Shown piece by piece: positions 1 to 64,000 of a DNA stretch of 64,000 nucleotides (its first letter is position 1; each line of letters starts with the position of its first letter). Origin of the DNA: Nocardia sp. BSTN01 (GTDB lineage: Bacteria; Actinomycetota; Actinomycetes; Mycobacteriales; Mycobacteriaceae). The position numbers and the translations under genes are program-made. The stretch covers positions 62,001-126,000 of the forward strand of contig NZ_JADKYP010000005.1 in assembly GCF_015354405.1 (NCBI RefSeq), in the 5' to 3' direction. The notes beneath the pieces were generated by a model, which worked only from the letters and a program-made list of their open reading frames with translations, searched no databases and was not told the origin of the DNA.

Positions 1-280
1 GCAGCAGTCCCGCGAGCACCAGATCGGTGTCGTGCACCTCGTAGTGGCTCACGATGCGGATCGCCACTCGCAGTAGATGATTCAGATACGGCTCGCGGCC
101 GTAATTATCGTCGCGATGCAGGTCGGCCACGAATTCCAGTGCCGTGTCGACCCGTTCGGGATCGGCCAGTTTGCGCTGCGACTCGAGCAGCAGCCGCTGC
201 CGCAGCCCTTCCTCGCCGTGCACATCGCTGAGTGTGTGCAACGGCATGGCCGCCAGAATTCCCGCCCCGATGAACTCCAT
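1..280 (-). CDS. HD-domain protein, SpoT/MESH1-like (3' end beyond the window)
   Basis: The reading frame starts at the ATG at 280 and runs off the left edge. It opens MEFIGAGILAAMPLHT; later stretches read DNYGREPYLNHLLRV and VHDTDLVLAGLL. The PYLNHLLRVA...DLVLAGLL pattern is the beginning of the HD fold found in RelA/SpoT hydrolase domains and small (p)ppGpp or nucleotide pyrophosphohydrolases; the catalytic HD pair would lie just beyond the edge. An in-frame stop just upstream (290-292) rules out a longer N-terminus. Only 93 residues are visible, so the activity is inferred and the metal ligands cannot be checked. Confidence 0.65.
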   Translation of the reverse strand, partial: MEFIGAGILAAMPLHTLSDVHGEEGLRQRLLLESQRKLADPERVDTALEFVADLHRDDNYGREPYLNHLLRVAIRIVSHYEVHDTDLVLAGLL

Positions 281-327
281 CCGCCCAATCTAGCGGGCCA
301 CGGTGACAATCCGCCGTCGCCGGGTTG

Positions 328-954
328 TCAGCGAACCCCGCGCGGACGGAATTGAATGCTGATCCGCGGACCCACCGGCCGCCGCGTCTTCGGCACCGCA
401 TGTTCCCAGGTGCGCTGGCAGGAGCCGCCCATCACGAGAAGATCGCCGTGCCCGACGTGATAGCGGATGCTCGCGCCGCCGCCGCGCGGACGCAGCAGCA
501 GGGCCCGCGGCGCACCGATGGACAGGATCGCGACCATGGTGTCGTGGGTGGAACCGCGGCCACCGGTATCGCCGTGCCAGGCGACGCTGTCCTCGCCGTC
601 GCGGTAGTAACACAGACCGGCCGTGCGGAACGGTTCGCCGAGTTCCGGGCCGTAATGGCTGCTCAGCGCGGCGCGGGCGTCCTCCAGGATCGGATCCGGC
701 CAGGGCTCGTTCTCGCCGTAATGCCGCAGCAGACGCGGCACGTCGACCACGCGGTCGTACATCGGGCGGCGGTCGGCTCGCCACGGCACGCGAGTGGCCA
801 GCCGCTCGAACAGTTCGTCGGCCCCGTGCAACCATCCCGGCAGCAGGTCGACCCACGCGCCCTCGGTCAGCTGGGTGCGGCGCACGCCGTCCAACGGCCC
901 CAGTTCGATATCGCCGAAGCCGTCGAACAGCGATCTCTGCAGCGGTGTCGACAT
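328..954 (-). CDS. AlkB-like 2-oxoglutarate/Fe(II) dioxygenase (208 aa)
   Basis: Probably repairs alkylated DNA bases by oxidative dealkylation. The iron ligands of the family are visible as H127 and D129 in VAWHGDT and H185 in TWEHAVPK, with the 2-oxoglutarate-binding arginine in RISIQFR. The length (208 aa) is normal for short bacterial AlkB proteins. The ATG at 954 (MSTPLQRSLF) is chosen over a TTG at 990, because the TTG lies inside a LexA box and the protein family begins close to LQRSLF. No Shine-Dalgarno sequence precedes 954; a promoter with its -10 at 962-967 would give an almost leaderless mRNA. SOS induction is likely from the adjacent LexA site. Confidence 0.88.
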   Translation of the reverse strand: MSTPLQRSLFDGFGDIELGPLDGVRRTQLTEGAWVDLLPGWLHGADELFERLATRVPWRADRRPMYDRVVDVPRLLRHYGENEPWPDPILEDARAALSSHYGPELGEPFRTAGLCYYRDGEDSVAWHGDTGGRGSTHDTMVAILSIGAPRALLLRPRGGGASIRYHVGHGDLLVMGGSCQRTWEHAVPKTRRPVGPRISIQFRPRGVR

Positions 955-961
955 GCGTTCG

Positions 962-990
962 AATCTACGTTCTATCGAACATATGTTCAA
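962..990 (-). promoter_or_regulatory. Predicted promoter of the alkB-like gene
   Basis: On the minus strand a -35 TTGAAC (990-985) and a -10 TAGATT (967-962) are separated by 17 nt. Transcription would begin around 955, at or next to the ATG, so the message would be leaderless. The -35 is part of the LexA box. Predicted from sequence only. Confidence 0.55.
975..990. promoter_or_regulatory. LexA (SOS) box
   Basis: TCGAACATATGTTCAA matches the actinobacterial LexA operator TCGAAC-N4-GTTCGA in 15 of 16 defined or spacer positions (one C-to-T change in one half). It overlaps the predicted -35 of the AlkB-like gene, where LexA binding would block RNA polymerase. Confidence 0.8.
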
Positions 991-1012
991 GCATCGGACG
1001 TGCCGGTGTCCG

Positions 1013-1017
1013 GCGCC
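1013..1017. repeat. Left copy of 5-bp target site duplication (GCGCC)
   Basis: GCGCC abuts the TGT end of the element at 1018 and is repeated exactly after its ACA end at 2889-2893. A 5-bp duplication is typical of Tn7/Tn552/Mu-type DDE transposons. Confidence 0.75.
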
Positions 1018-1042
1018 TGTGCCGAAGCATCACATCTGTCAC
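1018..1042 (+). repeat. Left outer terminal inverted repeat
   Basis: Starts TGTGCCGAAG and ends ATCTGTCAC. It matches the inverted right end (2864-2888) at 21 of 25 bases. Confidence 0.78.
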
Positions 1043-1345
1043 TTCGGCAGCACATCTGTCACCGGCGTCTGTGGTGGGCGGCCAAGCGGTGGTTTGGGGT
1101 GGGCATCGGCGTAGGCGGCTATCACGGAGCGAAGACCTGGTGAGCAGGAGTTTCGGGCGCGCAGGAAGAGCCTTTTCCAGAGTTGGCCGGTGGGGTCGTT
1201 TTGAACCATTTCATCGATCGCGGCTGCGGTTTCTGCTTGGTTCGCGTTGGCCAGGAGACGGGAGGCAGTGGTCAGGAGCTGCGCCGCATGGTTTGGCCGC
1301 CAGCGGAGGTCGGTTCTTGGTGGAGGGGTGTCGCCCGTTGGGACG
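1039..1345 (-). pseudogene. C-terminal remnant of an unidentified transposon gene
   Basis: One frame stays open and protein-like here (LLTTASRLLANANQAETA, then PTGQLWKRLFLRARNS), ending at a TGA at 1041-1039 that overlaps the terminal repeats. No start codon with a ribosome-binding site is seen, and the frame is interrupted by a TAG at 1410-1408 further upstream. It could be the tail of a transposition accessory gene, but I do not recognise the family. Confidence 0.4.
1046..1063 (+). repeat. Left inner transposase-binding repeat
   Basis: GGCAGCACATCTGTCACC; its reverse complement matches 2809-2826 at 15 of 18 positions. It repeats the CACATCTGTCAC core of the outer repeat, as expected for tandem binding sites of TnsB/MuA-type transposases. 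Confidence 0.7.
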
Positions 1346-1407
1346 TGGACGTTGGGGCGTTCTTTCGATGTGCTCGTCGACGATTTCCGCGAGAGTAGTC
1401 GTGGGTG

Positions 1408-1834
1408 CTAGGCGCGGGCGGTGGGCCAGGTGGTGCTGATGAGTTCGGTGAGCATGTGCAGGTCGGTGAAGACAAGGGGTGCCAGAGGTGTGTGGTGGGG
1501 TCTTGGAAGAACACTGTTCGGGCGTCGCGTGGATCGTGGCGGATCACGTAGCGGCGCTTGTGTTTCCCGCCCCGATTCGAGAGAACGTTGCGTAGGGGTC
1601 CAAAGCGGCGCCGTCGTAGTGCAGGCCGCGGATCTTCACCCCGCGTTTGGGGTCGATGCCGACGTGGTGGACCGGCAGCAGTTGGTAGTAGAGGTCCGGG
1701 GATGGGATGGCCATTGCGAAACCGCCTTGGGTCATTGCGGCAGCGAACAAGGTGTTGGGGCAGTGGTCGCCGCTCGGATCCCAGGATGGCGACCCGCCGG
1801 TTAGCCCCCTTGAACGTCGCCGACCCAACTTCAA
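1408..1834 (-). pseudogene. Broken TniA/TnsB-type (Mu C-terminal) transposase
   Basis: Two frames together give the Mu/TniA C-terminal beta-barrel pattern: YYQLLPVHHVGIDPKRGVK then GLHYDGAALDPY in one frame, and RNVLSNRGGKHKRRYVIR then TVFFQDPTTHLWHPL in another. The switch near 1592 looks like a single lost base. A second shift follows near 1475 and a TAG lies at 1410-1408. The N-terminal DNA-binding region and the DDE catalytic core are absent. This was the transposase of the surrounding element. Confidence 0.78.
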
Positions 1835-1963
1835 CTACCGGTCGTAGTAGACACCGCACGGTCCCCTTTGTAGCATCCTCACGAGTCCGGCAGTGGCGGA
1901 CAAGGGGCGCTCAAGGCGATCTCGAATCGCTTTGGAGGAGAACAGAAGGGGCGGCGGACGGGC

Positions 1964-2776
1964 ATGAACAGCACGTCAATTTATTCGACAACACCGGCGG
2001 GGCTCAGCAGAAGCGGTGCGGGGGAGCCGCTGCTCTTGGTGCATGGGTTCACGCTGACTTGGCATTGCTGGGGCGGCGTGATCGATAGCTTGTCGAGTGA
2101 GTTCGACATTCTCGCGCCGACTCTGCCATTCCATTGGGGAGGACCGGCCGGTGACCGGCCACTGACCGTCGCCGCAGGGGCTGATCATCTTGAAGCGCTA
2201 ATGGATGAGACCGGCTGGGAGACTGCGCATATCGCCGGTCATTCCTTGGGCGGTTGGCTGGCGCTCGAGCTCGCCAGGCGCGGCCGGGCGCGCAGCGTGA
2301 CCGCCGTAGCCTCAGCGGGATTGTGGCAGCGCGGCAGCCGCCACGCCGAACGACTCCGGCGAAAGTTCCAAGTCATGTCCTACCTCGCACCGATGTCCCG
2401 CGGTTTCTCGAACCCGACCCTGGCCGCCATCGGCAAAGCCACCACGATGCGTGCCATGTGCCACCGCCCAGGACGCGTCGCACCCGACCTGGCTTCGATC
2501 GCCCTGCAATCGGCCGGACACTGCACCGCACGCGACATCAACGCGATCTGGCCCACCGACACGGCTCTGGAGATCATCGACCAGATCACCCCGCCGGTCA
2601 CGATCGTCTTCAGCGCACGCGACCGCGTGATTCCACCGTCTCGATACGGCGCGCAATTGGTCACCCCCACCGCAAACCGGCGAGTGTGCATGCTGACCGA
2701 TGTAGGACACGTACCGATGCTCGAGGTCCCCAGCAAGGTAGCTACCGAAATCCGGCGCACCGCAACCGTCAACTGA
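1964..2776 (+). CDS. Alpha/beta-fold hydrolase carried inside the transposon (270 aa)
   Basis: A serine hydrolase of unknown substrate. The oxyanion region LLLVHGF, nucleophile elbow GHSLGGW (S94), acid region SARDRVIPP and histidine in DVGHVPMLE form a complete catalytic triad in an intact frame, in contrast to the wrecked transposase next to it. There is no signal peptide or membrane segment. A purine-rich GGAGGAG lies about 25 nt before the ATG, too far to be an ordinary ribosome-binding site, so the start is only moderately secure. Because it lies between the terminal repeats it is probably cargo brought in by the element. Confidence 0.8.
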   Translation: MNSTSIYSTTPAGLSRSGAGEPLLLVHGFTLTWHCWGGVIDSLSSEFDILAPTLPFHWGGPAGDRPLTVAAGADHLEALMDETGWETAHIAGHSLGGWLALELARRGRARSVTAVASAGLWQRGSRHAERLRRKFQVMSYLAPMSRGFSNPTLAAIGKATTMRAMCHRPGRVAPDLASIALQSAGHCTARDINAIWPTDTALEIIDQITPPVTIVFSARDRVIPPSRYGAQLVTPTANRRVCMLTDVGHVPMLEVPSKVATEIRRTATVN

Positions 2777-2808
2777 CCTGCGCCTTGTGACACCAATACT
2801 GCGAACTC

Positions 2809-2826
2809 GGTGACAGATAGCCTGCC
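2809..2826 (-). repeat. Right inner transposase-binding repeat
   Basis: GGTGACAGATAGCCTGCC, inverted relative to 1046-1063 (15 of 18 matches). Confidence 0.7.
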
Positions 2827-2863
2827 TCACCACGACGGTATGTCGACGTCACACCGATTGCCT

Positions 2864-2888
2864 GTGACAGATATGCAGCTGCGGCACA
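2864..2888 (-). repeat. Right outer terminal inverted repeat
   Basis: Begins GTGACAGATATGCAG and ends GGCACA. It is the inverted partner of 1018-1042 (21 of 25). Confidence 0.78.
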
Positions 2889-2893
2889 GCGCC
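2889..2893. repeat. Right copy of 5-bp target site duplication (GCGCC)
   Basis: Exact repeat of 1013-1017, immediately outside the ACA end of the element. Confidence 0.75.
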
Positions 2894-2910
2894 GATCCGG
2901 GCGGCCCGGA

Positions 2911-3777
2911 TCAGCTCAGGTGCGCACGCACGAAATCGACCACCGCGTCGGAGAATTCGTCGTTGACATCACTGGCGGCGGTATGCGCGGCACCGGTGAT
3001 CTCGACGTACTCCATCTGCGGCACCAGCGCGCGGAAGTCGGCGACACCCTGTTCGCTGACCACGTCCGACAGTCGTCCGCGCACCAGCAGCACCGGGATC
3101 TCGAGCGCGCGAGCGGCATCCTCGAGGTCGCTGGTCTGCAGTTCGATGTCCTCGGGCCGGCTCGACATCATCGCCGGATCCCAGTGCCAATACCAGCGCC
3201 CGTCCTCGCGCAGCCGCAGATTGCGCCGCAGGCCCTCGGGGTTGCGGGGCCGGCGGCGGTGGGGCAGATATTCGGCCACCGCATCGGCGGCTTCCTCCAG
3301 GGAGGCGAAGCCCTCGGGATGGCCGCCGAGGAAGTTCATCACCCGTTCCACGCCCTTGTGTTCCGGGCGCGGCACCACATCGACCAGAACGAGTCCGGCG
3401 ATGCGCTCACGGCCGGGGCGGGCGGTCGCCAGCAGTGCGGTCAATCCGCCCATGCTCGCGCCGACCACGATGGCGGGCCGGTCGAGTTCGGCGAGGATGT
3501 CCAGCAGGTCGGCGGTCATCGCCGTGCGCGAGTAGTCGCCGTCCGGCGCCCAGTCGCTCTCCCCGTGACCGCGGGCGTCCAGCAGGACGGCGTGCATCCC
3601 CACCTTCGCCAGCGCGGCGCCCGATTCCTTCCAGGAGTGCCGGGTCTGGCCGCCGCCGTGCAGGAAGACCGCCAGCGGGCCGTCGGCCGGCCCCCAGCTC
3701 TCCCCGGCCAGGGCGATGCCGCCGTGGCCGCGGAAGGTGATCCGGCGGGGCTCGGTGAAGTCGGCGTCGTTGCTCAC
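2911..3777 (-). CDS. Alpha/beta-fold hydrolase (288 aa)
   Basis: A cytosolic alpha/beta hydrolase. [14 protein letters not shown] supplies the oxyanion hole, GASMGG the nucleophile (S108) and ITGAAHTA the catalytic histidine. Substrate unknown; the family includes esterases, epoxide hydrolases and haloperoxidase-like enzymes. The GTG at 3777 (SNDADFTEP follows) is chosen because the fold begins shortly after it; GGAGG lies directly against the codon, which is unusually close. It is not closely similar to the hydrolase inside the neighbouring transposon. It is transcribed away from the pyr operon. Confidence 0.82.
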
Positions 3778-3920
3778 CCTCCGAGCATCCCATATCCGGT
3801 TTACGCTGTATGAAACAGTCCCGGCCAACGGTTGTGGCGCCTGCGTGATGTGTCGGCATAGCCGCAGGTGGCGGGGCTCACAGCGGGACCCCCGCCGAGG
3901 GGAGGCCGGGGCGGCGCTGC

Positions 3921-3926
3921 TACGCT
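3921..3926 (+). promoter_or_regulatory. Predicted -10 of the pyr operon promoter
   Basis: TACGCT fits the actinobacterial TANNNT -10. Transcription would begin around 3933, placing the PyrR element in the first 50 nt of the mRNA. No convincing -35 is seen. Confidence 0.45.
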
Positions 3927-3941
3927 CAGGCATCGAAAAGA

Positions 3942-3981
3942 CATCCTTTAACGGACCGTCCGGTGAGGCGGGGAAGGAGGT
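3942..3981 (+). promoter_or_regulatory. PyrR-binding leader RNA element of the pyr operon
   Basis: The leader contains CCTTTAAC, then GTCCGGTGAGGC, then the Shine-Dalgarno GGAAGGAGG (3973-3981). TCCGGTGAGGC matches the conserved PyrR-binding loop known from pyr leaders of Bacillus and mycobacteria. Because it sits right next to the pyrR ribosome-binding site and CCTT can pair with AAGG, UMP-loaded PyrR would plausibly block translation initiation rather than terminate transcription. Confidence 0.7.
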
Positions 3982-3985
3982 CGGC

Positions 3986-4648
3986 ATGGCCGTGCCCGAA
4001 GAGCGCGGCGGCCGCGTCGCGCCCGAAGAACGGGCCGCCAGGTCGAGTGCTGCCGAATATTCGCAGCGGCACGACCCCGAGTGGGTCCGCGCCGGGCGTG
4101 AACTGTTGTCCGCCTCCGATGTCGGCCGGACCATCGCGCGTATGGCGCATCAGATCATCGAGAAGACCGCGCTGGATTCGTCGGATCCCGAGGCGCCCCG
4201 GGTGGTGCTGATCGGCATCCCGACCCGCGGCACCACCCTGGCCGCGCGGCTGACCGATCGCATCGAGGAATTCTCCGGCGTGCGTCCCGCGCTCGGTTCG
4301 CTCGACATCACGCTGTATCGCGACGACCTGCGCAACCGCCCGCATCGCCCGCTGGAACGGACCTCGGTCCCCGAGGGCGGCATCGACGACGCGCTGGTCG
4401 TTCTCGTCGACGACGTGCTGTTCTCCGGTCGCAGCGTGCGCTCGGCGCTGGACGGTCTGCGCGATCTGGGCCGCCCGCGGGCGGTGCAGCTGGCGGTGCT
4501 GGTCGATCGCGGGCACCGGGAGTTGCCGATCCGCGCCGACTACGTCGGCAAGAACGTGCCCACCTCGCGCAGTGAGGACGTGTCCGTCCTGCTCAGCGAA
4601 CACGACGGTCACGACGGCGTCTATCTGCATCAGGGGGATGAGCGGTGA
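3986..4648 (+). CDS. pyrR: PyrR: pyrimidine operon regulator / uracil phosphoribosyltransferase (220 aa)
   Basis: RNA-binding regulator of the pyr operon with a phosphoribosyltransferase fold. The PRPP-binding loop is [18 protein letters not shown], and [17 protein letters not shown] is the typical N-terminal strand-loop. About 30 disordered, charged residues precede the fold (start MAVPEERGG). ATG at 3986 follows GGAAGGAGG with 5-nt spacing. The gene overlaps pyrB by GTGA (4645-4648), so the two are translationally coupled. First gene of the operon, as in mycobacteria. Confidence 0.96.
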
Positions 4649-5610
4649 GGCATCTGCTCTCGGTCACCGACCTCGACCGCACCACCGCCACCGAACTCCT
4701 CGACGACGCCCAGCGCTTCGAACAGGCGCTGCTCGGCCGTGAGGTCCGCAAACTGCCCACCCTGCGCGGCCGCACCGTGATGACCGTGTTCTTCGAGAAC
4801 TCCACCCGCACCCGGGTCTCGTTCGAGGTCGCGGGCAAATGGATGAGCGCCGATGTCATCAACGTCAGCGCCTCGAGTTCCTCGGTCTCGAAGGGCGAGT
4901 CGCTGCGCGATACCGCGCTGACCCTGCACGCCGCGGGCGCCGACGCGCTGATCGTGCGGCATCCGGCATCCGGGGCGGCTCATCAGATCGCCCGCTGGTT
5001 CGGCGAATTGGACACCGGTTCGGGCGGCTACACCGGAACCGGTCCCGCGATCGTCAACGCCGGCGACGGCACGCACGAACATCCCACCCAGGCCCTGCTG
5101 GACGCGCTGACGCTGCGGCAGCGACTGGGCGAGCTGGCGGGCAAGCGCATCGTGATCGTCGGCGACATCCTGCACAGCCGCGTCGCGCGGTCCAACGCCT
5201 TCCTGCTCGACACCCTCGGCGCCGAGGTGGTGCTGGTCGCGCCGCGCACCCTGTTGCCGGTCGGGGTCGAGCAGTGGCCGGTGCAGGTCTCGCATTCGCT
5301 CGACGCGGCGCTGCCCGGCGCGGACGCGGTGATGATGCTGCGGGTGCAGGCCGAGCGGATGAACGGCGGCTTCTTCCCGTCGGCCCGCGAATACTCCATC
5401 GCCTACGGACTGAACGAGCGGCGCATGGCCCTGCTCGACGACGACGCGGTCGTCCTGCATCCGGGTCCGATGCTGCGCGGTATGGAAATCGCCTCGGCGG
5501 TCGCCGATTCCCCGAAAGCCGCAGTGCTGCAACAGGTTACCAACGGTGTGCACATGCGCATGGCGGTGCTGTTCCGCCTGCTGGTCGGCGCGGGGGAGGC
5601 CGTCGCATGA
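4645..5610 (+). CDS. pyrB: Aspartate carbamoyltransferase catalytic subunit (321 aa)
   Basis: Condenses carbamoyl phosphate and aspartate, the first committed step of pyrimidine synthesis. The carbamoyl-phosphate loop STRTRVSFE, the mobile loop [11 protein letters not shown] and the [11 protein letters not shown] strand are intact. Starts with GTG inside the pyrR stop (GTGA). No pyrI regulatory subunit is present, as usual in actinobacteria; control is through PyrR. Its stop overlaps the ATG of a 16-codon frame leading into pyrC. Confidence 0.97.
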
Positions 5611-5657
5611 GCATCGGCATGAGCATGAGCTTCTACGTGGAAGGTGCGGGCGCGTGA
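5607..5657 (+). CDS. Possible 16-residue coupling ORF between pyrB and pyrC
   Basis: [16 protein letters not shown] begins in an ATGA overlap with the pyrB stop (5607-5610) and ends in a GTGA overlap with the pyrC start (5654-5657). GGGGGAGG sits 7-8 nt before its ATG. It could be translated only to carry ribosomes from pyrB to pyrC. ATGAGC is repeated three times in it. No homology can be claimed for so short a peptide. Confidence 0.4.
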
Positions 5658-6994
5658 GCGATCTGGTCATCCGGGGCGTGCGTCCCTACGGCGAGGGCGA
5701 GCCGGTCGACGTGCTGGTGCGCGACGGTGTGATCGTCGCGCTCGGCGCGCGATCCGGTGCTGCCGTCGACGGCGTCGAGGTCGCCGCCGATGCCGAGGTG
5801 CTGGAGGCGGACGGCCGGATCCTGCTCCCCGGCTTCGTCGACCTGCACACCCACCTGCGCGAACCCGGCCGCGAGGACACCGAGACCATCGAAAGCGGTT
5901 CGGCCGCAGCGGCATTGGGTGGGTACACCGCCGTGTTCGCGATGGCCAACACCTATCCCGTGGCCGACACCTCGGTCGTCACCGATCACGTGTGGCGGCG
6001 CGGGCAGGAGGTCGGGCTGGTCGATGTGCATCCGGTCGGCGCGGTGACCGTCGGCCTGGCCGGCAAGCAACTGGCCGAGATGGGCACCATGGCCGCCGGT
6101 GAGGGCCGGGTGCGGATATTCTCCGACGACGGGCACTGCGTCTACGACCCACTGATCATGCGCCGCGCGCTCGAGTACGCGAAATCTCTCGGCGTGCTGA
6201 TCGCCCAGCACGCCGAGGAGCCGCGGCTCACTCAGGGCGCCGTCGCGCACGAGGGCCCGAACGCCGCCCGGCTGGGCCTGGCCGGCTGGCCGCGCGCGGC
6301 CGAGGAGTCGATCGTGGCCCGCGACGCGCTGCTGGCCCGCGACGCCGGAGCCCGGGTGCACATCTGCCACGCCTCCACCGCCGGCACCGTCGAACTGGTG
6401 AAATGGGCCAAGGCGCAAGGGATTTCGATCACCGCCGAGGTCACGCCGCATCATCTGCTGCTCGACGATTCGCGGCTGGAGACCTACGACGCGGTGAACA
6501 AGGTCAATCCGCCGCTGCGGGAGGCCTCCGACGCCCAGGCGCTGCGCAAGGCCCTGGCCGACGGAGTGATCGACTGTGTGGCCACCGACCACGCCCCGCA
6601 CGCCGAACAGGAGAAGTGCTGCGAGTTCGCCGCCGCTCGTCCCGGCATGCTGGGGCTGGAGACCGCGCTGTCGATCATCGTCGAGACCCTGGTCGCTCCG
6701 GGCCTGCTCGACTGGCGCGGGGTGGCGAAGGTGATGAGCGAGAACCCGGCCCGCATCGCCGGACTCGACGATCAGGGCCGCCCGATCGCGGTCGGCGAAC
6801 CGGCCAACCTGACCCTGATCGACCCGGATGCGTCGTGGACCGTGCGGGCGCGGGAGCTGGCGAGCATTTCCGACAACACGCCGTACGAGGCGATGACCCT
6901 GCCCGCCAAGGTCGCCGCCACGATGCTGCGCGGGCGGATCACCGCCCGCGACGGAGTGGTGACGACCGCCCTGGCGGGGAGAGTGGGGCGATAA
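5654..6994 (+). CDS. pyrC: Dihydroorotase (446 aa)
   Basis: Cyclises N-carbamoyl-aspartate to dihydroorotate. Metal ligands are visible in [10 protein letters not shown], in HICHAST and in the TDHAPH aspartate motif; [11 protein letters not shown] is the second conserved histidine region. It is a class I (long) dihydroorotase of normal length. The GTG at 5654 ([15 protein letters not shown] follows) with GGAAGG eight nt upstream is a better start than any in the overlapping upstream frame. The stop TAA overlaps the ATG of the next gene (TAATG). Confidence 0.96.
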
Positions 6995-7509
6995 TGGAGC
7001 GAACACTGTGGGTGATCGGGCTGGCTGCCCTGTTCATCCTGTTCCTGTGGTTGATGTATCGCTCCTGGCTGGTGCGGGCCCGGAAGCAGGCCTCCTCGGT
7101 CGGGGAGCTGCCGACGGTGCCGGCGGATCTGGGAGCGCAGGTGCTCGAGCCGACGACGGGGCTGTACACCGGCACCACGTTGGCTCCGAGCTGGCAGAAC
7201 CGCATCGTGGTCGGAGATCTGGGCTTCCGGGCCACGGCGGAGCTGACTCGCTTCGAACGCGGGATCCTGCTGGAACGCGACGGCGCGGAGGTGATCTGGA
7301 TTCCGCAGGAGTCCATCACCGCGGTCCGCACCGAACGCGGCCACGCGGGCAAGGTGATGACCGACAATGGTGTGCTGGTTATTCGCTGGAAACTGCCGAC
7401 GGGAACCGAGGTCGATACCGGGTTCCGCGGCGACGACAAGACGGTGTATCCGGCCTGGACGGCCATATCCGCGACGGGACAGACCGGCGCGGCGACGGGA
7501 GACGAATAA
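6994..7509 (+). CDS. Membrane-anchored PH-like protein of the pyr operon (Rv1382-type, 171 aa)
   Basis: One N-terminal transmembrane helix ([18 protein letters not shown]) followed by a cytosolic beta-rich domain of about 130 residues ([39 protein letters not shown]). The position between pyrC and carA and the size equal those of the uncharacterised mycobacterial gene Rv1382. The ATG overlaps the pyrC stop, so it is co-translated. Its role in pyrimidine synthesis is unknown; the conserved location suggests a link, perhaps membrane tethering or signalling. Confidence 0.85.
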
Positions 7510-7511
7510 AC

Positions 7512-7550
7512 GTGAAGGCTGGATTTCTGGTGAACGAGGTGAGCGAATGA
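7512..7550 (+). CDS. Possible 12-residue coupling ORF before carA
   Basis: GTG at 7512 starts [12 protein letters not shown], which stops in ATGA at the carA start (7547-7550). No clear Shine-Dalgarno sequence precedes the GTG, so this is weaker than the other two short frames of the operon and may be chance. Confidence 0.2.
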
Positions 7551-8665
7551 GCGACCGCGCCGCGGTGATGGTGCTCGAGGACGGACGGGTGTTCCGGGGC
7601 CGGCGGTTCGGCGCCGAGGGCGAGACGCTGGGCGAGGCGGTGTTCTGCACCGCGATGACCGGCTATCAGGAAACCCTGACCGACCCCAGTTACCACCGCC
7701 AGATCGTGGTGGCCACCGCCCCGCAGATCGGCAACACCGGCTGGAACGACGAGGACGACGAGTCGAACCGCATCTGGGTGGCCGGGTACGCGGTCCGCGA
7801 CCCCGCGAAGCGGGCCTCGAACTGGCGCGCGACCACGACCCTGCAGGACGAGCTGGAGCGCCAGCACATCGTCGGCATCGCCGGCATCGACACCCGCGCG
7901 CTGGTGCGCCACCTGCGCACCCGCGGTTCGATGAAGGCGGGCATCTTCAGCGGTGACGCCGCCGCGGCCTCGACCGGGGAGTTGCTGAGCCGTGTCACCG
8001 GTCAGGCCTCGATGCTCGGCGCCGATCTGGCCGGGGAGGTCTCCACCGACGGCGTGTACACCATCGAGCCCGCCGGTGAGCACCGGTTCACCGTGGTCGC
8101 GGTCGATCTGGGGATCAAGACCAACACCCCGCGCATGTTCGCCGAGCGCGGCATCCGGGTGCACGTGGTGCCCTCCGGCGTGACGCTGGACCAGATCAAG
8201 GAGCTGAAGCCCGACGGTGTCTTCCTCTCCAACGGACCCGGCGACCCGGCCACTCAGGACGATGCGGTCGAGCTCACCAAATCCGTTCTGGGCGAAGGAC
8301 TTCCGCTGTTCGGAATCTGCTTCGGCAACCAGATCCTGGGCCGCGCGCTGGGCTTGGGCACCTACAAGATGAAGTTCGGTCACCGCGGCATCAACGTCCC
8401 GGTCATCGATCACACCACCGGCGCGGTCTCGATCACCGCGCAGAACCACGGCTTCGCGCTCGAAGGGGAGGCCGGACAGCGCTTCGACACCCCGTTCGGC
8501 GCCGCCGAGGTCAGCCACACCTGCGCCAACGACGGCACCGTCGAAGGGGTCCGCCTGGTGGACGGTCGCGCGTTCTCGGTGCAGTACCACCCGGAGGCCG
8601 CCGCGGGGCCGCACGATGCCGCCTATCTGTTCGACCGCTTCGCGGGTCTCATGGAGGAACGATGA
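7547..8665 (+). CDS. carA: Carbamoyl-phosphate synthase small (glutaminase) subunit (372 aa)
   Basis: Releases ammonia from glutamine for the large subunit encoded downstream. The N-terminal CarA domain ([14 protein letters not shown]) is followed by a class I glutamine amidotransferase domain with the nucleophile in [11 protein letters not shown] and the catalytic His-Glu pair in [15 protein letters not shown] at 7547 is preceded by GAGGTGAGCGA. The TGA overlaps the ATG of a 24-residue frame leading to carB. Confidence 0.97.
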
Positions 8666-8735
8666 GTCACAATGCGCAGCCCACTCGTCGTTCCGACCGG
8701 GTGCGGGTGTCCCGCAAGACACAGAAGGAAGCCTG

Positions 8736-8736
<1 letters not shown>
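8662..8736 (+). CDS. Possible 24-residue basic ORF linking carA and carB
   Basis: [24 protein letters not shown] fills the whole carA-carB gap. Its ATG overlaps the carA stop (ATGA, 8662-8665) with GGAGG five nt upstream (8653-8657), and its TGA overlaps the carB ATG (TGATG, 8734-8738). The carB ribosome-binding site AGAAGGAAG lies inside it. It is either a coupling device or a real basic micropeptide. Confidence 0.45.
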
Positions 8737-12062
<3,326 letters not shown>

Positions 12063-12076
12063 GAGGAGAGATAACG

Positions 12077-12463
12077 GTGGGAGCCATCGGTTTCGGCGCG
12101 GGAGTCCGGCCCCCGGGGGCCGGTCGGGCGACGACTCGGCGGATTCGGGGATTCGGCGCGGCGGAGGCGGCGCCGCCGGGAGGCGGTGACATCCGCCGGA
12201 TGCGCAACGTCGGCGGCTACAGCACGGTCGGTTTCCGGGCGATCCCGCCGATCGGGCGCAAGCCCGCGCCCGACGCCGACGCCGAGGCGGACGCGCTCAC
12301 CGACGCGGTGCTGGCCCGCGCGGACGAGGTTCTCGCCCAGGCCGACGAACTGCTCGCCTACGGCGGTGAGGATGCCTACGCCGAATCCGGGGCCGCCGCC
12401 GGTGCGCAGACCCCGGCCGCTCCGGCCGGGGACGAGCTGGCGGGCGCCGGGGCGAGCCGGTGA
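12077..12463 (+). CDS. Hypothetical protein between carB and pyrF (128 aa)
   Basis: GTG at 12077 follows AGGAGAG, and the stop overlaps the pyrF GTG (GTGA, 12460-12463), so it is embedded in the operon. The first 40 residues are Gly/Arg/Pro-rich; the middle reads [20 protein letters not shown], and a predicted helix follows ([20 protein letters not shown]) with an Ala-rich tail. No signal or membrane segment. Mycobacteria have nothing at this point. A shorter start at the internal ATG near 12199 is possible. Function unknown. Confidence 0.6.
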
Positions 12464-13284
12464 CGCCGTTCGGCCCGCGGCTGGCCGGCGCGATGGGCCG
12501 GCTGGGCCCGCTGTGCGCCGGTATCGATCCCCATCCGCAGTTGCTGCGTGCCTGGGGACTCGGCGAGGACGTCGAGGGCCTGAAACGGTTCTCCGACATC
12601 TGCGTCGAGGTGTTCGCGGGCCGGGTGGCGCTGGTGAAACCCCAGGTGGCGTTCTTCGAGGAGTACGGCTCCGGCGGGATCGTGGTGCTCGAGGACACCA
12701 TCGCCGCGCTGCGCGAGGCCGGCACGCTGGTGCTGGCCGACGCCAAGCGCGGCGATATCGGCTCGACCATGGCCGCCTACGCGCGGGCCTGGCTGGGCGA
12801 GGGTCCGCTGGCCAGTGATGCGGTGACGGTATCGCCGTACCTCGGCTTCGGTGCCCTCTCGCCCGCGCTCGACGCCGCGCGGTCGGCCGGTCGCGGGGTC
12901 TTCGTCCTGGCAGCCACCTCGAATCCGGAGGCCGCCCAGGTGCAGCGCGTCACCGCGGCCGACGGTCGCGGTGTCGCGCAGATCATGATCGACGAGGCGG
13001 CCGGCTGCAACGCCGGGGAAGAATTCGGATCGGTCGGCGTCGTGGTCGGCGCGACGCTCATCGAGCCGGTCGACGTGAGCAAGCTCAACGGTCCCGTGCT
13101 GATGCCCGGCGTCGGCGCCCAGGGCGGGGGAGCGGAGTCGATCCGCGCGCTGATCCCGTCCGACCGGTTCGCGGCCGTGGTCCCCAACGTCTCCCGGGAA
13201 TTGCTCGGCGCCGGGCCTTCGGTCGCGGCGATGCGCACCAAGATGCACAAGCTCGCCGACGAATTCGCCTTCCTGCAGGCCTGA
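12460..13284 (+). CDS. pyrF: Orotidine-5'-phosphate decarboxylase, type 2 (274 aa)
   Basis: Final step to UMP. The catalytic Lys-Asp network is [12 protein letters not shown], and the phosphate-binding region is PGVGAQGGG. The type 2 family (about 275 aa) is the one used by actinobacteria. Starts with GTG inside the stop of the preceding gene. It is the last gene of the pyr operon; a hairpin follows six nt after the stop. pyrD and pyrE are not in this window. Confidence 0.96.
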
Positions 13285-13289
13285 TCCGT

Positions 13290-13330
13290 TCCGCCCGGGT
13301 TCGGCGTGAGCCGTCGCGGGCCCGGGCGGA
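13290..13330 (+). terminator. Hairpin terminator after the pyr operon
   Basis: Perfect 10-bp stem TCCGCCCGGG / CCCGGGCGGA with a 21-nt loop, just after the pyrF stop. No T tract follows, which is common in actinobacterial terminators. Confidence 0.65.
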
Positions 13331-13876
13331 TCGCGTCCGCGACGCGCTGCCGTGCCGCGAACCGGCTGTCCCTCCGGAAGGCGACCGGTCTGTTTGCGTT
13401 TGCGGCTCGTTCGCACGCGCACGTGCCTGTTCCCGGGTGGGAAGTTACACACACGTGTTTTTCCGGCTCAGCGGTCCTTCCGGAGTGCCTTACAGCCCTG
13501 TTCCGCGTGTCGCCGACCGGTGCCGAGCGTGTCCGCACCGTCGCGCCACACCGCGACACGCTGGGGTAAAAATTCGCGACACGCGGAGAATTTTCAGAAA
13601 GTTCCAGGTCGCGCGATTACGGGTCGGTTACGGTCGCATCCGGTTGGCCTCGAATCCGCCGCCGAACCTGTCGAAAGCGGGATAAGCCCAGGTCATCGGC
13701 ATGTCGACGAAATCCTCCGGACCTGCGCCGCGACCGGGCGCATTCGGTCGCGTGACCTGCCCGGTAACGGGCTCGAATACCCGAATCGGGCGCTGACCTG
13801 GGGGGTGGGTTCGCAATCGGAGCGCCGCGTGGGTACGGTCGCTGAGACCACCGGGTTACCGGAGGTAGATCTAGCA
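13331..13876. other. 546-bp noncoding stretch before mihF with repeated GCGACACGC
   Basis: No convincing gene. It contains GCGACACGC at 13553-13561 and 13576-13584 and its inverse at 13505-13513. An AT-rich inverted repeat AAAATTC/GAATTTT (13569-13575 and 13588-13594) encloses one copy. A weak minus-strand frame at 13628-13816 has coding-like composition but no ribosome-binding site. Confidence 0.5.
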
Positions 13877-13918
13877 ATGAACGATGAGACGGAGGAACCG
13901 TGGCCCTTCCCCAGCTGA
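13877..13918 (+). CDS. Possible 13-residue upstream ORF overlapping the mihF start
   Basis: [13 protein letters not shown] has GGAGGT about 12 nt before its ATG and overlaps the mihF start out of frame, ending inside codon 7 of mihF. The mihF Shine-Dalgarno GGAGGA lies within it. Translation of this frame would interfere with or couple to mihF initiation. Confidence 0.3.
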   Translation: MNDETEEPWPFPS

Positions 13919-14220
13919 CTGACGAGCAGCGCGCCGCTGCTTTGGAGAAGGCGGCTGCCGCTCGCCGCGCTCGGGCAGAGCTCAAGGAGCGCTTGAAGCG
14001 TGGCGGCACTGACCTGAAGACGGTCCTGAAGGACGCCGAGACCGACGAGGTCCTCGGCAAGATGAAGGTATCCGCGCTGCTGGAGGCCCTGCCCAAGGTT
14101 GGCAAGGTCAAGGCGGCCGAGATCATGAGCGAGCTGGAGATCGCGCCGACCCGCCGCCTGCGGGGCCTGGGCGACCGGCAGCGCAAGGCGCTGCTGGCGA
14201 AGTTCGACTTCGAAGCCTGA
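13900..14220 (+). CDS. mihF: Actinobacterial integration host factor mIHF (106 aa)
   Basis: Nucleoid-associated DNA-bending protein unrelated to E. coli IHF. Conserved N-terminus [20 protein letters not shown], a long basic helix [16 protein letters not shown], then the helix-two-turn-helix DNA-binding segment [16 protein letters not shown] ending [15 protein letters not shown] at 13900 follows GGAGGA by three nt; this short form matches the established mIHF start. Eight bp separate it from gmk, so the two are co-transcribed as in mycobacteria. Confidence 0.93.
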
Positions 14221-14227
14221 TCCGAGG

Positions 14228-15149
<922 letters not shown>

Positions 15150-15202
15150 CCCTGCGGTCGTAACCCGCTGTCTCTCCACCGGACCGAAGAGGCTTGATTC
15201 AG

Positions 15203-16420
15203 ATGCGAATCGTTGTCGGCGTGGGCGGCGGGATCGCCGCCTACAAGGCGTGCTCGCTGGTGCGTAAGTTCACCGAGACCGGGCACGACGTCCGAGTCAT
15301 TCCCACCGAGTCCGCACTGCAGTTCGTCGGTAAGGCCACCTTCGAGGCGCTGTCGGGCAATCCGGTGCACACCGGGGTTTTCGCCGATGTGCCCGAGGTG
15401 CCGCATGTGCGCATCGGCCAGGAGGCCGATCTGGTGGTCATCGCCCCGGCCACCGCCGATCTGATGGCGCGCGCCGCCTCCGGCCGCGCCGACGATCTGC
15501 TCACCGCCACGCTGCTCACCGCCCGATGTCCGGTGGTCTTCGCTCCCGCGATGCACACCGAGATGTGGGAGCATCCGGCCACGGTCGCCAACGTCGCCAC
15601 GCTGCGCGCTCACGGCTCGACCGTGATGGAACCGGCTTCCGGGCGGCTCACCGGCGCCGATACCGGTCCCGGCCGCCTGCCCGAACCGGAGGAGATCTTC
15701 GCGCTGGCCTCGCTGCTGCTCGAGCGCTCCGACGCGCTGCCCCGCGATCTGGAGGGTCGCCGCGTCGTCGTCTCCGCGGGTGGCACCCGCGAACCGCTCG
15801 ATCCGGTCCGGTTCCTCGGCAATCGCAGTTCCGGCAAGCAGGGTTATGCCATGGCCCGGGTAGCCGCTCAGCGCGGTGCCCAGGTCACCCTGATCGCCGG
15901 CAACACCATCGGCCTGGAGCCGCCCGCCGCGGTCGAGGTCGTGCACGTGACGACCGCCGAGCAGATGGGCACCGCCGTCGACAAGCATTCCGCGGGCGCG
16001 GACGCGGTCATCATGGCCGCCGCGGTCGCCGATTTCCGGCCGGTCAACGTGGCCGCCGCGAAAATCAAAAAGGGTGCGCACGAACCGAATTCGATCGAAC
16101 TGACCAAGAATCGCGACATTCTGGCCGGGCTGGTGCAGGCACGGCGCGACGGGCAACTCGGCGGCCTGGCGATCGTCGGTTTCGCCGCCGAAACCGGCGA
16201 CGAACACGGCGATGTGCTGACCCACGCGCGGGCGAAACTGGCTCGCAAGGGCTGTGACCTGTTGGTGGTCAATGCCGTCGGCGAGGGTAAGGCGTTCGAG
16301 GTCGACAACAACGACGGCTGGCTGCTCGGCGCCGACGGCACCGAACAGGCGCTGGATCACGGTTCCAAGGCGCTGCTCGCCAGCCGGGTACTCGATGCGC
16401 TGGGCCCGCTCTTGCGTTGA
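15203..16420 (+). CDS. coaBC: Bifunctional phosphopantothenoylcysteine decarboxylase/synthetase (405 aa)
   Basis: Two steps of coenzyme A synthesis. N-terminal CoaC flavoprotein domain: VVGVGGGIAAYKA, catalytic His in NPVHTGVF, and APAMHTEMW (the mycobacterial variant of PAMNTNMW). C-terminal CoaB domain: VVSAGGTREPLDPVRFLGN, SSGKQGYAMA and the AAAKIKKG lysine motif. ATG at 15203 is preferred to a TTG at 15194 because AGAGG lies at the right distance for the ATG. Confidence 0.95.
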   Translation: MRIVVGVGGGIAAYKACSLVRKFTETGHDVRVIPTESALQFVGKATFEALSGNPVHTGVFADVPEVPHVRIGQEADLVVIAPATADLMARAASGRADDLLTATLLTARCPVVFAPAMHTEMWEHPATVANVATLRAHGSTVMEPASGRLTGADTGPGRLPEPEEIFALASLLLERSDALPRDLEGRRVVVSAGGTREPLDPVRFLGNRSSGKQGYAMARVAAQRGAQVTLIAGNTIGLEPPAAVEVVHVTTAEQMGTAVDKHSAGADAVIMAAAVADFRPVNVAAAKIKKGAHEPNSIELTKNRDILAGLVQARRDGQLGGLAIVGFAAETGDEHGDVLTHARAKLARKGCDLLVVNAVGEGKAFEVDNNDGWLLGADGTEQALDHGSKALLASRVLDALGPLLR

Positions 16421-16619
16421 GCCGCAAGCTGTTCGGCCGCACCGCTGCCATGGCGACGCGGTCCGGATGCTCGCGTCAGCGGGTTCGGGGGCCGGACGCC
16501 GGTGCTCCGCCCGGCCGTGGCAAGTTTGGAATAGTCTGAGGTAAAGGGTTGTGCGGTGACGCGATGCCGCTACTGTCGCATCCCGACATGAGAAACCCGT
16601 TGAGGGAGAGGGAACAACT
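16421..16619 (+). promoter_or_regulatory. metK upstream region (199 bp)
   Basis: Holds a -10-like TAGTCT near 16533 and a small hairpin (GATGC/GCATC, about 16562-16581) in the presumed leader. I find no SAM riboswitch core. Confidence 0.3.
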
Positions 16620-17834
<1,215 letters not shown>

Positions 17835-17872
17835 TCGGGTCCGCGCCTGCCGTGGCGGAAGCGGTAGAACCG

Positions 17873-17904
17873 ACGGCGCCCTCCGTTCCGACGGAGGGCG
17901 CCGT
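17873..17904 (+). terminator. metK terminator (14-bp perfect stem, UCCG loop)
   Basis: ACGGCGCCCTCCGT and ACGGAGGGCGCCGT pair perfectly around a 4-nt loop, followed by TTGCG. One of the strongest hairpins in the window. Confidence 0.85.
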
Positions 17905-17908
17905 TTGC

Positions 17909-20368
17909 GTGCCCGCGTCGTCGTCCGCGGCGCCGCTGGACGCGCAATCCTCCGACATTCCCGGGACTCCGGACGTATCGCCGGAAGCGAACACGCCCGG
18001 TGTGGTCCGCGGATCACTCCCGGCACCGGAAACCCTTGCGGCACAGGAGATAGCGCCGCATGCCGAATCCGACACAACGGACCCGGCGGCGATCGAAGAG
18101 CGCGGCTCCGATGCGGTCGCGGATTCGCGCACCGCGGGCGAGAAGGCTCGCGAAACCCGGCTCGACAAGCCGATCGCCCGGGTGCTGCCGTTGCTCGAAC
18201 CGGCCCATCTGGACCGCGATTTCGACTATTCGGTACCGCCGGAGATGGACGAGCTCGCCCAGCCCGGGGTGCGCGTGCGGGTGCGCTTCTCCGGCCGCCT
18301 GGTCGACGGATACATTCTCGAACGGCTCACGCGCACAGAGCATTCCGGCAAAATCCAGCCATTGCAGCGGGTGGTGTCCGGTGAACGGGTGCTGACCCCG
18401 GATACCGTCCGGCTGGTGTCCGCGGTCGCCGCGCGATACGCCGGCACCCGCGCCGACGTGCTGCGGCTGGCAATTCCACCGCGCCATGCGCGCACCGAGG
18501 CGGCCGAACCGAAACCCGTGGAACTGCCGGAGATTCCGGAGGATTTCCCGGCCTGGTCCCGCTATGTGCACGGCGAGTCCTTCCTGTCCGCGCTGCGGCG
18601 GGGCAGTGGTCCGCGCGCGGCCTGGCAGGCGATGCCCGGTGAGCAGTGGCCGCGCCGTCTCGCGGAGTTGGCGGCGACGACCGTCGCGAGCGGCCGGAGC
18701 GTGATAGTGATGGTTCCGGATCAGCGCGATCTGGACCGGGTGGTCGCGGATTGTGCTGCGCTGGTGGGGGATTCGGTGGTCGGGTTGTCGGCGGGGCTGG
18801 GTCCGGCGGCGAGGTACCGGCGCTGGCTCGCGGTGTTGCGCGGTTCGGCGCGGGTGGTGGTGGGGACGCGTAGTGCGGTCTTCGCGCCGGCGCGGGAACT
18901 GGGCCTGATCGTGGTGTGGGACGACGGTGACGACACCTATGCCGAACCGCGCGCACCCTATCCGCACGCCCGTGAGGTGGCGATGTTGCGCGCGCACGAA
19001 ACCGGTGCGGCATTCGTGGTAGCCGGGTTCGCGCGGACGGCGGAGGCGCAGGCCATCGTCGAATCCGGATGGGCGCACGATCTGATCGCCGACCGGAAGA
19101 CGTTGCGCGCCGACACCCCTCGAATCCACGCGCCGGGTGACAGCGATATCGCGCTGGAACGCGACCCGATGGCGCGGGCGATCCGCATCCCCGGCACCGC
19201 CTTCGCGGCGGCGCGCCGGGCCTTGGCCGCCGGTGACCCGGTGCTGGTGCAGGTCCCACGACGCGGATACGTTCCGGCGCTGGCGTGCGCCACATGCCGA
19301 ACCCCGGCCCGCTGCAGGCACTGCAACGGCCCGCTGTCGCTGCCGGAGAGCGGTACCTGGGGCAGGCGGGAGGCCCGGCCGGCCACCGATTCCCGGAGCG
19401 GGGGGCAGTCCCGGAATGGGTCGGTGCGGTCGGCCCGTGATGTGACCGCCGCCGGCCGGGCCGGTGAGACAACCGCCGGGAATCATCCAGCGGGACATGC
19501 CGGCCCGCGGGATCCGGATCCCGTACGCACGGATACGACTGCCGGTGAACGCCGACCAGCGGCAGTTCCCTTGGGCAGCAAGGCTTCCGGCGATATCGCC
19601 CAGAGCCCGAGTTGTCGCTGGTGCGGCAAGGTGGAACCGGCCTTCCGGTGTGGCACGTGCGGTTCGCGGGTGCTGCGGGCGGTGGTGATCGGCGCCCAGC
19701 GCACCGCGGAGGAACTGGGTCGGGCCTTTCCCGGTGTGCCGATCCGCGGTTCGGGCGGCACCGCCGTGCTGGATACGGTGCCGGACGGCCCGCAGGTGGT
19801 GGTGGCGACCATCGGTGCCGAGCCCACGGTGCCGGGCGGCTACGCGGTGGCGCTGCTGCTCGACGGCTGGGCGCTGCTCGGCCGAGCGGACCTGCGGGCC
19901 GCCGAGGATGCGCTGCGGCGCTGGATGTCCGCCGCTGCCCTGGTCCGCCCCTCCGGCGAAGTGCTCGTGATGGCCGAACCGGCGTTGCCGACGGTGCAGG
20001 CGCTGGTGCGCTGGGATCCGATCGGCCATGCCCGCCACGAATTGACCGCTCGCAGCGAGGTCCGCTTCCCGCCCGCGGTGCGCTTGGCCGCCGTGGACGG
20101 GACGACCGCCACCATCGGCGAGCTCCTCGGTGAGACGGCCCTTCCGGACGGCGTCGAAGTGCTGGGCCCGGTACCGCTGCCGCCCGGCGCCCGCACCCCG
20201 TTCTCCGGCGACGCCGCGCCCGCCGAGGTCGAACGGATGATTCTGCGGGTCGACCGGCGGGCGGGCTCGGCGCTGTCGCGCGCACTGGCCGCCGCGCTGG
20301 CGGTGCGCAGTAGTCATCGCTCGGACGGTCCGTTGCGGGTGCAGATCGATCCGGTCGACATCGGCTGA
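17909..20368 (+). CDS. priA: PriA-like primosomal protein N', helicase-degenerate (about 819 aa)
   Basis: Replication-restart DNA-binding protein. RVLPLLEPAHLDRDFDYSVP opens the 3'-DNA-binding domain. As in other actinobacteria the Walker A is missing (ASGRSVIVMVPD) and the DEEH box is replaced by VVWDDGDDTY, so helicase activity is unlikely. Zinc-binding cysteines are CATCRTPARCRHC and, after an unusual insertion of about 90 low-complexity residues (roughly 479-567), CRWCGK and RCGTCGSR. The start is uncertain: GTG at 17909 lies just after the metK terminator; a GTG at 18002 is an alternative. The first 85 residues are disordered. Confidence 0.85.
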   Translation: MPASSSAAPLDAQSSDIPGTPDVSPEANTPGVVRGSLPAPETLAAQEIAPHAESDTTDPAAIEERGSDAVADSRTAGEKARETRLDKPIARVLPLLEPAHLDRDFDYSVPPEMDELAQPGVRVRVRFSGRLVDGYILERLTRTEHSGKIQPLQRVVSGERVLTPDTVRLVSAVAARYAGTRADVLRLAIPPRHARTEAAEPKPVELPEIPEDFPAWSRYVHGESFLSALRRGSGPRAAWQAMPGEQWPRRLAELAATTVASGRSVIVMVPDQRDLDRVVADCAALVGDSVVGLSAGLGPAARYRRWLAVLRGSARVVVGTRSAVFAPARELGLIVVWDDGDDTYAEPRAPYPHAREVAMLRAHETGAAFVVAGFARTAEAQAIVESGWAHDLIADRKTLRADTPRIHAPGDSDIALERDPMARAIRIPGTAFAAARRALAAGDPVLVQVPRRGYVPALACATCRTPARCRHCNGPLSLPESGTWGRREARPATDSRSGGQSRNGSVRSARDVTAAGRAGETTAGNHPAGHAGPRDPDPVRTDTTAGERRPAAVPLGSKASGDIAQSPSCRWCGKVEPAFRCGTCGSRVLRAVVIGAQRTAEELGRAFPGVPIRGSGGTAVLDTVPDGPQVVVATIGAEPTVPGGYAVALLLDGWALLGRADLRAAEDALRRWMSAAALVRPSGEVLVMAEPALPTVQALVRWDPIGHARHELTARSEVRFPPAVRLAAVDGTTATIGELLGETALPDGVEVLGPVPLPPGARTPFSGDAAPAEVERMILRVDRRAGSALSRALAAALAVRSSHRSDGPLRVQIDPVDIG

Positions 20369-20412
20369 GGCACAAGCGGATTCGGCGCGGCGGGCGCGGC
20401 GCGGGGTGATGG

Positions 20413-21252
20413 TCAGCGGAACATGTCGATATTGCGTCGCGCCCACGCCGAGAAGGGCCGCGGTGCCCGGCCGAGGACCGCCTCGACATCGCCGCTGACC
20501 CGCAGTTCCTCGGCAGTCGGCGCACCGATGATCGCCAGCGTGGTGTCGGCGGCGTCGGCGGGCATCACGGTGAGCAGTTGCGCGTACGCCTGCTCGGCTG
20601 TCTGCTCGACGAAACGCACCGGCTCGCCGAGCGTTTCGGCCAAGTCCCGCACCCGGTCACGCGGCGATTCGGGCGCGGGACCGGTCAGCACGTAGGTCCG
20701 GCCGGCGTGGCCGGGCTCGCGCAGGGCGACGGCGGCCACGGCGGCGATATCGTCGGGGTCCACGAAGGGAATCGCGACATCACCGAACGGCGCGGTGACC
20801 GTTCGCTGCGTGCGCACCGCGTCCGCCCACATCGCGACGTTCGATTGAAAACCGCTCGGCCGCAATATGGTCCATTCCAGCCCCGAGTTCCGGACGGCAA
20901 CTTCGACTTGCTTGCCGAACTGTCCGTGCGAGGCGCTGCCGGGCCGGGTTCCGACGCCCTGGGATGACAACAGGACGATGCGCCGCACTCCCGCATCCCG
21001 GGCCGCGGCCAGCACTTCCGGCACATCTGCTGCCAGCGATCCCGGCGCGAGCAGGAGGAACAGCTGCTCCGCACCGTCGAGGGCTGCCGTGACCTCGCCC
21101 GTCTTCGTCAGATCGGCCGCGATGTGCCGCACGCCGTGGGGGAGGTCGTCGGGACGGCGGCGGGATACGGCGGTCACCTTCTCACCGGCTTCGGCGAGCA
21201 TCCGCACCAACGGCCGTCCGACGTTACCGGTCGCTCCGGTTACCACGATCAT
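20413..21252 (-). CDS. NAD(P)-binding NmrA-like reductase/epimerase-type protein (279 aa)
   Basis: Rossmann protein of the atypical short-chain dehydrogenase (NmrA/QOR2-like) group: MIVVTGATGNVGRPLV binds the dinucleotide, followed by IVLLSSQGVG and a C-terminal FSAWARRN. The active-site tyrosine of classical SDRs is not evident. ATG at 21252 follows AGGAG by six nt. It is divergent from the TetR gene across 73 bp containing two inverted repeats, so it is probably the TetR target; its substrate may be a quinone or reactive electrophile (inference). Confidence 0.82.
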   Translation of the reverse strand: MIVVTGATGNVGRPLVRMLAEAGEKVTAVSRRRPDDLPHGVRHIAADLTKTGEVTAALDGAEQLFLLLAPGSLAADVPEVLAAARDAGVRRIVLLSSQGVGTRPGSASHGQFGKQVEVAVRNSGLEWTILRPSGFQSNVAMWADAVRTQRTVTAPFGDVAIPFVDPDDIAAVAAVALREPGHAGRTYVLTGPAPESPRDRVRDLAETLGEPVRFVEQTAEQAYAQLLTVMPADAADTTLAIIGAPTAEELRVSGDVEAVLGRAPRPFSAWARRNIDMFR

Positions 21253-21265
21253 CGTCACTCCTAAG

Positions 21266-21281
21266 TTAGTTGACTGACTAA
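21266..21281. promoter_or_regulatory. Inverted repeat, probable TetR operator (nmrA side)
   Basis: TTAGT-tgactg-ACTAA, centred 21 bp upstream of the NmrA-like start. It shares TAGTCA-type half-sites with the second repeat at 21315-21332. Confidence 0.6.
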
Positions 21282-21314
21282 CCTGACCGTACGGCATCGT
21301 CGGCGGGGTGTCTA

Positions 21315-21332
21315 TAGTCAGTTGTATGACTA
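21315..21332. promoter_or_regulatory. Inverted repeat, probable TetR operator (tetR side)
   Basis: TAGTCA-gttgta-TGACTA overlaps the ATG of the TetR gene (21326), consistent with autorepression. Confidence 0.6.
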
Positions 21333-21907
21333 ACTCAGTCGACAGCAAGCGGGCCGGTGGCAAGCGTGAACGGCTCGCCGCCGCGGCCGCCGAGGTCTTC
21401 CATCGGCAAGGGGTGGAGAAGACGACGATCGCCGACATCGCCCGGGCCGCCGAGGTGCCGGTCGGCAACGTCTACTACTACTTCAAGACCAAGGATCAGC
21501 TGATTCAGGCGGCAATCGGCGCTCACGCCCACACCCTGGAGGGCTTCCTTGCCGAACTCGACCGGGAAGCCCGGCCTGCCGATCGCCTGCGGGCGTTGAT
21601 CCGGTCCTGGGTCGGCCAACGCGATCTCGCGGCCCGATACGGTTGCCCGTCCGGAACCCTGGCCACCGAACTCGACAAACGCTCCGACGGAATGGAGCGG
21701 GAGCTGGCCGAGGTGATGGGCGTGTTGCTGGCCTGGGTTCAGCGGCAATTCGAGCAGATGGGCCGGGCCGACGCGCGCGAACTGGCCGTCTCGCTCATTG
21801 CCTCCTATCAGGGAATCTCCTTGCTCACCAATACCTTTCGCGATCCGGAACTGATGCGTACGGAAGGCGACCGGCTGGAACGCTGGATCGATTCGCTCGC
21901 GGCCTGA
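21326..21907 (+). CDS. TetR-family transcriptional regulator (193 aa)
   Basis: N-terminal helix-turn-helix TTIADIARAAEVPVGNVYYYF (the YYYF recognition helix is classical), preceded by RERLAAAAAEVFHRQGVEKT. The C-terminal ligand domain is unassigned; it contains RYGCPSGTLATELD, seen in TetR proteins of the AcrR/QacR type that sense redox-active or hydrophobic compounds. The ATG at 21326 lies within an operator-like repeat. Probably represses itself and the divergent NmrA-like gene. Confidence 0.9.
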   Translation: MTNSVDSKRAGGKRERLAAAAAEVFHRQGVEKTTIADIARAAEVPVGNVYYYFKTKDQLIQAAIGAHAHTLEGFLAELDREARPADRLRALIRSWVGQRDLAARYGCPSGTLATELDKRSDGMERELAEVMGVLLAWVQRQFEQMGRADARELAVSLIASYQGISLLTNTFRDPELMRTEGDRLERWIDSLAA

Positions 21908-21956
21908 ACCGTCACCCGTGCTGTGGCGCGTCCCATACTTGTCAAAGATGCATTGC

Positions 21957-21981
21957 CGATATATCGTTGATTGCGTCAACG
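21957..21981. promoter_or_regulatory. Overlapping palindromes, probable PadR operator
   Basis: CGATATATCG (21957-21966) overlaps a perfect inverted repeat CGTTGA-ttgcg-TCAACG (21965-21981), ending 26 bp before the PadR start codon. Confidence 0.6.
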
Positions 21982-22007
21982 TAAGACAATGCCTGAGGAG
22001 GCACATC

Positions 22008-22664
22008 ATGGAACGCATGGAGAACATGGACAGGTTCGGTCGCGGCCGCCGTCGCGGGCCCCGGCCGGACCCGCAGGAACGCGGCGGACACGAACAGTTC
22101 CGTCGCCACCCGCGCGGACACGGCTTCGGACCCTTCGGCCCGGATTTCGGGCCCGGATTCGGTCCGGGCGGCCATGTCGGTCGCGGGCGCGGTCGCGGTG
22201 GGCGCGGACGGCGCGGAGATGTGCGCGCGGCGATCCTGCTGCTCGTGCAGGAACGGCCGATGCACGGCTACGAGCTGATCCAGCAGATCCGCGAGCGTAG
22301 CGACGACATCTGGCGGCCCAGCCCCGGCTCGATCTACCCGGCGCTGTCCCAGCTCGAGGACGAGGGCCTGGTGATCATCGAGAAGGTGGCCGGTCGCAAA
22401 ACCGCCAAACTCACCGACGCGGGCGCCGAGTACGTCAGCGAACACCGCGACGAACTGGGCGATCCCTGGCAGGACGTTCGCGAGGGCGTCGGCGATCAGG
22501 CGCTTGACCTGCGCGAACTGGTCGGCCAGCTGATGGGTGCGGTCGGGCAGGTCGCCCGCGCAGGCACTCCGGAACAGGCCGGTAAGGCGGCCGAGGTCCT
22601 CACCGAGGCCCGGCGCTCGATCTACCGGATCCTCGCCGACGACGACACCACCGCGGCCGAGTGA
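22008..22664 (+). CDS. PadR-family regulator with Gly/Arg/Phe-rich N-terminus (218 aa)
   Basis: Winged-helix PadR domain: RAAILLLVQERPMHGYELIQ, then RPSPGSIYPALSQLEDEGLV and GRKTAKLTDAG. It is preceded by about 70 residues of low complexity rich in GFGP and GRGRG repeats. The C-terminal helices mediate dimerisation. ATG at 22008 follows GAGGAGG. The palindromes just upstream suggest autoregulation. No efflux gene adjoins; the next gene is a secreted lipase. Confidence 0.9.
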   Translation: MERMENMDRFGRGRRRGPRPDPQERGGHEQFRRHPRGHGFGPFGPDFGPGFGPGGHVGRGRGRGGRGRRGDVRAAILLLVQERPMHGYELIQQIRERSDDIWRPSPGSIYPALSQLEDEGLVIIEKVAGRKTAKLTDAGAEYVSEHRDELGDPWQDVREGVGDQALDLRELVGQLMGAVGQVARAGTPEQAGKAAEVLTEARRSIYRILADDDTTAAE

Positions 22665-22719
22665 GACGAATACCGTTGGCCCGTCGCACGTACCGGTCCG
22701 GACGGCGCACAATCGGAAT

Positions 22720-23742
22720 ATGGGACGAGGTCGGAAACATCGAGACGGGGGCCTCGCCTGGCGTAGGGCATTCGCGGCGGTGGCGGCATGTGGAGCGGTG
22801 TTCGGCGGCAGCGCGAATGCCTGGGCCGAACCTCCCGCATCGCCGCCGCCGGACACCCGCCCGGTGGTGGTCCCGACCGAATGGGGACCACCACAGGGCA
22901 ACCATCTCACCGCCTCGCGCTATCTGAAAGCGCACCCCGGCGCCACGCCGTGGGGCACCAACGATCTCACCTGCCGGCCCAGCGCCCGGCATCCGCGTCC
23001 GGTCATCCTGGCCCACGGGACCGACGCCACCGCCTATACCGACTGGGGCGGTATAGGCCCACAACTCGTCGCCGCGGGCTTCTGCGTCTTCGCCCCGGAC
23101 TACGGGGGCAAACCGGATGCGACCAGTTACGGCACCGAGGATCTGTGGGCATCATCGCGACAGTTCGGCGCCTTCGTCGACCAGGTACTGTCGGCCACCG
23201 GCGCCGACAAGGTCGACCTGGTCGGATTTTCCCAGGGCGCCAACATCACTCGGTACTACATCGACAAGCTCGGCGGGGCTCCCGAGGTCGATCAGTGGAT
23301 CGGACTCGCCTCGCCCAGCTACGGCGGCCAGATGTACGGGCTGGTTCCGCTCGCCGATGCCGTGCCGGGTCTGTGGAACGCCTATCAGCAGGTCACCTCG
23401 CTCGCCGCCGTTCAGCAGGCCCAGGGCTCGCCGTTCATGCGCGAACTCAACGCGGGCGGCGACACGGTCCCCGGTGTGCGGTACACCACGGTCGGCAGCC
23501 GCGTCGACGAGATGATCCAGCCCTACACCAATATCGCCCTGACCGGTCCGGGTGCGCGCAACATCGTGCTCCAGGATCTGTGCCCCATCGACCTGACCGG
23601 GCATTTCCACATGGTGTACGACCCGTTCGTCCAGCAACTTCTGCTCACCCTGCTCGACCCCGAGCACGCGCCGCTGCCGCAGTGCGCCTACGTGCCGCTG
23701 GGTACCGGAATCGGCGAGGTGATCCTGGGGGCGCATTCCTGA
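22720..23742 (+). CDS. Secreted lipase/esterase, class 2 lipase-like (340 aa)
   Basis: N-terminal signal peptide (AWRRAFAAVAACGAVFGGSA, cleavage probably after ANAWA). The alpha/beta hydrolase core has ILAHGTDATAYTDWG, nucleophile GFSQGAN and histidine in DLTGHFHMVYD. It resembles actinobacterial extracellular triacylglycerol lipases with paired cysteines. The ATG at 22720 has only a weak ribosome-binding site. The twin arginine in the signal could indicate Tat, but the canonical motif is not present. Confidence 0.82.
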   Translation: MGRGRKHRDGGLAWRRAFAAVAACGAVFGGSANAWAEPPASPPPDTRPVVVPTEWGPPQGNHLTASRYLKAHPGATPWGTNDLTCRPSARHPRPVILAHGTDATAYTDWGGIGPQLVAAGFCVFAPDYGGKPDATSYGTEDLWASSRQFGAFVDQVLSATGADKVDLVGFSQGANITRYYIDKLGGAPEVDQWIGLASPSYGGQMYGLVPLADAVPGLWNAYQQVTSLAAVQQAQGSPFMRELNAGGDTVPGVRYTTVGSRVDEMIQPYTNIALTGPGARNIVLQDLCPIDLTGHFHMVYDPFVQQLLLTLLDPEHAPLPQCAYVPLGTGIGEVILGAHS

Positions 23743-23809
23743 CGAAACGGATTTCCGGCCGCCCGTAAACTGGGGCGACCGCAATGTCGTCTCGCCCGGG
23801 AGTGTGCCT

Positions 23810-24370
23810 GTGACAATCCAGCCCGTTCGCCTGTTCGGCGATCCCGTCCTGCGTGCCCGCGCGGACGAGGTCGACGCCTTCGACAGGGACCTCGAGCAGC
23901 TGGTCACCGACCTCACCGACACCATGCACGCCAGTCGGGGCGTCGGCATGGCCGCACCGCAGATCGGTGTCGGCCTGCGGGTGTTCGTCTACGACACCGG
24001 TGATGCCGCCGGCCATATCGTGAATCCGGTGTTCGAAGTCCTCGGCACCGACGAGCAGACCGGCCCGGAGGGTTGCCTGTCGATTCCGGGACTGCGCTAC
24101 GACGTGACCCGCGCCCACCGCGTGGTCGCGCGCGGGGTCGATATGCACGGTGAGCCGGTGAAATTCGAGGCCGAGGGGCTCCTGTCCCGCTGCGTGCAGC
24201 ACGAAACCGATCATCTCGACGGCGTGCTGTATCTGCAGCGCCTGGAACCGGCCACCCGCAAGCAGGCCATGCGCGCGGTGCGGGAATCGGAGTGGTTCGT
24301 CGCCGGCAAGACGGTGATGTCGGCGGCCGAGGTGGCCGGCAGCCGTCCCGAGTCCGGGCGGGGCGAGTAG
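23810..24370 (+). CDS. def: Peptide deformylase (186 aa)
   Basis: Removes the formyl group from nascent proteins. All three motifs are present: GVGMAAPQIGV, EGCLSIPG (metal-binding Cys) and HETDHLDG (metal-binding His pair). GTG at 23810 lies 7 nt after GGGAG; a GTG at 23804 is possible. fmt follows with no gap, as the two opposing activities often do. Confidence 0.95.
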   Translation: MTIQPVRLFGDPVLRARADEVDAFDRDLEQLVTDLTDTMHASRGVGMAAPQIGVGLRVFVYDTGDAAGHIVNPVFEVLGTDEQTGPEGCLSIPGLRYDVTRAHRVVARGVDMHGEPVKFEAEGLLSRCVQHETDHLDGVLYLQRLEPATRKQAMRAVRESEWFVAGKTVMSAAEVAGSRPESGRGE

Positions 24371-25294
24371 ATGCGCCTGGTCTTCGCGGGGACTCCCGAA
24401 CCGGCCGTGCCGTCCCTGCGGCGGCTGATCGAATCCGAGCGCCACGAGGTGGTGGCGGTAGTGACCAGGCCGGATGCGGTGGCCGGGCGCGGTCGCAAGG
24501 TGACACGCTCGCCGATCGGGCGGCTGGCCGACGAATACGGCATCCCGGTGTTGACTCCGCGCAAACCTTCGGAGCCGGAATTCGTTGCGGCACTGACGGA
24601 TCTGAATCCCGACTGCTGTCCGGTGGTGGCCTACGGCGCGCTGCTGCCGCGGGTGGTGCTCGACATCCCGCGGCACGGCTGGGTCAACCTGCACTTCTCG
24701 CTGCTGCCCGCCTGGCGGGGCGCGGCACCGGTGCAGGCGGCGGTTCTGGCCGGCGATGAGATCACCGGCGCCTCGACCTTCCGTATCGAGGAAGGTCTGG
24801 ACACGGGGCCGGTCTACGGGGTGGTCACCGAACGCATCGGCATCACCGATACCGCCGGCGCTCTGCTGGAGCGGTTGTCGGTCTCCGGTGCACAACTGCT
24901 CGAATCCACCCTCGACGGCATCGAGGACGGCACCGTCCAGGCCGTGCCGCAATCCGGTGAGGGTGTCTCCTATGCGCCCAAGGTGGAGGCCGACGAGGGG
25001 CACATCCGCTGGGATCAACCGGCGCTGGCGGTCGGCCGCCGGATTCGCGCCGTCACCCCCGCGCCGGGCGCGTGGACCCAGATCGACGGTAAGCGACTGA
25101 AACTCGGGCCGGTCGAACTGGTCGAGGACCAGCTGCCCGAGCGGGTGATCGAGGTGCGCAAATCCGGCGTCTACATCGGCACCGCCACCACGGCCGTGCG
25201 CTTGGATCAGGTGCAACCCCAGGGCAAACGGATGATGCCCGCCCTGGACTGGGCCCGCGGCGCCCGCCTGCAGCCCGGTGCGGTGGTCGAGTGA
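24371..25294 (+). CDS. fmt: Methionyl-tRNA formyltransferase (307 aa)
   Basis: Formylates initiator Met-t[19 protein letters not shown] at the start, [14 protein letters not shown] and the signature [19 protein letters not shown] followed by the catalytic Asp region GLDTGPV. The C-terminal OB-like domain is present. The ATG directly follows the def stop. Stop overlaps the GTG of rsmB. Confidence 0.97.
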
Positions 25295-27168
25295 CCGGCC
25301 CACGTCGAGAAGGCGAACGACCCGACCGCGACGGCCGGAAAACGAGCGATACGGGCCGTAGAAAAGGCTGGGCGGACAACGGATCTCGGCATCGCGGCGA
25401 CGCGAAGGCAGGTTCGGGCGGCCGGGACGGTGATGCCACTCGGGCCGGTCGGCGCGAGGGGCTCGATTCGTCGCAGGACCGGGCGCGACGCTCCGGCGAG
25501 AGTAGTGCTCGCAGTGCCGGGCGCGCCGACGCCGGATCGGGACGAGGCCACGATGCCGCACCCGGCGATGACACCTCGAAACGAGCCTCCGATGGCCCTA
25601 GGTCGGCTGGGAAACCTGCCGTGGGGCAGCAGAAGTCGTCGCGACCTGCGGCAGGCGCGGGTTCCGCGCGGCGCGGGGGCGCCGGAAAACCGTCGCGGGG
25701 TGCCGACCCGCGGCGTGGGCCGCGTCGGGATTCCCGCGGCGACGATTCGCCGCGCGGCGCGGATTCCCGTCGGGCGGACGGTGATGTGCGCCGGGCCGGT
25801 CGCTCCGCAGACCGGATTCAGGGACGACGCGGTGTGGTAGGTGACGCTCCAAGGCTGGTCGCCCGCGATGTGTTGCGAGCGGTGCGTGAGCGCGACGCGT
25901 ACGCGAACCTTGTGTTACCCGTCCTGTTGCGCGAATACGGATTGTCCGGGCGCGACGCGGCGTTCGCGACCGAACTCGCCTACGGCTCCTGCCGCGCGAT
26001 GGGCGTCCTCGATGCGGTGATCGCCGACTGCGCGGGACGTCCGATCGCGGAGATCGACGGCCCGCTGCTCGACGTCCTGCGTCTGGGCGTCTATCAACTG
26101 CTGCGGACCCGAGTGGGATCACACGCCGCGGTGGATACGTCGGTCGATCTGGTGCGCACCGAATCCGGTAGCGGCAAAGCCGGTTTCGTGAACGCGGTAC
26201 TCCGCCGGGCGGCGGCGCGGACACCGGAGCAGTGGGTGGCGGATCTGGCGCCGCGGGATCCGGTCGGCCGCGTGGCATTCGAATTCGGGCATCCGGTCTG
26301 GATCGCGCAGGCCTTCGCCGACGCACTCGGTGCGCGGGCGGGGGAGCTGCGCGATCTGCTCGCCGCCGACGACGAACGGCCGATCGTGCACCTGGTGGCG
26401 CGGCCCGGCGATATCACCGCCGAGGAATTGGCGCTGGTCAGTGGTGGTGAGGAGGGCCGCTGGTCACCGTATGCGGTGTACCTGGACAGCGGCGATCCGG
26501 GGCAGCTGGACGCGGTGCGCGAGGGGATGGCCGCAGTCCAGGACGAGGGCAGCCAGCTGGTCGCGTTGTCGCTGACCCGGGCGCCGCTGCTCGGTGCGGA
26601 CGGTGGGCGCTGGCTCGATCTGTGTGCCGGCCCCGGCGGTAAGACCGCCCTGCTGGGCGCTCTGGCCGATATCGACAGATATCGGGTCGACGCCGTCGAA
26701 CCCGCCGAACACCGAGCCGAATTGGTGCGCAAGGCAACTCGCGGCCTTCCGGTCAGCGTCCATGTGGTCGACGGCCGCGACTCCGGGCTGGAACCCGGCT
26801 ACGACCGCATCCTCGTCGACGCGCCGTGCACCGGGCTGGGCGCGCTGCGCAGGCGCCCGGAGGCGAGGTGGCGGCGCACTCCGGCCGATGTGCGCGACCT
26901 GACCACGTTGCAGAGCCAATTGCTCACTGCCGCATGGGATCTGCTGCGCCCGGGTGGTGTGGTGGTGTATTCCACGTGTTCCCCGCACCTGGCCGAAACC
27001 GTGTCGGTCGTCTCCGATTTCGTCCGCCGCCGCGACGCCGAACAACTCGACACCCGAACGCTGCTGCCGGGAGTCACCGACACCGGAGACGGTCCGGCCG
27101 CCCAACTGTGGCCCCACCGGCACGGCACCGACGCGATGTTCATGGCCGCTCTGCGCAAGCCGCTCTGA
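25291..27168 (+). CDS. rsmB: 16S rRNA m5C967 methyltransferase RsmB with long N-terminal extension (625 aa)
   Basis: From about residue 188 the protein is a normal RsmB/Fmu: NusB-like RNA-binding domain ([19 protein letters not shown]), then the methyltransferase with [33 protein letters not shown] and the second cysteine in VVYSTCSPH. The first 188 residues are a disordered Arg/Gly/Ser/Asp-rich region that the family normally lacks or has only briefly. GTG at 25291 overlaps the fmt stop. The extension frame stays open with no good internal start, so it is probably translated. Confidence 0.94.
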
Positions 27169-27181
27169 CATCGCGGACCGC

Positions 27182-28384
27182 TCAGCCGGCCAGAACCGCA
27201 CCGGTGAGGGCGATGCCGGCCACCCACACGGTCGACAGGAGCGCCAGGATCAACGGGCGCGGCCCGACGCGGCGCAGGGCGGCCAGGCGCACGCCCGCGC
27301 CCAGGGCGAACATGGCGGCGGTGAGCAGCGCGGTCTGGAGCAGTTTGGCCGTGGCGAGTACCGATTCGGGCAGCAGCCCCGTGGTGCGCAGTGCGGCACA
27401 GGCCAGGAAGGCGACGACGAACAGCGGGATCAGTGGCGGCCTGCGGGTGCCGGGCGCGGTGTCCTCGCGCCGCCGGACCTGCCAGCCGATCACCGCCAGC
27501 ACCGGTGCCAGCAGCACCACCCGCGCCAGTTTGACCACGACCGCGACGGTCAGCGCGGCGCCGCCGATCGCGCCGCCGGTCGCGACGACCTGTGCCACCT
27601 CGTGCACGGAACCACCGGCCCAGATCCCGGCCGTGCGATCGTCGAGGCCCAGGGCGCCCGACAACAGCGGCAGCGCGCCGATCATGATCGTGCCGAACAC
27701 GACCACGAGCGCGATCGCGGTCAGCACTTCCTCGTCTTCGGCGTCGACCACGCCGTCCACCGCCGCGGCAGCGGCCGCCCCGCAGATGGAGAATCCGCAC
27801 GCGATCAGCAGTCGCTGCGTCCAGCTCAATCCCAGCAGCCGGCCCATGAACATCGTGCCGCCGATGCCGAGGGCGACGATCGCGACGACCACCGCGATCA
27901 CGGCGGGGCCGAGCCCGAGGATGTCGGCGAATGTCAGCTGCAGGCCGAGCAGCGCGACACCGACGCGCAGCAGCCGCTTCGCCGAGAACTGCAGCCCCGG
28001 CTGCACCCGCTGCGGCAACGGCACGCAATTGGCGAGGACCGCCCCGACGACGATCGCCAGCAGGAGCGGGCTGACCGTGGGCGTGAACTGGGCGATACCC
28101 AGCACGAGCGCGGTGATCGCGACCGTCAGGGTCAACCCGGGGACGATATCCGGCCCGCCGGCCGCGCCCGAGCACCCGGCCGCGACTCCGTTTCGCCCGA
28201 GCCGGGCATGCCACCGCCGCCGTGGCGTGCGGACCGTGGTCTGCGTGCCGGAGGATGCGATACCGCGCCGCGAACCGGTCGCGAGCCTGCCGGTAGCACC
28301 GGCGCGCTCGGCCGCGCCCGGCTCGGTGGCGCCGGGCACATCGTCGGCGGCCCCGGCCGCTCGCGAGGAATCCAGACTTGTCAT
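27182..28384 (-). CDS. YeiH-family (UPF0324) membrane transporter, putative sulfate/sulfite exporter (400 aa)
   Basis: About ten transmembrane helices starting near residue 80 (LTLTVAITALVLGIAQF, PLLLAIVVGAVLANCVPL), the signature GFSICGAAAAAAV and SVHEVAQVVATGGAIGG. The first 78 residues are a polar, disordered tail, longer than usual. Divergent from a LysR gene, the same arrangement as yeiH/yeiE in E. coli, where YeiE responds to sulfite. Export of a small sulfur anion is therefore inferred. Convergent with rsmB, 13 bp apart. Confidence 0.85.
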   Translation of the reverse strand: MTSLDSSRAAGAADDVPGATEPGAAERAGATGRLATGSRRGIASSGTQTTVRTPRRRWHARLGRNGVAAGCSGAAGGPDIVPGLTLTVAITALVLGIAQFTPTVSPLLLAIVVGAVLANCVPLPQRVQPGLQFSAKRLLRVGVALLGLQLTFADILGLGPAVIAVVVAIVALGIGGTMFMGRLLGLSWTQRLLIACGFSICGAAAAAAVDGVVDAEDEEVLTAIALVVVFGTIMIGALPLLSGALGLDDRTAGIWAGGSVHEVAQVVATGGAIGGAALTVAVVVKLARVVLLAPVLAVIGWQVRRREDTAPGTRRPPLIPLFVVAFLACAALRTTGLLPESVLATAKLLQTALLTAAMFALGAGVRLAALRRVGPRPLILALLSTVWVAGIALTGAVLAG

Positions 28385-28442
28385 GACTACAACGGTCTCC
28401 TGAATCGGTGGGGTCCGGTAGCGGCCGAAACGGCATCACGCT

Positions 28443-28459
28443 CATATCCTGGTGATATG
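28443..28459. promoter_or_regulatory. Inverted repeat in the yeiH-lysR intergenic region
   Basis: CATATC-ctggt-GATATG, perfect 6-bp arms, between the divergent starts at 28384 and 28488. It fits a LysR-type regulator site (dyad with T-N11-A). Confidence 0.6.
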
Positions 28460-28487
28460 TGTTGGGCTCAATGCATATGATTCAGGT

Positions 28488-29417
28488 ATGGCTGATGTGC
28501 GTCCCGACCTGGGTTTCCTCGAGTTGCTGGTCGCCATCGACGACCACGGCAGTCTCGGTGCGGCCGCACGCTCGATCGGCATGGCGCAGCCGAACGCCAG
28601 CCGTGCGGTGCGTCAGTGGGAGCATCGGCTGGGGCTGGCCCTGCTGCGCCGCTCACCGCGCGGCTCCACGCTGACCCCCGCCGGAACCGTCGTCGTGCAC
28701 TGGGCGCGCGAGGTGCTGGCGGATCTGGACCGGCTACTCGACGCCGCCGCCGCACTGCGCACCGATCAGGAGGCCGAACTCACCGTCGCCGCCAGCATGA
28801 CGGTCGCGGAATGTCTGCTACCGGGCTGGCTCGGCGCGTTCCGCCGCGGTCATCCGGATGTGAAAGTCCATCTCCAGGTGCACAATTCGCGCCACGTGTG
28901 CGACCGGCTCGTGGCCGGGGAGTGCGATCTGGGATTCGTCGAATCGCCGGCGGTGCCCGACGGGTTGCCCCACGTCACGGTCGCGCACGATCGACTGCTC
29001 GTCGTGGTGCATCCCGGGCACCCCTGGGCGCGCCGCCGCACACCGCTCACCGTCGCCGAACTGGCCGCGACACCGCTGGTGGTGCGCGAACCCGGATCCG
29101 GCACTCGCAGCACTCTCGACGTCGCGCTGGCCGAATACCCACGCGCCGAACCACTTCTGGAGCTCGGCAGCGCCGCGGCCATCCGCACCAGCGTGCTCGG
29201 CGGCGTGGGGCCGGCGGTGCTGAGCACGCTGGCGGTCGGCGACCAACTCGAACGCGGCGAACTCCGCGCGGTCACCGTCGCGGGCCTGGATCTGCGCCGC
29301 ACCCTGCGCGCGGTGTGGCGTCCACCGCGCAAACTCGGCGGCCCGGCCGGACAACTGGTGTCCGCCATCGTGCACGCCCAGCGCGCCGCGACACCGGCTA
29401 TGCCGGATCCGGCGTAG
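28488..29417 (+). CDS. LysR-type regulator, YeiE-like context (309 aa)
   Basis: Winged-helix N-terminus (SLGAAARSIGMAQPNASRAVRQ) and a periplasmic-binding-like effector domain (ELTVAASMTVAECLLPGWL; DLGFVESP). ATG at 28488 (MADVRPDLGF) is preferred to an upstream frame extension because the HTH begins about residue 15. Likely controls the divergent YeiH-type exporter through the dyad at 28443-28459. Ends 8 bp from the convergent sigF. Confidence 0.9.
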   Translation: MADVRPDLGFLELLVAIDDHGSLGAAARSIGMAQPNASRAVRQWEHRLGLALLRRSPRGSTLTPAGTVVVHWAREVLADLDRLLDAAAALRTDQEAELTVAASMTVAECLLPGWLGAFRRGHPDVKVHLQVHNSRHVCDRLVAGECDLGFVESPAVPDGLPHVTVAHDRLLVVVHPGHPWARRRTPLTVAELAATPLVVREPGSGTRSTLDVALAEYPRAEPLLELGSAAAIRTSVLGGVGPAVLSTLAVGDQLERGELRAVTVAGLDLRRTLRAVWRPPRKLGGPAGQLVSAIVHAQRAATPAMPDPA

Positions 29418-29425
29418 CGCCGGCG

Positions 29426-30352
29426 TCACTCGCGGGCGCTCTGCTCCCGCAGCCGCGCAAGGGTTTTCGCGAGAATCCGGGAGACGTGCATCTGCGATAT
29501 CCCCATCCGCTGCGCGATCTGAGTCTGCGTCATCGATTCGAAGAAACGCATGGTGAGGATGCGTCGTTCCCGTTCGGGCAGGCCCGCGAGCAGCGGTCGG
29601 ATCGCCACGTACTCCTCGACCCGGTCGAACTGCGACTCCTCCTCGCCGAGGGTGTCCAGCAGCGAGGCCTCGGTCTCCCGGCCCACCGAGACCGCGTCGA
29701 TGGAACTGGGCTGGTACGCGTTGCCCGCGATGACGGCCTGGGTCACCTCGTCGGGATGGATGTCGAGTTCGGCGGCGATCTCCTTGGCGGTCGGGGAGCG
29801 GCCCAGCGACTGCGACAGCGAATCGATCGCCGAACCGATGCGCAGATGGGTCTCCTTGACGCGCCGGGGAACTCGCATCGCCCAGGTGTTGTCGCGGAAG
29901 TAGCGCCGCACTTCGCCCATGATGGTGGGCACCGCGAAGGACAGGAAGTTCGAGCCGCGCGAGACGTCGAAACGATCGACGGCGTGGACCAGCCCGACCC
30001 GAGCCACCTGTGTCAGGTCGTCGAACGGTTCGCCCCGGCCGCTGAATTTCCGGGCGATGTGGTCCGCCAACGGAATACAGCGGTTGATCAACTCGTCGCG
30101 CAGTTCGGCGCGGCGGTCGTCACCGGCCTCCGACAATGCCTGGAACAGCAGGTTCACATCGTCGTATCCGGAGACCGAACCGGTGACCTCGGCGACCTCG
30201 TCGCCGTCCTCCTCGTCGTCCGCAGTGGCCTCGCCGCCGTCCGTGCGGCCCTCGCCGTCCTCGGCGCCGGTGTCGTCAGGGGATCCGCTCGCGGCCGTAC
30301 CCGCGGTGTTCTCGGCGTCCTCGGCCTCGAACACGTTGTTCTCGTCGGCCAC
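29426..30352 (-). CDS. sigF: Alternative sigma factor, SigF/SigB group (308 aa)
   Basis: General-stress type sigma. Region 2: LADHIARKFSGRGEPFDDL and RVGLVHAVDRFD; region 3: RRVKETHLRIGSAIDSLSQ; region 4: LPERERRILTMRFFESMTQ with the recognition helix QTQIAQRMGISQMHVSRIL. About 60 acidic residues form an N-terminal extension (DEEDGDEV). GTG at 30352 overlaps the stop of the anti-sigma gene (TAGTG), so the two are coupled and stoichiometry is fixed. Confidence 0.92.
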   Translation of the reverse strand: MADENNVFEAEDAENTAGTAASGSPDDTGAEDGEGRTDGGEATADDEEDGDEVAEVTGSVSGYDDVNLLFQALSEAGDDRRAELRDELINRCIPLADHIARKFSGRGEPFDDLTQVARVGLVHAVDRFDVSRGSNFLSFAVPTIMGEVRRYFRDNTWAMRVPRRVKETHLRIGSAIDSLSQSLGRSPTAKEIAAELDIHPDEVTQAVIAGNAYQPSSIDAVSVGRETEASLLDTLGEEESQFDRVEEYVAIRPLLAGLPERERRILTMRFFESMTQTQIAQRMGISQMHVSRILAKTLARLREQSARE

Positions 30353-30765
30353 TACGCCTTCCCCCGGACCCGGCGAAATTCGACCACCGTCGGGTATCCG
30401 GAAATCGCCGAATCGAAGGGCTCCTGCGCGACGTCGATGCCGTCGGTGAGGGTCCGCAGCACATGCCAGCCGAAGCTGCGCTGGTCGGGCAGTTTCGAGG
30501 TGGCCGCGATCCCGGCCACCCGCACGAGTAGATCGTTGTCACCGACGGTGAAGCGGCACTGCAGGGTGCTACCGGGAACGGCGAGTTCGATCAGCGTCGA
30601 GCACGCCTCGTCGACGGCCAGCCGGATGTCGGCGACCTCGTCGAGTGTGAAATCGCTGAGCAGGACCAGTGTTTCGGCCAATCCGCGCACGATGGGCAGT
30701 TGCGACACGGTGGCCGCCACTCCGATTTCGACGGGTGTGCTGCGCAGTCCCTCTTCAGCCGACAT
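30352..30765 (-). CDS. rsbW: Anti-sigma factor, RsbW/UsfX-like kinase fold (137 aa)
   Basis: HATPase-type fold: [20 protein letters not shown] is the N-box region (the usual Asn after DEAC is replaced by Thr), and [20 protein letters not shown] is the lid/G2 region. It should bind and hold the SigF-type sigma encoded immediately downstream. ATG at 30765 ([15 protein letters not shown]) chosen by family length. The anti-anti-sigma gene is not adjacent. Confidence 0.87.
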
Positions 30766-30843
30766 GTTGATCACCCTACGAAGGCTACCCAACTTTGCGT
30801 CGCGCAATCGTCGACAGTGCCGAAAACCGGTGTGATCGACCCA

Positions 30844-30849
30844 GTACAC
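30844..30849 (+). promoter_or_regulatory. Predicted -10 of rpe
   Basis: TACACT ends 9 nt before the GTG at 30859, so transcription would begin one to three nt before the codon, giving a leaderless or nearly leaderless mRNA. No Shine-Dalgarno sequence precedes the GTG, consistent with that. Confidence 0.45.
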
Positions 30850-30858
30850 TCACGCGCT

Positions 30859-31560
30859 GTGTCCCTCTCGAATTCCCACTTTCACCGGCCGTCGCCGATG
30901 ATCGCGCCGTCCATCCTGTCCGCTGATTTCGCTCGTCTGGCGGAGGAAGTACGCGCCGTTGAGGGAGCGGACTGGCTGCACGTCGACGTGATGGACAACC
31001 ACTTCGTACCGAACCTGACCCTCGGCTTGCCGGTGGTGCAGAGTCTGCTGAAGACCACCGACATCCCGCTGGACTGCCATCTGATGATCGAGGATCCGGC
31101 CCGCTGGGCGCCCCCGTACGCGGAGGCCGGTGCCTACAACGTGACCTTCCACGCGGAAGCGACCGACGATCCGGTCGCGGTGGCCCGGGATATCCGCGCC
31201 GCCGGCGCCAAGGCCGGATTGTCGGTGAAACCGAATACCCCCATCGAGCCGTACCTGGAAATCCTGCGCAATTTCGACACGCTGCTGGTGATGAGCGTCG
31301 AGCCGGGATTCGGCGGTCAGTCGTTCATTCCGCACGTGCTGGAGAAGGCGCGCGCGGTCCGCCGGCTCGTCGACAGCGGTGAATTGCGTCTGGTCGTCGA
31401 GATCGACGGCGGCATCAATATGGACACCATCGAAGCCGCCGCCGAGGCCGGTGTGGACTGCTTCGTCGCCGGGTCCGCGGTGTACGGCACGGACGATCCG
31501 GCCGCGACCGTGGAAGCCTTGCGCGAGAAGGTCATCGAGGAGCAGGCGGCGCGGCGCTGA
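30859..31560 (+). CDS. rpe: Ribulose-phosphate 3-epimerase (233 aa)
   Basis: Interconverts ribulose-5-P and xylulose-5-P in the pentose phosphate pathway. [29 protein letters not shown] (catalytic Asp, metal His), [22 protein letters not shown] and [11 protein letters not shown] are all family motifs. GTG at 30859 gives a 13-residue extension before MIAPSIL; the ATG at 30898 is the alternative start. Divergent from rsbW. The 3' end overlaps the next (minus-strand) gene by 29 bp. Confidence 0.95.
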
Positions 31561-31999
31561 GCCGCGCGGCCTCCACGACCGCGGCCATGGGGACGACCGC
31601 CTCGAGATGGTCGGGCGTCTGGACCCAGATCCGATAGCCGGTCCGTTCGTCCTCGGCCGAGGGCAGCACCACGTGACTGCCCGTGCACGCGACCGTCGTG
31701 TACAGCCGGAACAGTTCGGCCGCAACGGATGTGCTGACGCCGGCGGAGCACGACGGGCCGGTGATGAAGGTCCAGCGCCGCGCCCGCGGATGGTGCACGA
31801 CGGGAGTGACCAGTCCGGACTGGGTGAGCTGGCGCAGGACCCGCTCACCCAGATCGGCGGGCATGGTGACCGCGCCGAATTGCTGCCCGATTTCGAGCAC
31901 GATATGCCGCGATGCGTCGTCCACCGCCGCGGGGAGATGAAAGACGCGGCGATACCGCTCGCAACGATCCGTGAGAGACGTATCGATCACCGTGGTCAC
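31532..31999 (-). CDS. Conserved-looking hypothetical protein (155 aa)
   Basis: GTG at 31999 ([20 protein letters not shown]) follows GGGGGTG at a suitable distance. The middle reads [19 protein letters not shown], then [16 protein letters not shown] and [32 protein letters not shown] resembles short stretches in actinobacterial proteins related to the N-terminus of bifunctional primase-polymerases, but I cannot assign a family. No membrane segment. It overlaps rpe tail to tail. It occupies the place where mycobacteria carry ribG. Confidence 0.6.
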
Positions 32000-32384
32000 G
32001 CCGCACCCCCATGAGGTTGTTGTCCAATGAACTGTTGGAATCAACTGCATAACAATATTGCTACCGAATTCGCCCTGGTGCAAGCGTTGGGGTTGAATTC
32101 GCTGTCACGTGGGTAACAAATTGAATTCGGCCGCGATCCGAGCCGGTAGAAGCCGGATATTCGACCGGTGAAAACCGTAATTCGATTCCCTTTTCCTGGG
32201 ATTGTCCCGCTATTCCTTTTCGGCATTCCGCGATACGGCCCTCGGGCAGGGGAGCTGCTCGGTCGGCTCGGCGCGTCGCCGATACGGCGCCCGGTTCGGT
32301 GCGCTTTTCCGGTCCGAAAGTCTCGAATGTCCGGCCACGACCGGTCCGTAGGACGGCCGGATGTGCTCTGCTACAGCGCGTCGT
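32000..32384. other. 385-bp noncoding, comparatively AT-rich stretch
   Basis: Upstream of 31999 (minus) and before the ribE promoter. Contains AT-rich patches (32040-32070, 32110-32220) unlike its surroundings. A 74-codon frame at 32168-32392 lacks a ribosome-binding site and coding character. No repeat or RNA gene recognised. Confidence 0.4.
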
Positions 32385-32390
32385 TACGCT
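32385..32390 (+). promoter_or_regulatory. Predicted -10 of ribE
   Basis: TACGCT, with transcription expected near 32397, immediately before the strong hairpin at 32400-32427. Confidence 0.4.
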
Positions 32391-32399
32391 GATGACACT

Positions 32400-32427
32400 G
32401 CGGCCCGTGGGGAATACCCCGGGCCGC
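32400..32427 (+). promoter_or_regulatory. Leader hairpin upstream of ribE
   Basis: GCGGCCC pairs with GGGCCGC and, after a two-base bulge, GGGG pairs with CCCC around an AATA loop. A second weaker stem CGCCC/GGGCG follows nearer to the gene. It does not carry the conserved cores of an FMN riboswitch. It may be a terminator of upstream transcription or a regulatory leader. Confidence 0.5.
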
Positions 32428-32489
32428 CGGCACCGTTTGCGCTAACGGACGCCCCTACGCGGTGGGCGCCGGGCTGACAGGAGATACGG

Positions 32490-33110
32490 ATGTTCACAGG
32501 CATCGTGGAGGAGCTGGGCGAGATCGTCGCCGCCGAGCGGTCCGCGGACGCGGCCAGGCTCACGATTCGCGGCGCGACCGTAACCTCCGATGCCCGCCAC
32601 GGCGACTCCATCGCCGTCAACGGGGTCTGCCTGACCGTGGTCGACGTCGTCGACGGCGACAGCTTCACCACCGACGTGATGGGGGAGACGCTCAACCGCT
32701 CCGGCATCGGCAAACTCGACATCGGGTCGAAGGTGAACCTGGAGCGCGCCGCGGCGGTGAACAGCCGGCTCGGTGGCCACATCGTGCAGGGCCATGTCGA
32801 CGGCACCGGGGTCATCCTGTCGCGCACCCCTTCCGACAACTGGGAGGTCGTGCGAATCTCGTTGCCCGGCAATCTGGCTCGCTATGTGGTCGAGAAGGGG
32901 TCGATCACCGTGGACGGTATCTCGCTGACCGTGTCGGGCCTCGGCGTCGACGACGGCGGCGAGCCCGGGCATCGCGACTGGTTCGAGGTCTCGTTGATCC
33001 CCACCACCCGCGAACTCACCACCCTCGGCGCCGCGCCCGCCGGCACCACGGTGAACCTGGAGGTCGATGTCATCGCCAAATATGTCGAGCGACTCCAGCA
33101 GCGTGGCTGA
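32490..33110 (+). CDS. ribE: Riboflavin synthase alpha subunit (206 aa)
   Basis: Dismutates two 6,7-dimethyl-8-ribityllumazines to riboflavin. MFTGIVEELGEI opens the first lumazine-binding repeat; GDSIAVNGVCLTVV and the second-repeat equivalent GSITVDGISLTVSGL are the paired motifs, with LGGHIVQGHVDGTG between. ATG at 32490 follows AGGAGA. Together with ribBA and ribH it forms the riboflavin cluster, but ribD is absent here. Confidence 0.95.
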   Translation: MFTGIVEELGEIVAAERSADAARLTIRGATVTSDARHGDSIAVNGVCLTVVDVVDGDSFTTDVMGETLNRSGIGKLDIGSKVNLERAAAVNSRLGGHIVQGHVDGTGVILSRTPSDNWEVVRISLPGNLARYVVEKGSITVDGISLTVSGLGVDDGGEPGHRDWFEVSLIPTTRELTTLGAAPAGTTVNLEVDVIAKYVERLQQRG

Positions 33111-33191
33111 CCGGAGCAACCGCGACGTCGTACCGGCGACCCGACCCAGTAGGCTCGAGTCGCACCTAATCCGAAGTGGAGCACAGCAGAC

Positions 33192-34951
<1,760 letters not shown>

Positions 34952-34955
34952 ACCG

Positions 34956-35459
34956 ATGCCGCCGGTCGTGCACCTGTTCAAACGCGGTCCGCGGCCCCCG
35001 GCCGCGGACGGACAGCAGTGGGATCTCGAGGTGCGTCCGCGCCGGGCGGTGCGCACCGCGCGCATCGTGGCGGCCGTGATCGCGGTGTTGTTCATTCTGG
35101 CCGGGGCGTTGTCCAGCAATTCGACGACCGGGGTGAACTTCCGCGGTGCCGATCAGGTGGCGATCATCTGCTTCGGATTGTTGCTGGCCGGTGCCGTGCT
35201 GCTGCTGACCCGGCCGCGGGTGCGCGTCGGACCGCAGGGCGTCGTCGTGCGCAACATCCTGGGCGACAACGAGTTCCGCTGGGCCGATATTCGCGGCGTC
35301 GCGATTCCGGACAAGAAGGCCTGGGCGCGACTGGAATTGGCTGGCGACGAATACGTTCCGATGCTGGCGATCCGCGTCAACGACAAGGATCACGCCGCCC
35401 GGGCGATGGATCGCTTCCGCGAACTCGGCGCGAAATACACCGCCGCACAGCAGGACTGA
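34956..35459 (+). CDS. Membrane PH-domain protein (Rv1417-type, 167 aa)
   Basis: Two transmembrane helices (TARIVAAVIAVLFILAGAL; VAIICFGLLLAGAVLLL) precede a cytosolic bacterial PH-like domain (RVRVGPQGVVVRNILGDNEF, WADIRGVAIP, ARLELAGDEYVPMLAI). Same position and architecture as the uncharacterised mycobacterial Rv1417. Co-transcribed with ribH. Convergent with the gamma-glutamyltransferase gene 4 bp away. Function unknown. Confidence 0.85.
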   Translation: MPPVVHLFKRGPRPPAADGQQWDLEVRPRRAVRTARIVAAVIAVLFILAGALSSNSTTGVNFRGADQVAIICFGLLLAGAVLLLTRPRVRVGPQGVVVRNILGDNEFRWADIRGVAIPDKKAWARLELAGDEYVPMLAIRVNDKDHAARAMDRFRELGAKYTAAQQD

Positions 35460-35463
35460 CCCG

Positions 35464-37407
35464 TCAGCGGGCGTCGCCGAGGACGATGCCCTCCCGCCGG
35501 GGATCCGCCCCGCCGATCCAGCCGCCGCTCTCGCGCTGCAGGGCGCTGAGCCCGCTGGACTGCGGGTCCACCGAGACCTGATGCCCCATCTCGCGCAGTT
35601 TCCGCACCAGCGGATCGTGGGCGCCGTTGTCGGTGGCGTCGATCGCGGGATGTTCCCCGCCCACCCCGGTCACCGGTGTGTTCGCCGCGCCGAAGGCCAC
35701 CTGCGAGACCGCCTGCTGCGGATCCAGATGCCAATCCAGCAGGCCTACCAGCGTTTTCACCACGAATTGGATGATCACCGAACCGCCGGGGGACCCGGCG
35801 ACGTCGACCAGTTGACCGCGCGACCCGTCCGGCGTCCGATCGAAGACCAGGGTGGGGCTCATCGAACTGCGCGGCCGCTTCCCGGGCTGTACCCGGTTGG
35901 CCAGCGGCACACCGGCCGCATCGGCTGGCTGCGCACTGAAGTCGGTGAGCTGATTGTTCAGGACGAATCCGTCGACCAGATGGAACGATCCGAACGCCGA
36001 TTCGACGGTGGTGGTCATGGTCGCGGCGTTGCCGTACCGGTCCACCACGGAGATGTGGCTGGTGCCGTGTTCGGGTTGCTGCGCGTCGGTGCCGAGCGGG
36101 ACCGGACCGAAGTCACCCGGCTGCGCGGTGCCCATGGAATGGTTCGGGTCGATGAGGGCCGCTCGCTGTTTCAGATAGTCCTTGTTCACCAGTGCGGCGG
36201 GTGAGCCGCCGGGCAGCGGAACGAAATCGGGATCGGCGATGTACTTGTCGCGGTCGGCGTAGGCGAGCCGCTCGGCCTCCGAGATCAGATGTACCGCTTC
36301 GGCTTTCGGTATGCCGCCGTTGCGGTCGAGACGGTCCGGGGACAGGCCGGCGAGGTCGAAATTCTCCAGAATCCCGAGGGTCGCGGCGACGGTGATACCG
36401 CCGGAGGACGGATTGGGCATCCCGCAGATCCGGTGGGTGCGGTAGTCGGTGCACAGGGCGGTGCGTTTCTTCGCCTGATATCGCGCGAGATCGTCGAGCG
36501 AGATCTGGCCCGGGGTGCGGCCACCGCTGGTGGTCGCTGTCGCGTCGACGATGTCGCGGGCGACCGCTCCGGTGTAGAAGGCGTCGGGGCCGTCGGAGGC
36601 CACGGCGCTCAACGTCTTCGCCATGGCCGGATTGGCGAGGTGGAAGCCCCGTGGTTTGGGGGAGCCGTCCGGCTGCAGGAAGTACTGCCTGGCATTCGCG
36701 TCCCGGGCCAGGTCCGGGGCCGACTGCGCGATCTGGCTCGCCATCCGGGCGCTGATGTCGAAACCGTTGTCCGCCAGCGAGATCGCGGGACCGAACAGAT
36801 CGCGCCAGGACTGCTTGCCGTGGTCGCGATGGGCGGCCTCGAGCAGTCGCAGCACGCCCGGCACGCCGATCGACCGTCCACTGGCACGGGTATTCGGTTG
36901 CGGCATCGACTGATCGGTGTCGCTGACCCAGCGCAGATAGTTCTCGGTCGCGGCGGCGGGGGCGACCTCACGACCGTCGTAGGCGTCGACCGATCCGGTC
37001 GCGGCATCGTAATAGAGCAGGAATGCGCCGCCGCCGATCCCGGAGGCCTGCGGTTCGACCAGGCCCAGTACCGTCTGCGCGGCGATCAGCGCGTCGGCCG
37101 CGGTGCCGCCGTCGGCCAGGACCTCGCAGGCGGCGTGGGTGGCCAGCGGATTCGCGGTGGAGACCGCGAAGGTGTGGGTGCGTACCGGGGTCATATCGCT
37201 GCGGTATCCGGTGGCGATCTCGGGATTGGTGGCCAGATTCGTCGCACTCGCCGCCGGTCCCGCCGCGGCCGTGATCGGAGTGCCGTCCGGACCTTCGACG
37301 CAGCTTCGGCCGGCCTCGGACGTGGTGGGCGAGCAGCCCGTGAGCAGTCCGGTGGTCAGCAGCAGGGCGGCGCTCGCGCCGGCCAGAATCGCTCGCGTGC
37401 GCCTCAT
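35464..37407 (-). CDS. ggt: Gamma-glutamyltransferase, lipoprotein (647 aa)
   Basis: Cleaves or transfers gamma-glutamyl groups of extracellular peptides. Signal peptide with lipobox LLTGC (Cys25), so membrane-anchored outside the cell. The autoprocessing site is HGTSHISVVD, where the Thr becomes the N-terminus of the small subunit; ASGIGGGAFLLYYD and AGSPGGSVIIQFV are further family motifs. ATG at 37407. A divergent amino-acid permease gene 100 bp away would import the amino acids released (inference). Confidence 0.93.
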   Translation of the reverse strand: MRRTRAILAGASAALLLTTGLLTGCSPTTSEAGRSCVEGPDGTPITAAAGPAASATNLATNPEIATGYRSDMTPVRTHTFAVSTANPLATHAACEVLADGGTAADALIAAQTVLGLVEPQASGIGGGAFLLYYDAATGSVDAYDGREVAPAAATENYLRWVSDTDQSMPQPNTRASGRSIGVPGVLRLLEAAHRDHGKQSWRDLFGPAISLADNGFDISARMASQIAQSAPDLARDANARQYFLQPDGSPKPRGFHLANPAMAKTLSAVASDGPDAFYTGAVARDIVDATATTSGGRTPGQISLDDLARYQAKKRTALCTDYRTHRICGMPNPSSGGITVAATLGILENFDLAGLSPDRLDRNGGIPKAEAVHLISEAERLAYADRDKYIADPDFVPLPGGSPAALVNKDYLKQRAALIDPNHSMGTAQPGDFGPVPLGTDAQQPEHGTSHISVVDRYGNAATMTTTVESAFGSFHLVDGFVLNNQLTDFSAQPADAAGVPLANRVQPGKRPRSSMSPTLVFDRTPDGSRGQLVDVAGSPGGSVIIQFVVKTLVGLLDWHLDPQQAVSQVAFGAANTPVTGVGGEHPAIDATDNGAHDPLVRKLREMGHQVSVDPQSSGLSALQRESGGWIGGADPRREGIVLGDAR

Positions 37408-37507
37408 GCAGGCACTTTAACGCGCACCTGCCCCACCACGCCGGGCATCGTTCCCACACCGGGTAACGTCGAGCCGCCCCGACCTCGACCAAGGGATCAC
37501 CCCACCG

Positions 37508-38977
37508 ATGAGCGAGACACCAGCACAGACGCACCTGTCCGCGGAGGACAGCGGCTACCACAAGAGCCTCAAGCCGCGGCAGTTGCAGATGATCGCGATC
37601 GGCGGCGCCATCGGCACCGGCCTGTTCCTCGGCGCCGGCGGGAGGCTGGCGCACGCGGGGCCGGGACTGTTCCTCGTGTACGCGGTCTGCGGGGTATTCG
37701 TCTTCTTCATCCTGCGGGCTCTGGGCGAACTGGTGCTGCACCGGCCTTCGTCAGGGTCGTTCGTCTCCTACGCGCGTGAGTTCTACGGGGAGAAGGCCGC
37801 TTTCATCGCCGGCTGGACCTATTTCCTGAACTGGTCGATGACGGGCATCGTCGACACCACCGCGATCGCCACCTATCTGCACTACTGGGGTGCGTTCGGC
37901 GCGATCCCGCAGTGGGTGCTGGCGCTGATCGCGCTGTGCCTGGTGTTGAGCGTGAATCTGATCTCGGTCAAATGGTTCGGTGAGCTCGAGTTCTGGGCGG
38001 CGCTGATCAAGGTCGTCGCGCTGGTGTCGTTCCTGATCATCGGCATCGTCTTCCTCGGCGGGCGATTCCGGGTCGACGGGGCCGCAACGGGTTTCGGGCT
38101 GGTCGCGCAGTCCGGTGGCTGGTTCCCGACCGGAGTGCTGCCGCTGGTCACGGTCGCCTCGGGAGTGGTATTCGCCTACGCCGCGGTGGAGATGGTCGGC
38201 ACCGCCGCGGGGGAGACCGAGAATCCGCAGCAGATCATGCCGCGCGCCATCAACTCGGTGATCCTGCGTATCGCCGTGTTCTACGTCGGCTCGCTGATCC
38301 TGCTGGCGCTGCTGCTGCCCTACACCGCCTACCACGCCGACGAGAGTCCGTTCGTCACCTTCTTCGCCGAACTGGGTGTCCCGCATGCCGGTTCGGTGAT
38401 GAACCTGGTCGTGCTCACCGCCGCGTTCTCGAGTCTCAACGCCGGTCTGTATTCGACCGGACGCATTCTGCGCTCGATGGCGGTCAACGGCAGCGCACCG
38501 CGATTCACCGCGCGGATGAACAGCCGCGGTGTGCCCTACGGCGGCATCGTGCTGACGAGTCTGATCGCACTGGTCGGCATCTGGCTCAACTACCTCGTGC
38601 CGGCGCGCGCCTTCGAGATCGTGCTCAACATCGCGTCGCTGGGCATCCTGTCGTCCTGGGCGACGATCGTGCTGTGCCAGCTGGCGCTGTGGCGGCGCTG
38701 GCGCCGTGGTGAGCTGGAACGTCCCGCGTTCCGCATGTTCGGCGCCCCGTATACCGGCATCGCGACCCTGGTCTTCCTGGCCGCGATGCTGGTGCTGATG
38801 GCCTTCGATCACCCGGTCGGCACCTGGACGGTGGCGAGTCTGGTGATTCTGATCCCGGCGCTGATCGTCGGCTGGTTCGCGGCCCGCTCGCGGGTACTGG
38901 AGGTGGCGCGGCTGCGGGAACCGCCCGAGGACGAGCAGCCGGCCAGGCGTTCGGAGTCGGTCCCGGTCGACGACTGA
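37508..38977 (+). CDS. Amino-acid permease, APC family AnsP/GabP-like (489 aa)
   Basis: Twelve predicted helices. Opens [21 protein letters not shown], the classical amino-acid/proton symporter signature, followed by [19 protein letters not shown] and [18 protein letters not shown]. Substrate could be asparagine, GABA or aromatic amino acids. ATG at 37508. The charged C-terminal tail is cytosolic. Neighbour of ggt. Confidence 0.9.
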
Positions 38978-38987
38978 TCCGGCCTCT

Positions 38988-39401
38988 CTAGAGAGTGGCT
39001 GTGCTGCTTCGCTTCTCGCGTTCCTCGGCGATGCGGCGTCGCGCCTCGGACCAGTCGATCGGCAGGTCGGCGGCGGGAACGGACCAGAACACGAACGTCG
39101 ATTCGCGCATCACCGCGCGGGCGCGCACGATGGCCGAGGCGTGTGGATCGGTGTGGGCGTAGGCGCCGATCGCCTCCTGATCGGTCCAGGCCGACAGGGT
39201 CCAGAACGTGCGGCGGGTGAGGTCGGCCTTCAGGGCGATACCGAGGGCGCCGGGGGAGCGGCGGGCCTGGCGCCGCAGCACGATCGAGGTGGCGAGAAAT
39301 CCGGGCACGTGCCGCAGTGACCGGACTTCGAGCCGCGAGGCCATGATCTGGACGGTCTCGGTGGTGGGCCGCTCGACGGTGACCCAGGGCAGTGTGGGCA
39401 T
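38988..39401 (-). CDS. Dimeric alpha/beta-barrel protein, ABM/heme-oxygenase-like (137 aa)
   Basis: Short cytosolic protein: LPWVTVERPTTETVQIMASR, then VPGFLATSIVLRRQ, RTFWTLSAWTDQEAIGAYAH and TDPHASAIVRARAVMREST. The pattern of a beta-strand, FWTLSAWTDQEAI and H-x2-A is typical of the antibiotic-biosynthesis-monooxygenase-like barrel. Substrate unknown. Start at ATG 39401 by homology-like length; the ribosome-binding site is weak. Its upstream region contains a perfect 12-bp inverted repeat (39462-39486). Confidence 0.7.
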   Translation of the reverse strand: MPTLPWVTVERPTTETVQIMASRLEVRSLRHVPGFLATSIVLRRQARRSPGALGIALKADLTRRTFWTLSAWTDQEAIGAYAHTDPHASAIVRARAVMRESTFVFWSVPAADLPIDWSEARRRIAEEREKRSSTATL

Positions 39402-39461
39402 GGCGGAGAACTTTCGACGACGTGAGTGAATGCTGACGCCTGCCCAACATCGCATGTTCCC

Positions 39462-39486
39462 CCAATCTTGTCAATGACAAGATTGG
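39462..39486. promoter_or_regulatory. Perfect 12-bp inverted repeat, probable operator
   Basis: CCAATCTTGTCA and TGACAAGATTGG flank a single A. It lies between the stop of the ABC gene and the start of the barrel-protein gene and contains a TTGACA-like -35 on the minus strand. It looks like a TetR/MarR-type operator for 38988-39401 rather than a terminator, as no T run follows. Confidence 0.65.
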
Positions 39487-39488
39487 TT

Positions 39489-40292
39489 TCAGGCGCGTAC
39501 GCTGCGCTCCGCCCGCACATGCCAGCGTCCGTCGTCGGTGCGGGTCAGCCGGATCGGATGGTCGAAACAGGTGCTGATGTTGCCGCTCGTCAGCACCTCG
39601 TCCACGGGTCCGCTCGCCACGCACCGTCCCGCGCGCAGCAGCAGCACATGGGTGGTTCCCGGGGGTAATTCCTCGAGGTGATGGGTGACCAGGACCGACG
39701 CCAGCTCGGGATGGGTGGCCTGCAGCAGATCGATCCGGTCGATGAGCTGTTCCCTGCCGCCGACGTCGAGGCCGGTGGCCGGTTCGTCGAGCAGGAGCAG
39801 CCGCGGCTCGGCGATCAGCGCCCGGGCGATGAGGGCGCGCCCGCGTTCACCTTGGGACAGGGTGGGCCAGCGGGCGTCGCGGCGATGCGACAACCCCATG
39901 AGTTCGATGAGCCGATCCGCCTCGACATCGTCTTCGGGCGTCGGTGACCAGCGCTGCTTGATATCGGCGGTACCGGTCAGCCCGGTCAGCACCACCTCGT
40001 GCGCGGTGAGAGGGTAGGGCGGATTGTGCCGCGGGTCGACATGGCCGATGGCCGTGCGCAATTCGCGCATATCCACCCGGCCCAGCCGATGGCCGAGAAC
40101 GTGCACGCCGCCGTGGGTGGGATGTTCGAACGCGCCGAGCATCTTCAGCAGTGTGGTCTTGCCGGCGCCGTTGGGGCCCAGGAGTGCCCAGTGCTCGCCG
40201 GCGCGCACCGTCAGCGACACCGCGGACAGGATCGGATTGCGGTTGCGCACGAAATCTACGGCGTCCACCTGCAGGATGGGGGAGTCGACCAT
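39489..40292 (-). CDS. Stand-alone ABC transporter ATPase, YlmA/ModF-like (267 aa)
   Basis: Complete nucleotide-binding domain: Walker A GPNGAGKTT, signature LSQGERGRALIARAL, Walker B LLLLDEPATGLD, switch His in VLVTHHLEELP. No permease gene adjoins. Orphan ATPases of this sort occur with iron or molybdate systems or act in the cytosol. ATG at 40292 (MVDSPILQVDAV) is preferred to 40322. Confidence 0.88.
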   Translation of the reverse strand: MVDSPILQVDAVDFVRNRNPILSAVSLTVRAGEHWALLGPNGAGKTTLLKMLGAFEHPTHGGVHVLGHRLGRVDMRELRTAIGHVDPRHNPPYPLTAHEVVLTGLTGTADIKQRWSPTPEDDVEADRLIELMGLSHRRDARWPTLSQGERGRALIARALIAEPRLLLLDEPATGLDVGGREQLIDRIDLLQATHPELASVLVTHHLEELPPGTTHVLLLRAGRCVASGPVDEVLTSGNISTCFDHPIRLTRTDDGRWHVRAERSVRA

Positions 40293-40431
40293 GGACCCCA
40301 CGGTAGCAAACTCCTCAGACAAGCTGATAGGTCGCGGAGTGTGCGAAAAGCGCTGCGAATATGCGGCAACCGTCGACCGGTCGGTATGTGCCCCGCAATC
40401 GGATCGGTCGGTTCGATCGAGTTGCCGGAAA

Positions 40432-40447
40432 AGTGATGTGGATCACG
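40432..40447. promoter_or_regulatory. CRP-type site upstream of the MFS gene
   Basis: A-GTGA-tgtgga-TCAC-G fits the CRP/FNR consensus GTGA-N6-TCAC; it is centred about 100 bp before the MFS start. Actinobacterial CRP (Cmr/GlxR) recognises the same sequence. Confidence 0.6.
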
Positions 40448-40508
40448 ATTGGTCGCTACCCTTTTCCCACCCGGTGCTCGTGCGGAATCACAAGAGATCG
40501 TCCCGCGA

Positions 40509-40537
40509 CGAGATGCCGTGGTCAGAAAGGCATCTCG
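40509..40537 (+). promoter_or_regulatory. Hairpin covering the ribosome-binding site of the MFS gene
   Basis: CGAGATGCC and GGCATCTCG form a perfect 9-bp stem with an 11-nt loop; the purine-rich AGAAAGG is at the loop/stem border and the ATG follows three nt after the stem. Folding would limit translation. Confidence 0.55.
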
Positions 40538-40540
40538 ACC

Positions 40541-42589
40541 ATGAGCTCGACCTCGACAGCAGCCGCTCCCACCGTGCTCACCGGATTGTGGCGGCGAAAA
40601 CTACCGCACTATCCCGATACCCCCGCCCGCTCCTGGTATCTGACGCTCGTGGTGATCACCTCGATCGTGCTGTACTACCAGCTCTTCGTCGCGGGCGCGG
40701 TCGGAAATCAGCTGATCGCCTACTTCCACCTCTCCTTCGCCTATTTCGTGTGGATCTTCATCATCGGCGCGGCCTTCGGCGCCGCGGCCTCGGTGGCGGC
40801 GGGGCTGCTCGATCGCTGGGGACGGGCCAATATCGTGGCCTACGGGGTGGTGATCTGTTCGCTGCTCACCCTGTTCGCGCTGCCGGCGGCGACCACGAAG
40901 ATGGCCTATCTCGTCGTCTACTGCGTGGTGAGCGTGGTCGAGGGTGCGGTGCTGGTGGCCACCCCGGCGTTGATCCGGGACTTCTCGCCGCAGCTGGGCC
41001 GGGCCTCGGCGATGGGCTTCTGGACCCTGGGGCCGGTGATCGGCGCGCTCGTCACCAGCGAGATCACCGCTCGCACCCTCGACAGTCACCCGGACTGGCA
41101 GTTCCACTACCGCCTGTGCGGTGTGATCAGCTGTGCGGTCGCCGTCGTCGCGGTGATCGGTTTGCGCGAACTGAGTCCGCGCCTGCGTGATCAGGTGATG
41201 GTGAGCCTGCGCGATCGGGCCCTGGTCGAGGCGCGGGCCAAGGGGCTGGACGTCGAGGCGCTCGAGCGCGGGCAGTGGCGTCAGATGATGCGCGTCGACG
41301 TGGTCGGCTCGGCTCTGGCCATCAGCATCTTCCTGGCGTTCTTCTACACCATCGTGTCGTTCCTGCCGGTCTATCTGGCGACGAACTTCGGTTTCACACC
41401 GGCGCAGGCCAATGCGCTGGGCAACTGGTACTGGATCGCGAACGCGATCGCGCTGGTGGTGACCGGCATCGTGTCGGACATCCTCAAGGTGCGCAAGCCG
41501 TTCATGATCCTGGGTGCCCTGATCAGTATCGTCGGGCTCTACGTCTTCCTCGGCTACACCGATCATCCCGACACCGGCTATTACTCGTTCGCGGTGGTGA
41601 TGATGGTCATCGCGGTCGGCGGCGGCATCGCCTACGCCACCTGGATGGCGAGCTTCACCGAAACCGTGGAGCGCCGCAATCCGGCCGCGACCGCGGTCGG
41701 GCTGGCCGTGTGGGGTGGTGTGCTGCGCACGGTGGTGACCTTCACCCTGTTCGGTCTGCTGATGGTGGTCGACGCGGCCGGACCACTGGTCAACAACGGT
41801 CCGCGACTGCAGGAGATCCAGGCGCAGTACGGACCGCAGCTGGCGACCATCCAGACCGTCGGTGCCGAGACCATGACGCAACTCGGTCGCAATCCCGCCG
41901 ATCCGGCCGCGCAGATGGCCGCACTGACGAAGCTGACCGGCGCGGCGCCCGCCGACATCCAGGCCACGATCGCGTTGAACGCGCGCTATCCGCAGGAATT
42001 GGCGACACTGCAGGCCGTGGATCCGGCGACGCTCGGCGCCCTGGCGGTGAATCCGACCGATGCGCGGGCCGCGGGCGCCGCGGTCGGTCAGGTGGCGGCG
42101 AAGTTCGGCATCAGCCCGGCCGAAGCGGCGGGGCGGCTGGCCGCGACCCAGCAGGTGCCGCGGGACCAGCTCGCGGTCGCGAGCACGGTCGGCCCGAAAC
42201 TCGTTACCGCACAATCGCAATTGCAGGCGGTGGCTACCGTCCCGGCCGATGATCTGGCCTATGTCGCCGCGCACGGCCCCGAGGTGAAACAAGCGGCCGC
42301 CGATTCTCCGGTGCAGTGGCGGCAGTGGTGGTGGATCTGCCTGATCGCCCAGGTGCTGTTCCTGCCGTTCGTGTTCCTGATGGCCGGGCGCTGGAGTCCG
42401 AAGCGGGCCGCCGCCGATGCCGCCGAACACGACCTGCGCGTGCGCCGGGAACTCGTGGCGCTGGCGGAAACGGATGGCGGGACGCAGACCTCGCCAGAGC
42501 CGGTGTCGGTTACCGAAAGCGCTTCCGGCGCAGGTGAATCGGCGGAGGGTGAGGCCGCGCCGCCGGCCGAGCCGGCGCCTGCGGGATAG
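40541..42589 (+). CDS. MFS transporter with large extracytoplasmic insertion (682 aa)
   Basis: Major facilitator sequence: first helix YLTLVVITSIVLYYQLFVAG, then GLLDRWGRANIVAYG (loop 2-3 motif). Between the penultimate helix (near residue 400) and the last (WWWICLIAQVLFLPFVF, about 595) lies an insertion of some 170 residues predicted to be outside the membrane. It contains three related units, YGPQLATIQTV, YPQELATLQAV and VGPKLVTAQ. The C-terminal tail is Glu/Pro-rich. Substrate unknown. Confidence 0.85.
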   Translation: MSSTSTAAAPTVLTGLWRRKLPHYPDTPARSWYLTLVVITSIVLYYQLFVAGAVGNQLIAYFHLSFAYFVWIFIIGAAFGAAASVAAGLLDRWGRANIVAYGVVICSLLTLFALPAATTKMAYLVVYCVVSVVEGAVLVATPALIRDFSPQLGRASAMGFWTLGPVIGALVTSEITARTLDSHPDWQFHYRLCGVISCAVAVVAVIGLRELSPRLRDQVMVSLRDRALVEARAKGLDVEALERGQWRQMMRVDVVGSALAISIFLAFFYTIVSFLPVYLATNFGFTPAQANALGNWYWIANAIALVVTGIVSDILKVRKPFMILGALISIVGLYVFLGYTDHPDTGYYSFAVVMMVIAVGGGIAYATWMASFTETVERRNPAATAVGLAVWGGVLRTVVTFTLFGLLMVVDAAGPLVNNGPRLQEIQAQYGPQLATIQTVGAETMTQLGRNPADPAAQMAALTKLTGAAPADIQATIALNARYPQELATLQAVDPATLGALAVNPTDARAAGAAVGQVAAKFGISPAEAAGRLAATQQVPRDQLAVASTVGPKLVTAQSQLQAVATVPADDLAYVAAHGPEVKQAAADSPVQWRQWWWICLIAQVLFLPFVFLMAGRWSPKRAAADAAEHDLRVRRELVALAETDGGTQTSPEPVSVTESASGAGESAEGEAAPPAEPAPAG

Positions 42590-42680
42590 TTCCGCGCCGC
42601 GTATCGAGGTCCGGAACGGGCGGCATGTGCGTTTTGTACCTCGATCGCCGAATGCCGGCGGGTGTGCTCGCCGATGCGGT

Positions 42681-43379
42681 TCAGCACTCCAGCTGGTCGG
42701 CCAGATCCTCGAAATCTGTGACATTGAGGTCGAATTCGTCGCTGAAGGCGGTGTCCGCCAGGGCCGGATCGCCGAATTCGAGCGGTCGTGCGACGAAGGC
42801 GGTGCGGAAGCCGAGGGCGGCCGCGGCCCGGATGTCGTACTTGTGGCTCGCGACCATCATGATCTCGAACGGCTGGGCGCCGAGGTAGTGCGCTGCCATG
42901 CGGTAGGTGCGGGGATCGGGTTTGTGCGCACCCGCCATCTCGGCCGTGAACACCGCGTGCCACGGGAAATCGCAGTGCCGGGTGATGCCGACGACCGCGT
43001 CGACGTCGGCGTTCGACAAGGTCGCGAGCGTATAGCGGCGTCGCAGGCGGGTCAGGCCCGGCACCGCGTCCGGCCAGGGATCCAGGCGTTTCCACACGGA
43101 ATTCAGTTCGGCACGGACATCGGAGGTTACCTCCATGCCGCGCTCGGTGAGCAGGTCGTCGAGCGCGGTGCGATAGATCGAATCGACGCTGACCCAATGG
43201 TCGCCGACCGCGGCGGTGCCACGGAAATACGCTGCGCGCCAATCGTTCACGAACGCGGACCAGTCCCGGCCGGGATACCGCTGCCCGAGCAGTGCCGCGG
43301 CCGCCGCGACGACGGTGGAATGAAAATCGGTGGCGGTGCCCTGGACGTCGAACAGCAGAGCCTTCGGCCGATCGTTCAT
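42681..43379 (-). CDS. HAD-family hydrolase, haloacid dehalogenase type II-like (232 aa)
   Basis: LLFDVQGTATDF holds the nucleophile Asp (the usual FDVYGT has Gln for Tyr), TLSNADVD is motif II, AHKPDPRTY motif III Lys and ASHKYDIRAAAALG motif IV. The layout matches L-2-haloacid dehalogenases, but Gln in place of the aromatic residue may alter specificity. ATG at 43379. Divergent from the metallo-beta-lactamase gene. Confidence 0.85.
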   Translation of the reverse strand: MNDRPKALLFDVQGTATDFHSTVVAAAAALLGQRYPGRDWSAFVNDWRAAYFRGTAAVGDHWVSVDSIYRTALDDLLTERGMEVTSDVRAELNSVWKRLDPWPDAVPGLTRLRRRYTLATLSNADVDAVVGITRHCDFPWHAVFTAEMAGAHKPDPRTYRMAAHYLGAQPFEIMMVASHKYDIRAAAALGFRTAFVARPLEFGDPALADTAFSDEFDLNVTDFEDLADQLEC

Positions 43380-43435
43380 GCTCGCGATCGTATCGGCGGC
43401 CGGCCGGCGAGCCGCGCGGCCTATCGACCCCGCTG

Positions 43436-43451
43436 TGTGATCTGGATAACA
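43436..43451. promoter_or_regulatory. CRP-like site upstream of the metallo-beta-lactamase gene
   Basis: TGTGA-tctgga-TAACA matches TGTGA-N6-TCACA with one mismatch; about 90 bp before the ATG at 43540 and in the shared divergent region. Confidence 0.45.
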
Positions 43452-43539
43452 TCTGATTCGGGGGTCGACTCGGAGACAGCGGGTCCGCGCCGCCGTCGGT
43501 GATCCCGCCGACGCGCGAGGCCCGGATGGGAGCGAGATC

Positions 43540-44259
43540 ATGCAGACCCGTACCGATGAGATAGCTGACCGGATCTACCGGATATCCACCTTCGTGCCGG
43601 AGGTCGGTCCCACCGGATTCAGCTTCAACCAGTTCCTCGTCGTCGACGAGGAGCCGCTGCTGTTCCACTGCGGCATGCGCGCGCTGTTCCCGCTGGTGAG
43701 CGAGCAGATCAACGCGATCGTGCCGGTCGAACGACTGCGCTGGATCACCTTCGGCCACGTCGAGGCCGACGAATGCGGGGCGATGAACCTGTTTCTCGCC
43801 GCCGCGCCGCACGCGCAGGTGGCACACGGAATTCTCGGGTGTCAGGTCTCGCTCGACGATCTCGCCGACCGGCCGCCACGCCCGCTGGCCGACGGGGAGG
43901 TCATCGAATTGGGCGAGCGCCGCGTCCGTCATATCGACACTCCGCACGCACCGCACAACTGGGAGTCGCGGGTGCTCTACGAGGAGACCACGGGCGTGCT
44001 GTTCTGTGGTGATCTCATGACCCAGGTCGGCGACGGACCCGCACTTACCGAATCCGACGTGGTCGGTCCGGCCGTTCTCGCCGAGGACGTCTTCCGGGCG
44101 ACGTCACTGGGACCCGCGGTACCAGCCGCCCTGTACGGATTGGCGGAGCTGAATCCGGCGACCCTGGCGGTGATGCACGGCTCCAGCTTCGCCGGCGCAG
44201 GCGCCGGCGCGCTGCGGGCACTGGCGGCGGACTACGAGAGACGCTTACGTCCAGCATGA
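43540..44259 (+). CDS. Metallo-beta-lactamase-fold protein, flavodiiron-like ligand set (239 aa)
   Basis: The metal loop reads FGHVEADECG (H-x-E-x-D), the arrangement found in flavodiiron oxygen/nitric-oxide reductases instead of the hydrolytic HxHxDH; further ligands are H in DTPHAPHNW, D in FCGDLMTQ and H in AVMHGSS. No flavodoxin domain is attached. It may be a di-iron redox enzyme. ATG at 43540 follows GGGAGCGAG. Confidence 0.82.
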   Translation: MQTRTDEIADRIYRISTFVPEVGPTGFSFNQFLVVDEEPLLFHCGMRALFPLVSEQINAIVPVERLRWITFGHVEADECGAMNLFLAAAPHAQVAHGILGCQVSLDDLADRPPRPLADGEVIELGERRVRHIDTPHAPHNWESRVLYEETTGVLFCGDLMTQVGDGPALTESDVVGPAVLAEDVFRATSLGPAVPAALYGLAELNPATLAVMHGSSFAGAGAGALRALAADYERRLRPA

Positions 44260-44369
44260 TCGGTTCCGCGCCGGACCGGGCGCCTCGATCCGGCGCACGA
44301 CGGCGGGCGGGTGTATGCCGCCGCGACACCGGGTATGCCGTAGGCGCGCCGAGCGGCGGGTACGGCCCT

Positions 44370-44375
44370 ACACTC
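44370..44375 (+). promoter_or_regulatory. Predicted -10 of the DUF6069-like gene
   Basis: TACACT about 30 nt before the GTG start, with GGAGGTGA in between. Confidence 0.35.
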
Positions 44376-44405
44376 GGCACACACATTCGACGGAGGTGAT
44401 CGGCG

Positions 44406-44972
44406 GTGCATCCCCAGGATCCGCGTGAGCAGCACACCACGCGGTACGACAGCGGTTATCAGCCGGGCGGGTATCAGGAACCCGCCTACCGGCAGGATCC
44501 CGCATACCAGCCCTACCGGACGCCGGGCGGAGCGCCGCCCGCGCCCCGGCGGCCCGAGGTCAACGTGGGCATGTTCGCTGGCGGGGTGCTCGCCACCGCG
44601 GTCGTGACCGCGCTGGCGGCCTGGCTGTGCGCGTGGATCATCGACGTCGTCGCCACCCGTGCCACCGAGAGCGGCAAGTTCGGGGTCTGGAACCCGATGG
44701 CCGAGCAGGGCTACTGGTTCGCCGTGGTCGCGTTCCTGTGTGCCCTGCTCGCCGGCGTGCTCTGGTACCTGCTGCATCTGGGCACGCCGTCACCGGACAT
44801 GTTCTTCGCCTGGATCGTCGGGATCCTCATCGCGGCCGCGGTGGTCATCCCGCTGACGCTGTCCAGCGATATCTGGGTGGGAGTGTCCACCGCCATCGAA
44901 CATCTGGTGATCGGCCTGCCGATCTTCAGCCTGACCCGCACCGTCGGCGCGAAGAGCCTGGAGCGGCCCTAA
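44406..44972 (+). CDS. Four-helix membrane protein, DUF6069-like (188 aa)
   Basis: A Pro/Gln/Tyr-rich cytosolic N-terminus (QPGGYQEPAYRQDPAYQPY) is followed by four membrane helices (MFAGGVLATAVVTALAAWL; YWFAVVAFLCALLAGVLWY; FFAWIVGILIAAAVVIPL; a last segment VIGLPIFSLT). GTG at 44406 follows GGAGGTGATC. The tail overlaps the convergent flavin dehydrogenase gene by 4 bp. Function unknown. Confidence 0.8.
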   Translation: MHPQDPREQHTTRYDSGYQPGGYQEPAYRQDPAYQPYRTPGGAPPAPRRPEVNVGMFAGGVLATAVVTALAAWLCAWIIDVVATRATESGKFGVWNPMAEQGYWFAVVAFLCALLAGVLWYLLHLGTPSPDMFFAWIVGILIAAAVVIPLTLSSDIWVGVSTAIEHLVIGLPIFSLTRTVGAKSLERP

Positions 44973-46639
44973 CGCGGCAGCCGGGCCAGCGCGAGCCCGG
45001 CCGCGCGACCGGAGAAGATGCATCCGCCGAGGAAGGTGCCTTCCAGCGCGTTGTAGCCGTGGACGCCACCGCCGCCGAAGCCGGCGACCTCACCCGCGGC
45101 GTACAGGCCGGGGAAGGGGTCGCCGTCGGAGCGGATCACCTGCGAGTCGAGGTTGGTCTGCAGACCGCCCAGCGTCTTGCGGGTCAGCACGTTCAGGCGT
45201 ACCGCGATCAGCGGACCGTGCGCGGGATCGAGAATCCGGTGCGGTGCCGCGACCCGGCCCAGTTTGTCGCCGAGTGAGCGCCGCGCGTTGGCGACCGCCA
45301 TCAACTGCGCGTCCTTGCTGTATTTGTTGTCCAGTTCGCGATCGCGGGCGACGATCTGGTGTTCCAGCGCGGCGACGTCCAGTTGCGGGCCGCGCGCGAT
45401 CTCGTTCATGCCGCGCACCAGTTCCGGCAGGGTGTCGGCGACGACGAAGTCCACGCCGTGCCGTTTGAACGCCTCGACCGGGCCGGGGGCACCCTTGGCC
45501 GCGCGGCTCTTGAGGGTGAGTTTGAGGTCCTTGCCGGTGATGTCGGGATTCTGCTCGGAACCCGAGAGCGCGAACTCCTTCTCGATGATCGACTGGGTGA
45601 GCACGAACCACGAGTAGTCGTAGCCGGTGTCGAGGATCGCCTTCATCGTGGCGTTGGTGTCGAAACCAGGGAAACACGGTGCGGGCAAACGCTTTCCGTT
45701 CGCGTCGAACCACAGCGACGACGGTCCCGGAATGATACGGATGGCGTGATCGGGCCAGATCGGGTCCCAGTTGTGAATGCCCTCGGTGTAGTGCCACATC
45801 CGGTCGCGGTTCACGATGCGCCCGCCGGCCGATTCGGAGATCGCGAGCATGCGGCCGTCGACGTGGGCGGGCACGCCGGAGATCATGGTCTGCGGGCAGG
45901 GACCGAGCCGTTCGGTGGGCCAGTTCTTGCGGATCAGGTCGTGGTTGTGGCCGATACCGCCGGAGGACACCAGCACCGCCGGGGCACGGAAATCGAACTC
46001 GCCCACCGTCGTTCGCGACGAGGCCACGCCGCGATCCAGGTCGCTCGGTTCCAGGACGCTGCCCCGCACGCCGACCACCGCGTCGTCCTCGACGATCAGA
46101 TCGTCGACCCGGTGCCGGAACGCGAATTCGACCAGTCCGCGCTGTTCGGCGGCCAGTACCGGTTCCAGGAAGACGCGCAGCACCTCCGGCCCGGTACCCC
46201 AGGTGAGGTGAAAGCGAGGCACCGAATTGCCGTGCCCGTCGGCGGTGGCGCCGCCGCGTTCGGCCCAGCCGACCAGGGGAGTCACCCGCAAACCGAGATC
46301 GTGCAGGTATTGCCGTTTCTCCCCGGCCGCGAACTCGACGTAGGCGCGCGCCCACTGGCGAGCCCAGTGGTCCTCGTCGTCGCGATCGAATCCGGCCGAG
46401 CCCAGCCAGTCCTGCCAGGCCAGCGCGAAGGAGTCCTTGATGCCGAGGCGCCGCTGTTCCGGGCTGTCGACGAGGAACAATCCGCCCAGCGACCAGAACG
46501 CCTGCCCGCCGAGATTGTTGCGATTCTCCTGGTCGAGTACCAGCACCCGCCTTCCGGCACGCGTCAGTTCGTACGTGGCCACCAGTCCGGCCAGCCCGGC
46601 TCCGACGACGATGACATCCGGCTGTTGTGACGGTGCCAC
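44969..46639 (-). CDS. FAD-binding dehydrogenase, ketosteroid-dehydrogenase/fumarate-reductase group (556 aa)
   Basis: Dinucleotide fold DVIVVGAGLAGLVATYEL at the N-terminus, NNLGGQAFWSLGGLFLVD, and the C-terminal FAD clamp FPGLYAAGEVAGFGGGGVHG. It resembles the actinobacterial FAD-binding dehydrogenases of about 560 aa (Rv0785 type). Start at GTG 46639, because GGAGGAG lies 6 nt upstream and abuts the other candidate GTG at 46645. Divergent from the YcaQ-like gene across a perfect dyad. Confidence 0.88.
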   Translation of the reverse strand: MAPSQQPDVIVVGAGLAGLVATYELTRAGRRVLVLDQENRNNLGGQAFWSLGGLFLVDSPEQRRLGIKDSFALAWQDWLGSAGFDRDDEDHWARQWARAYVEFAAGEKRQYLHDLGLRVTPLVGWAERGGATADGHGNSVPRFHLTWGTGPEVLRVFLEPVLAAEQRGLVEFAFRHRVDDLIVEDDAVVGVRGSVLEPSDLDRGVASSRTTVGEFDFRAPAVLVSSGGIGHNHDLIRKNWPTERLGPCPQTMISGVPAHVDGRMLAISESAGGRIVNRDRMWHYTEGIHNWDPIWPDHAIRIIPGPSSLWFDANGKRLPAPCFPGFDTNATMKAILDTGYDYSWFVLTQSIIEKEFALSGSEQNPDITGKDLKLTLKSRAAKGAPGPVEAFKRHGVDFVVADTLPELVRGMNEIARGPQLDVAALEHQIVARDRELDNKYSKDAQLMAVANARRSLGDKLGRVAAPHRILDPAHGPLIAVRLNVLTRKTLGGLQTNLDSQVIRSDGDPFPGLYAAGEVAGFGGGGVHGYNALEGTFLGGCIFSGRAAGLALARLPR

Positions 46640-46668
46640 GGGCACTCCTCCGCATTCGGCGCGATTTG

Positions 46669-46684
46669 GATACATTCGTGTATC
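46669..46684. promoter_or_regulatory. Perfect dyad GATACA-ttcg-TGTATC, probable regulator site
   Basis: Six-bp arms with a 4-nt centre, 30 bp upstream of the flavin dehydrogenase start and 82 bp from the divergent gene. Typical TetR operator form; no TetR gene adjoins. Confidence 0.6.
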
Positions 46685-46766
46685 GACCGTGTTCAAGGTA
46701 GCAGATTCGAGCCGTCGCGACCCCGGCTCCGGCATATCTGTCGGTGGGCCATGGCAGATTCGGTGC

Positions 46767-48053
46767 GTGCGCACCATCACCTCCGCCGCGGCCCGCCGGG
46801 CCGCACTCGCCGCCCAGGGATTCGCCACCGCCGCCCGCGAGCGCTCGGACGGATCCGGGGGCGCGAGCCGCCGCACCGTGCTCGGCGTCGTCCGCAATAC
46901 CAAACTGCTGCAGCTGGATTCGGTCGCGGCGGTGGTACGGGCGCAGTACGCGCCGGTGTTCGCCCGGATCGGCGCCTACGATCGCACGCTGCTCGACGAG
47001 GCGATATGGGAACACAGTGCGCGGCGGCCGCGCCGGCTCGTGGAGTACTGGGCACATGAGGCGGCGCTGATTCCGGTGGAGGATTGGCCGCTGCTGCGGT
47101 GGCGGATGGCCCGCTACGCGCACGGCCGCTGGGGCGGGGCACGCCGGGTACTCGACGAGAATCCCGATCTGCCCGGCCGGGTGCTGAACGTGATCGACCA
47201 GATCGGGGCGTGCACCGCCGCGGAGGTGGAACGGCAGCTCGAGCTGAATCGCCCGCGGCGCAAGGACCATTGGGGCTGGAACCACAGCGACACCAAGGTC
47301 GCGTGCGAGATGTTGTTCGCCACCGGGGAGCTCTCGGTGGACAAGCGGGTCGGCTTCCAGCGGCACTACGACCTCACCGAGCGCGTGCTGCCGGCCGAGG
47401 TTGTGAGCCGCCGCGTCGACGAAGCGGAGGCGGTGCGTGAGCTGGTCCTGCGGGCCGCCGACGCGTTGGGGGTGGCCACCGAGACCGACCTGCGCGACTA
47501 CTACCGGCTGCATCGGCGCCAGTGCGAACCGGCGCTGGCCGAGCTGGTCGACGCCGGAGAACTCGAGCCGGTGCGGGTGGACGGCTGGGACAAGCCGGCC
47601 TACCTGCGTACCGGGGCACGGATCCCACGGCGGGTCGACGGCGCTGCCCTGCTGTGCCCGTTCGACCCGCTGATCTTCTTCCGGCCCCGGACCGAGCGGC
47701 TGTTCGATTTTCACTACCGGATCGAGATCTACACCCCGGAACACAAACGGGTGCACGGCTATTACGTCTTTCCGTTCCTGCTCGACGGTGAGCTCGTCGG
47801 CAGGGTGGACCTGCGCGCGGACCGTGCGAGCGGCCGGCTGCACGTGCTCGGAGCGTTCGCCGAACCCGATCGGCCGCACGCGCGTATCGCTCACGAACTG
47901 GCCGGGCAGTTGGAGGCGATGGCCGGGTGGCTCGAGCTCGAGACCGTCGTGGTCGGCGAACGCGGCGATCTGGCGGCGGCGCTGGCCGTCGAAGTGGCTG
48001 CCCGCGAACGGCTTTCGGTGCCGGCCGGGGTCAGCGTCGGGGAGCCGGGGTGA
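46767..48053 (+). CDS. Winged-helix DNA glycosylase-like protein, YcaQ/AlkX family (428 aa)
   Basis: DUF1006/HTH_42 family: RNTKLLQLDSVAAVVRAQY, then [21 protein letters not shown], ending LLCPFDPLIFFRPRTERLFDF with the QxD/Q-type loop. YcaQ unhooks interstrand crosslinks in E. coli; the same role is inferred. GTG at 46767 (VRTITSAAARRA) has no ribosome-binding site. The last 23 bp overlap the convergent SBF transporter gene. Confidence 0.82.
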   Translation: MRTITSAAARRAALAAQGFATAARERSDGSGGASRRTVLGVVRNTKLLQLDSVAAVVRAQYAPVFARIGAYDRTLLDEAIWEHSARRPRRLVEYWAHEAALIPVEDWPLLRWRMARYAHGRWGGARRVLDENPDLPGRVLNVIDQIGACTAAEVERQLELNRPRRKDHWGWNHSDTKVACEMLFATGELSVDKRVGFQRHYDLTERVLPAEVVSRRVDEAEAVRELVLRAADALGVATETDLRDYYRLHRRQCEPALAELVDAGELEPVRVDGWDKPAYLRTGARIPRRVDGAALLCPFDPLIFFRPRTERLFDFHYRIEIYTPEHKRVHGYYVFPFLLDGELVGRVDLRADRASGRLHVLGAFAEPDRPHARIAHELAGQLEAMAGWLELETVVVGERGDLAAALAVEVAARERLSVPAGVSVGEPG

Positions 48054-49071
48054 TGCCCGGGACCGCCGCGTCGGGGGAGGTGACCGCTGTGCGGGCCGCC
48101 TCGGCCTCGTCCGCGGCGCGACCCCACCGCCCGGCGAGCGCGGCGCAGGTGATCAGCTGGATCTGGTGGAAGATCATGAGCGGCAACACGATCAGGCCGA
48201 CCGGATGTCCGGCGAACAGGACCGTCGCCATCGGCAGGCCGGTGGCCAGACTCTTCTTGGATCCGCAGAAGATCACCACGATGCGGTCGGCCCGCTCGAA
48301 TCCGAGCAGCCGGGCCGCGCCCGCCGTCACGCCCAGCACCACCGCCAGCAGGACGATCGCCACACCCACGACCGCCAGCAGACGGCCCACGGCCAGTCCC
48401 TGCCAGACGTGTTCGACCATGCCCGCGCTGAAGGCCGCGTAGACGACCAGATACACCGAACCGCGATCGACGACCTTGGTGAGGGTGGTGTGCGCCAGTA
48501 ACCGATGCAGCTTCGGTCGCAGCAGCTGACCGGCGATGAAGGGCAGCAGCAACTGCACCACGATCTCCACGATCGACATCGGCGAGACGGTGGCGTCACC
48601 GGTGGTCTGCATCAGCAGCATCACCAGCAGTGGCGTCAGGAAGACGCCCAGCAGGTTCGACACCGATGCGCTGACCACCGCGGCCGCGACATTGCCACGC
48701 GCGATGGCGGTGAAGGCGATCGAGGACTGCACCGTCGAGGGCAGCAGGCACAGGTACAGCATTCCCGTGTAGAGCTCGTCGCTGAGCACCGAGGGGACCA
48801 GCAGCCGCATCGCCAGGCCGAGCAGCGGGAACAGAACATAGGTCGCGGTGAGCACCGTGGTGTGCAGCCGCCAGTGCCGCAGGCCGGCCAGCGCCTCGCG
48901 GGGTTCGAGCCGGGTGCCGTACAGCAGGAACAACACGGCGATCGCTACCTTGGTGACCCATCCCAGGACGTCGGCCGCGCCGCCGCGCGCGGGCAGGATC
49001 AGGCCGATGGCCATCGCCGCGAACAAGCCCAGCAGGAAGCCGTCGATACGGAGTTTGGCCAGCAACGTCAC
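48031..49071 (-). CDS. SBF-like (bile acid:sodium symporter family) transporter (346 aa)
   Basis: About nine to ten membrane helices: LGWVTKVAIAVLFLLYGTRL, GMLYLCLLPSTVQSSIAF (the SBF-like signature), VVIFCGSKKSLATGLPMA and VLPLMIFHQIQLI. Transported solute unknown. GTG at 49071; LysR gene divergent 71 bp away, suggesting effector-dependent expression. Confidence 0.88.
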   Translation of the reverse strand: MTLLAKLRIDGFLLGLFAAMAIGLILPARGGAADVLGWVTKVAIAVLFLLYGTRLEPREALAGLRHWRLHTTVLTATYVLFPLLGLAMRLLVPSVLSDELYTGMLYLCLLPSTVQSSIAFTAIARGNVAAAVVSASVSNLLGVFLTPLLVMLLMQTTGDATVSPMSIVEIVVQLLLPFIAGQLLRPKLHRLLAHTTLTKVVDRGSVYLVVYAAFSAGMVEHVWQGLAVGRLLAVVGVAIVLLAVVLGVTAGAARLLGFERADRIVVIFCGSKKSLATGLPMATVLFAGHPVGLIVLPLMIFHQIQLITCAALAGRWGRAADEAEAARTAVTSPDAAVPGITPAPRR

Positions 49072-49118
49072 CTCGCCACGGTACGGCGCGAGGCACTGAT
49101 CGCCAAAGTCGATGGAAG

Positions 49119-49140
49119 CGATATCTATGAACGAGTATCG
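49119..49140. promoter_or_regulatory. Dyad CGATA-N12-TATCG between the SBF transporter and LysR genes
   Basis: Five-bp arms at 49119-49123 and 49136-49140, adjoining the LysR start codon; candidate LysR autoregulatory site. Confidence 0.4.
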
Positions 49141-49142
49141 TG

Positions 49143-49997
49143 ATGAGTGTGTTCGATCCGGAATTGCTGCGCACCTTCCTGGCGGTCGAACGCGCCGGCG
49201 GGTTCACCGCGGCGGGCCGCATCCTCGGTCTACGCCAGTCCACGGTCAGCGGGCATATCGCCCGGCTCGAGCAGGCCGCGGGCCGCGAACTGATCCGCCG
49301 CGACACCCGCAATCTGGCGCTGACCGCCGACGGGGCCGCGATGGTCGGCTTCGCGCGCAGCATCCTCGACGCACAAGCCCAGGCCGACCGCTACTTCTCC
49401 GATTCCCGCCTCACCGGACTGATCCGGCTGGGCGCCTCCGACGACCTGGTGGCCCGCGAACTGCCCGACGTCCTGCTGGAATTCCAGCGCTCGCATCCGG
49501 GCGTGGATCTGGAACTGATCGTCGGGCTCAGCGAGAACCTCAAGACGAGAATGGCGGCGGGGGAGCTGGACCTGATGGTGGCCAAACGGCTGCCCGGCGA
49601 GCGGCACGGGGAACTGCTATGGCGCGACCGGCTGGTGTGGGCCGGGCGCTCGGGCGTCGGCGACATCGTCGATCCGGTGCCCGTCGTGACCTATCCGCCG
49701 CCGAGCCTGACCCGGCACGTGGCACTGCGCGCACTCGAGCGGGAGGGCCGGACCTGGCGGATCGCCTGCGTCAGCGACAGCCAGCTCGGGCTGCGGGCCG
49801 CGGTGCTGGCCGGTCTGGGAGTCGTGGCGCACGCCGAAACCCTGCTTCCGCCAGGGCTTTTCGCGGTCGAGGACGAGAAGCTGCCGGAATTGGGTGAGCT
49901 GGAGTTCGTGCTGCTGCGCCGGCACAGCCGGCTCTCCGAACCCGAGCAGGCACTCTGCGACGCGATCCTCGCCGGCGCCCACCGGATGCACCGATGA
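49143..49997 (+). CDS. LysR-type regulator (284 aa)
   Basis: HTH: GGFTAAGRILGLRQSTVSGH; effector domain opening LIRLGASDDLVARELPDVL and ACVSDSQLGLRAAVLAGLG. ATG at 49143 (MSVFDPELLRTF) preferred over the GTG at 49140. Divergent with the SBF-like transporter, its probable target. Ends 53 bp before uvrC, marking the right limit of the accessory block. Confidence 0.88.
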   Translation: MSVFDPELLRTFLAVERAGGFTAAGRILGLRQSTVSGHIARLEQAAGRELIRRDTRNLALTADGAAMVGFARSILDAQAQADRYFSDSRLTGLIRLGASDDLVARELPDVLLEFQRSHPGVDLELIVGLSENLKTRMAAGELDLMVAKRLPGERHGELLWRDRLVWAGRSGVGDIVDPVPVVTYPPPSLTRHVALRALEREGRTWRIACVSDSQLGLRAAVLAGLGVVAHAETLLPPGLFAVEDEKLPELGELEFVLLRRHSRLSEPEQALCDAILAGAHRMHR

Positions 49998-50050
49998 CGA
50001 CGACGGTCCGCGCGTCATCCGCTGTCGGTGCCGGTCGTTAACCTGGTGGC

Positions 50051-52141
50051 GTGGCAGATCCCGCGACCTATCGCCCCGCACCGGGCACCATTCCCGTCGA
50101 ACCCGGCGTCTACAAATTCCGGGATTCCTACGGGCAGGTGATCTATGTCGGTAAGGCCAAGAGTCTGCGCAGCCGCCTGAATTCCTACTTCGCCGATGTG
50201 TCGTCGCTGCATCCGCGCACCCGGCAGATGGTGACCACCGCCGCGAGCGTCGAGTGGACGGTGGTCTCCACCGAGGTCGAGGCGTTGCAGCTGGAGTACA
50301 ACTGGATCAAGGAATTCGATCCGCGCTTCAACGTGCGCTACCGCGACGACAAGACCTACCCCATGCTCGCGGTGAGTATGAACGAGGAATATCCGCGGGT
50401 GTTCGTCTATCGGGGTGCTCGCAAGAAGGGTGTGCGGTATTTCGGGCCGTACGCCCACGCCTGGGCCATTCGCGAGACGGTGGATCTGCTGTTGCGGGTG
50501 TTCCCGGTGCGGACGTGTTCGGCCGGAGTGTTCAAGCGGCACAGGCAGATCGGGCGTCCGTGCCTGCTCGGTTACATCGACAAATGTTCGGCGCCCTGCA
50601 TCGGCCGGGTCGACGCCGACGAACACCGCCGCATCGCCGAGGACTTCTGCGACTTCCTGTCCGGCCGCACCGATCGCATGGTGCGGGAACTGGAACGCCG
50701 AATGCAATCGGCCGCAACGGATCTGGACTTCGAGACCGCCGCGCGGCTGCGCGACGACGTCGCCGCTCTCAAGCGCGCGCTGGAGAAGCAGGCGGTCGTC
50801 CTCGGTACCGGCACCGACGCGGACGTGATCGCCTTCGCCTCCGACGCACTCGAGGTCGCGGTGCAGATCTTCCACGTGCGCGACGGGCGGGTGCGCGGCC
50901 AGCGCGGCTGGGTCGTCGACAAATCGGGTGACGCGGTGGATCTGAACTGGGCCGGTACCGAAGACGCCGCGGGCGCCGCGCCGATCGACGAGGGCGGCCG
51001 GGGGCCGAGCGAACTGGCCGCCCTGGTGGAACAGTTCGTCACCCAGTTCTACGGCGAACAGGCCGCGTTCGCCGAGCACACCGAGACCGAAACCCCCGCC
51101 ACCGCGGTCCCGCGCGAGGTCCTGGTGCCGGAACTGCCCGGCGATCCGGAGCAGGTGCAGGGCTGGCTGTCCGGGCTGCGCGGTTCGGCCGTGGCGCTGC
51201 GGGTGCCGCAGCGCGGTGACAAGAAGGCGCTGATGGAGACCGTGCAGCGCAATGCGCAGGAGGCGCTGGCCCAGCACAAACTCAAGCGCGCCGGTGATCT
51301 GACCGCGAGATCGGCCGCGCTGCAAGGTATTCAGGACGCGCTCGATCTCGACAGCGCGCCCCTGCGCATCGAATGTGTCGACATCAGCCACGTGCAGGGC
51401 ACCGATGTCGTCGCCTCGCTGGTGGTGTTCGAGGACGGCCTGCCGCGCAAATCGGAATACCGCCACTACACGATCAAGGAGGCCGCGGGTGAGGGCCGCT
51501 CCGACGACGTGGCCAGCATCGCGGAGGTCACCCGGCGGCGGTTCTATCGGTTGCGCAAGGAACTGGACGAGATGAGTGCGGCGGCGAAGGCGGAGGCCGG
51601 AACGACGGACCTGGCCGGCGCCGCGGCGATCGCCACCGCCGAGGCGGAGCCCGCGGATCTGCCGCCCGGAATCGACCCGGCCACCGGGCGTCCGCGCAAA
51701 TTCTCCTATCCGCCGAACCTGTACGTCGTCGACGGCGGCGCCCCGCAGGTGGCGGCCGCGGCCGAGGTGCTCGATGAACTCGGCATCACCGACGTCGCGG
51801 TGATCGGGCTGGCCAAGCGCCTGGAGGAGGTGTGGGTGCCGGGCGAATCCGATCCGGTGATCATGCCGCGCACCAGCGAATCGCTGTTCCTGCTGCAGCG
51901 CGTGCGCGATGAGGCGCACCGGTTCGCCATCGCCTTCCATCGTAGTAAGCGTTCCCGCCGGATGACCGCCTCGGCCCTGGATTCGGTGCGGGGGCTGGGT
52001 GAGGCGCGGCGCACCGCGCTGGTGACCCACTTCGGCTCGGTGGCCAAACTCAAGCAGGCTACGGTGGAGGAAATCACGGAGGTGCCCGGTATCGGGGTGG
52101 CGACGGCCAAGGCCGTGCTCGCGGCACTCAACTCCGAATGA
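50051..52141 (+). CDS. uvrC: Excinuclease ABC subunit C (696 aa)
   Basis: Makes both incisions in nucleotide-excision repair. GIY-YIG-type nuclease [20 protein letters not shown] at the N-terminus, a four-cysteine-like region ([18 protein letters not shown]), UVR motif near residue 210 ([19 protein letters not shown]), RNase H-like nuclease with [19 protein letters not shown], and C-terminal helix-hairpin-helix pair ([34 protein letters not shown]). GTG at 50051. Normal length. An Ala-rich insertion sits before VVDGGAPQV. Confidence 0.97.
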
Positions 52142-52245
52142 CGTCTCGGTCACGGCTCGGTTTCGCCGGCGCTGCGCGCACGGTCGCGGCCGGTGGGGGC
52201 GGGCAGGATGATCGAATGGCAGCCACGGACGGAACCCGATAGGAC

Positions 52246-53187
52246 ATGACGAGCGTCGAATCGAACCCCAACGCGAGTACCGGCCTCCGGCCGCGGCCCG
52301 ATACGCATCCGGTCGAGGTGGTCATCGTCACCGGCCTGTCCGGTGCCGGGCGCGGTACCGCGGCCCGAGTCCTCGAAGATCTCGGCTGGTACGTCGCGGA
52401 CAATCTGCCGCCGGAACTGATCGGCCGGCTCATCGAGCTCGGCGCCGCCGCTGATCCGCCGATCACCAAACTGGCGCTGGTCATGGATGTGCGCAGCCGC
52501 TTCTTCACCGGCGATCTGTCCGGGGTGACCGATCAGCTGCGGGCCAACGGCGTCGGCACCCGCCTGTTGTTTCTCGAGGCCTCCGACGATGTGCTGATCC
52601 GGCGCTTCGGCTTCGCCCGCCGTCGTCACCCGCTGCAGAGCGAGAGCGCTGACGGCACGCTGTCCGCCGGGATCGCCGCGGAACGCCGGGCCCTGTCGAA
52701 GGTCAAGACCGCCGCCGATCTGGTGATCGACACGACCGCGCTGTCGGTCCACCAGTTGCACCGCAAATTGGAGGAGGCCTACGGCGGCGGCGCGCCCGCG
52801 GCCCTGCAGGTGACGATCCAATCGTTCGGATTCAAATACGGCGTTCCGCTGGACGCGGACATGGTTTTCGACGTGCGATTTCTGCCGAATCCGCATTGGA
52901 TTCCGGAATTGCGGGAACATACCGGGCAGGATGCCGTGGTCAGTGAGTACGTACTGTCACGGCCCGGCGCCGACGACTATGTGAATACCTGCCGCCATCT
53001 GGTCGACCTGACCACCAGCGGCTACCGCCAGGAGGGTAAGCGATATATGACCGTGGCAGTGGGCTGTACCGGTGGTAAGCACCGCAGCGTGGCGATCGCC
53101 GAGGAGCTGGGTGAACTGCTGGGCCGGCCCGACAGTGCCTCGACCGATGTCGTCCGCGTGGTCCACCGGGATCTGGGGCGCGAATGA
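52246..53187 (+). CDS. rapZ: RapZ-family nucleotide/RNA-binding protein (313 aa)
   Basis: N-terminal P-loop-like ATPase with VTGLSGAGRGTAARVLED (Arg replaces Lys of Walker A, as in other actinobacteria) then LGWYVADNLPPELI; C-terminal RNA-binding domain with DVRFLPNPHWIPELR and GCTGGKHRSVAIAEEL. In E. coli RapZ controls glmS through sRNAs; the actinobacterial role is less clear. The stop overlaps the ATG of yvcK. Confidence 0.95.
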   Translation: MTSVESNPNASTGLRPRPDTHPVEVVIVTGLSGAGRGTAARVLEDLGWYVADNLPPELIGRLIELGAAADPPITKLALVMDVRSRFFTGDLSGVTDQLRANGVGTRLLFLEASDDVLIRRFGFARRRHPLQSESADGTLSAGIAAERRALSKVKTAADLVIDTTALSVHQLHRKLEEAYGGGAPAALQVTIQSFGFKYGVPLDADMVFDVRFLPNPHWIPELREHTGQDAVVSEYVLSRPGADDYVNTCRHLVDLTTSGYRQEGKRYMTVAVGCTGGKHRSVAIAEELGELLGRPDSASTDVVRVVHRDLGRE

Positions 53188-54272
53188 CCGACGCGGACCA
53201 TCGTGACGACACCTCCCCCTCGGAAAAACCTGGCGATCCGGCCGATCCCACGCTGGTCGCCCTGGGCGGCGGACACGGTCTCTACGCCACGCTGACCGCC
53301 GCCCGCCGGATCACCGAGCGCATCACCGCTGTCGTCACCGTCGCAGACGACGGCGGATCGTCCGGACGTTTGCGTTCCGAACTCGGCATGCTGCCGCCGG
53401 GCGACCTGCGGATGGCGCTGGCCGCCCTGGCCGAGGACCCCGACGGGATCTGGGCGCGCACGGCCCAGCATCGCTTCGGTGGCACGGGAGCGCTGGCCGG
53501 GCATTCGGTCGGCAACCTCGTGCTGGCCGGGCTGGCCGAGGTGCTCGGCGACCCGGTCGCGGCGCTCGACGAGATGGCCGCGATCCTGCGCTGTACCGGC
53601 CGCGTGCTGCCGATGTCCCCGACCGCGCTGACCATCGAGGCCGACGTCTCCGGGCTGGAAGCCGATCCGCGGGTGAGCCGGTGTATCCGAGGTCAGGTCG
53701 CGGTGGCCACCACGCCGGGCAAGGTGCGCCGGGTCCGGCTGATCCCGTCCGATCCGCCGGCCAGTCCGGAGGCCACCTCGGCGATCGAGCACGCCGATGT
53801 GGTGGTCCTGGGTCCCGGATCCTGGTTCACCAGCGTCATTCCGCACATGCTCGTGCCGGATCTGCGGGAGGCGCTGATGCATACTCGCGCGGTAAAAGTG
53901 CTGGTCCTGAACCTGGCGGCGGAGCCCGGAGAGACGGCGGGATTCTCCGCCGAACGGCATCTGCATGTATTGTCCCAGCACGCACCGGATTTCGCTGTCG
54001 ATGATGTGCTGGTGGACTCCGGCTCCGTACCCGAGGGTAGGGAGCGCGAACATGTGGCAAGAGCTGCCGAACAGCTGCGTGCACGAGTAACCTTCGCTGA
54101 TGTCGCCGAGGCGGGGACGGACCGGCACCACCCTGGAAAGCTAGCCGCCGCACTGGATCAGGTGATCCGCCAACCTCGGCCGGAATTGGCAGGGCTTCGA
54201 GTCGAAGGACGGCATCCGGTCCAGCAGGTGCGGTCCGTGTTGGGTGGAAAGGAGCGGGTCTCGTGGCGATGA
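53184..54272 (+). CDS. yvcK: YvcK/GlmR (CuvA)-type gluconeogenesis and cell-wall regulator (362 aa)
   Basis: UDP-GlcNAc-binding protein. Sequence: [19 protein letters not shown], then [19 protein letters not shown] and [17 protein letters not shown]. About 25 polar residues precede the fold. ATG at 53184 overlaps rapZ; the 3' end overlaps whiA by 10 bp. rapZ-yvcK-whiA is the standard order in actinobacteria and Firmicutes. Confidence 0.95.
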
Positions 54273-55246
54273 CAGCCGAGGTGAAAGACGAGTTGAGCCG
54301 TCTGTCCGTCTCGCAGGTGAGTGCACGCAAGGCGGAACTGTCGGCCCTACTCCGGTTCGCCGGTGGCCTGCACATCGTCGGCGGTCGGGTGATCGTCGAG
54401 GCCGAGGTCGATATGGGCTCGATCGCGCGGCGACTACGGCGCGAGATCTTCGAGCTCTACGGCTACGGATCGGATGTGCACGTGCTGGGCGCGGGTGGTC
54501 TGCGTAAGACCTCCCGATATGTCGTGCGCGTGTCGAAGGAGGGCGAGGCGCTGGCCCGCCAGACCGGATTGCTCGATGTGCGCGGCCGTCCGGTGCGTGG
54601 TCTGCCCGCCCAGGTCGTCGGCGGCAGCATCGGCGATTCGGAGGCGGCCTGGCGCGGTGCCTTCCTGGCCCACGGTTCGCTGACCGAGCCCGGGCGTTCC
54701 TCGGCGCTCGAGGTGAGCTGCCCCGGCCCCGAGGCGGCACTGGCCCTGGTCGGCGCGGCCCGTCGGATGGGTATCTCGGCCAAGGCCCGCGAGGTGCGCG
54801 GCACCGATCGGGTCGTGGTGCGCGACGGGGAGGCCATCGGCGCGCTGCTGACCCGGATGGGCGCCCAGGACACGCGCCTGACCTGGGAGGAACGCCGGAT
54901 GCGGCGGGAGGTCCGCGCGACGGCGAACCGTCTCGCCAACTTCGACGACGCCAATCTGCGCCGCTCGGCCCGGGCCGCGGTCGCCGCCGCGGCTCGTGTG
55001 GAGCGCGCCCTGGAGATCCTCGGCGAGGACGTGCCCGATCATCTGGCCGCCGCGGGACGGCTGCGTGTGCAGCACCGCCAGGCCTCCCTGGAGGAGCTCG
55101 GCCAGCTGGCCGATCCGCCGATGACCAAGGACGCCGTCGCCGGGCGCATTCGCCGGTTGTTGTCGATGGCCGACCGCCGCGCCAAGGACTTGGGCATTCC
55201 CGACACCGAGTCGGCCGTCACGGCCGAACTTCTCGAAGACGCGTGA
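54263..55246 (+). CDS. whiA: WhiA sporulation-type transcription factor (327 aa)
   Basis: N-terminal LAGLIDADG-like domain ([39 protein letters not shown]) and C-terminal helix-turn-helix ([33 protein letters not shown]). In Streptomyces it acts with WhiB on division genes. Non-sporulating relatives also keep it. GTG at 54263 or ATG at 54269. A 19-bp hairpin follows the stop directly. Confidence 0.96.
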
Positions 55247-55293
55247 GCGGCGACGGTCCCGGGCCGCGGATATCGGCCCGGGACCGTCGCCGC
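55247..55293 (+). terminator. Strong hairpin terminator after whiA (19-bp perfect stem)
   Basis: GCGGCGACGGTCCCGGGCC pairs fully with its inverse at 55275-55293 around a 9-nt loop. It begins at the base after the whiA stop. Separates uvrC-whiA from gap. Confidence 0.85.
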
Positions 55294-56672
<1,379 letters not shown>

Positions 56673-56676
56673 ACCC

Positions 56677-57897
56677 ATGGCAGTCAAGACCCTTCAGGAT
56701 CTCCTTGCCGAGGGCGTGGAGGGGCGGGGCGTGCTCGTGCGCTCCGACCTCAACGTGCCCCTCGACAACGGCGTGATCACCGATCCGGGCCGGATCATCG
56801 CCTCGGTGCCCACGATCAAGACGCTGGCCGAGGCCGGCGCCAAGGTCGTCGTCACCGCCCATCTGGGCCGCCCCAAGGGCGAACCCGACCCGAAGCTCTC
56901 GCTGGCCCCGGTGGCCGCGAAGCTGAGCGAGGAGCTGGGCCGCAACGTGCAGCTCGCCGGTGATGTGGTGGGCCAGGACGCGCTCGCGCGGTCCGAGGGC
57001 CTCACCGACGGTGATGTGCTGCTGCTGGAGAACATCCGCTTCGATGCGCGCGAGACCAGCAAGGACGACGCCCAGCGTCAGAAGCTGGCTCGGGCGCTGG
57101 TGGAGCTGGTCGGCGACGACGGTGCGTTCGTCTCCGACGGCTTCGGGGTGGTGCACCGCAAGCAGGCCTCCGTCTACGACGTGGCCGAACTGCTGCCGCA
57201 CTACGCGGGCACGCTGGTCGCCGCGGAGGTCGACGTCCTGCGCAAGCTCACCACCGACACCGAGCGCCCGTACGCGGTCGTGCTCGGTGGTTCCAAGGTG
57301 TCGGACAAGCTCGCCGTGATCGAGGCGCTGGCCCCCAAGGTCGACACCCTCGTCATCGGTGGCGGTATGTGCTTCACCTTCCTTGCCGCCCAAGGTCTTT
57401 CGGTCGGCTCCTCGCTGCTGCAGGAGGAGATGATCGATACCTGCAAGGAGTTGCTGGAGCGTTTCGCCGACGTCATCCACCTGCCGGTGGACATCGTGGC
57501 CGCGGACAAGTTCGCCGCGGACGCGGAGTCGAAGACTGTGGCCGCCAACGAGATTCCCGAGGGCTGGATGGGGCTGGACATCGGGCCCGAGTCGGCCAAG
57601 CGGTTCGCCGCCCTGCTGACCGAGGCTCGGACGGTGTTCTGGAACGGCCCGATGGGTGTGTTCGAGTTCGAGGCCTTCGCCGCGGGGACGCGCGCGGTGG
57701 CCGAGGCGCTGGTGAGCGCGACCGGTAAGGGTGCGTTCACCGTGGTCGGCGGTGGCGATTCGGCCGCGGCCGTGCGCACGCTCGGCCTGCCGGAGGACGG
57801 GTTCTCCCACATCTCCACCGGCGGCGGCGCCTCGCTGGAATACCTGGAGGGCAAACAGCTTCCGGGTATCAGCGTGCTCGAGGACGGGGAGGGCTGA
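56677..57897 (+). CDS. pgk: Phosphoglycerate kinase (406 aa)
   Basis: Transfers the acyl phosphate of 1,3-bisphosphoglycerate to [17 protein letters not shown] is the N-terminal signature, with [17 protein letters not shown] and the nucleotide region [15 protein letters not shown] at the C-terminus. The mid-domain reads [19 protein letters not shown], the actinobacterial version. ATG at 56677. Confidence 0.97.
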
Positions 57898-57899
57898 TC

Positions 57900-58685
57900 A
57901 TGGCACGCAAACCGTTGATCGCCGGCAACTGGAAGATGAACCTCAACCACCTCGAGGCCATCGCCCTGGTGCAGAAGATCGCATTCGCCCTGCCGGACAA
58001 GTACTTCGACAAGGTCGACGTCACGGTCATCCCGCCGTTCACCGACATCCGCAGTATCCAGACCCTCATCGAGGGCGACCGGCTGCGGATCACCTTCGGT
58101 GCCCAGGACGTGTCGGTGCACGAATCCGGTGCCTACACCGGTGAGATCAGTGCGGCCATGCTGGCGAAGCTGTCGTGCAGCTACGTCGTGGTCGGCCACT
58201 CGGAGCGGCGGCAGTACCACAACGAGGACGACGCCACGGTGCTGGCGAAGGCCAAGAAGGTGCTGCAGTACGACATGACTCCGATCGTCTGCATCGGCGA
58301 GGGGCTGGGTGTGCGCGAGGCGCAGACCCACGTGCAGTACAACCTCGAGCAGTTGCGGGGTTCGCTCAAGGGGCTGACGCCGGAGCAGATCGCGAAGGTC
58401 GTCATCGCCTACGAGCCGGTCTGGGCGATCGGCACCGGTCGCGTCGCCACCCCGGCCGACGCGCAGGAGGTGTGCGGTGCGCTGCGCGCCGAACTGGCCG
58501 AACTGGCGGGCCAGGAGGTCGCGGCGGGTGTGCGCATCCTCTACGGCGGGTCGGTGAACGCCAAGAACGTCGGCGAGCTCATCGCGGCCGCCGATATCGA
58601 CGGCGCGCTCGTCGGTGGTGCTTCGCTGAAGGGTGACGAGTTCGCGACCCTGTCGGCGATCGCCGCGGGCGGTCCGCTGCCCTGA
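57900..58685 (+). CDS. tpiA: Triosephosphate isomerase (261 aa)
   Basis: Lys in AGNWKMN, catalytic His in [11 protein letters not shown], and Glu in [11 protein letters not shown] are intact; GALVGGASL closes the phosphate site. ATG at 57900, two bp after pgk. In mycobacteria secG follows; here the operon ends in a hairpin and an unrelated methyltransferase gene follows. Confidence 0.97.
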
Positions 58686-58724
58686 TCGCTGCGGGCGGGA
58701 AACCGCCTGCGGCGCATGACGATT

Positions 58725-58752
58725 CGGCCCCGGTTCCGCGGAACCGGGGCCG
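58725..58752. terminator. Hairpin terminator after tpiA
   Basis: CGGCCCCGGTTCC and GGAACCGGGGCCG form a perfect 13-bp stem with a 2-nt centre; between convergent genes, so it may serve both directions. A weaker GCGGGCGG/CCGCCTGC stem lies just before it. Confidence 0.75.
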
Positions 58753-58771
58753 ATGTCGTGGAGGGAGCGGA

Positions 58772-59614
58772 TCAGGGTTTGCGTGCCACCGCGCCGAGCA
58801 TCGATACCGCCTCCGGCCGAGGATGGGCCCGGTGGGATTCGGTGGGCCAGTTGATGATCGATCCGATCCCGGGTTCGATGAGTTCGAGTCCGGTGAAGAA
58901 TCGGCTGAACTCGGCGGTCGAGCGCAGCCGGAAGGGGATACCGCTGCGCTTGTTGGCCTGTTCGCTGTCGGCGAGGTCCTCCTCGGACAGGTGATCGCTG
59001 GTGGCATGCGACATCACCAGATAACTACCGGGCGCCAGTGCGTCGACCCACTGCCGCACCATGTCGTAGGGGCGATCGTCGTCGGTGAAGAAATGCACCA
59101 CCGCGAGCATCATCAGAGCCACCGGTTGTGACAGATCCAGCGTGGCGATCAGGTCCGGGTGGGTGAGGATGCGCTCGCGGTCGCGCGCGTCGGCTTCCAG
59201 ATACGCGGTCGCGCCCTCGGGTGCGCTGTCGAGCAGGCTGCGGGCGTGCAGGGCCACGATCGGATCGTTGTCTACGTAGACGATGCGGGATTCGGGTGCG
59301 GCGGCCTGGGCGATCTCGTGCACATTGCCGGCGGTCGGCAGGCCGGCGCCGAGATCCAGGAATTGCCGGATGCCGACCTCGGCCGACAGATAACCGACCA
59401 CTCGGTGCAGGAATGCCCGATTCTCCAGCGCGGAGATCTGCACGCTGGGGAAGGCCTCGGCCACCGCTTCGGCGGAGGCGCGGTCGGCCTCGAAATTGTC
59501 CTTGCCACCGAGCCAGTAGTCGTAGCGCCGGGCGGGATGCGGGGTGGTGACATCGATACCGGGCGGCGCCACCGGATCCGTATGCGGGCGGTGTGCTCCG
59601 GTCACTGGTTCCAT
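58772..59614 (-). CDS. SAM-dependent methyltransferase, actinobacterial PF04672 type (280 aa)
   Basis: Short opening, then HPARRYDYWLGGKDNFEAD, RQFLDLGAGLPTAGNVHEI (SAM-binding) and IVYVDNDPIVALHARSLL. This family is expanded in Nocardia and Streptomyces; substrates are unknown. ATG at 59614 follows GGAAGGAAGAGG, better than the ATG at 59665. Divergent from the P450 gene. Confidence 0.9.
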   Translation of the reverse strand: MEPVTGAHRPHTDPVAPPGIDVTTPHPARRYDYWLGGKDNFEADRASAEAVAEAFPSVQISALENRAFLHRVVGYLSAEVGIRQFLDLGAGLPTAGNVHEIAQAAAPESRIVYVDNDPIVALHARSLLDSAPEGATAYLEADARDRERILTHPDLIATLDLSQPVALMMLAVVHFFTDDDRPYDMVRQWVDALAPGSYLVMSHATSDHLSEEDLADSEQANKRSGIPFRLRSTAEFSRFFTGLELIEPGIGSIINWPTESHRAHPRPEAVSMLGAVARKP

Positions 59615-59724
59615 GACACCTCTTCCTTCCGTCGACGGCGACGAACCATTATCGACTACTGTCATCCTGTCAGCTCGGATGGCGAACCGGCGCGGCCCCT
59701 GCCGTGCGGCTGGGGAGGTCGAAG

Positions 59725-60900
59725 ATGTCAGTGCAATTCAGTCCGTACGATTTCGGCATTCACGACGATCCGTATCCGGTCTACGCAGAATTACGGGAGC
59801 AGGCGCCGGTGTTCCGCAACGGCGACGACGACTTCTGGGCGCTGTCGCGTTACGCCGATGTTCTTGCCGCACTGCGTGATTCGGATCGCTTCTCGAGCGC
59901 CAACGGGCTGCGGATGGAACCGGCCTTCTGGGGTCCGCAGGCCGAGCAGTTCTTCTCCTTCGTGGCGATGGATCCGCCGAAACACACGCGCGTGCGCGGT
60001 TTGGTCACGCGCGCGTTCACCGCGCGCCGGGTGCAGGCGCTGGCGCCGCGACTGCGTGAGATCGCCACCGACCTCCTGGAGCCGCTGCTGGACCGCGGCA
60101 GTTTCGACCTGATGACCGACTTCGCAGGTCCGTACCCGACCGAGGTCATTTCCGAACTGGTCGGCGTGCCGCGCGCGGACCGCGATCTGGTGCGCAAACT
60201 CGGCATGGAGATCATGTACACCGAGGAGGAGTCGACCGATCTGCGGCCGGAGGCGATGCAGGCGATCGGCGCCCTGGTCGGCTACTACACCGAACTGACC
60301 ATCGAACGCAGCAAGCACCGCACCGACGACCTGCTGTCCGGACTGCTCGACGCGGCCGACGGGGACGACCGGCTCACTCCCGAGGAAATCGTGGGTGTGC
60401 TGATCCTGCTGGTGGGCGCGGGTATCGAGACGAGCATGCTCACCCTGGGCAATCTCTGGTACGCCGGGTGGGCGCATCCGGACCAGCGGGTCGCGGCGCT
60501 GGGGCGCGTCGACGACTGGATCGCCGAGGGCATGCGCTACGACCCGGCGACCCAGTCGCAGTTGCGTACCACCACCGAAGCCGTCGAACTGCACGGCGTC
60601 ACGATTCCGGCGGGGGCGCGGATGCTGTTGCTGACCGGTTCGGCGAACCGTGATCCCGAGGTCTTCGACCGGCCCGACGTCTTCGATCTCGATCGCGACA
60701 CCTCCGATGCGCTGGTCTTCGGCAGCGGCCGCCACCACTGCCTGGGCTCGAATCTGGGCCTGCTCGAGTTGCGGACCGCGCTCGGGGAGATCACCTCCCG
60801 CATCACCGATTACGACGTCGATCCGGCCGGGCTGCGGCGCGTCCACTCCTCGAACAATCGCGGTTTCGCCGCGCTGCCGACAACGGTCACGCTGCGCTGA
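59725..60900 (+). CDS. Cytochrome P450 (391 aa)
   Basis: Soluble bacterial P450. I-helix GAGIETSM (the acid is Glu), ExxR in EGMRY, heme-binding FGSGRHHCLGSNLGLLEL with the ligand Cys. Opening SPYDFGIHDDPYPVYAEL is typical. ATG at 59725 follows GGGGAGG. No ferredoxin gene adjoins. Substrate unknown. Confidence 0.94.
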   Translation: MSVQFSPYDFGIHDDPYPVYAELREQAPVFRNGDDDFWALSRYADVLAALRDSDRFSSANGLRMEPAFWGPQAEQFFSFVAMDPPKHTRVRGLVTRAFTARRVQALAPRLREIATDLLEPLLDRGSFDLMTDFAGPYPTEVISELVGVPRADRDLVRKLGMEIMYTEEESTDLRPEAMQAIGALVGYYTELTIERSKHRTDDLLSGLLDAADGDDRLTPEEIVGVLILLVGAGIETSMLTLGNLWYAGWAHPDQRVAALGRVDDWIAEGMRYDPATQSQLRTTTEAVELHGVTIPAGARMLLLTGSANRDPEVFDRPDVFDLDRDTSDALVFGSGRHHCLGSNLGLLELRTALGEITSRITDYDVDPAGLRRVHSSNNRGFAALPTTVTLR

Positions 60901-60912
60901 GCATTCGTATGC

Positions 60913-60950
60913 CGGGGCGGGTGCGGCCGGTCTTCGGCGCACCCGCCCCG
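60913..60950. terminator. Bidirectional hairpin between P450 and E1 dehydrogenase genes
   Basis: CGGGGCGGGTGCG pairs with CGCACCCGCCCCG (13 bp) across a 12-nt loop, between convergent stops at 60900 and 60957. Confidence 0.75.
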
Positions 60951-60956
60951 CGTGCG

Positions 60957-63272
60957 TCAAACCTGGGAGCGCGGGCCCGATTCCAGCAACCGATGCGCCG
61001 CGTCCTCGATCGCCGCTTCGCTCAGCAGCACCAGTTCGGCGGCCGGGCCGAGCGGGACGAAACTGTCGGCGCTGGTGACGCGGGCGAGACGGCCGTCGAA
61101 ACCGCCGTCGAGCAGTGCGGTGCACACCGATTCCGATACCCCGCCGCTGCGACGGGTCTCGTCGGCGACGAGTACGGCGCCGGTGGCGCGGGCGTGGTGC
61201 AGCAGATCGTCGACGGGAAGCGGTGTGAGCCAGCGCAGGTCGAGCACGCGCGCGTGAATGCCGTTGTCCGCCAGGCGTCGTGCCACGCGCAGGCTCATCG
61301 GCACGCCGTTGGCGAAGCTGACGATCGTGAGATCGGTACCGTCGCCGTGGATTCGGGCGCGGTTGAGCGATGCCGGATCGTCGGCGGGCATGGCGAGCCA
61401 GCCGGCGTCACCGGGGCGGTGCAGGTCTCGGGTGTGGTACAGGGCGATCGGTTCGAGGTAGAGACATACCCGGCCCTCGCCGCGAGCGACCTCGACGCAC
61501 CGCCGCAGCATCGCGGCCGCGTCGTCGGCCCGGGCCGGCGCGGCGACGACCACTCCGGGGATATCACGCAGCGCCGCAACGGAATTGTCGTTGTGGAAAT
61601 GTCCGCCGAAGCCGCGCTGATAGGCGAACGAGGCGATCCGCACCACCATCGGATTGTGGTACTGCCCCGCGGAGAAGTACGACAGGGTCGCCGCCTCACC
61701 CCGGATCTGGTCCAGCGCATTGTGCACGTAGGCCAGATATTGGATTTCCGGAATCGGTACGAATCCGGCGAGTCCGGCGCCCAGCGCGGTGCCGAGCACG
61801 CTCTGCTCGTCGAGCAGGGTGTCGAACACTCGCCGCGCCCCGAACTCGCGCTGCAATCCCTTGGTCACCCCGTAGACGCCGCCTTTGCGACCGACGTCCT
61901 CGCCGAAGACCAGCACATCGGGCTGATCGGCGAGCAGCGACGCGAGGGTGTGGTTGATCGACTGTGCGAGCGTCATCGGCCCGGGTCGCCCGGCTGCCTG
62001 TCCCGGTGCTGCCTGCGAGCGCCCCGGCGGACGGGGCTGACCGTCGGTCGAGGAGTGAATGGAATCCACCGGTGTCGCCCGGGAGCCGGAATCGCCGGGT
62101 GCCCTGCGAGGCCCCGCTTCGGAGGCGGGCGCGGATGCGGCCGGCGTCTGTCGTTCACCTCCGAATATCAGGGGCGCCTGGATCGCCGTGGCCGAGTCCA
62201 GATGCGGTTCCCCGGTCACCCGGGCCGCCGTCGCCGCCACTCGGGCGCCGATCGCGTCGTAGTGGGCGAGAACCTCCTCGGCGGTCGCCGCGCCGATCTC
62301 GACGAGGAGCCGGGCCGTGGCGGCCACCGGGTCGCGGCGGCGGTCGGCCTCGATATCCTCCGGCCGCCGATACGCCGACTCCACATCGGATCCGGCGTGT
62401 CCGAGCAATCGCACAGTGCGCAGCCGCAGGAGGGCGGGCCGGCGCCGCGCGCGCACGGATTCCCCGGCGGCGGAGGCCACCGACAGGGCCTGCCGCAGAT
62501 CGGAACCGTCGGCGTCGAAATACCGCAGACCCGATCGTGACGCGAAGGCCGATTCGATCCAGTCCGGGGGAGTGGGCACGCTGATGCCGAGCCCGTTGTC
62601 CTCGCAGACGAACAGCAGCGGCATCGGAATACCTTGATGCGCGGTATGGATCGCGGCGTTGATCGCACCGATCGCGGTGGAGTGGTTGGCCGAGGCGTCC
62701 CCGAATGTGCACAGCACCACCGCATCTCGCGGCCACGGCGTTTCCCGGCCCAGCCCCCGTGCCCGATCGAGGGCGAACGCCAGACCCATCGCCCGCGGGA
62801 GATGGGAGGCGATGGTGGAGGTCTGCGGTATCACCGACGCGGGCGCGCTGCCGAACACCTTGTGCCGCCCGCCCGAGATCGGATCCGCGGCCGCCGCGAC
62901 GACACCCAGCAGCACGTCACGAATCGGATCCAGTCCCGGGACCTGCCGGCAGCGATGCACGAAGAACGCGCCCGACCGGTAGTGCAGCAGCGCCGGATCG
63001 GTGCTGCGCAATGCCTGCGCCAGCACCACATTGCCCTCGTGCCCGCTGGAACCGATGCTGTAGAACCCACGTTTCGCCACACCGAGCCGCCGCGCCGCGA
63101 TATCCAGATGCCGGCTCGTGGCCTGGGCGTCGAACAACTCCAGGCATGTCCCCACGGTGATCGGACTGCCGCTGCCGATCGGATCGGTGGCGGCGCGGCG
63201 CGGTCCCGGCCGCACCTCTCGCAGGGAAATACGCAACCATTCGTCGAGAAGCTCTTCCGGGCCCGCTGTCAC
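60957..63272 (-). CDS. Fused E1 alpha-beta 2-oxoacid dehydrogenase (771 aa)
   Basis: Thiamine-diphosphate enzyme. The N-terminal half is E1 alpha (ARRLGVAKRGFYSIGSSGHE; GDASANHSTAIGAINAAI, the thiamine-binding region). A Pro/Ala/Ser-rich linker occupies residues about 372-431. The C-terminal half is E1 beta (LVFGEDVGRKGGVYGVTK; VLVADETRRSGGVSESV). Both halves normally are separate chains. No lipoyl E2 or E3 gene adjoins. GTG at 63272. It could serve branched-chain or another 2-oxoacid. Confidence 0.9.
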   Translation of the reverse strand: MTAGPEELLDEWLRISLREVRPGPRRAATDPIGSGSPITVGTCLELFDAQATSRHLDIAARRLGVAKRGFYSIGSSGHEGNVVLAQALRSTDPALLHYRSGAFFVHRCRQVPGLDPIRDVLLGVVAAAADPISGGRHKVFGSAPASVIPQTSTIASHLPRAMGLAFALDRARGLGRETPWPRDAVVLCTFGDASANHSTAIGAINAAIHTAHQGIPMPLLFVCEDNGLGISVPTPPDWIESAFASRSGLRYFDADGSDLRQALSVASAAGESVRARRRPALLRLRTVRLLGHAGSDVESAYRRPEDIEADRRRDPVAATARLLVEIGAATAEEVLAHYDAIGARVAATAARVTGEPHLDSATAIQAPLIFGGERQTPAASAPASEAGPRRAPGDSGSRATPVDSIHSSTDGQPRPPGRSQAAPGQAAGRPGPMTLAQSINHTLASLLADQPDVLVFGEDVGRKGGVYGVTKGLQREFGARRVFDTLLDEQSVLGTALGAGLAGFVPIPEIQYLAYVHNALDQIRGEAATLSYFSAGQYHNPMVVRIASFAYQRGFGGHFHNDNSVAALRDIPGVVVAAPARADDAAAMLRRCVEVARGEGRVCLYLEPIALYHTRDLHRPGDAGWLAMPADDPASLNRARIHGDGTDLTIVSFANGVPMSLRVARRLADNGIHARVLDLRWLTPLPVDDLLHHARATGAVLVADETRRSGGVSESVCTALLDGGFDGRLARVTSADSFVPLGPAAELVLLSEAAIEDAAHRLLESGPRSQV

Positions 63273-63288
63273 CCCTCCATCATGTCGC

Positions 63289-63332
63289 CTGTGACCGCCC
63301 GCGCACCGGATTCGGCGCGCGGGCGGTCACAG
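63289..63332 (-). terminator. Hairpin terminator after the FMN reductase gene
   Basis: CTGTGACCGCCCGCGC pairs with GCGCGGGCGGTCACAG (16 bp, 12-nt loop), 60 nt downstream of the stop at 63395 and just before the E1 gene in the same direction. Confidence 0.78.
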
Positions 63333-63394
63333 GAACCTGCCGATATGTTCACTCGGCTGCTACAGCAGGCGAACCGATCGTCGGCTGAGGGTGC

Positions 63395-64000
63395 CTACCG
63401 CTGCTCGGCCGGGCGATGGGGACGTTCGGTATGCCCCGTGTGGCCCGCCAGGAGCTTCGCGAACGGCGTCACCTCGCCGACGTGATTGCCCGACTGCCGG
63501 GCCCGGGTCGGTTCCGGGAGGAAGCCGTCCACGCCGGTCGGTACCGCGACCACGAGGGTGGCGAATTCGGCCGCGGCGCGGTGGATCCGCTCGCCGAGTC
63601 CGGCCGATCCGAAATCCTCGGTCGCGGCGAACACGCCGGTCGGGACGACGACGGCGCGCAGATAGGTGAACAGCGGCCGCATCGCATGCTCGAGCACCAG
63701 CGCGTGCCGGGCGGTTCCGGCCGTGGCGGCGACGAGCACCGGCATGGCGTTGAGCGCCTCGGTGTCGAGCACGTCGATGAACATCTTGAACAACCCGGAG
63801 TAGCTCGCGGCGAACACCGGGGTGACGGCGATGAGACCGTCCGCCGCGGAGACCTTCTCCCGCGCTGCCGCCACCGCGGGGGTCGGCAGACCGCCGGACA
63901 CCATCGTGGCGGCGAGATCGCTTGCCAGATCTCGCAATTCGATGACCTCGATGTCGACGGCCTCACCGCGGGCGCCGACGGCCGAGGCCACCGCATCGGC
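63395..64000 (-). CDS. NAD(P)H-dependent FMN reductase (5' end beyond the window)
   Basis: Flavodoxin-like fold: ADGLIAVTPVFAASYSGLFK is the MsuE/SsuE-type FMN-site loop, then VLVAATAGTARHALVLEHAM and VPTGVFAATEDFGSAGL. The frame stays open to the right edge, so the N-terminal GxPxxxS loop is not visible. Such enzymes supply reduced FMN to monooxygenases. Stop TAG at 63397-63395. Confidence 0.85.
   Translation of the reverse strand, partial: ADAVASAVGARGEAVDIEVIELRDLASDLAATMVSGGLPTPAVAAAREKVSAADGLIAVTPVFAASYSGLFKMFIDVLDTEALNAMPVLVAATAGTARHALVLEHAMRPLFTYLRAVVVPTGVFAATEDFGSAGLGERIHRAAAEFATLVVAVPTGVDGFLPEPTRARQSGNHVGEVTPFAKLLAGHTGHTERPHRPAEQR

Follow-up and report, generated by a model that had tools for sequence, protein, structure and literature searches.

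A short Tn7-like element with a single hydrolase gene in a Nocardia chromosome, compared with a complete plasmid-borne relative and with other short elements in the genus

Transposition-defective Tn402-like elements and class 1 integrons have kept their ends and lost their tni genes, and their cargo is thought to be mobile in trans. MITEs, as presented in the available part of PMC10969869, are short, non-autonomous elements with terminal repeats and a target duplication; Tn7 has two mentions in that text, one on attTn7 targeting and the other in the title of a reference. For Tn7-like transposons, the available part of the survey by Benler et al. 2021 (PMC8649781) admitted elements that had TnsB together with a second Tn7 gene or more, reports medians of 14 to 29 kb for their length, names COG0596 (MenH-family esterase) among cargo, and states that no transposon of its Actinobacteria-dominated clade has been characterized experimentally. 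Given that TnsB and another gene were required, elements without transposition genes lie outside the design of that survey as far as it is set out there. Judged by title and opening of the abstract, short non-autonomous Tn7-like elements in Nocardia are not described among the literature matches listed, and PMC12915292, the one paper listed that pairs Nocardia with the term Tn7-like, concerns a Rhodococcus.

The stretch of DNA analyzed here (the window; 64,000 nucleotides, G000:C152:62001-126000) belongs to a 7.79-Mb draft genome (G000) and contains a real, precisely bounded mobile element, which lies in a Nocardia chromosome and has lost its own transposition genes. The element spans positions 1018-2888 (1871 bp), with TGT at 1018 and ACA ending at 2888, and 21 of its outer 25 bp match between the two ends (counted by eye). 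These boundaries and termini, the outer repeats, the GCGCC duplication and the length are all as the first-pass annotation of the sequence had given them. The pair 1017-1042 / 2864-2889 was the first-listed inverted repeat within 800-3200 (85% over 26 nt). An inner repeat pair was found as well (1046-1064 / 2808-2826, 84% over 19 nt), but the ends hold more sites than one such pair: TGTCAC-type sites with no more than one mismatch are located at positions 20 and 40 of the left end and at 20, 74 and 97 of the right end, with a few further one-mismatch matches beyond these. Ends of the form TGT...ACA, several asymmetric repeats that are putative transposase-binding sites and a 5-bp duplication mark the element as Tn7-like. 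Its features are as follows.

1013..1017, no strand: target duplication GCGCC, left copy (read from the sequence; single copy in empty sites L004, L006 and L007)
1018..1062, plus strand: TniQ-side end, TGTGCCGAAGCATCACATCTGTCAC and a second site, with TGTCAC at end positions 20 and 40; aligns with the right end of the NBC_01377 element
1042..1482, minus strand: TniQ remnant, residues 256-405 to the natural stop, the middle frame-disrupted and with one in-frame stop (frames aligned separately)
1473..1816, minus strand: TnsB remnant, residues 470-584 of 753 in two frames with one frameshift; 71% and 74% amino acid identity to NBC_01377 TnsB
1832..2766, plus strand: hydrolase segment, made up of the gene and some 130 bp before it; a locus in Nocardia genome G120 shares 79% identity with it
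1964..2776, plus strand: alpha/beta-hydrolase gene, intact, 270 amino acids, putative cargo (Abhydrolase_6, 1e-18)
2787..2888, minus strand: TnsA-side end with TGTCAC-type sites at end positions 20, 74 and 97; matches the left end of the NBC_01377 element at 73 of 102 bases
2889..2893, no strand: target duplication GCGCC, right copy (read from the sequence)

The host genome gave one full match to the element; the sole other match was a 97-bp hydrolase stretch at 71%. With window positions 700-3400 as query against 151 Nocardia genomes, the matches to the two flanks overlapped in G014, G076 and G040 (5 bases each) and in G071 (4 bases); in genomes further removed, kilobases separate the two flanks, which is uninformative on the insertion. 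The joined flanks were aligned to 11 loci, picked from the 30 found, and in all 11 the element is absent and the flanks are contiguous. The first-pass annotation had named beforehand an empty site that does not collapse to one GCGCC as an outcome against its reading; exactly one GCGCC was observed at the junction in three of these loci (L004, L006 and L007), L005 (from G071) retains four of the five bases, and the other seven have diverged there. Divergence at fourfold sites from the four nearest empty-site genomes was 0.085-0.088 (1,689-1,705 sites; Jukes-Cantor 0.090-0.094). Taking half of this divergence, a step that is itself inferential, the insertion would have an age of at most some 0.045 substitutions per fourfold site along the lineage of the window.

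Among complete elements, the nearest one that was found belongs to Nocardia sp. NBC_01377: a Tn7-like transposon of 5778 bp that encodes TnsA, TnsB, TnsC and TniQ, present as two identical copies (L051 and L052 7543-13320) on two plasmids (NZ_CP109567 and NZ_CP109568) and flanked by the duplications TCCGG and ACAAG. Each plasmid carries TnsA-like, TnsB-type (annotated as hypothetical), TniB-family and TniQ genes. The TnsA protein scored above the cut-off for NCBIfam TnsA_like_Actin; in Pfam, TniB and TniQ were above the cut-off and Mu-transpos_C in TnsB was just below it. With identical copies and different target duplications on two plasmids of one strain, this transposon looks recently active. 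The window element resembles it in homologous ends, in the order of the remnants, in TGT...ACA termini and 5-bp duplications, and in end layout; it differs in that the NBC_01377 element has 5778 bp, four transposition genes and no annotated cargo, whereas the window element has 1871 bp, no working transposition gene and one cargo gene. The homology of ends and remnants bears out the earlier assignment to a Mu/Tn7-type transposon with degraded transposition genes. The label TniA-type, which the same annotation had used, needs correcting, in that the closest complete relative found also encodes TnsA and is thus a TnsABC-TniQ element.

Alignment of the reverse complement of the window element (e) to the NBC_01377 element as reference placed e1-102 on reference 1-102 (left end), e1100-1416 on 2459-2776 (TnsB) and e1402-1871 on 5300-5778 (the TniQ C-terminus and right end), so that the ends and the two remnants are collinear with the complete transposon and the hydrolase segment occupies the place of TnsA and the TnsB N-terminus. 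No trace of TnsA, of the N- and C-termini of TnsB, of TnsC or of the first 255 residues of TniQ was found in the window element, and at E ≤ 0.01 it showed no similarity to TnsA or TnsC and similarity to the C-terminus alone of TniQ. What had been described as a single frameshifted C-terminal transposase fragment is indeed degraded and frameshifted, but it consists of a TnsB piece joined to the C-terminus of TniQ; given that the intervening parts have left no trace, two genes have therefore been joined by deletion. The position of the deletion junction is ambiguous, so that the TnsB remnant, at its end, has about 10 bp in common with that of TniQ. Of TnsB, residues 470-584 alone are left, with a frameshift, so that the element holds no functional copy; plasmid records match the minus-strand piece 1550-1834 at up to 77%.

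The alpha/beta-hydrolase gene between the ends had been annotated as intact, and the ORF at 1964-2776 proved to be so. Ser94, Asp220 and His249 are present, which we assign by motif as the catalytic triad of this fold. Among proteins of solved structure, the closest in sequence are an isobutylene epoxide hydrolase (1.1e-12) and an esterase (5e-12), and none of the 15 NCBIfam families listed for the protein reaches its curated cut-off. Homologues of the hydrolase are on record for Nocardia vermiculata NBRC 100427 and Nocardia sp. alder85J, and those in Nocardia genomes G120 and G140 share about 80% amino acid identity with it. The nucleophile motif GHSLGG of the window hydrolase reads GNSLGG in G120, the serine being kept. 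A hydrolase gene beside TnsA on the NBC_01377 plasmid unnamed1 (L052 6602-7426) was considered as a source of the cargo and set aside, since it lies outside the transposon; a tblastn search of L052 with the window hydrolase returned nothing at E ≤ 1e-3.

To place the element in the genus, we searched 151 Nocardia genomes for its ends. A strict 25-bp pattern with at most 3 mismatches was found in six of them, including that of the window, and in none of the controls, and a looser pattern was found at 49 places in 36 genomes, compared with 2 for the reversed control. In the 36 regions examined, which surround most of these places (G058:C30 and G130:C579 were left out), 11 of the 49 ends belong to six paired elements and two to an unequal pair in G007; the remaining ends examined had no convincing partner in the stretch around each, and one end of the G016 element was too divergent to register as a match. 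We also scanned 201 sequences (1.40 Mb, many overlapping) with a scoring matrix for convergent pairs of ends 300-3000 bp apart. The scan gave 23 pairs, 16 of which are flanked by identical 5-mers and correspond to the same six elements, those of the window and of five other genomes; the matrix was partly built from these ends, but the flanking 5-mers form no part of it. The seven pairs with unequal 5-mers are accounted for by G007 (two copies of one place) and by an inner site of the window element (five copies), so that, with that inner site uncounted, six of seven distinct pairs are elements with identical 5-mers. A reversed-sequence control yielded one end and no pair, and the window ends scored 29.1 and 22.1 (threshold 8) when their own two sequences were left out of the matrix. 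The five other elements, each with convergent ends and identical flanking 5-mers, are listed below.

G031: 632 bp, duplication GTTCG
G016: 1176 bp, duplication CAAGA
G058: 1231 bp, duplication CCTGG
G096: 806 bp, duplication GGATC
G121: 944 bp, duplication AAAGC

The target duplications thus vary among the elements, and the ends are similar. A layout of sites at 20 and 40 in one end and at 20, 74-75 and 97-98 in the other, with at most one mismatch per site, is common to the window element, the NBC_01377 transposon and the elements of G031, G058, G096 and G121, the last four agreeing with the window to within 1 bp. Further one-mismatch sites are present in some elements, several sites in G096 and G121 are mismatched, one G058 end starts with CGT instead of TGT, and the G016 element, without inner sites, is the weakest case. 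The interiors could not be aligned with one another at E ≤ 0.01, the end regions alone aligning over up to 165 bp (G058 with G096), except for a weak 41-bp match between G016 and the window element. A gene is supported in two of the four elements that share the layout. The G058 element carries an ORF of the RibD_C family (5e-18; the corresponding NCBIfam domain was far below its cut-off), of which homologues in G108, G045, G065 and G030 share essentially the coding region alone, and a small ORF of the G031 element, which has no Pfam or NCBIfam match, resembles a locus in G032 at 68% amino acid identity across 120 residues. The 150-residue ORF of the G121 element has neither such a match nor other support, and no convincing gene was found in the G096 and G016 elements. 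A search with twelve Tns proteins, drawn from three elements, gave no Tns remnant at E ≤ 0.01 in the five other elements. For the G058 element, an uninterrupted paralogue of the target within its own genome serves as the empty site, and the alignment to it is better with one CCTGG than with two (209 versus 200). A search for a clean empty site of the G031 element found none, its flanks matching separate places in relatives.

These findings suggest that the window element probably derives, by internal deletion, from a Tn7-like transposon of Actinobacteria with TnsA, TnsB, TnsC and TniQ, and that it is a non-autonomous unit with one hydrolase gene as cargo, moved in trans. The repeat sets of both ends, of two and three sites, are kept and no transposition gene works; we infer from the repeats that these would be TnsB-binding sites, at which TnsABC-TniQ supplied in trans by a complete relative would have cut and pasted the element. 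The helper would probably have been borne on a plasmid since lost, and the hydrolase would have been carried along. The element has the ends of an autonomous relative, no transposase and an insertion as a unit, which fits a derivative that would have been non-autonomous already when it inserted.

Mobilization in trans is supported by a search of the 151 Nocardia genomes with NBC_01377 TnsB at E ≤ 1e-10, for which the window remnant served as positive control, because the genomes with short elements gave no intact match: G031, G058, G096 and G121 had none, G000 had its remnant only, and the match in G016 is interrupted by TAA, although this query and cut-off could miss more distant helpers. Matches occurred in 26 of the genomes; among those listed, the window remnant was about 70% identical and the others 28-37%. 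A search of 401 genomes of the family at E ≤ 1e-120 returned nothing and was discarded as uninformative, the cut-off being so strict that the window remnant itself failed to pass.

In keeping its ends after loss of the transposition genes, the element works like the defective Tn402 elements and class 1 integrons; unlike these, it belongs to a TnsA-bearing lineage and has a single gene. By eye, no integron integrase was recognized among the ORFs of the element, of which Pfam covered the hydrolase and two on the minus strand, and no cassette array was seen. With MITEs, as far as PMC10969869 describes them in its available part, the element shares short length, non-autonomy, terminal repeats and a target duplication, but it has a full gene and long asymmetric ends; at 1871 bp with an intact 270-residue ORF it is not short and non-coding. 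Points of likeness to the Actinobacteria-dominated clade in the available part of PMC8649781 are Tn7-like type, occurrence in Actinobacteria and class of cargo.

The window element is more interesting in the context of this family than alone, and its earlier description as an unusual single-gene element of small size needs qualifying, given that other short elements with such ends occur in Nocardia. We regard it as an evenly balanced proposition that Nocardia harbors Tn7-like cassettes of approximately 0.6-1.9 kb, so far seen in this genus only, with asymmetric ends that hardly vary and interiors that can be swapped (a hydrolase, a RibD_C protein, small proteins or no clear gene), which would be spread in trans by transient, probably plasmid-borne TnsABC-TniQ helpers. 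The window copy looks like an intermediate between a complete transposon and fully gutted mini-elements, and its TnsB and TniQ scraps suggest how a complete element may become a cassette; because it keeps Tns remnants and the other five do not, it may also have a history separate from theirs. Stripped single-gene copies would escape surveys that start from transposition genes. If they are moved in trans, single genes would spread within the genus without a visible mobility gene, and the ends alone would be a search tool. The shared layout makes end recognition testable in actinobacterial Tn7-like elements.

A less likely history, which we hold possible, is that a TnsABC-TniQ transposon, complete and with its cargo, went into the GCGCC site and was there stripped of its transposition genes by two later internal deletions, with the hydrolase spared by selection or by chance. 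Apart from the corrected genes, this is the view of the first-pass annotation. Loss in place after insertion owes its standing to the small number of lesions and to the constrained pattern of TnsB: the remnants contain one TnsB frameshift, one frame-disrupted stretch in TniQ and one TniQ stop, and pairwise dN/dS of the TnsB remnant was 0.15 over 42 codons and 0.25 over 75, which together indicate late inactivation (the TniQ value of 0.57 over 143 codons includes a misaligned stretch). A few small lesions are also compatible with the age bound (about 0.045 per fourfold site). The lesion count was considered as a sign of decay before insertion and dropped: BLASTN suggested many indels, frame-by-frame alignment left only a few, and the count does not decide between decay in situ and mobilization in trans. 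Two large deletions would, however, be needed in place within that same age bound, and the other short units have identical 5-mers and no Tns remnants that were found. The existence of such units indicates that the family yields short derivatives that insert.

Selection on the cargo, which the first-pass annotation had offered as one implication of its intactness, does not follow. Pairwise dN/dS between the hydrolase and its homologues was 0.144 and 0.147 at dS of 0.71 and 0.87, and the gene family is, on this sequence comparison, constrained over a history older than the insertion; given that the insertion lies below about 0.045, these values are no guide to selection after it, and we dropped them as proof of selection on the cargo. 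It is improbable that the hydrolase is not cargo at all and that illegitimate or homologous recombination brought it into the element when this was already inserted and in decay. Such an entry would agree with the extent of homology to other loci, given that G120 shares the gene and approximately 130 bp upstream, G140 shares the coding sequence alone, and no transposon ends were found near either homologue in the stretches searched, but the segment comes to within about 20 bp of the TnsB remnant and, at its other edge, as close to the TnsA-side sites, and has damaged neither, and the elements of G058 and G031 also hold, between ends of the family, a gene with homologues elsewhere. That the repeats are coincidental and the hydrolase an old resident of the locus is refuted by the empty sites, the flanks being contiguous without the element in 11 of 11 aligned loci, and by the homology of the ends to a complete transposon; with nothing found in its favor, we give this reading next to no weight.

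Several further ends deserve a brief description. The convergent pair in G007 (L150 2001-3381) was not counted as an element, its 5-mers being unequal (CCGGA and GCCGA); the ends are 1381 bp apart and may be unrelated or belong to a rearranged element. In G127, a TnsA N-terminal fragment (58% over 67 amino acids) lies beside an end of another subfamily, which ties that subfamily to TnsA-bearing elements. In the same genome (L172 8857-8911 and L173 9382-9411), two ends stand back to back with GGAGA alone between them, and a third, on another contig, is likewise followed by GGAGA, possibly from adjacent insertion of two elements. A search for plasmid helpers of this subfamily gave no matches for one end and one weak, unrelated 31-bp match for the other. 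In G121 (L120 9917-12112), a TniQ-like stretch (28%) about 1.2 kb inside a family end is perhaps another decayed copy; no convincing second end was found within about 10 kb, the one weak candidate having a mismatched 5-mer. A family end in G016 (L153 501-8221) is followed by TnsA-, TnsB- and TnsC-like genes, of which TnsB is interrupted by TAA, and its partner was not found in 14.5 kb. In a wider sample of the family, 17 of 201 genomes matched the ends, four of them Nocardia (G000, G036, G056 and G093). The 13 matches in the 186 genomes outside Nocardia, one each, all have one mismatch and look unlike the consensus, and they exceed the 6 of the reversed control; this sample gave no clear ends outside Nocardia.

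At its locus, the window element lies between a 2OG-Fe(II) oxygenase (AlkB-like) gene (328-990) and a second alpha/beta-hydrolase gene (2911-3777) on the same strand. Upstream of the AlkB-like gene, at window positions 975-990, is TCGAACATATGTTCAA, which resembles an actinobacterial LexA (SOS) box. It is the only match to that motif in the window, with 0.00 expected, and the element is inserted 27 bp beyond it.
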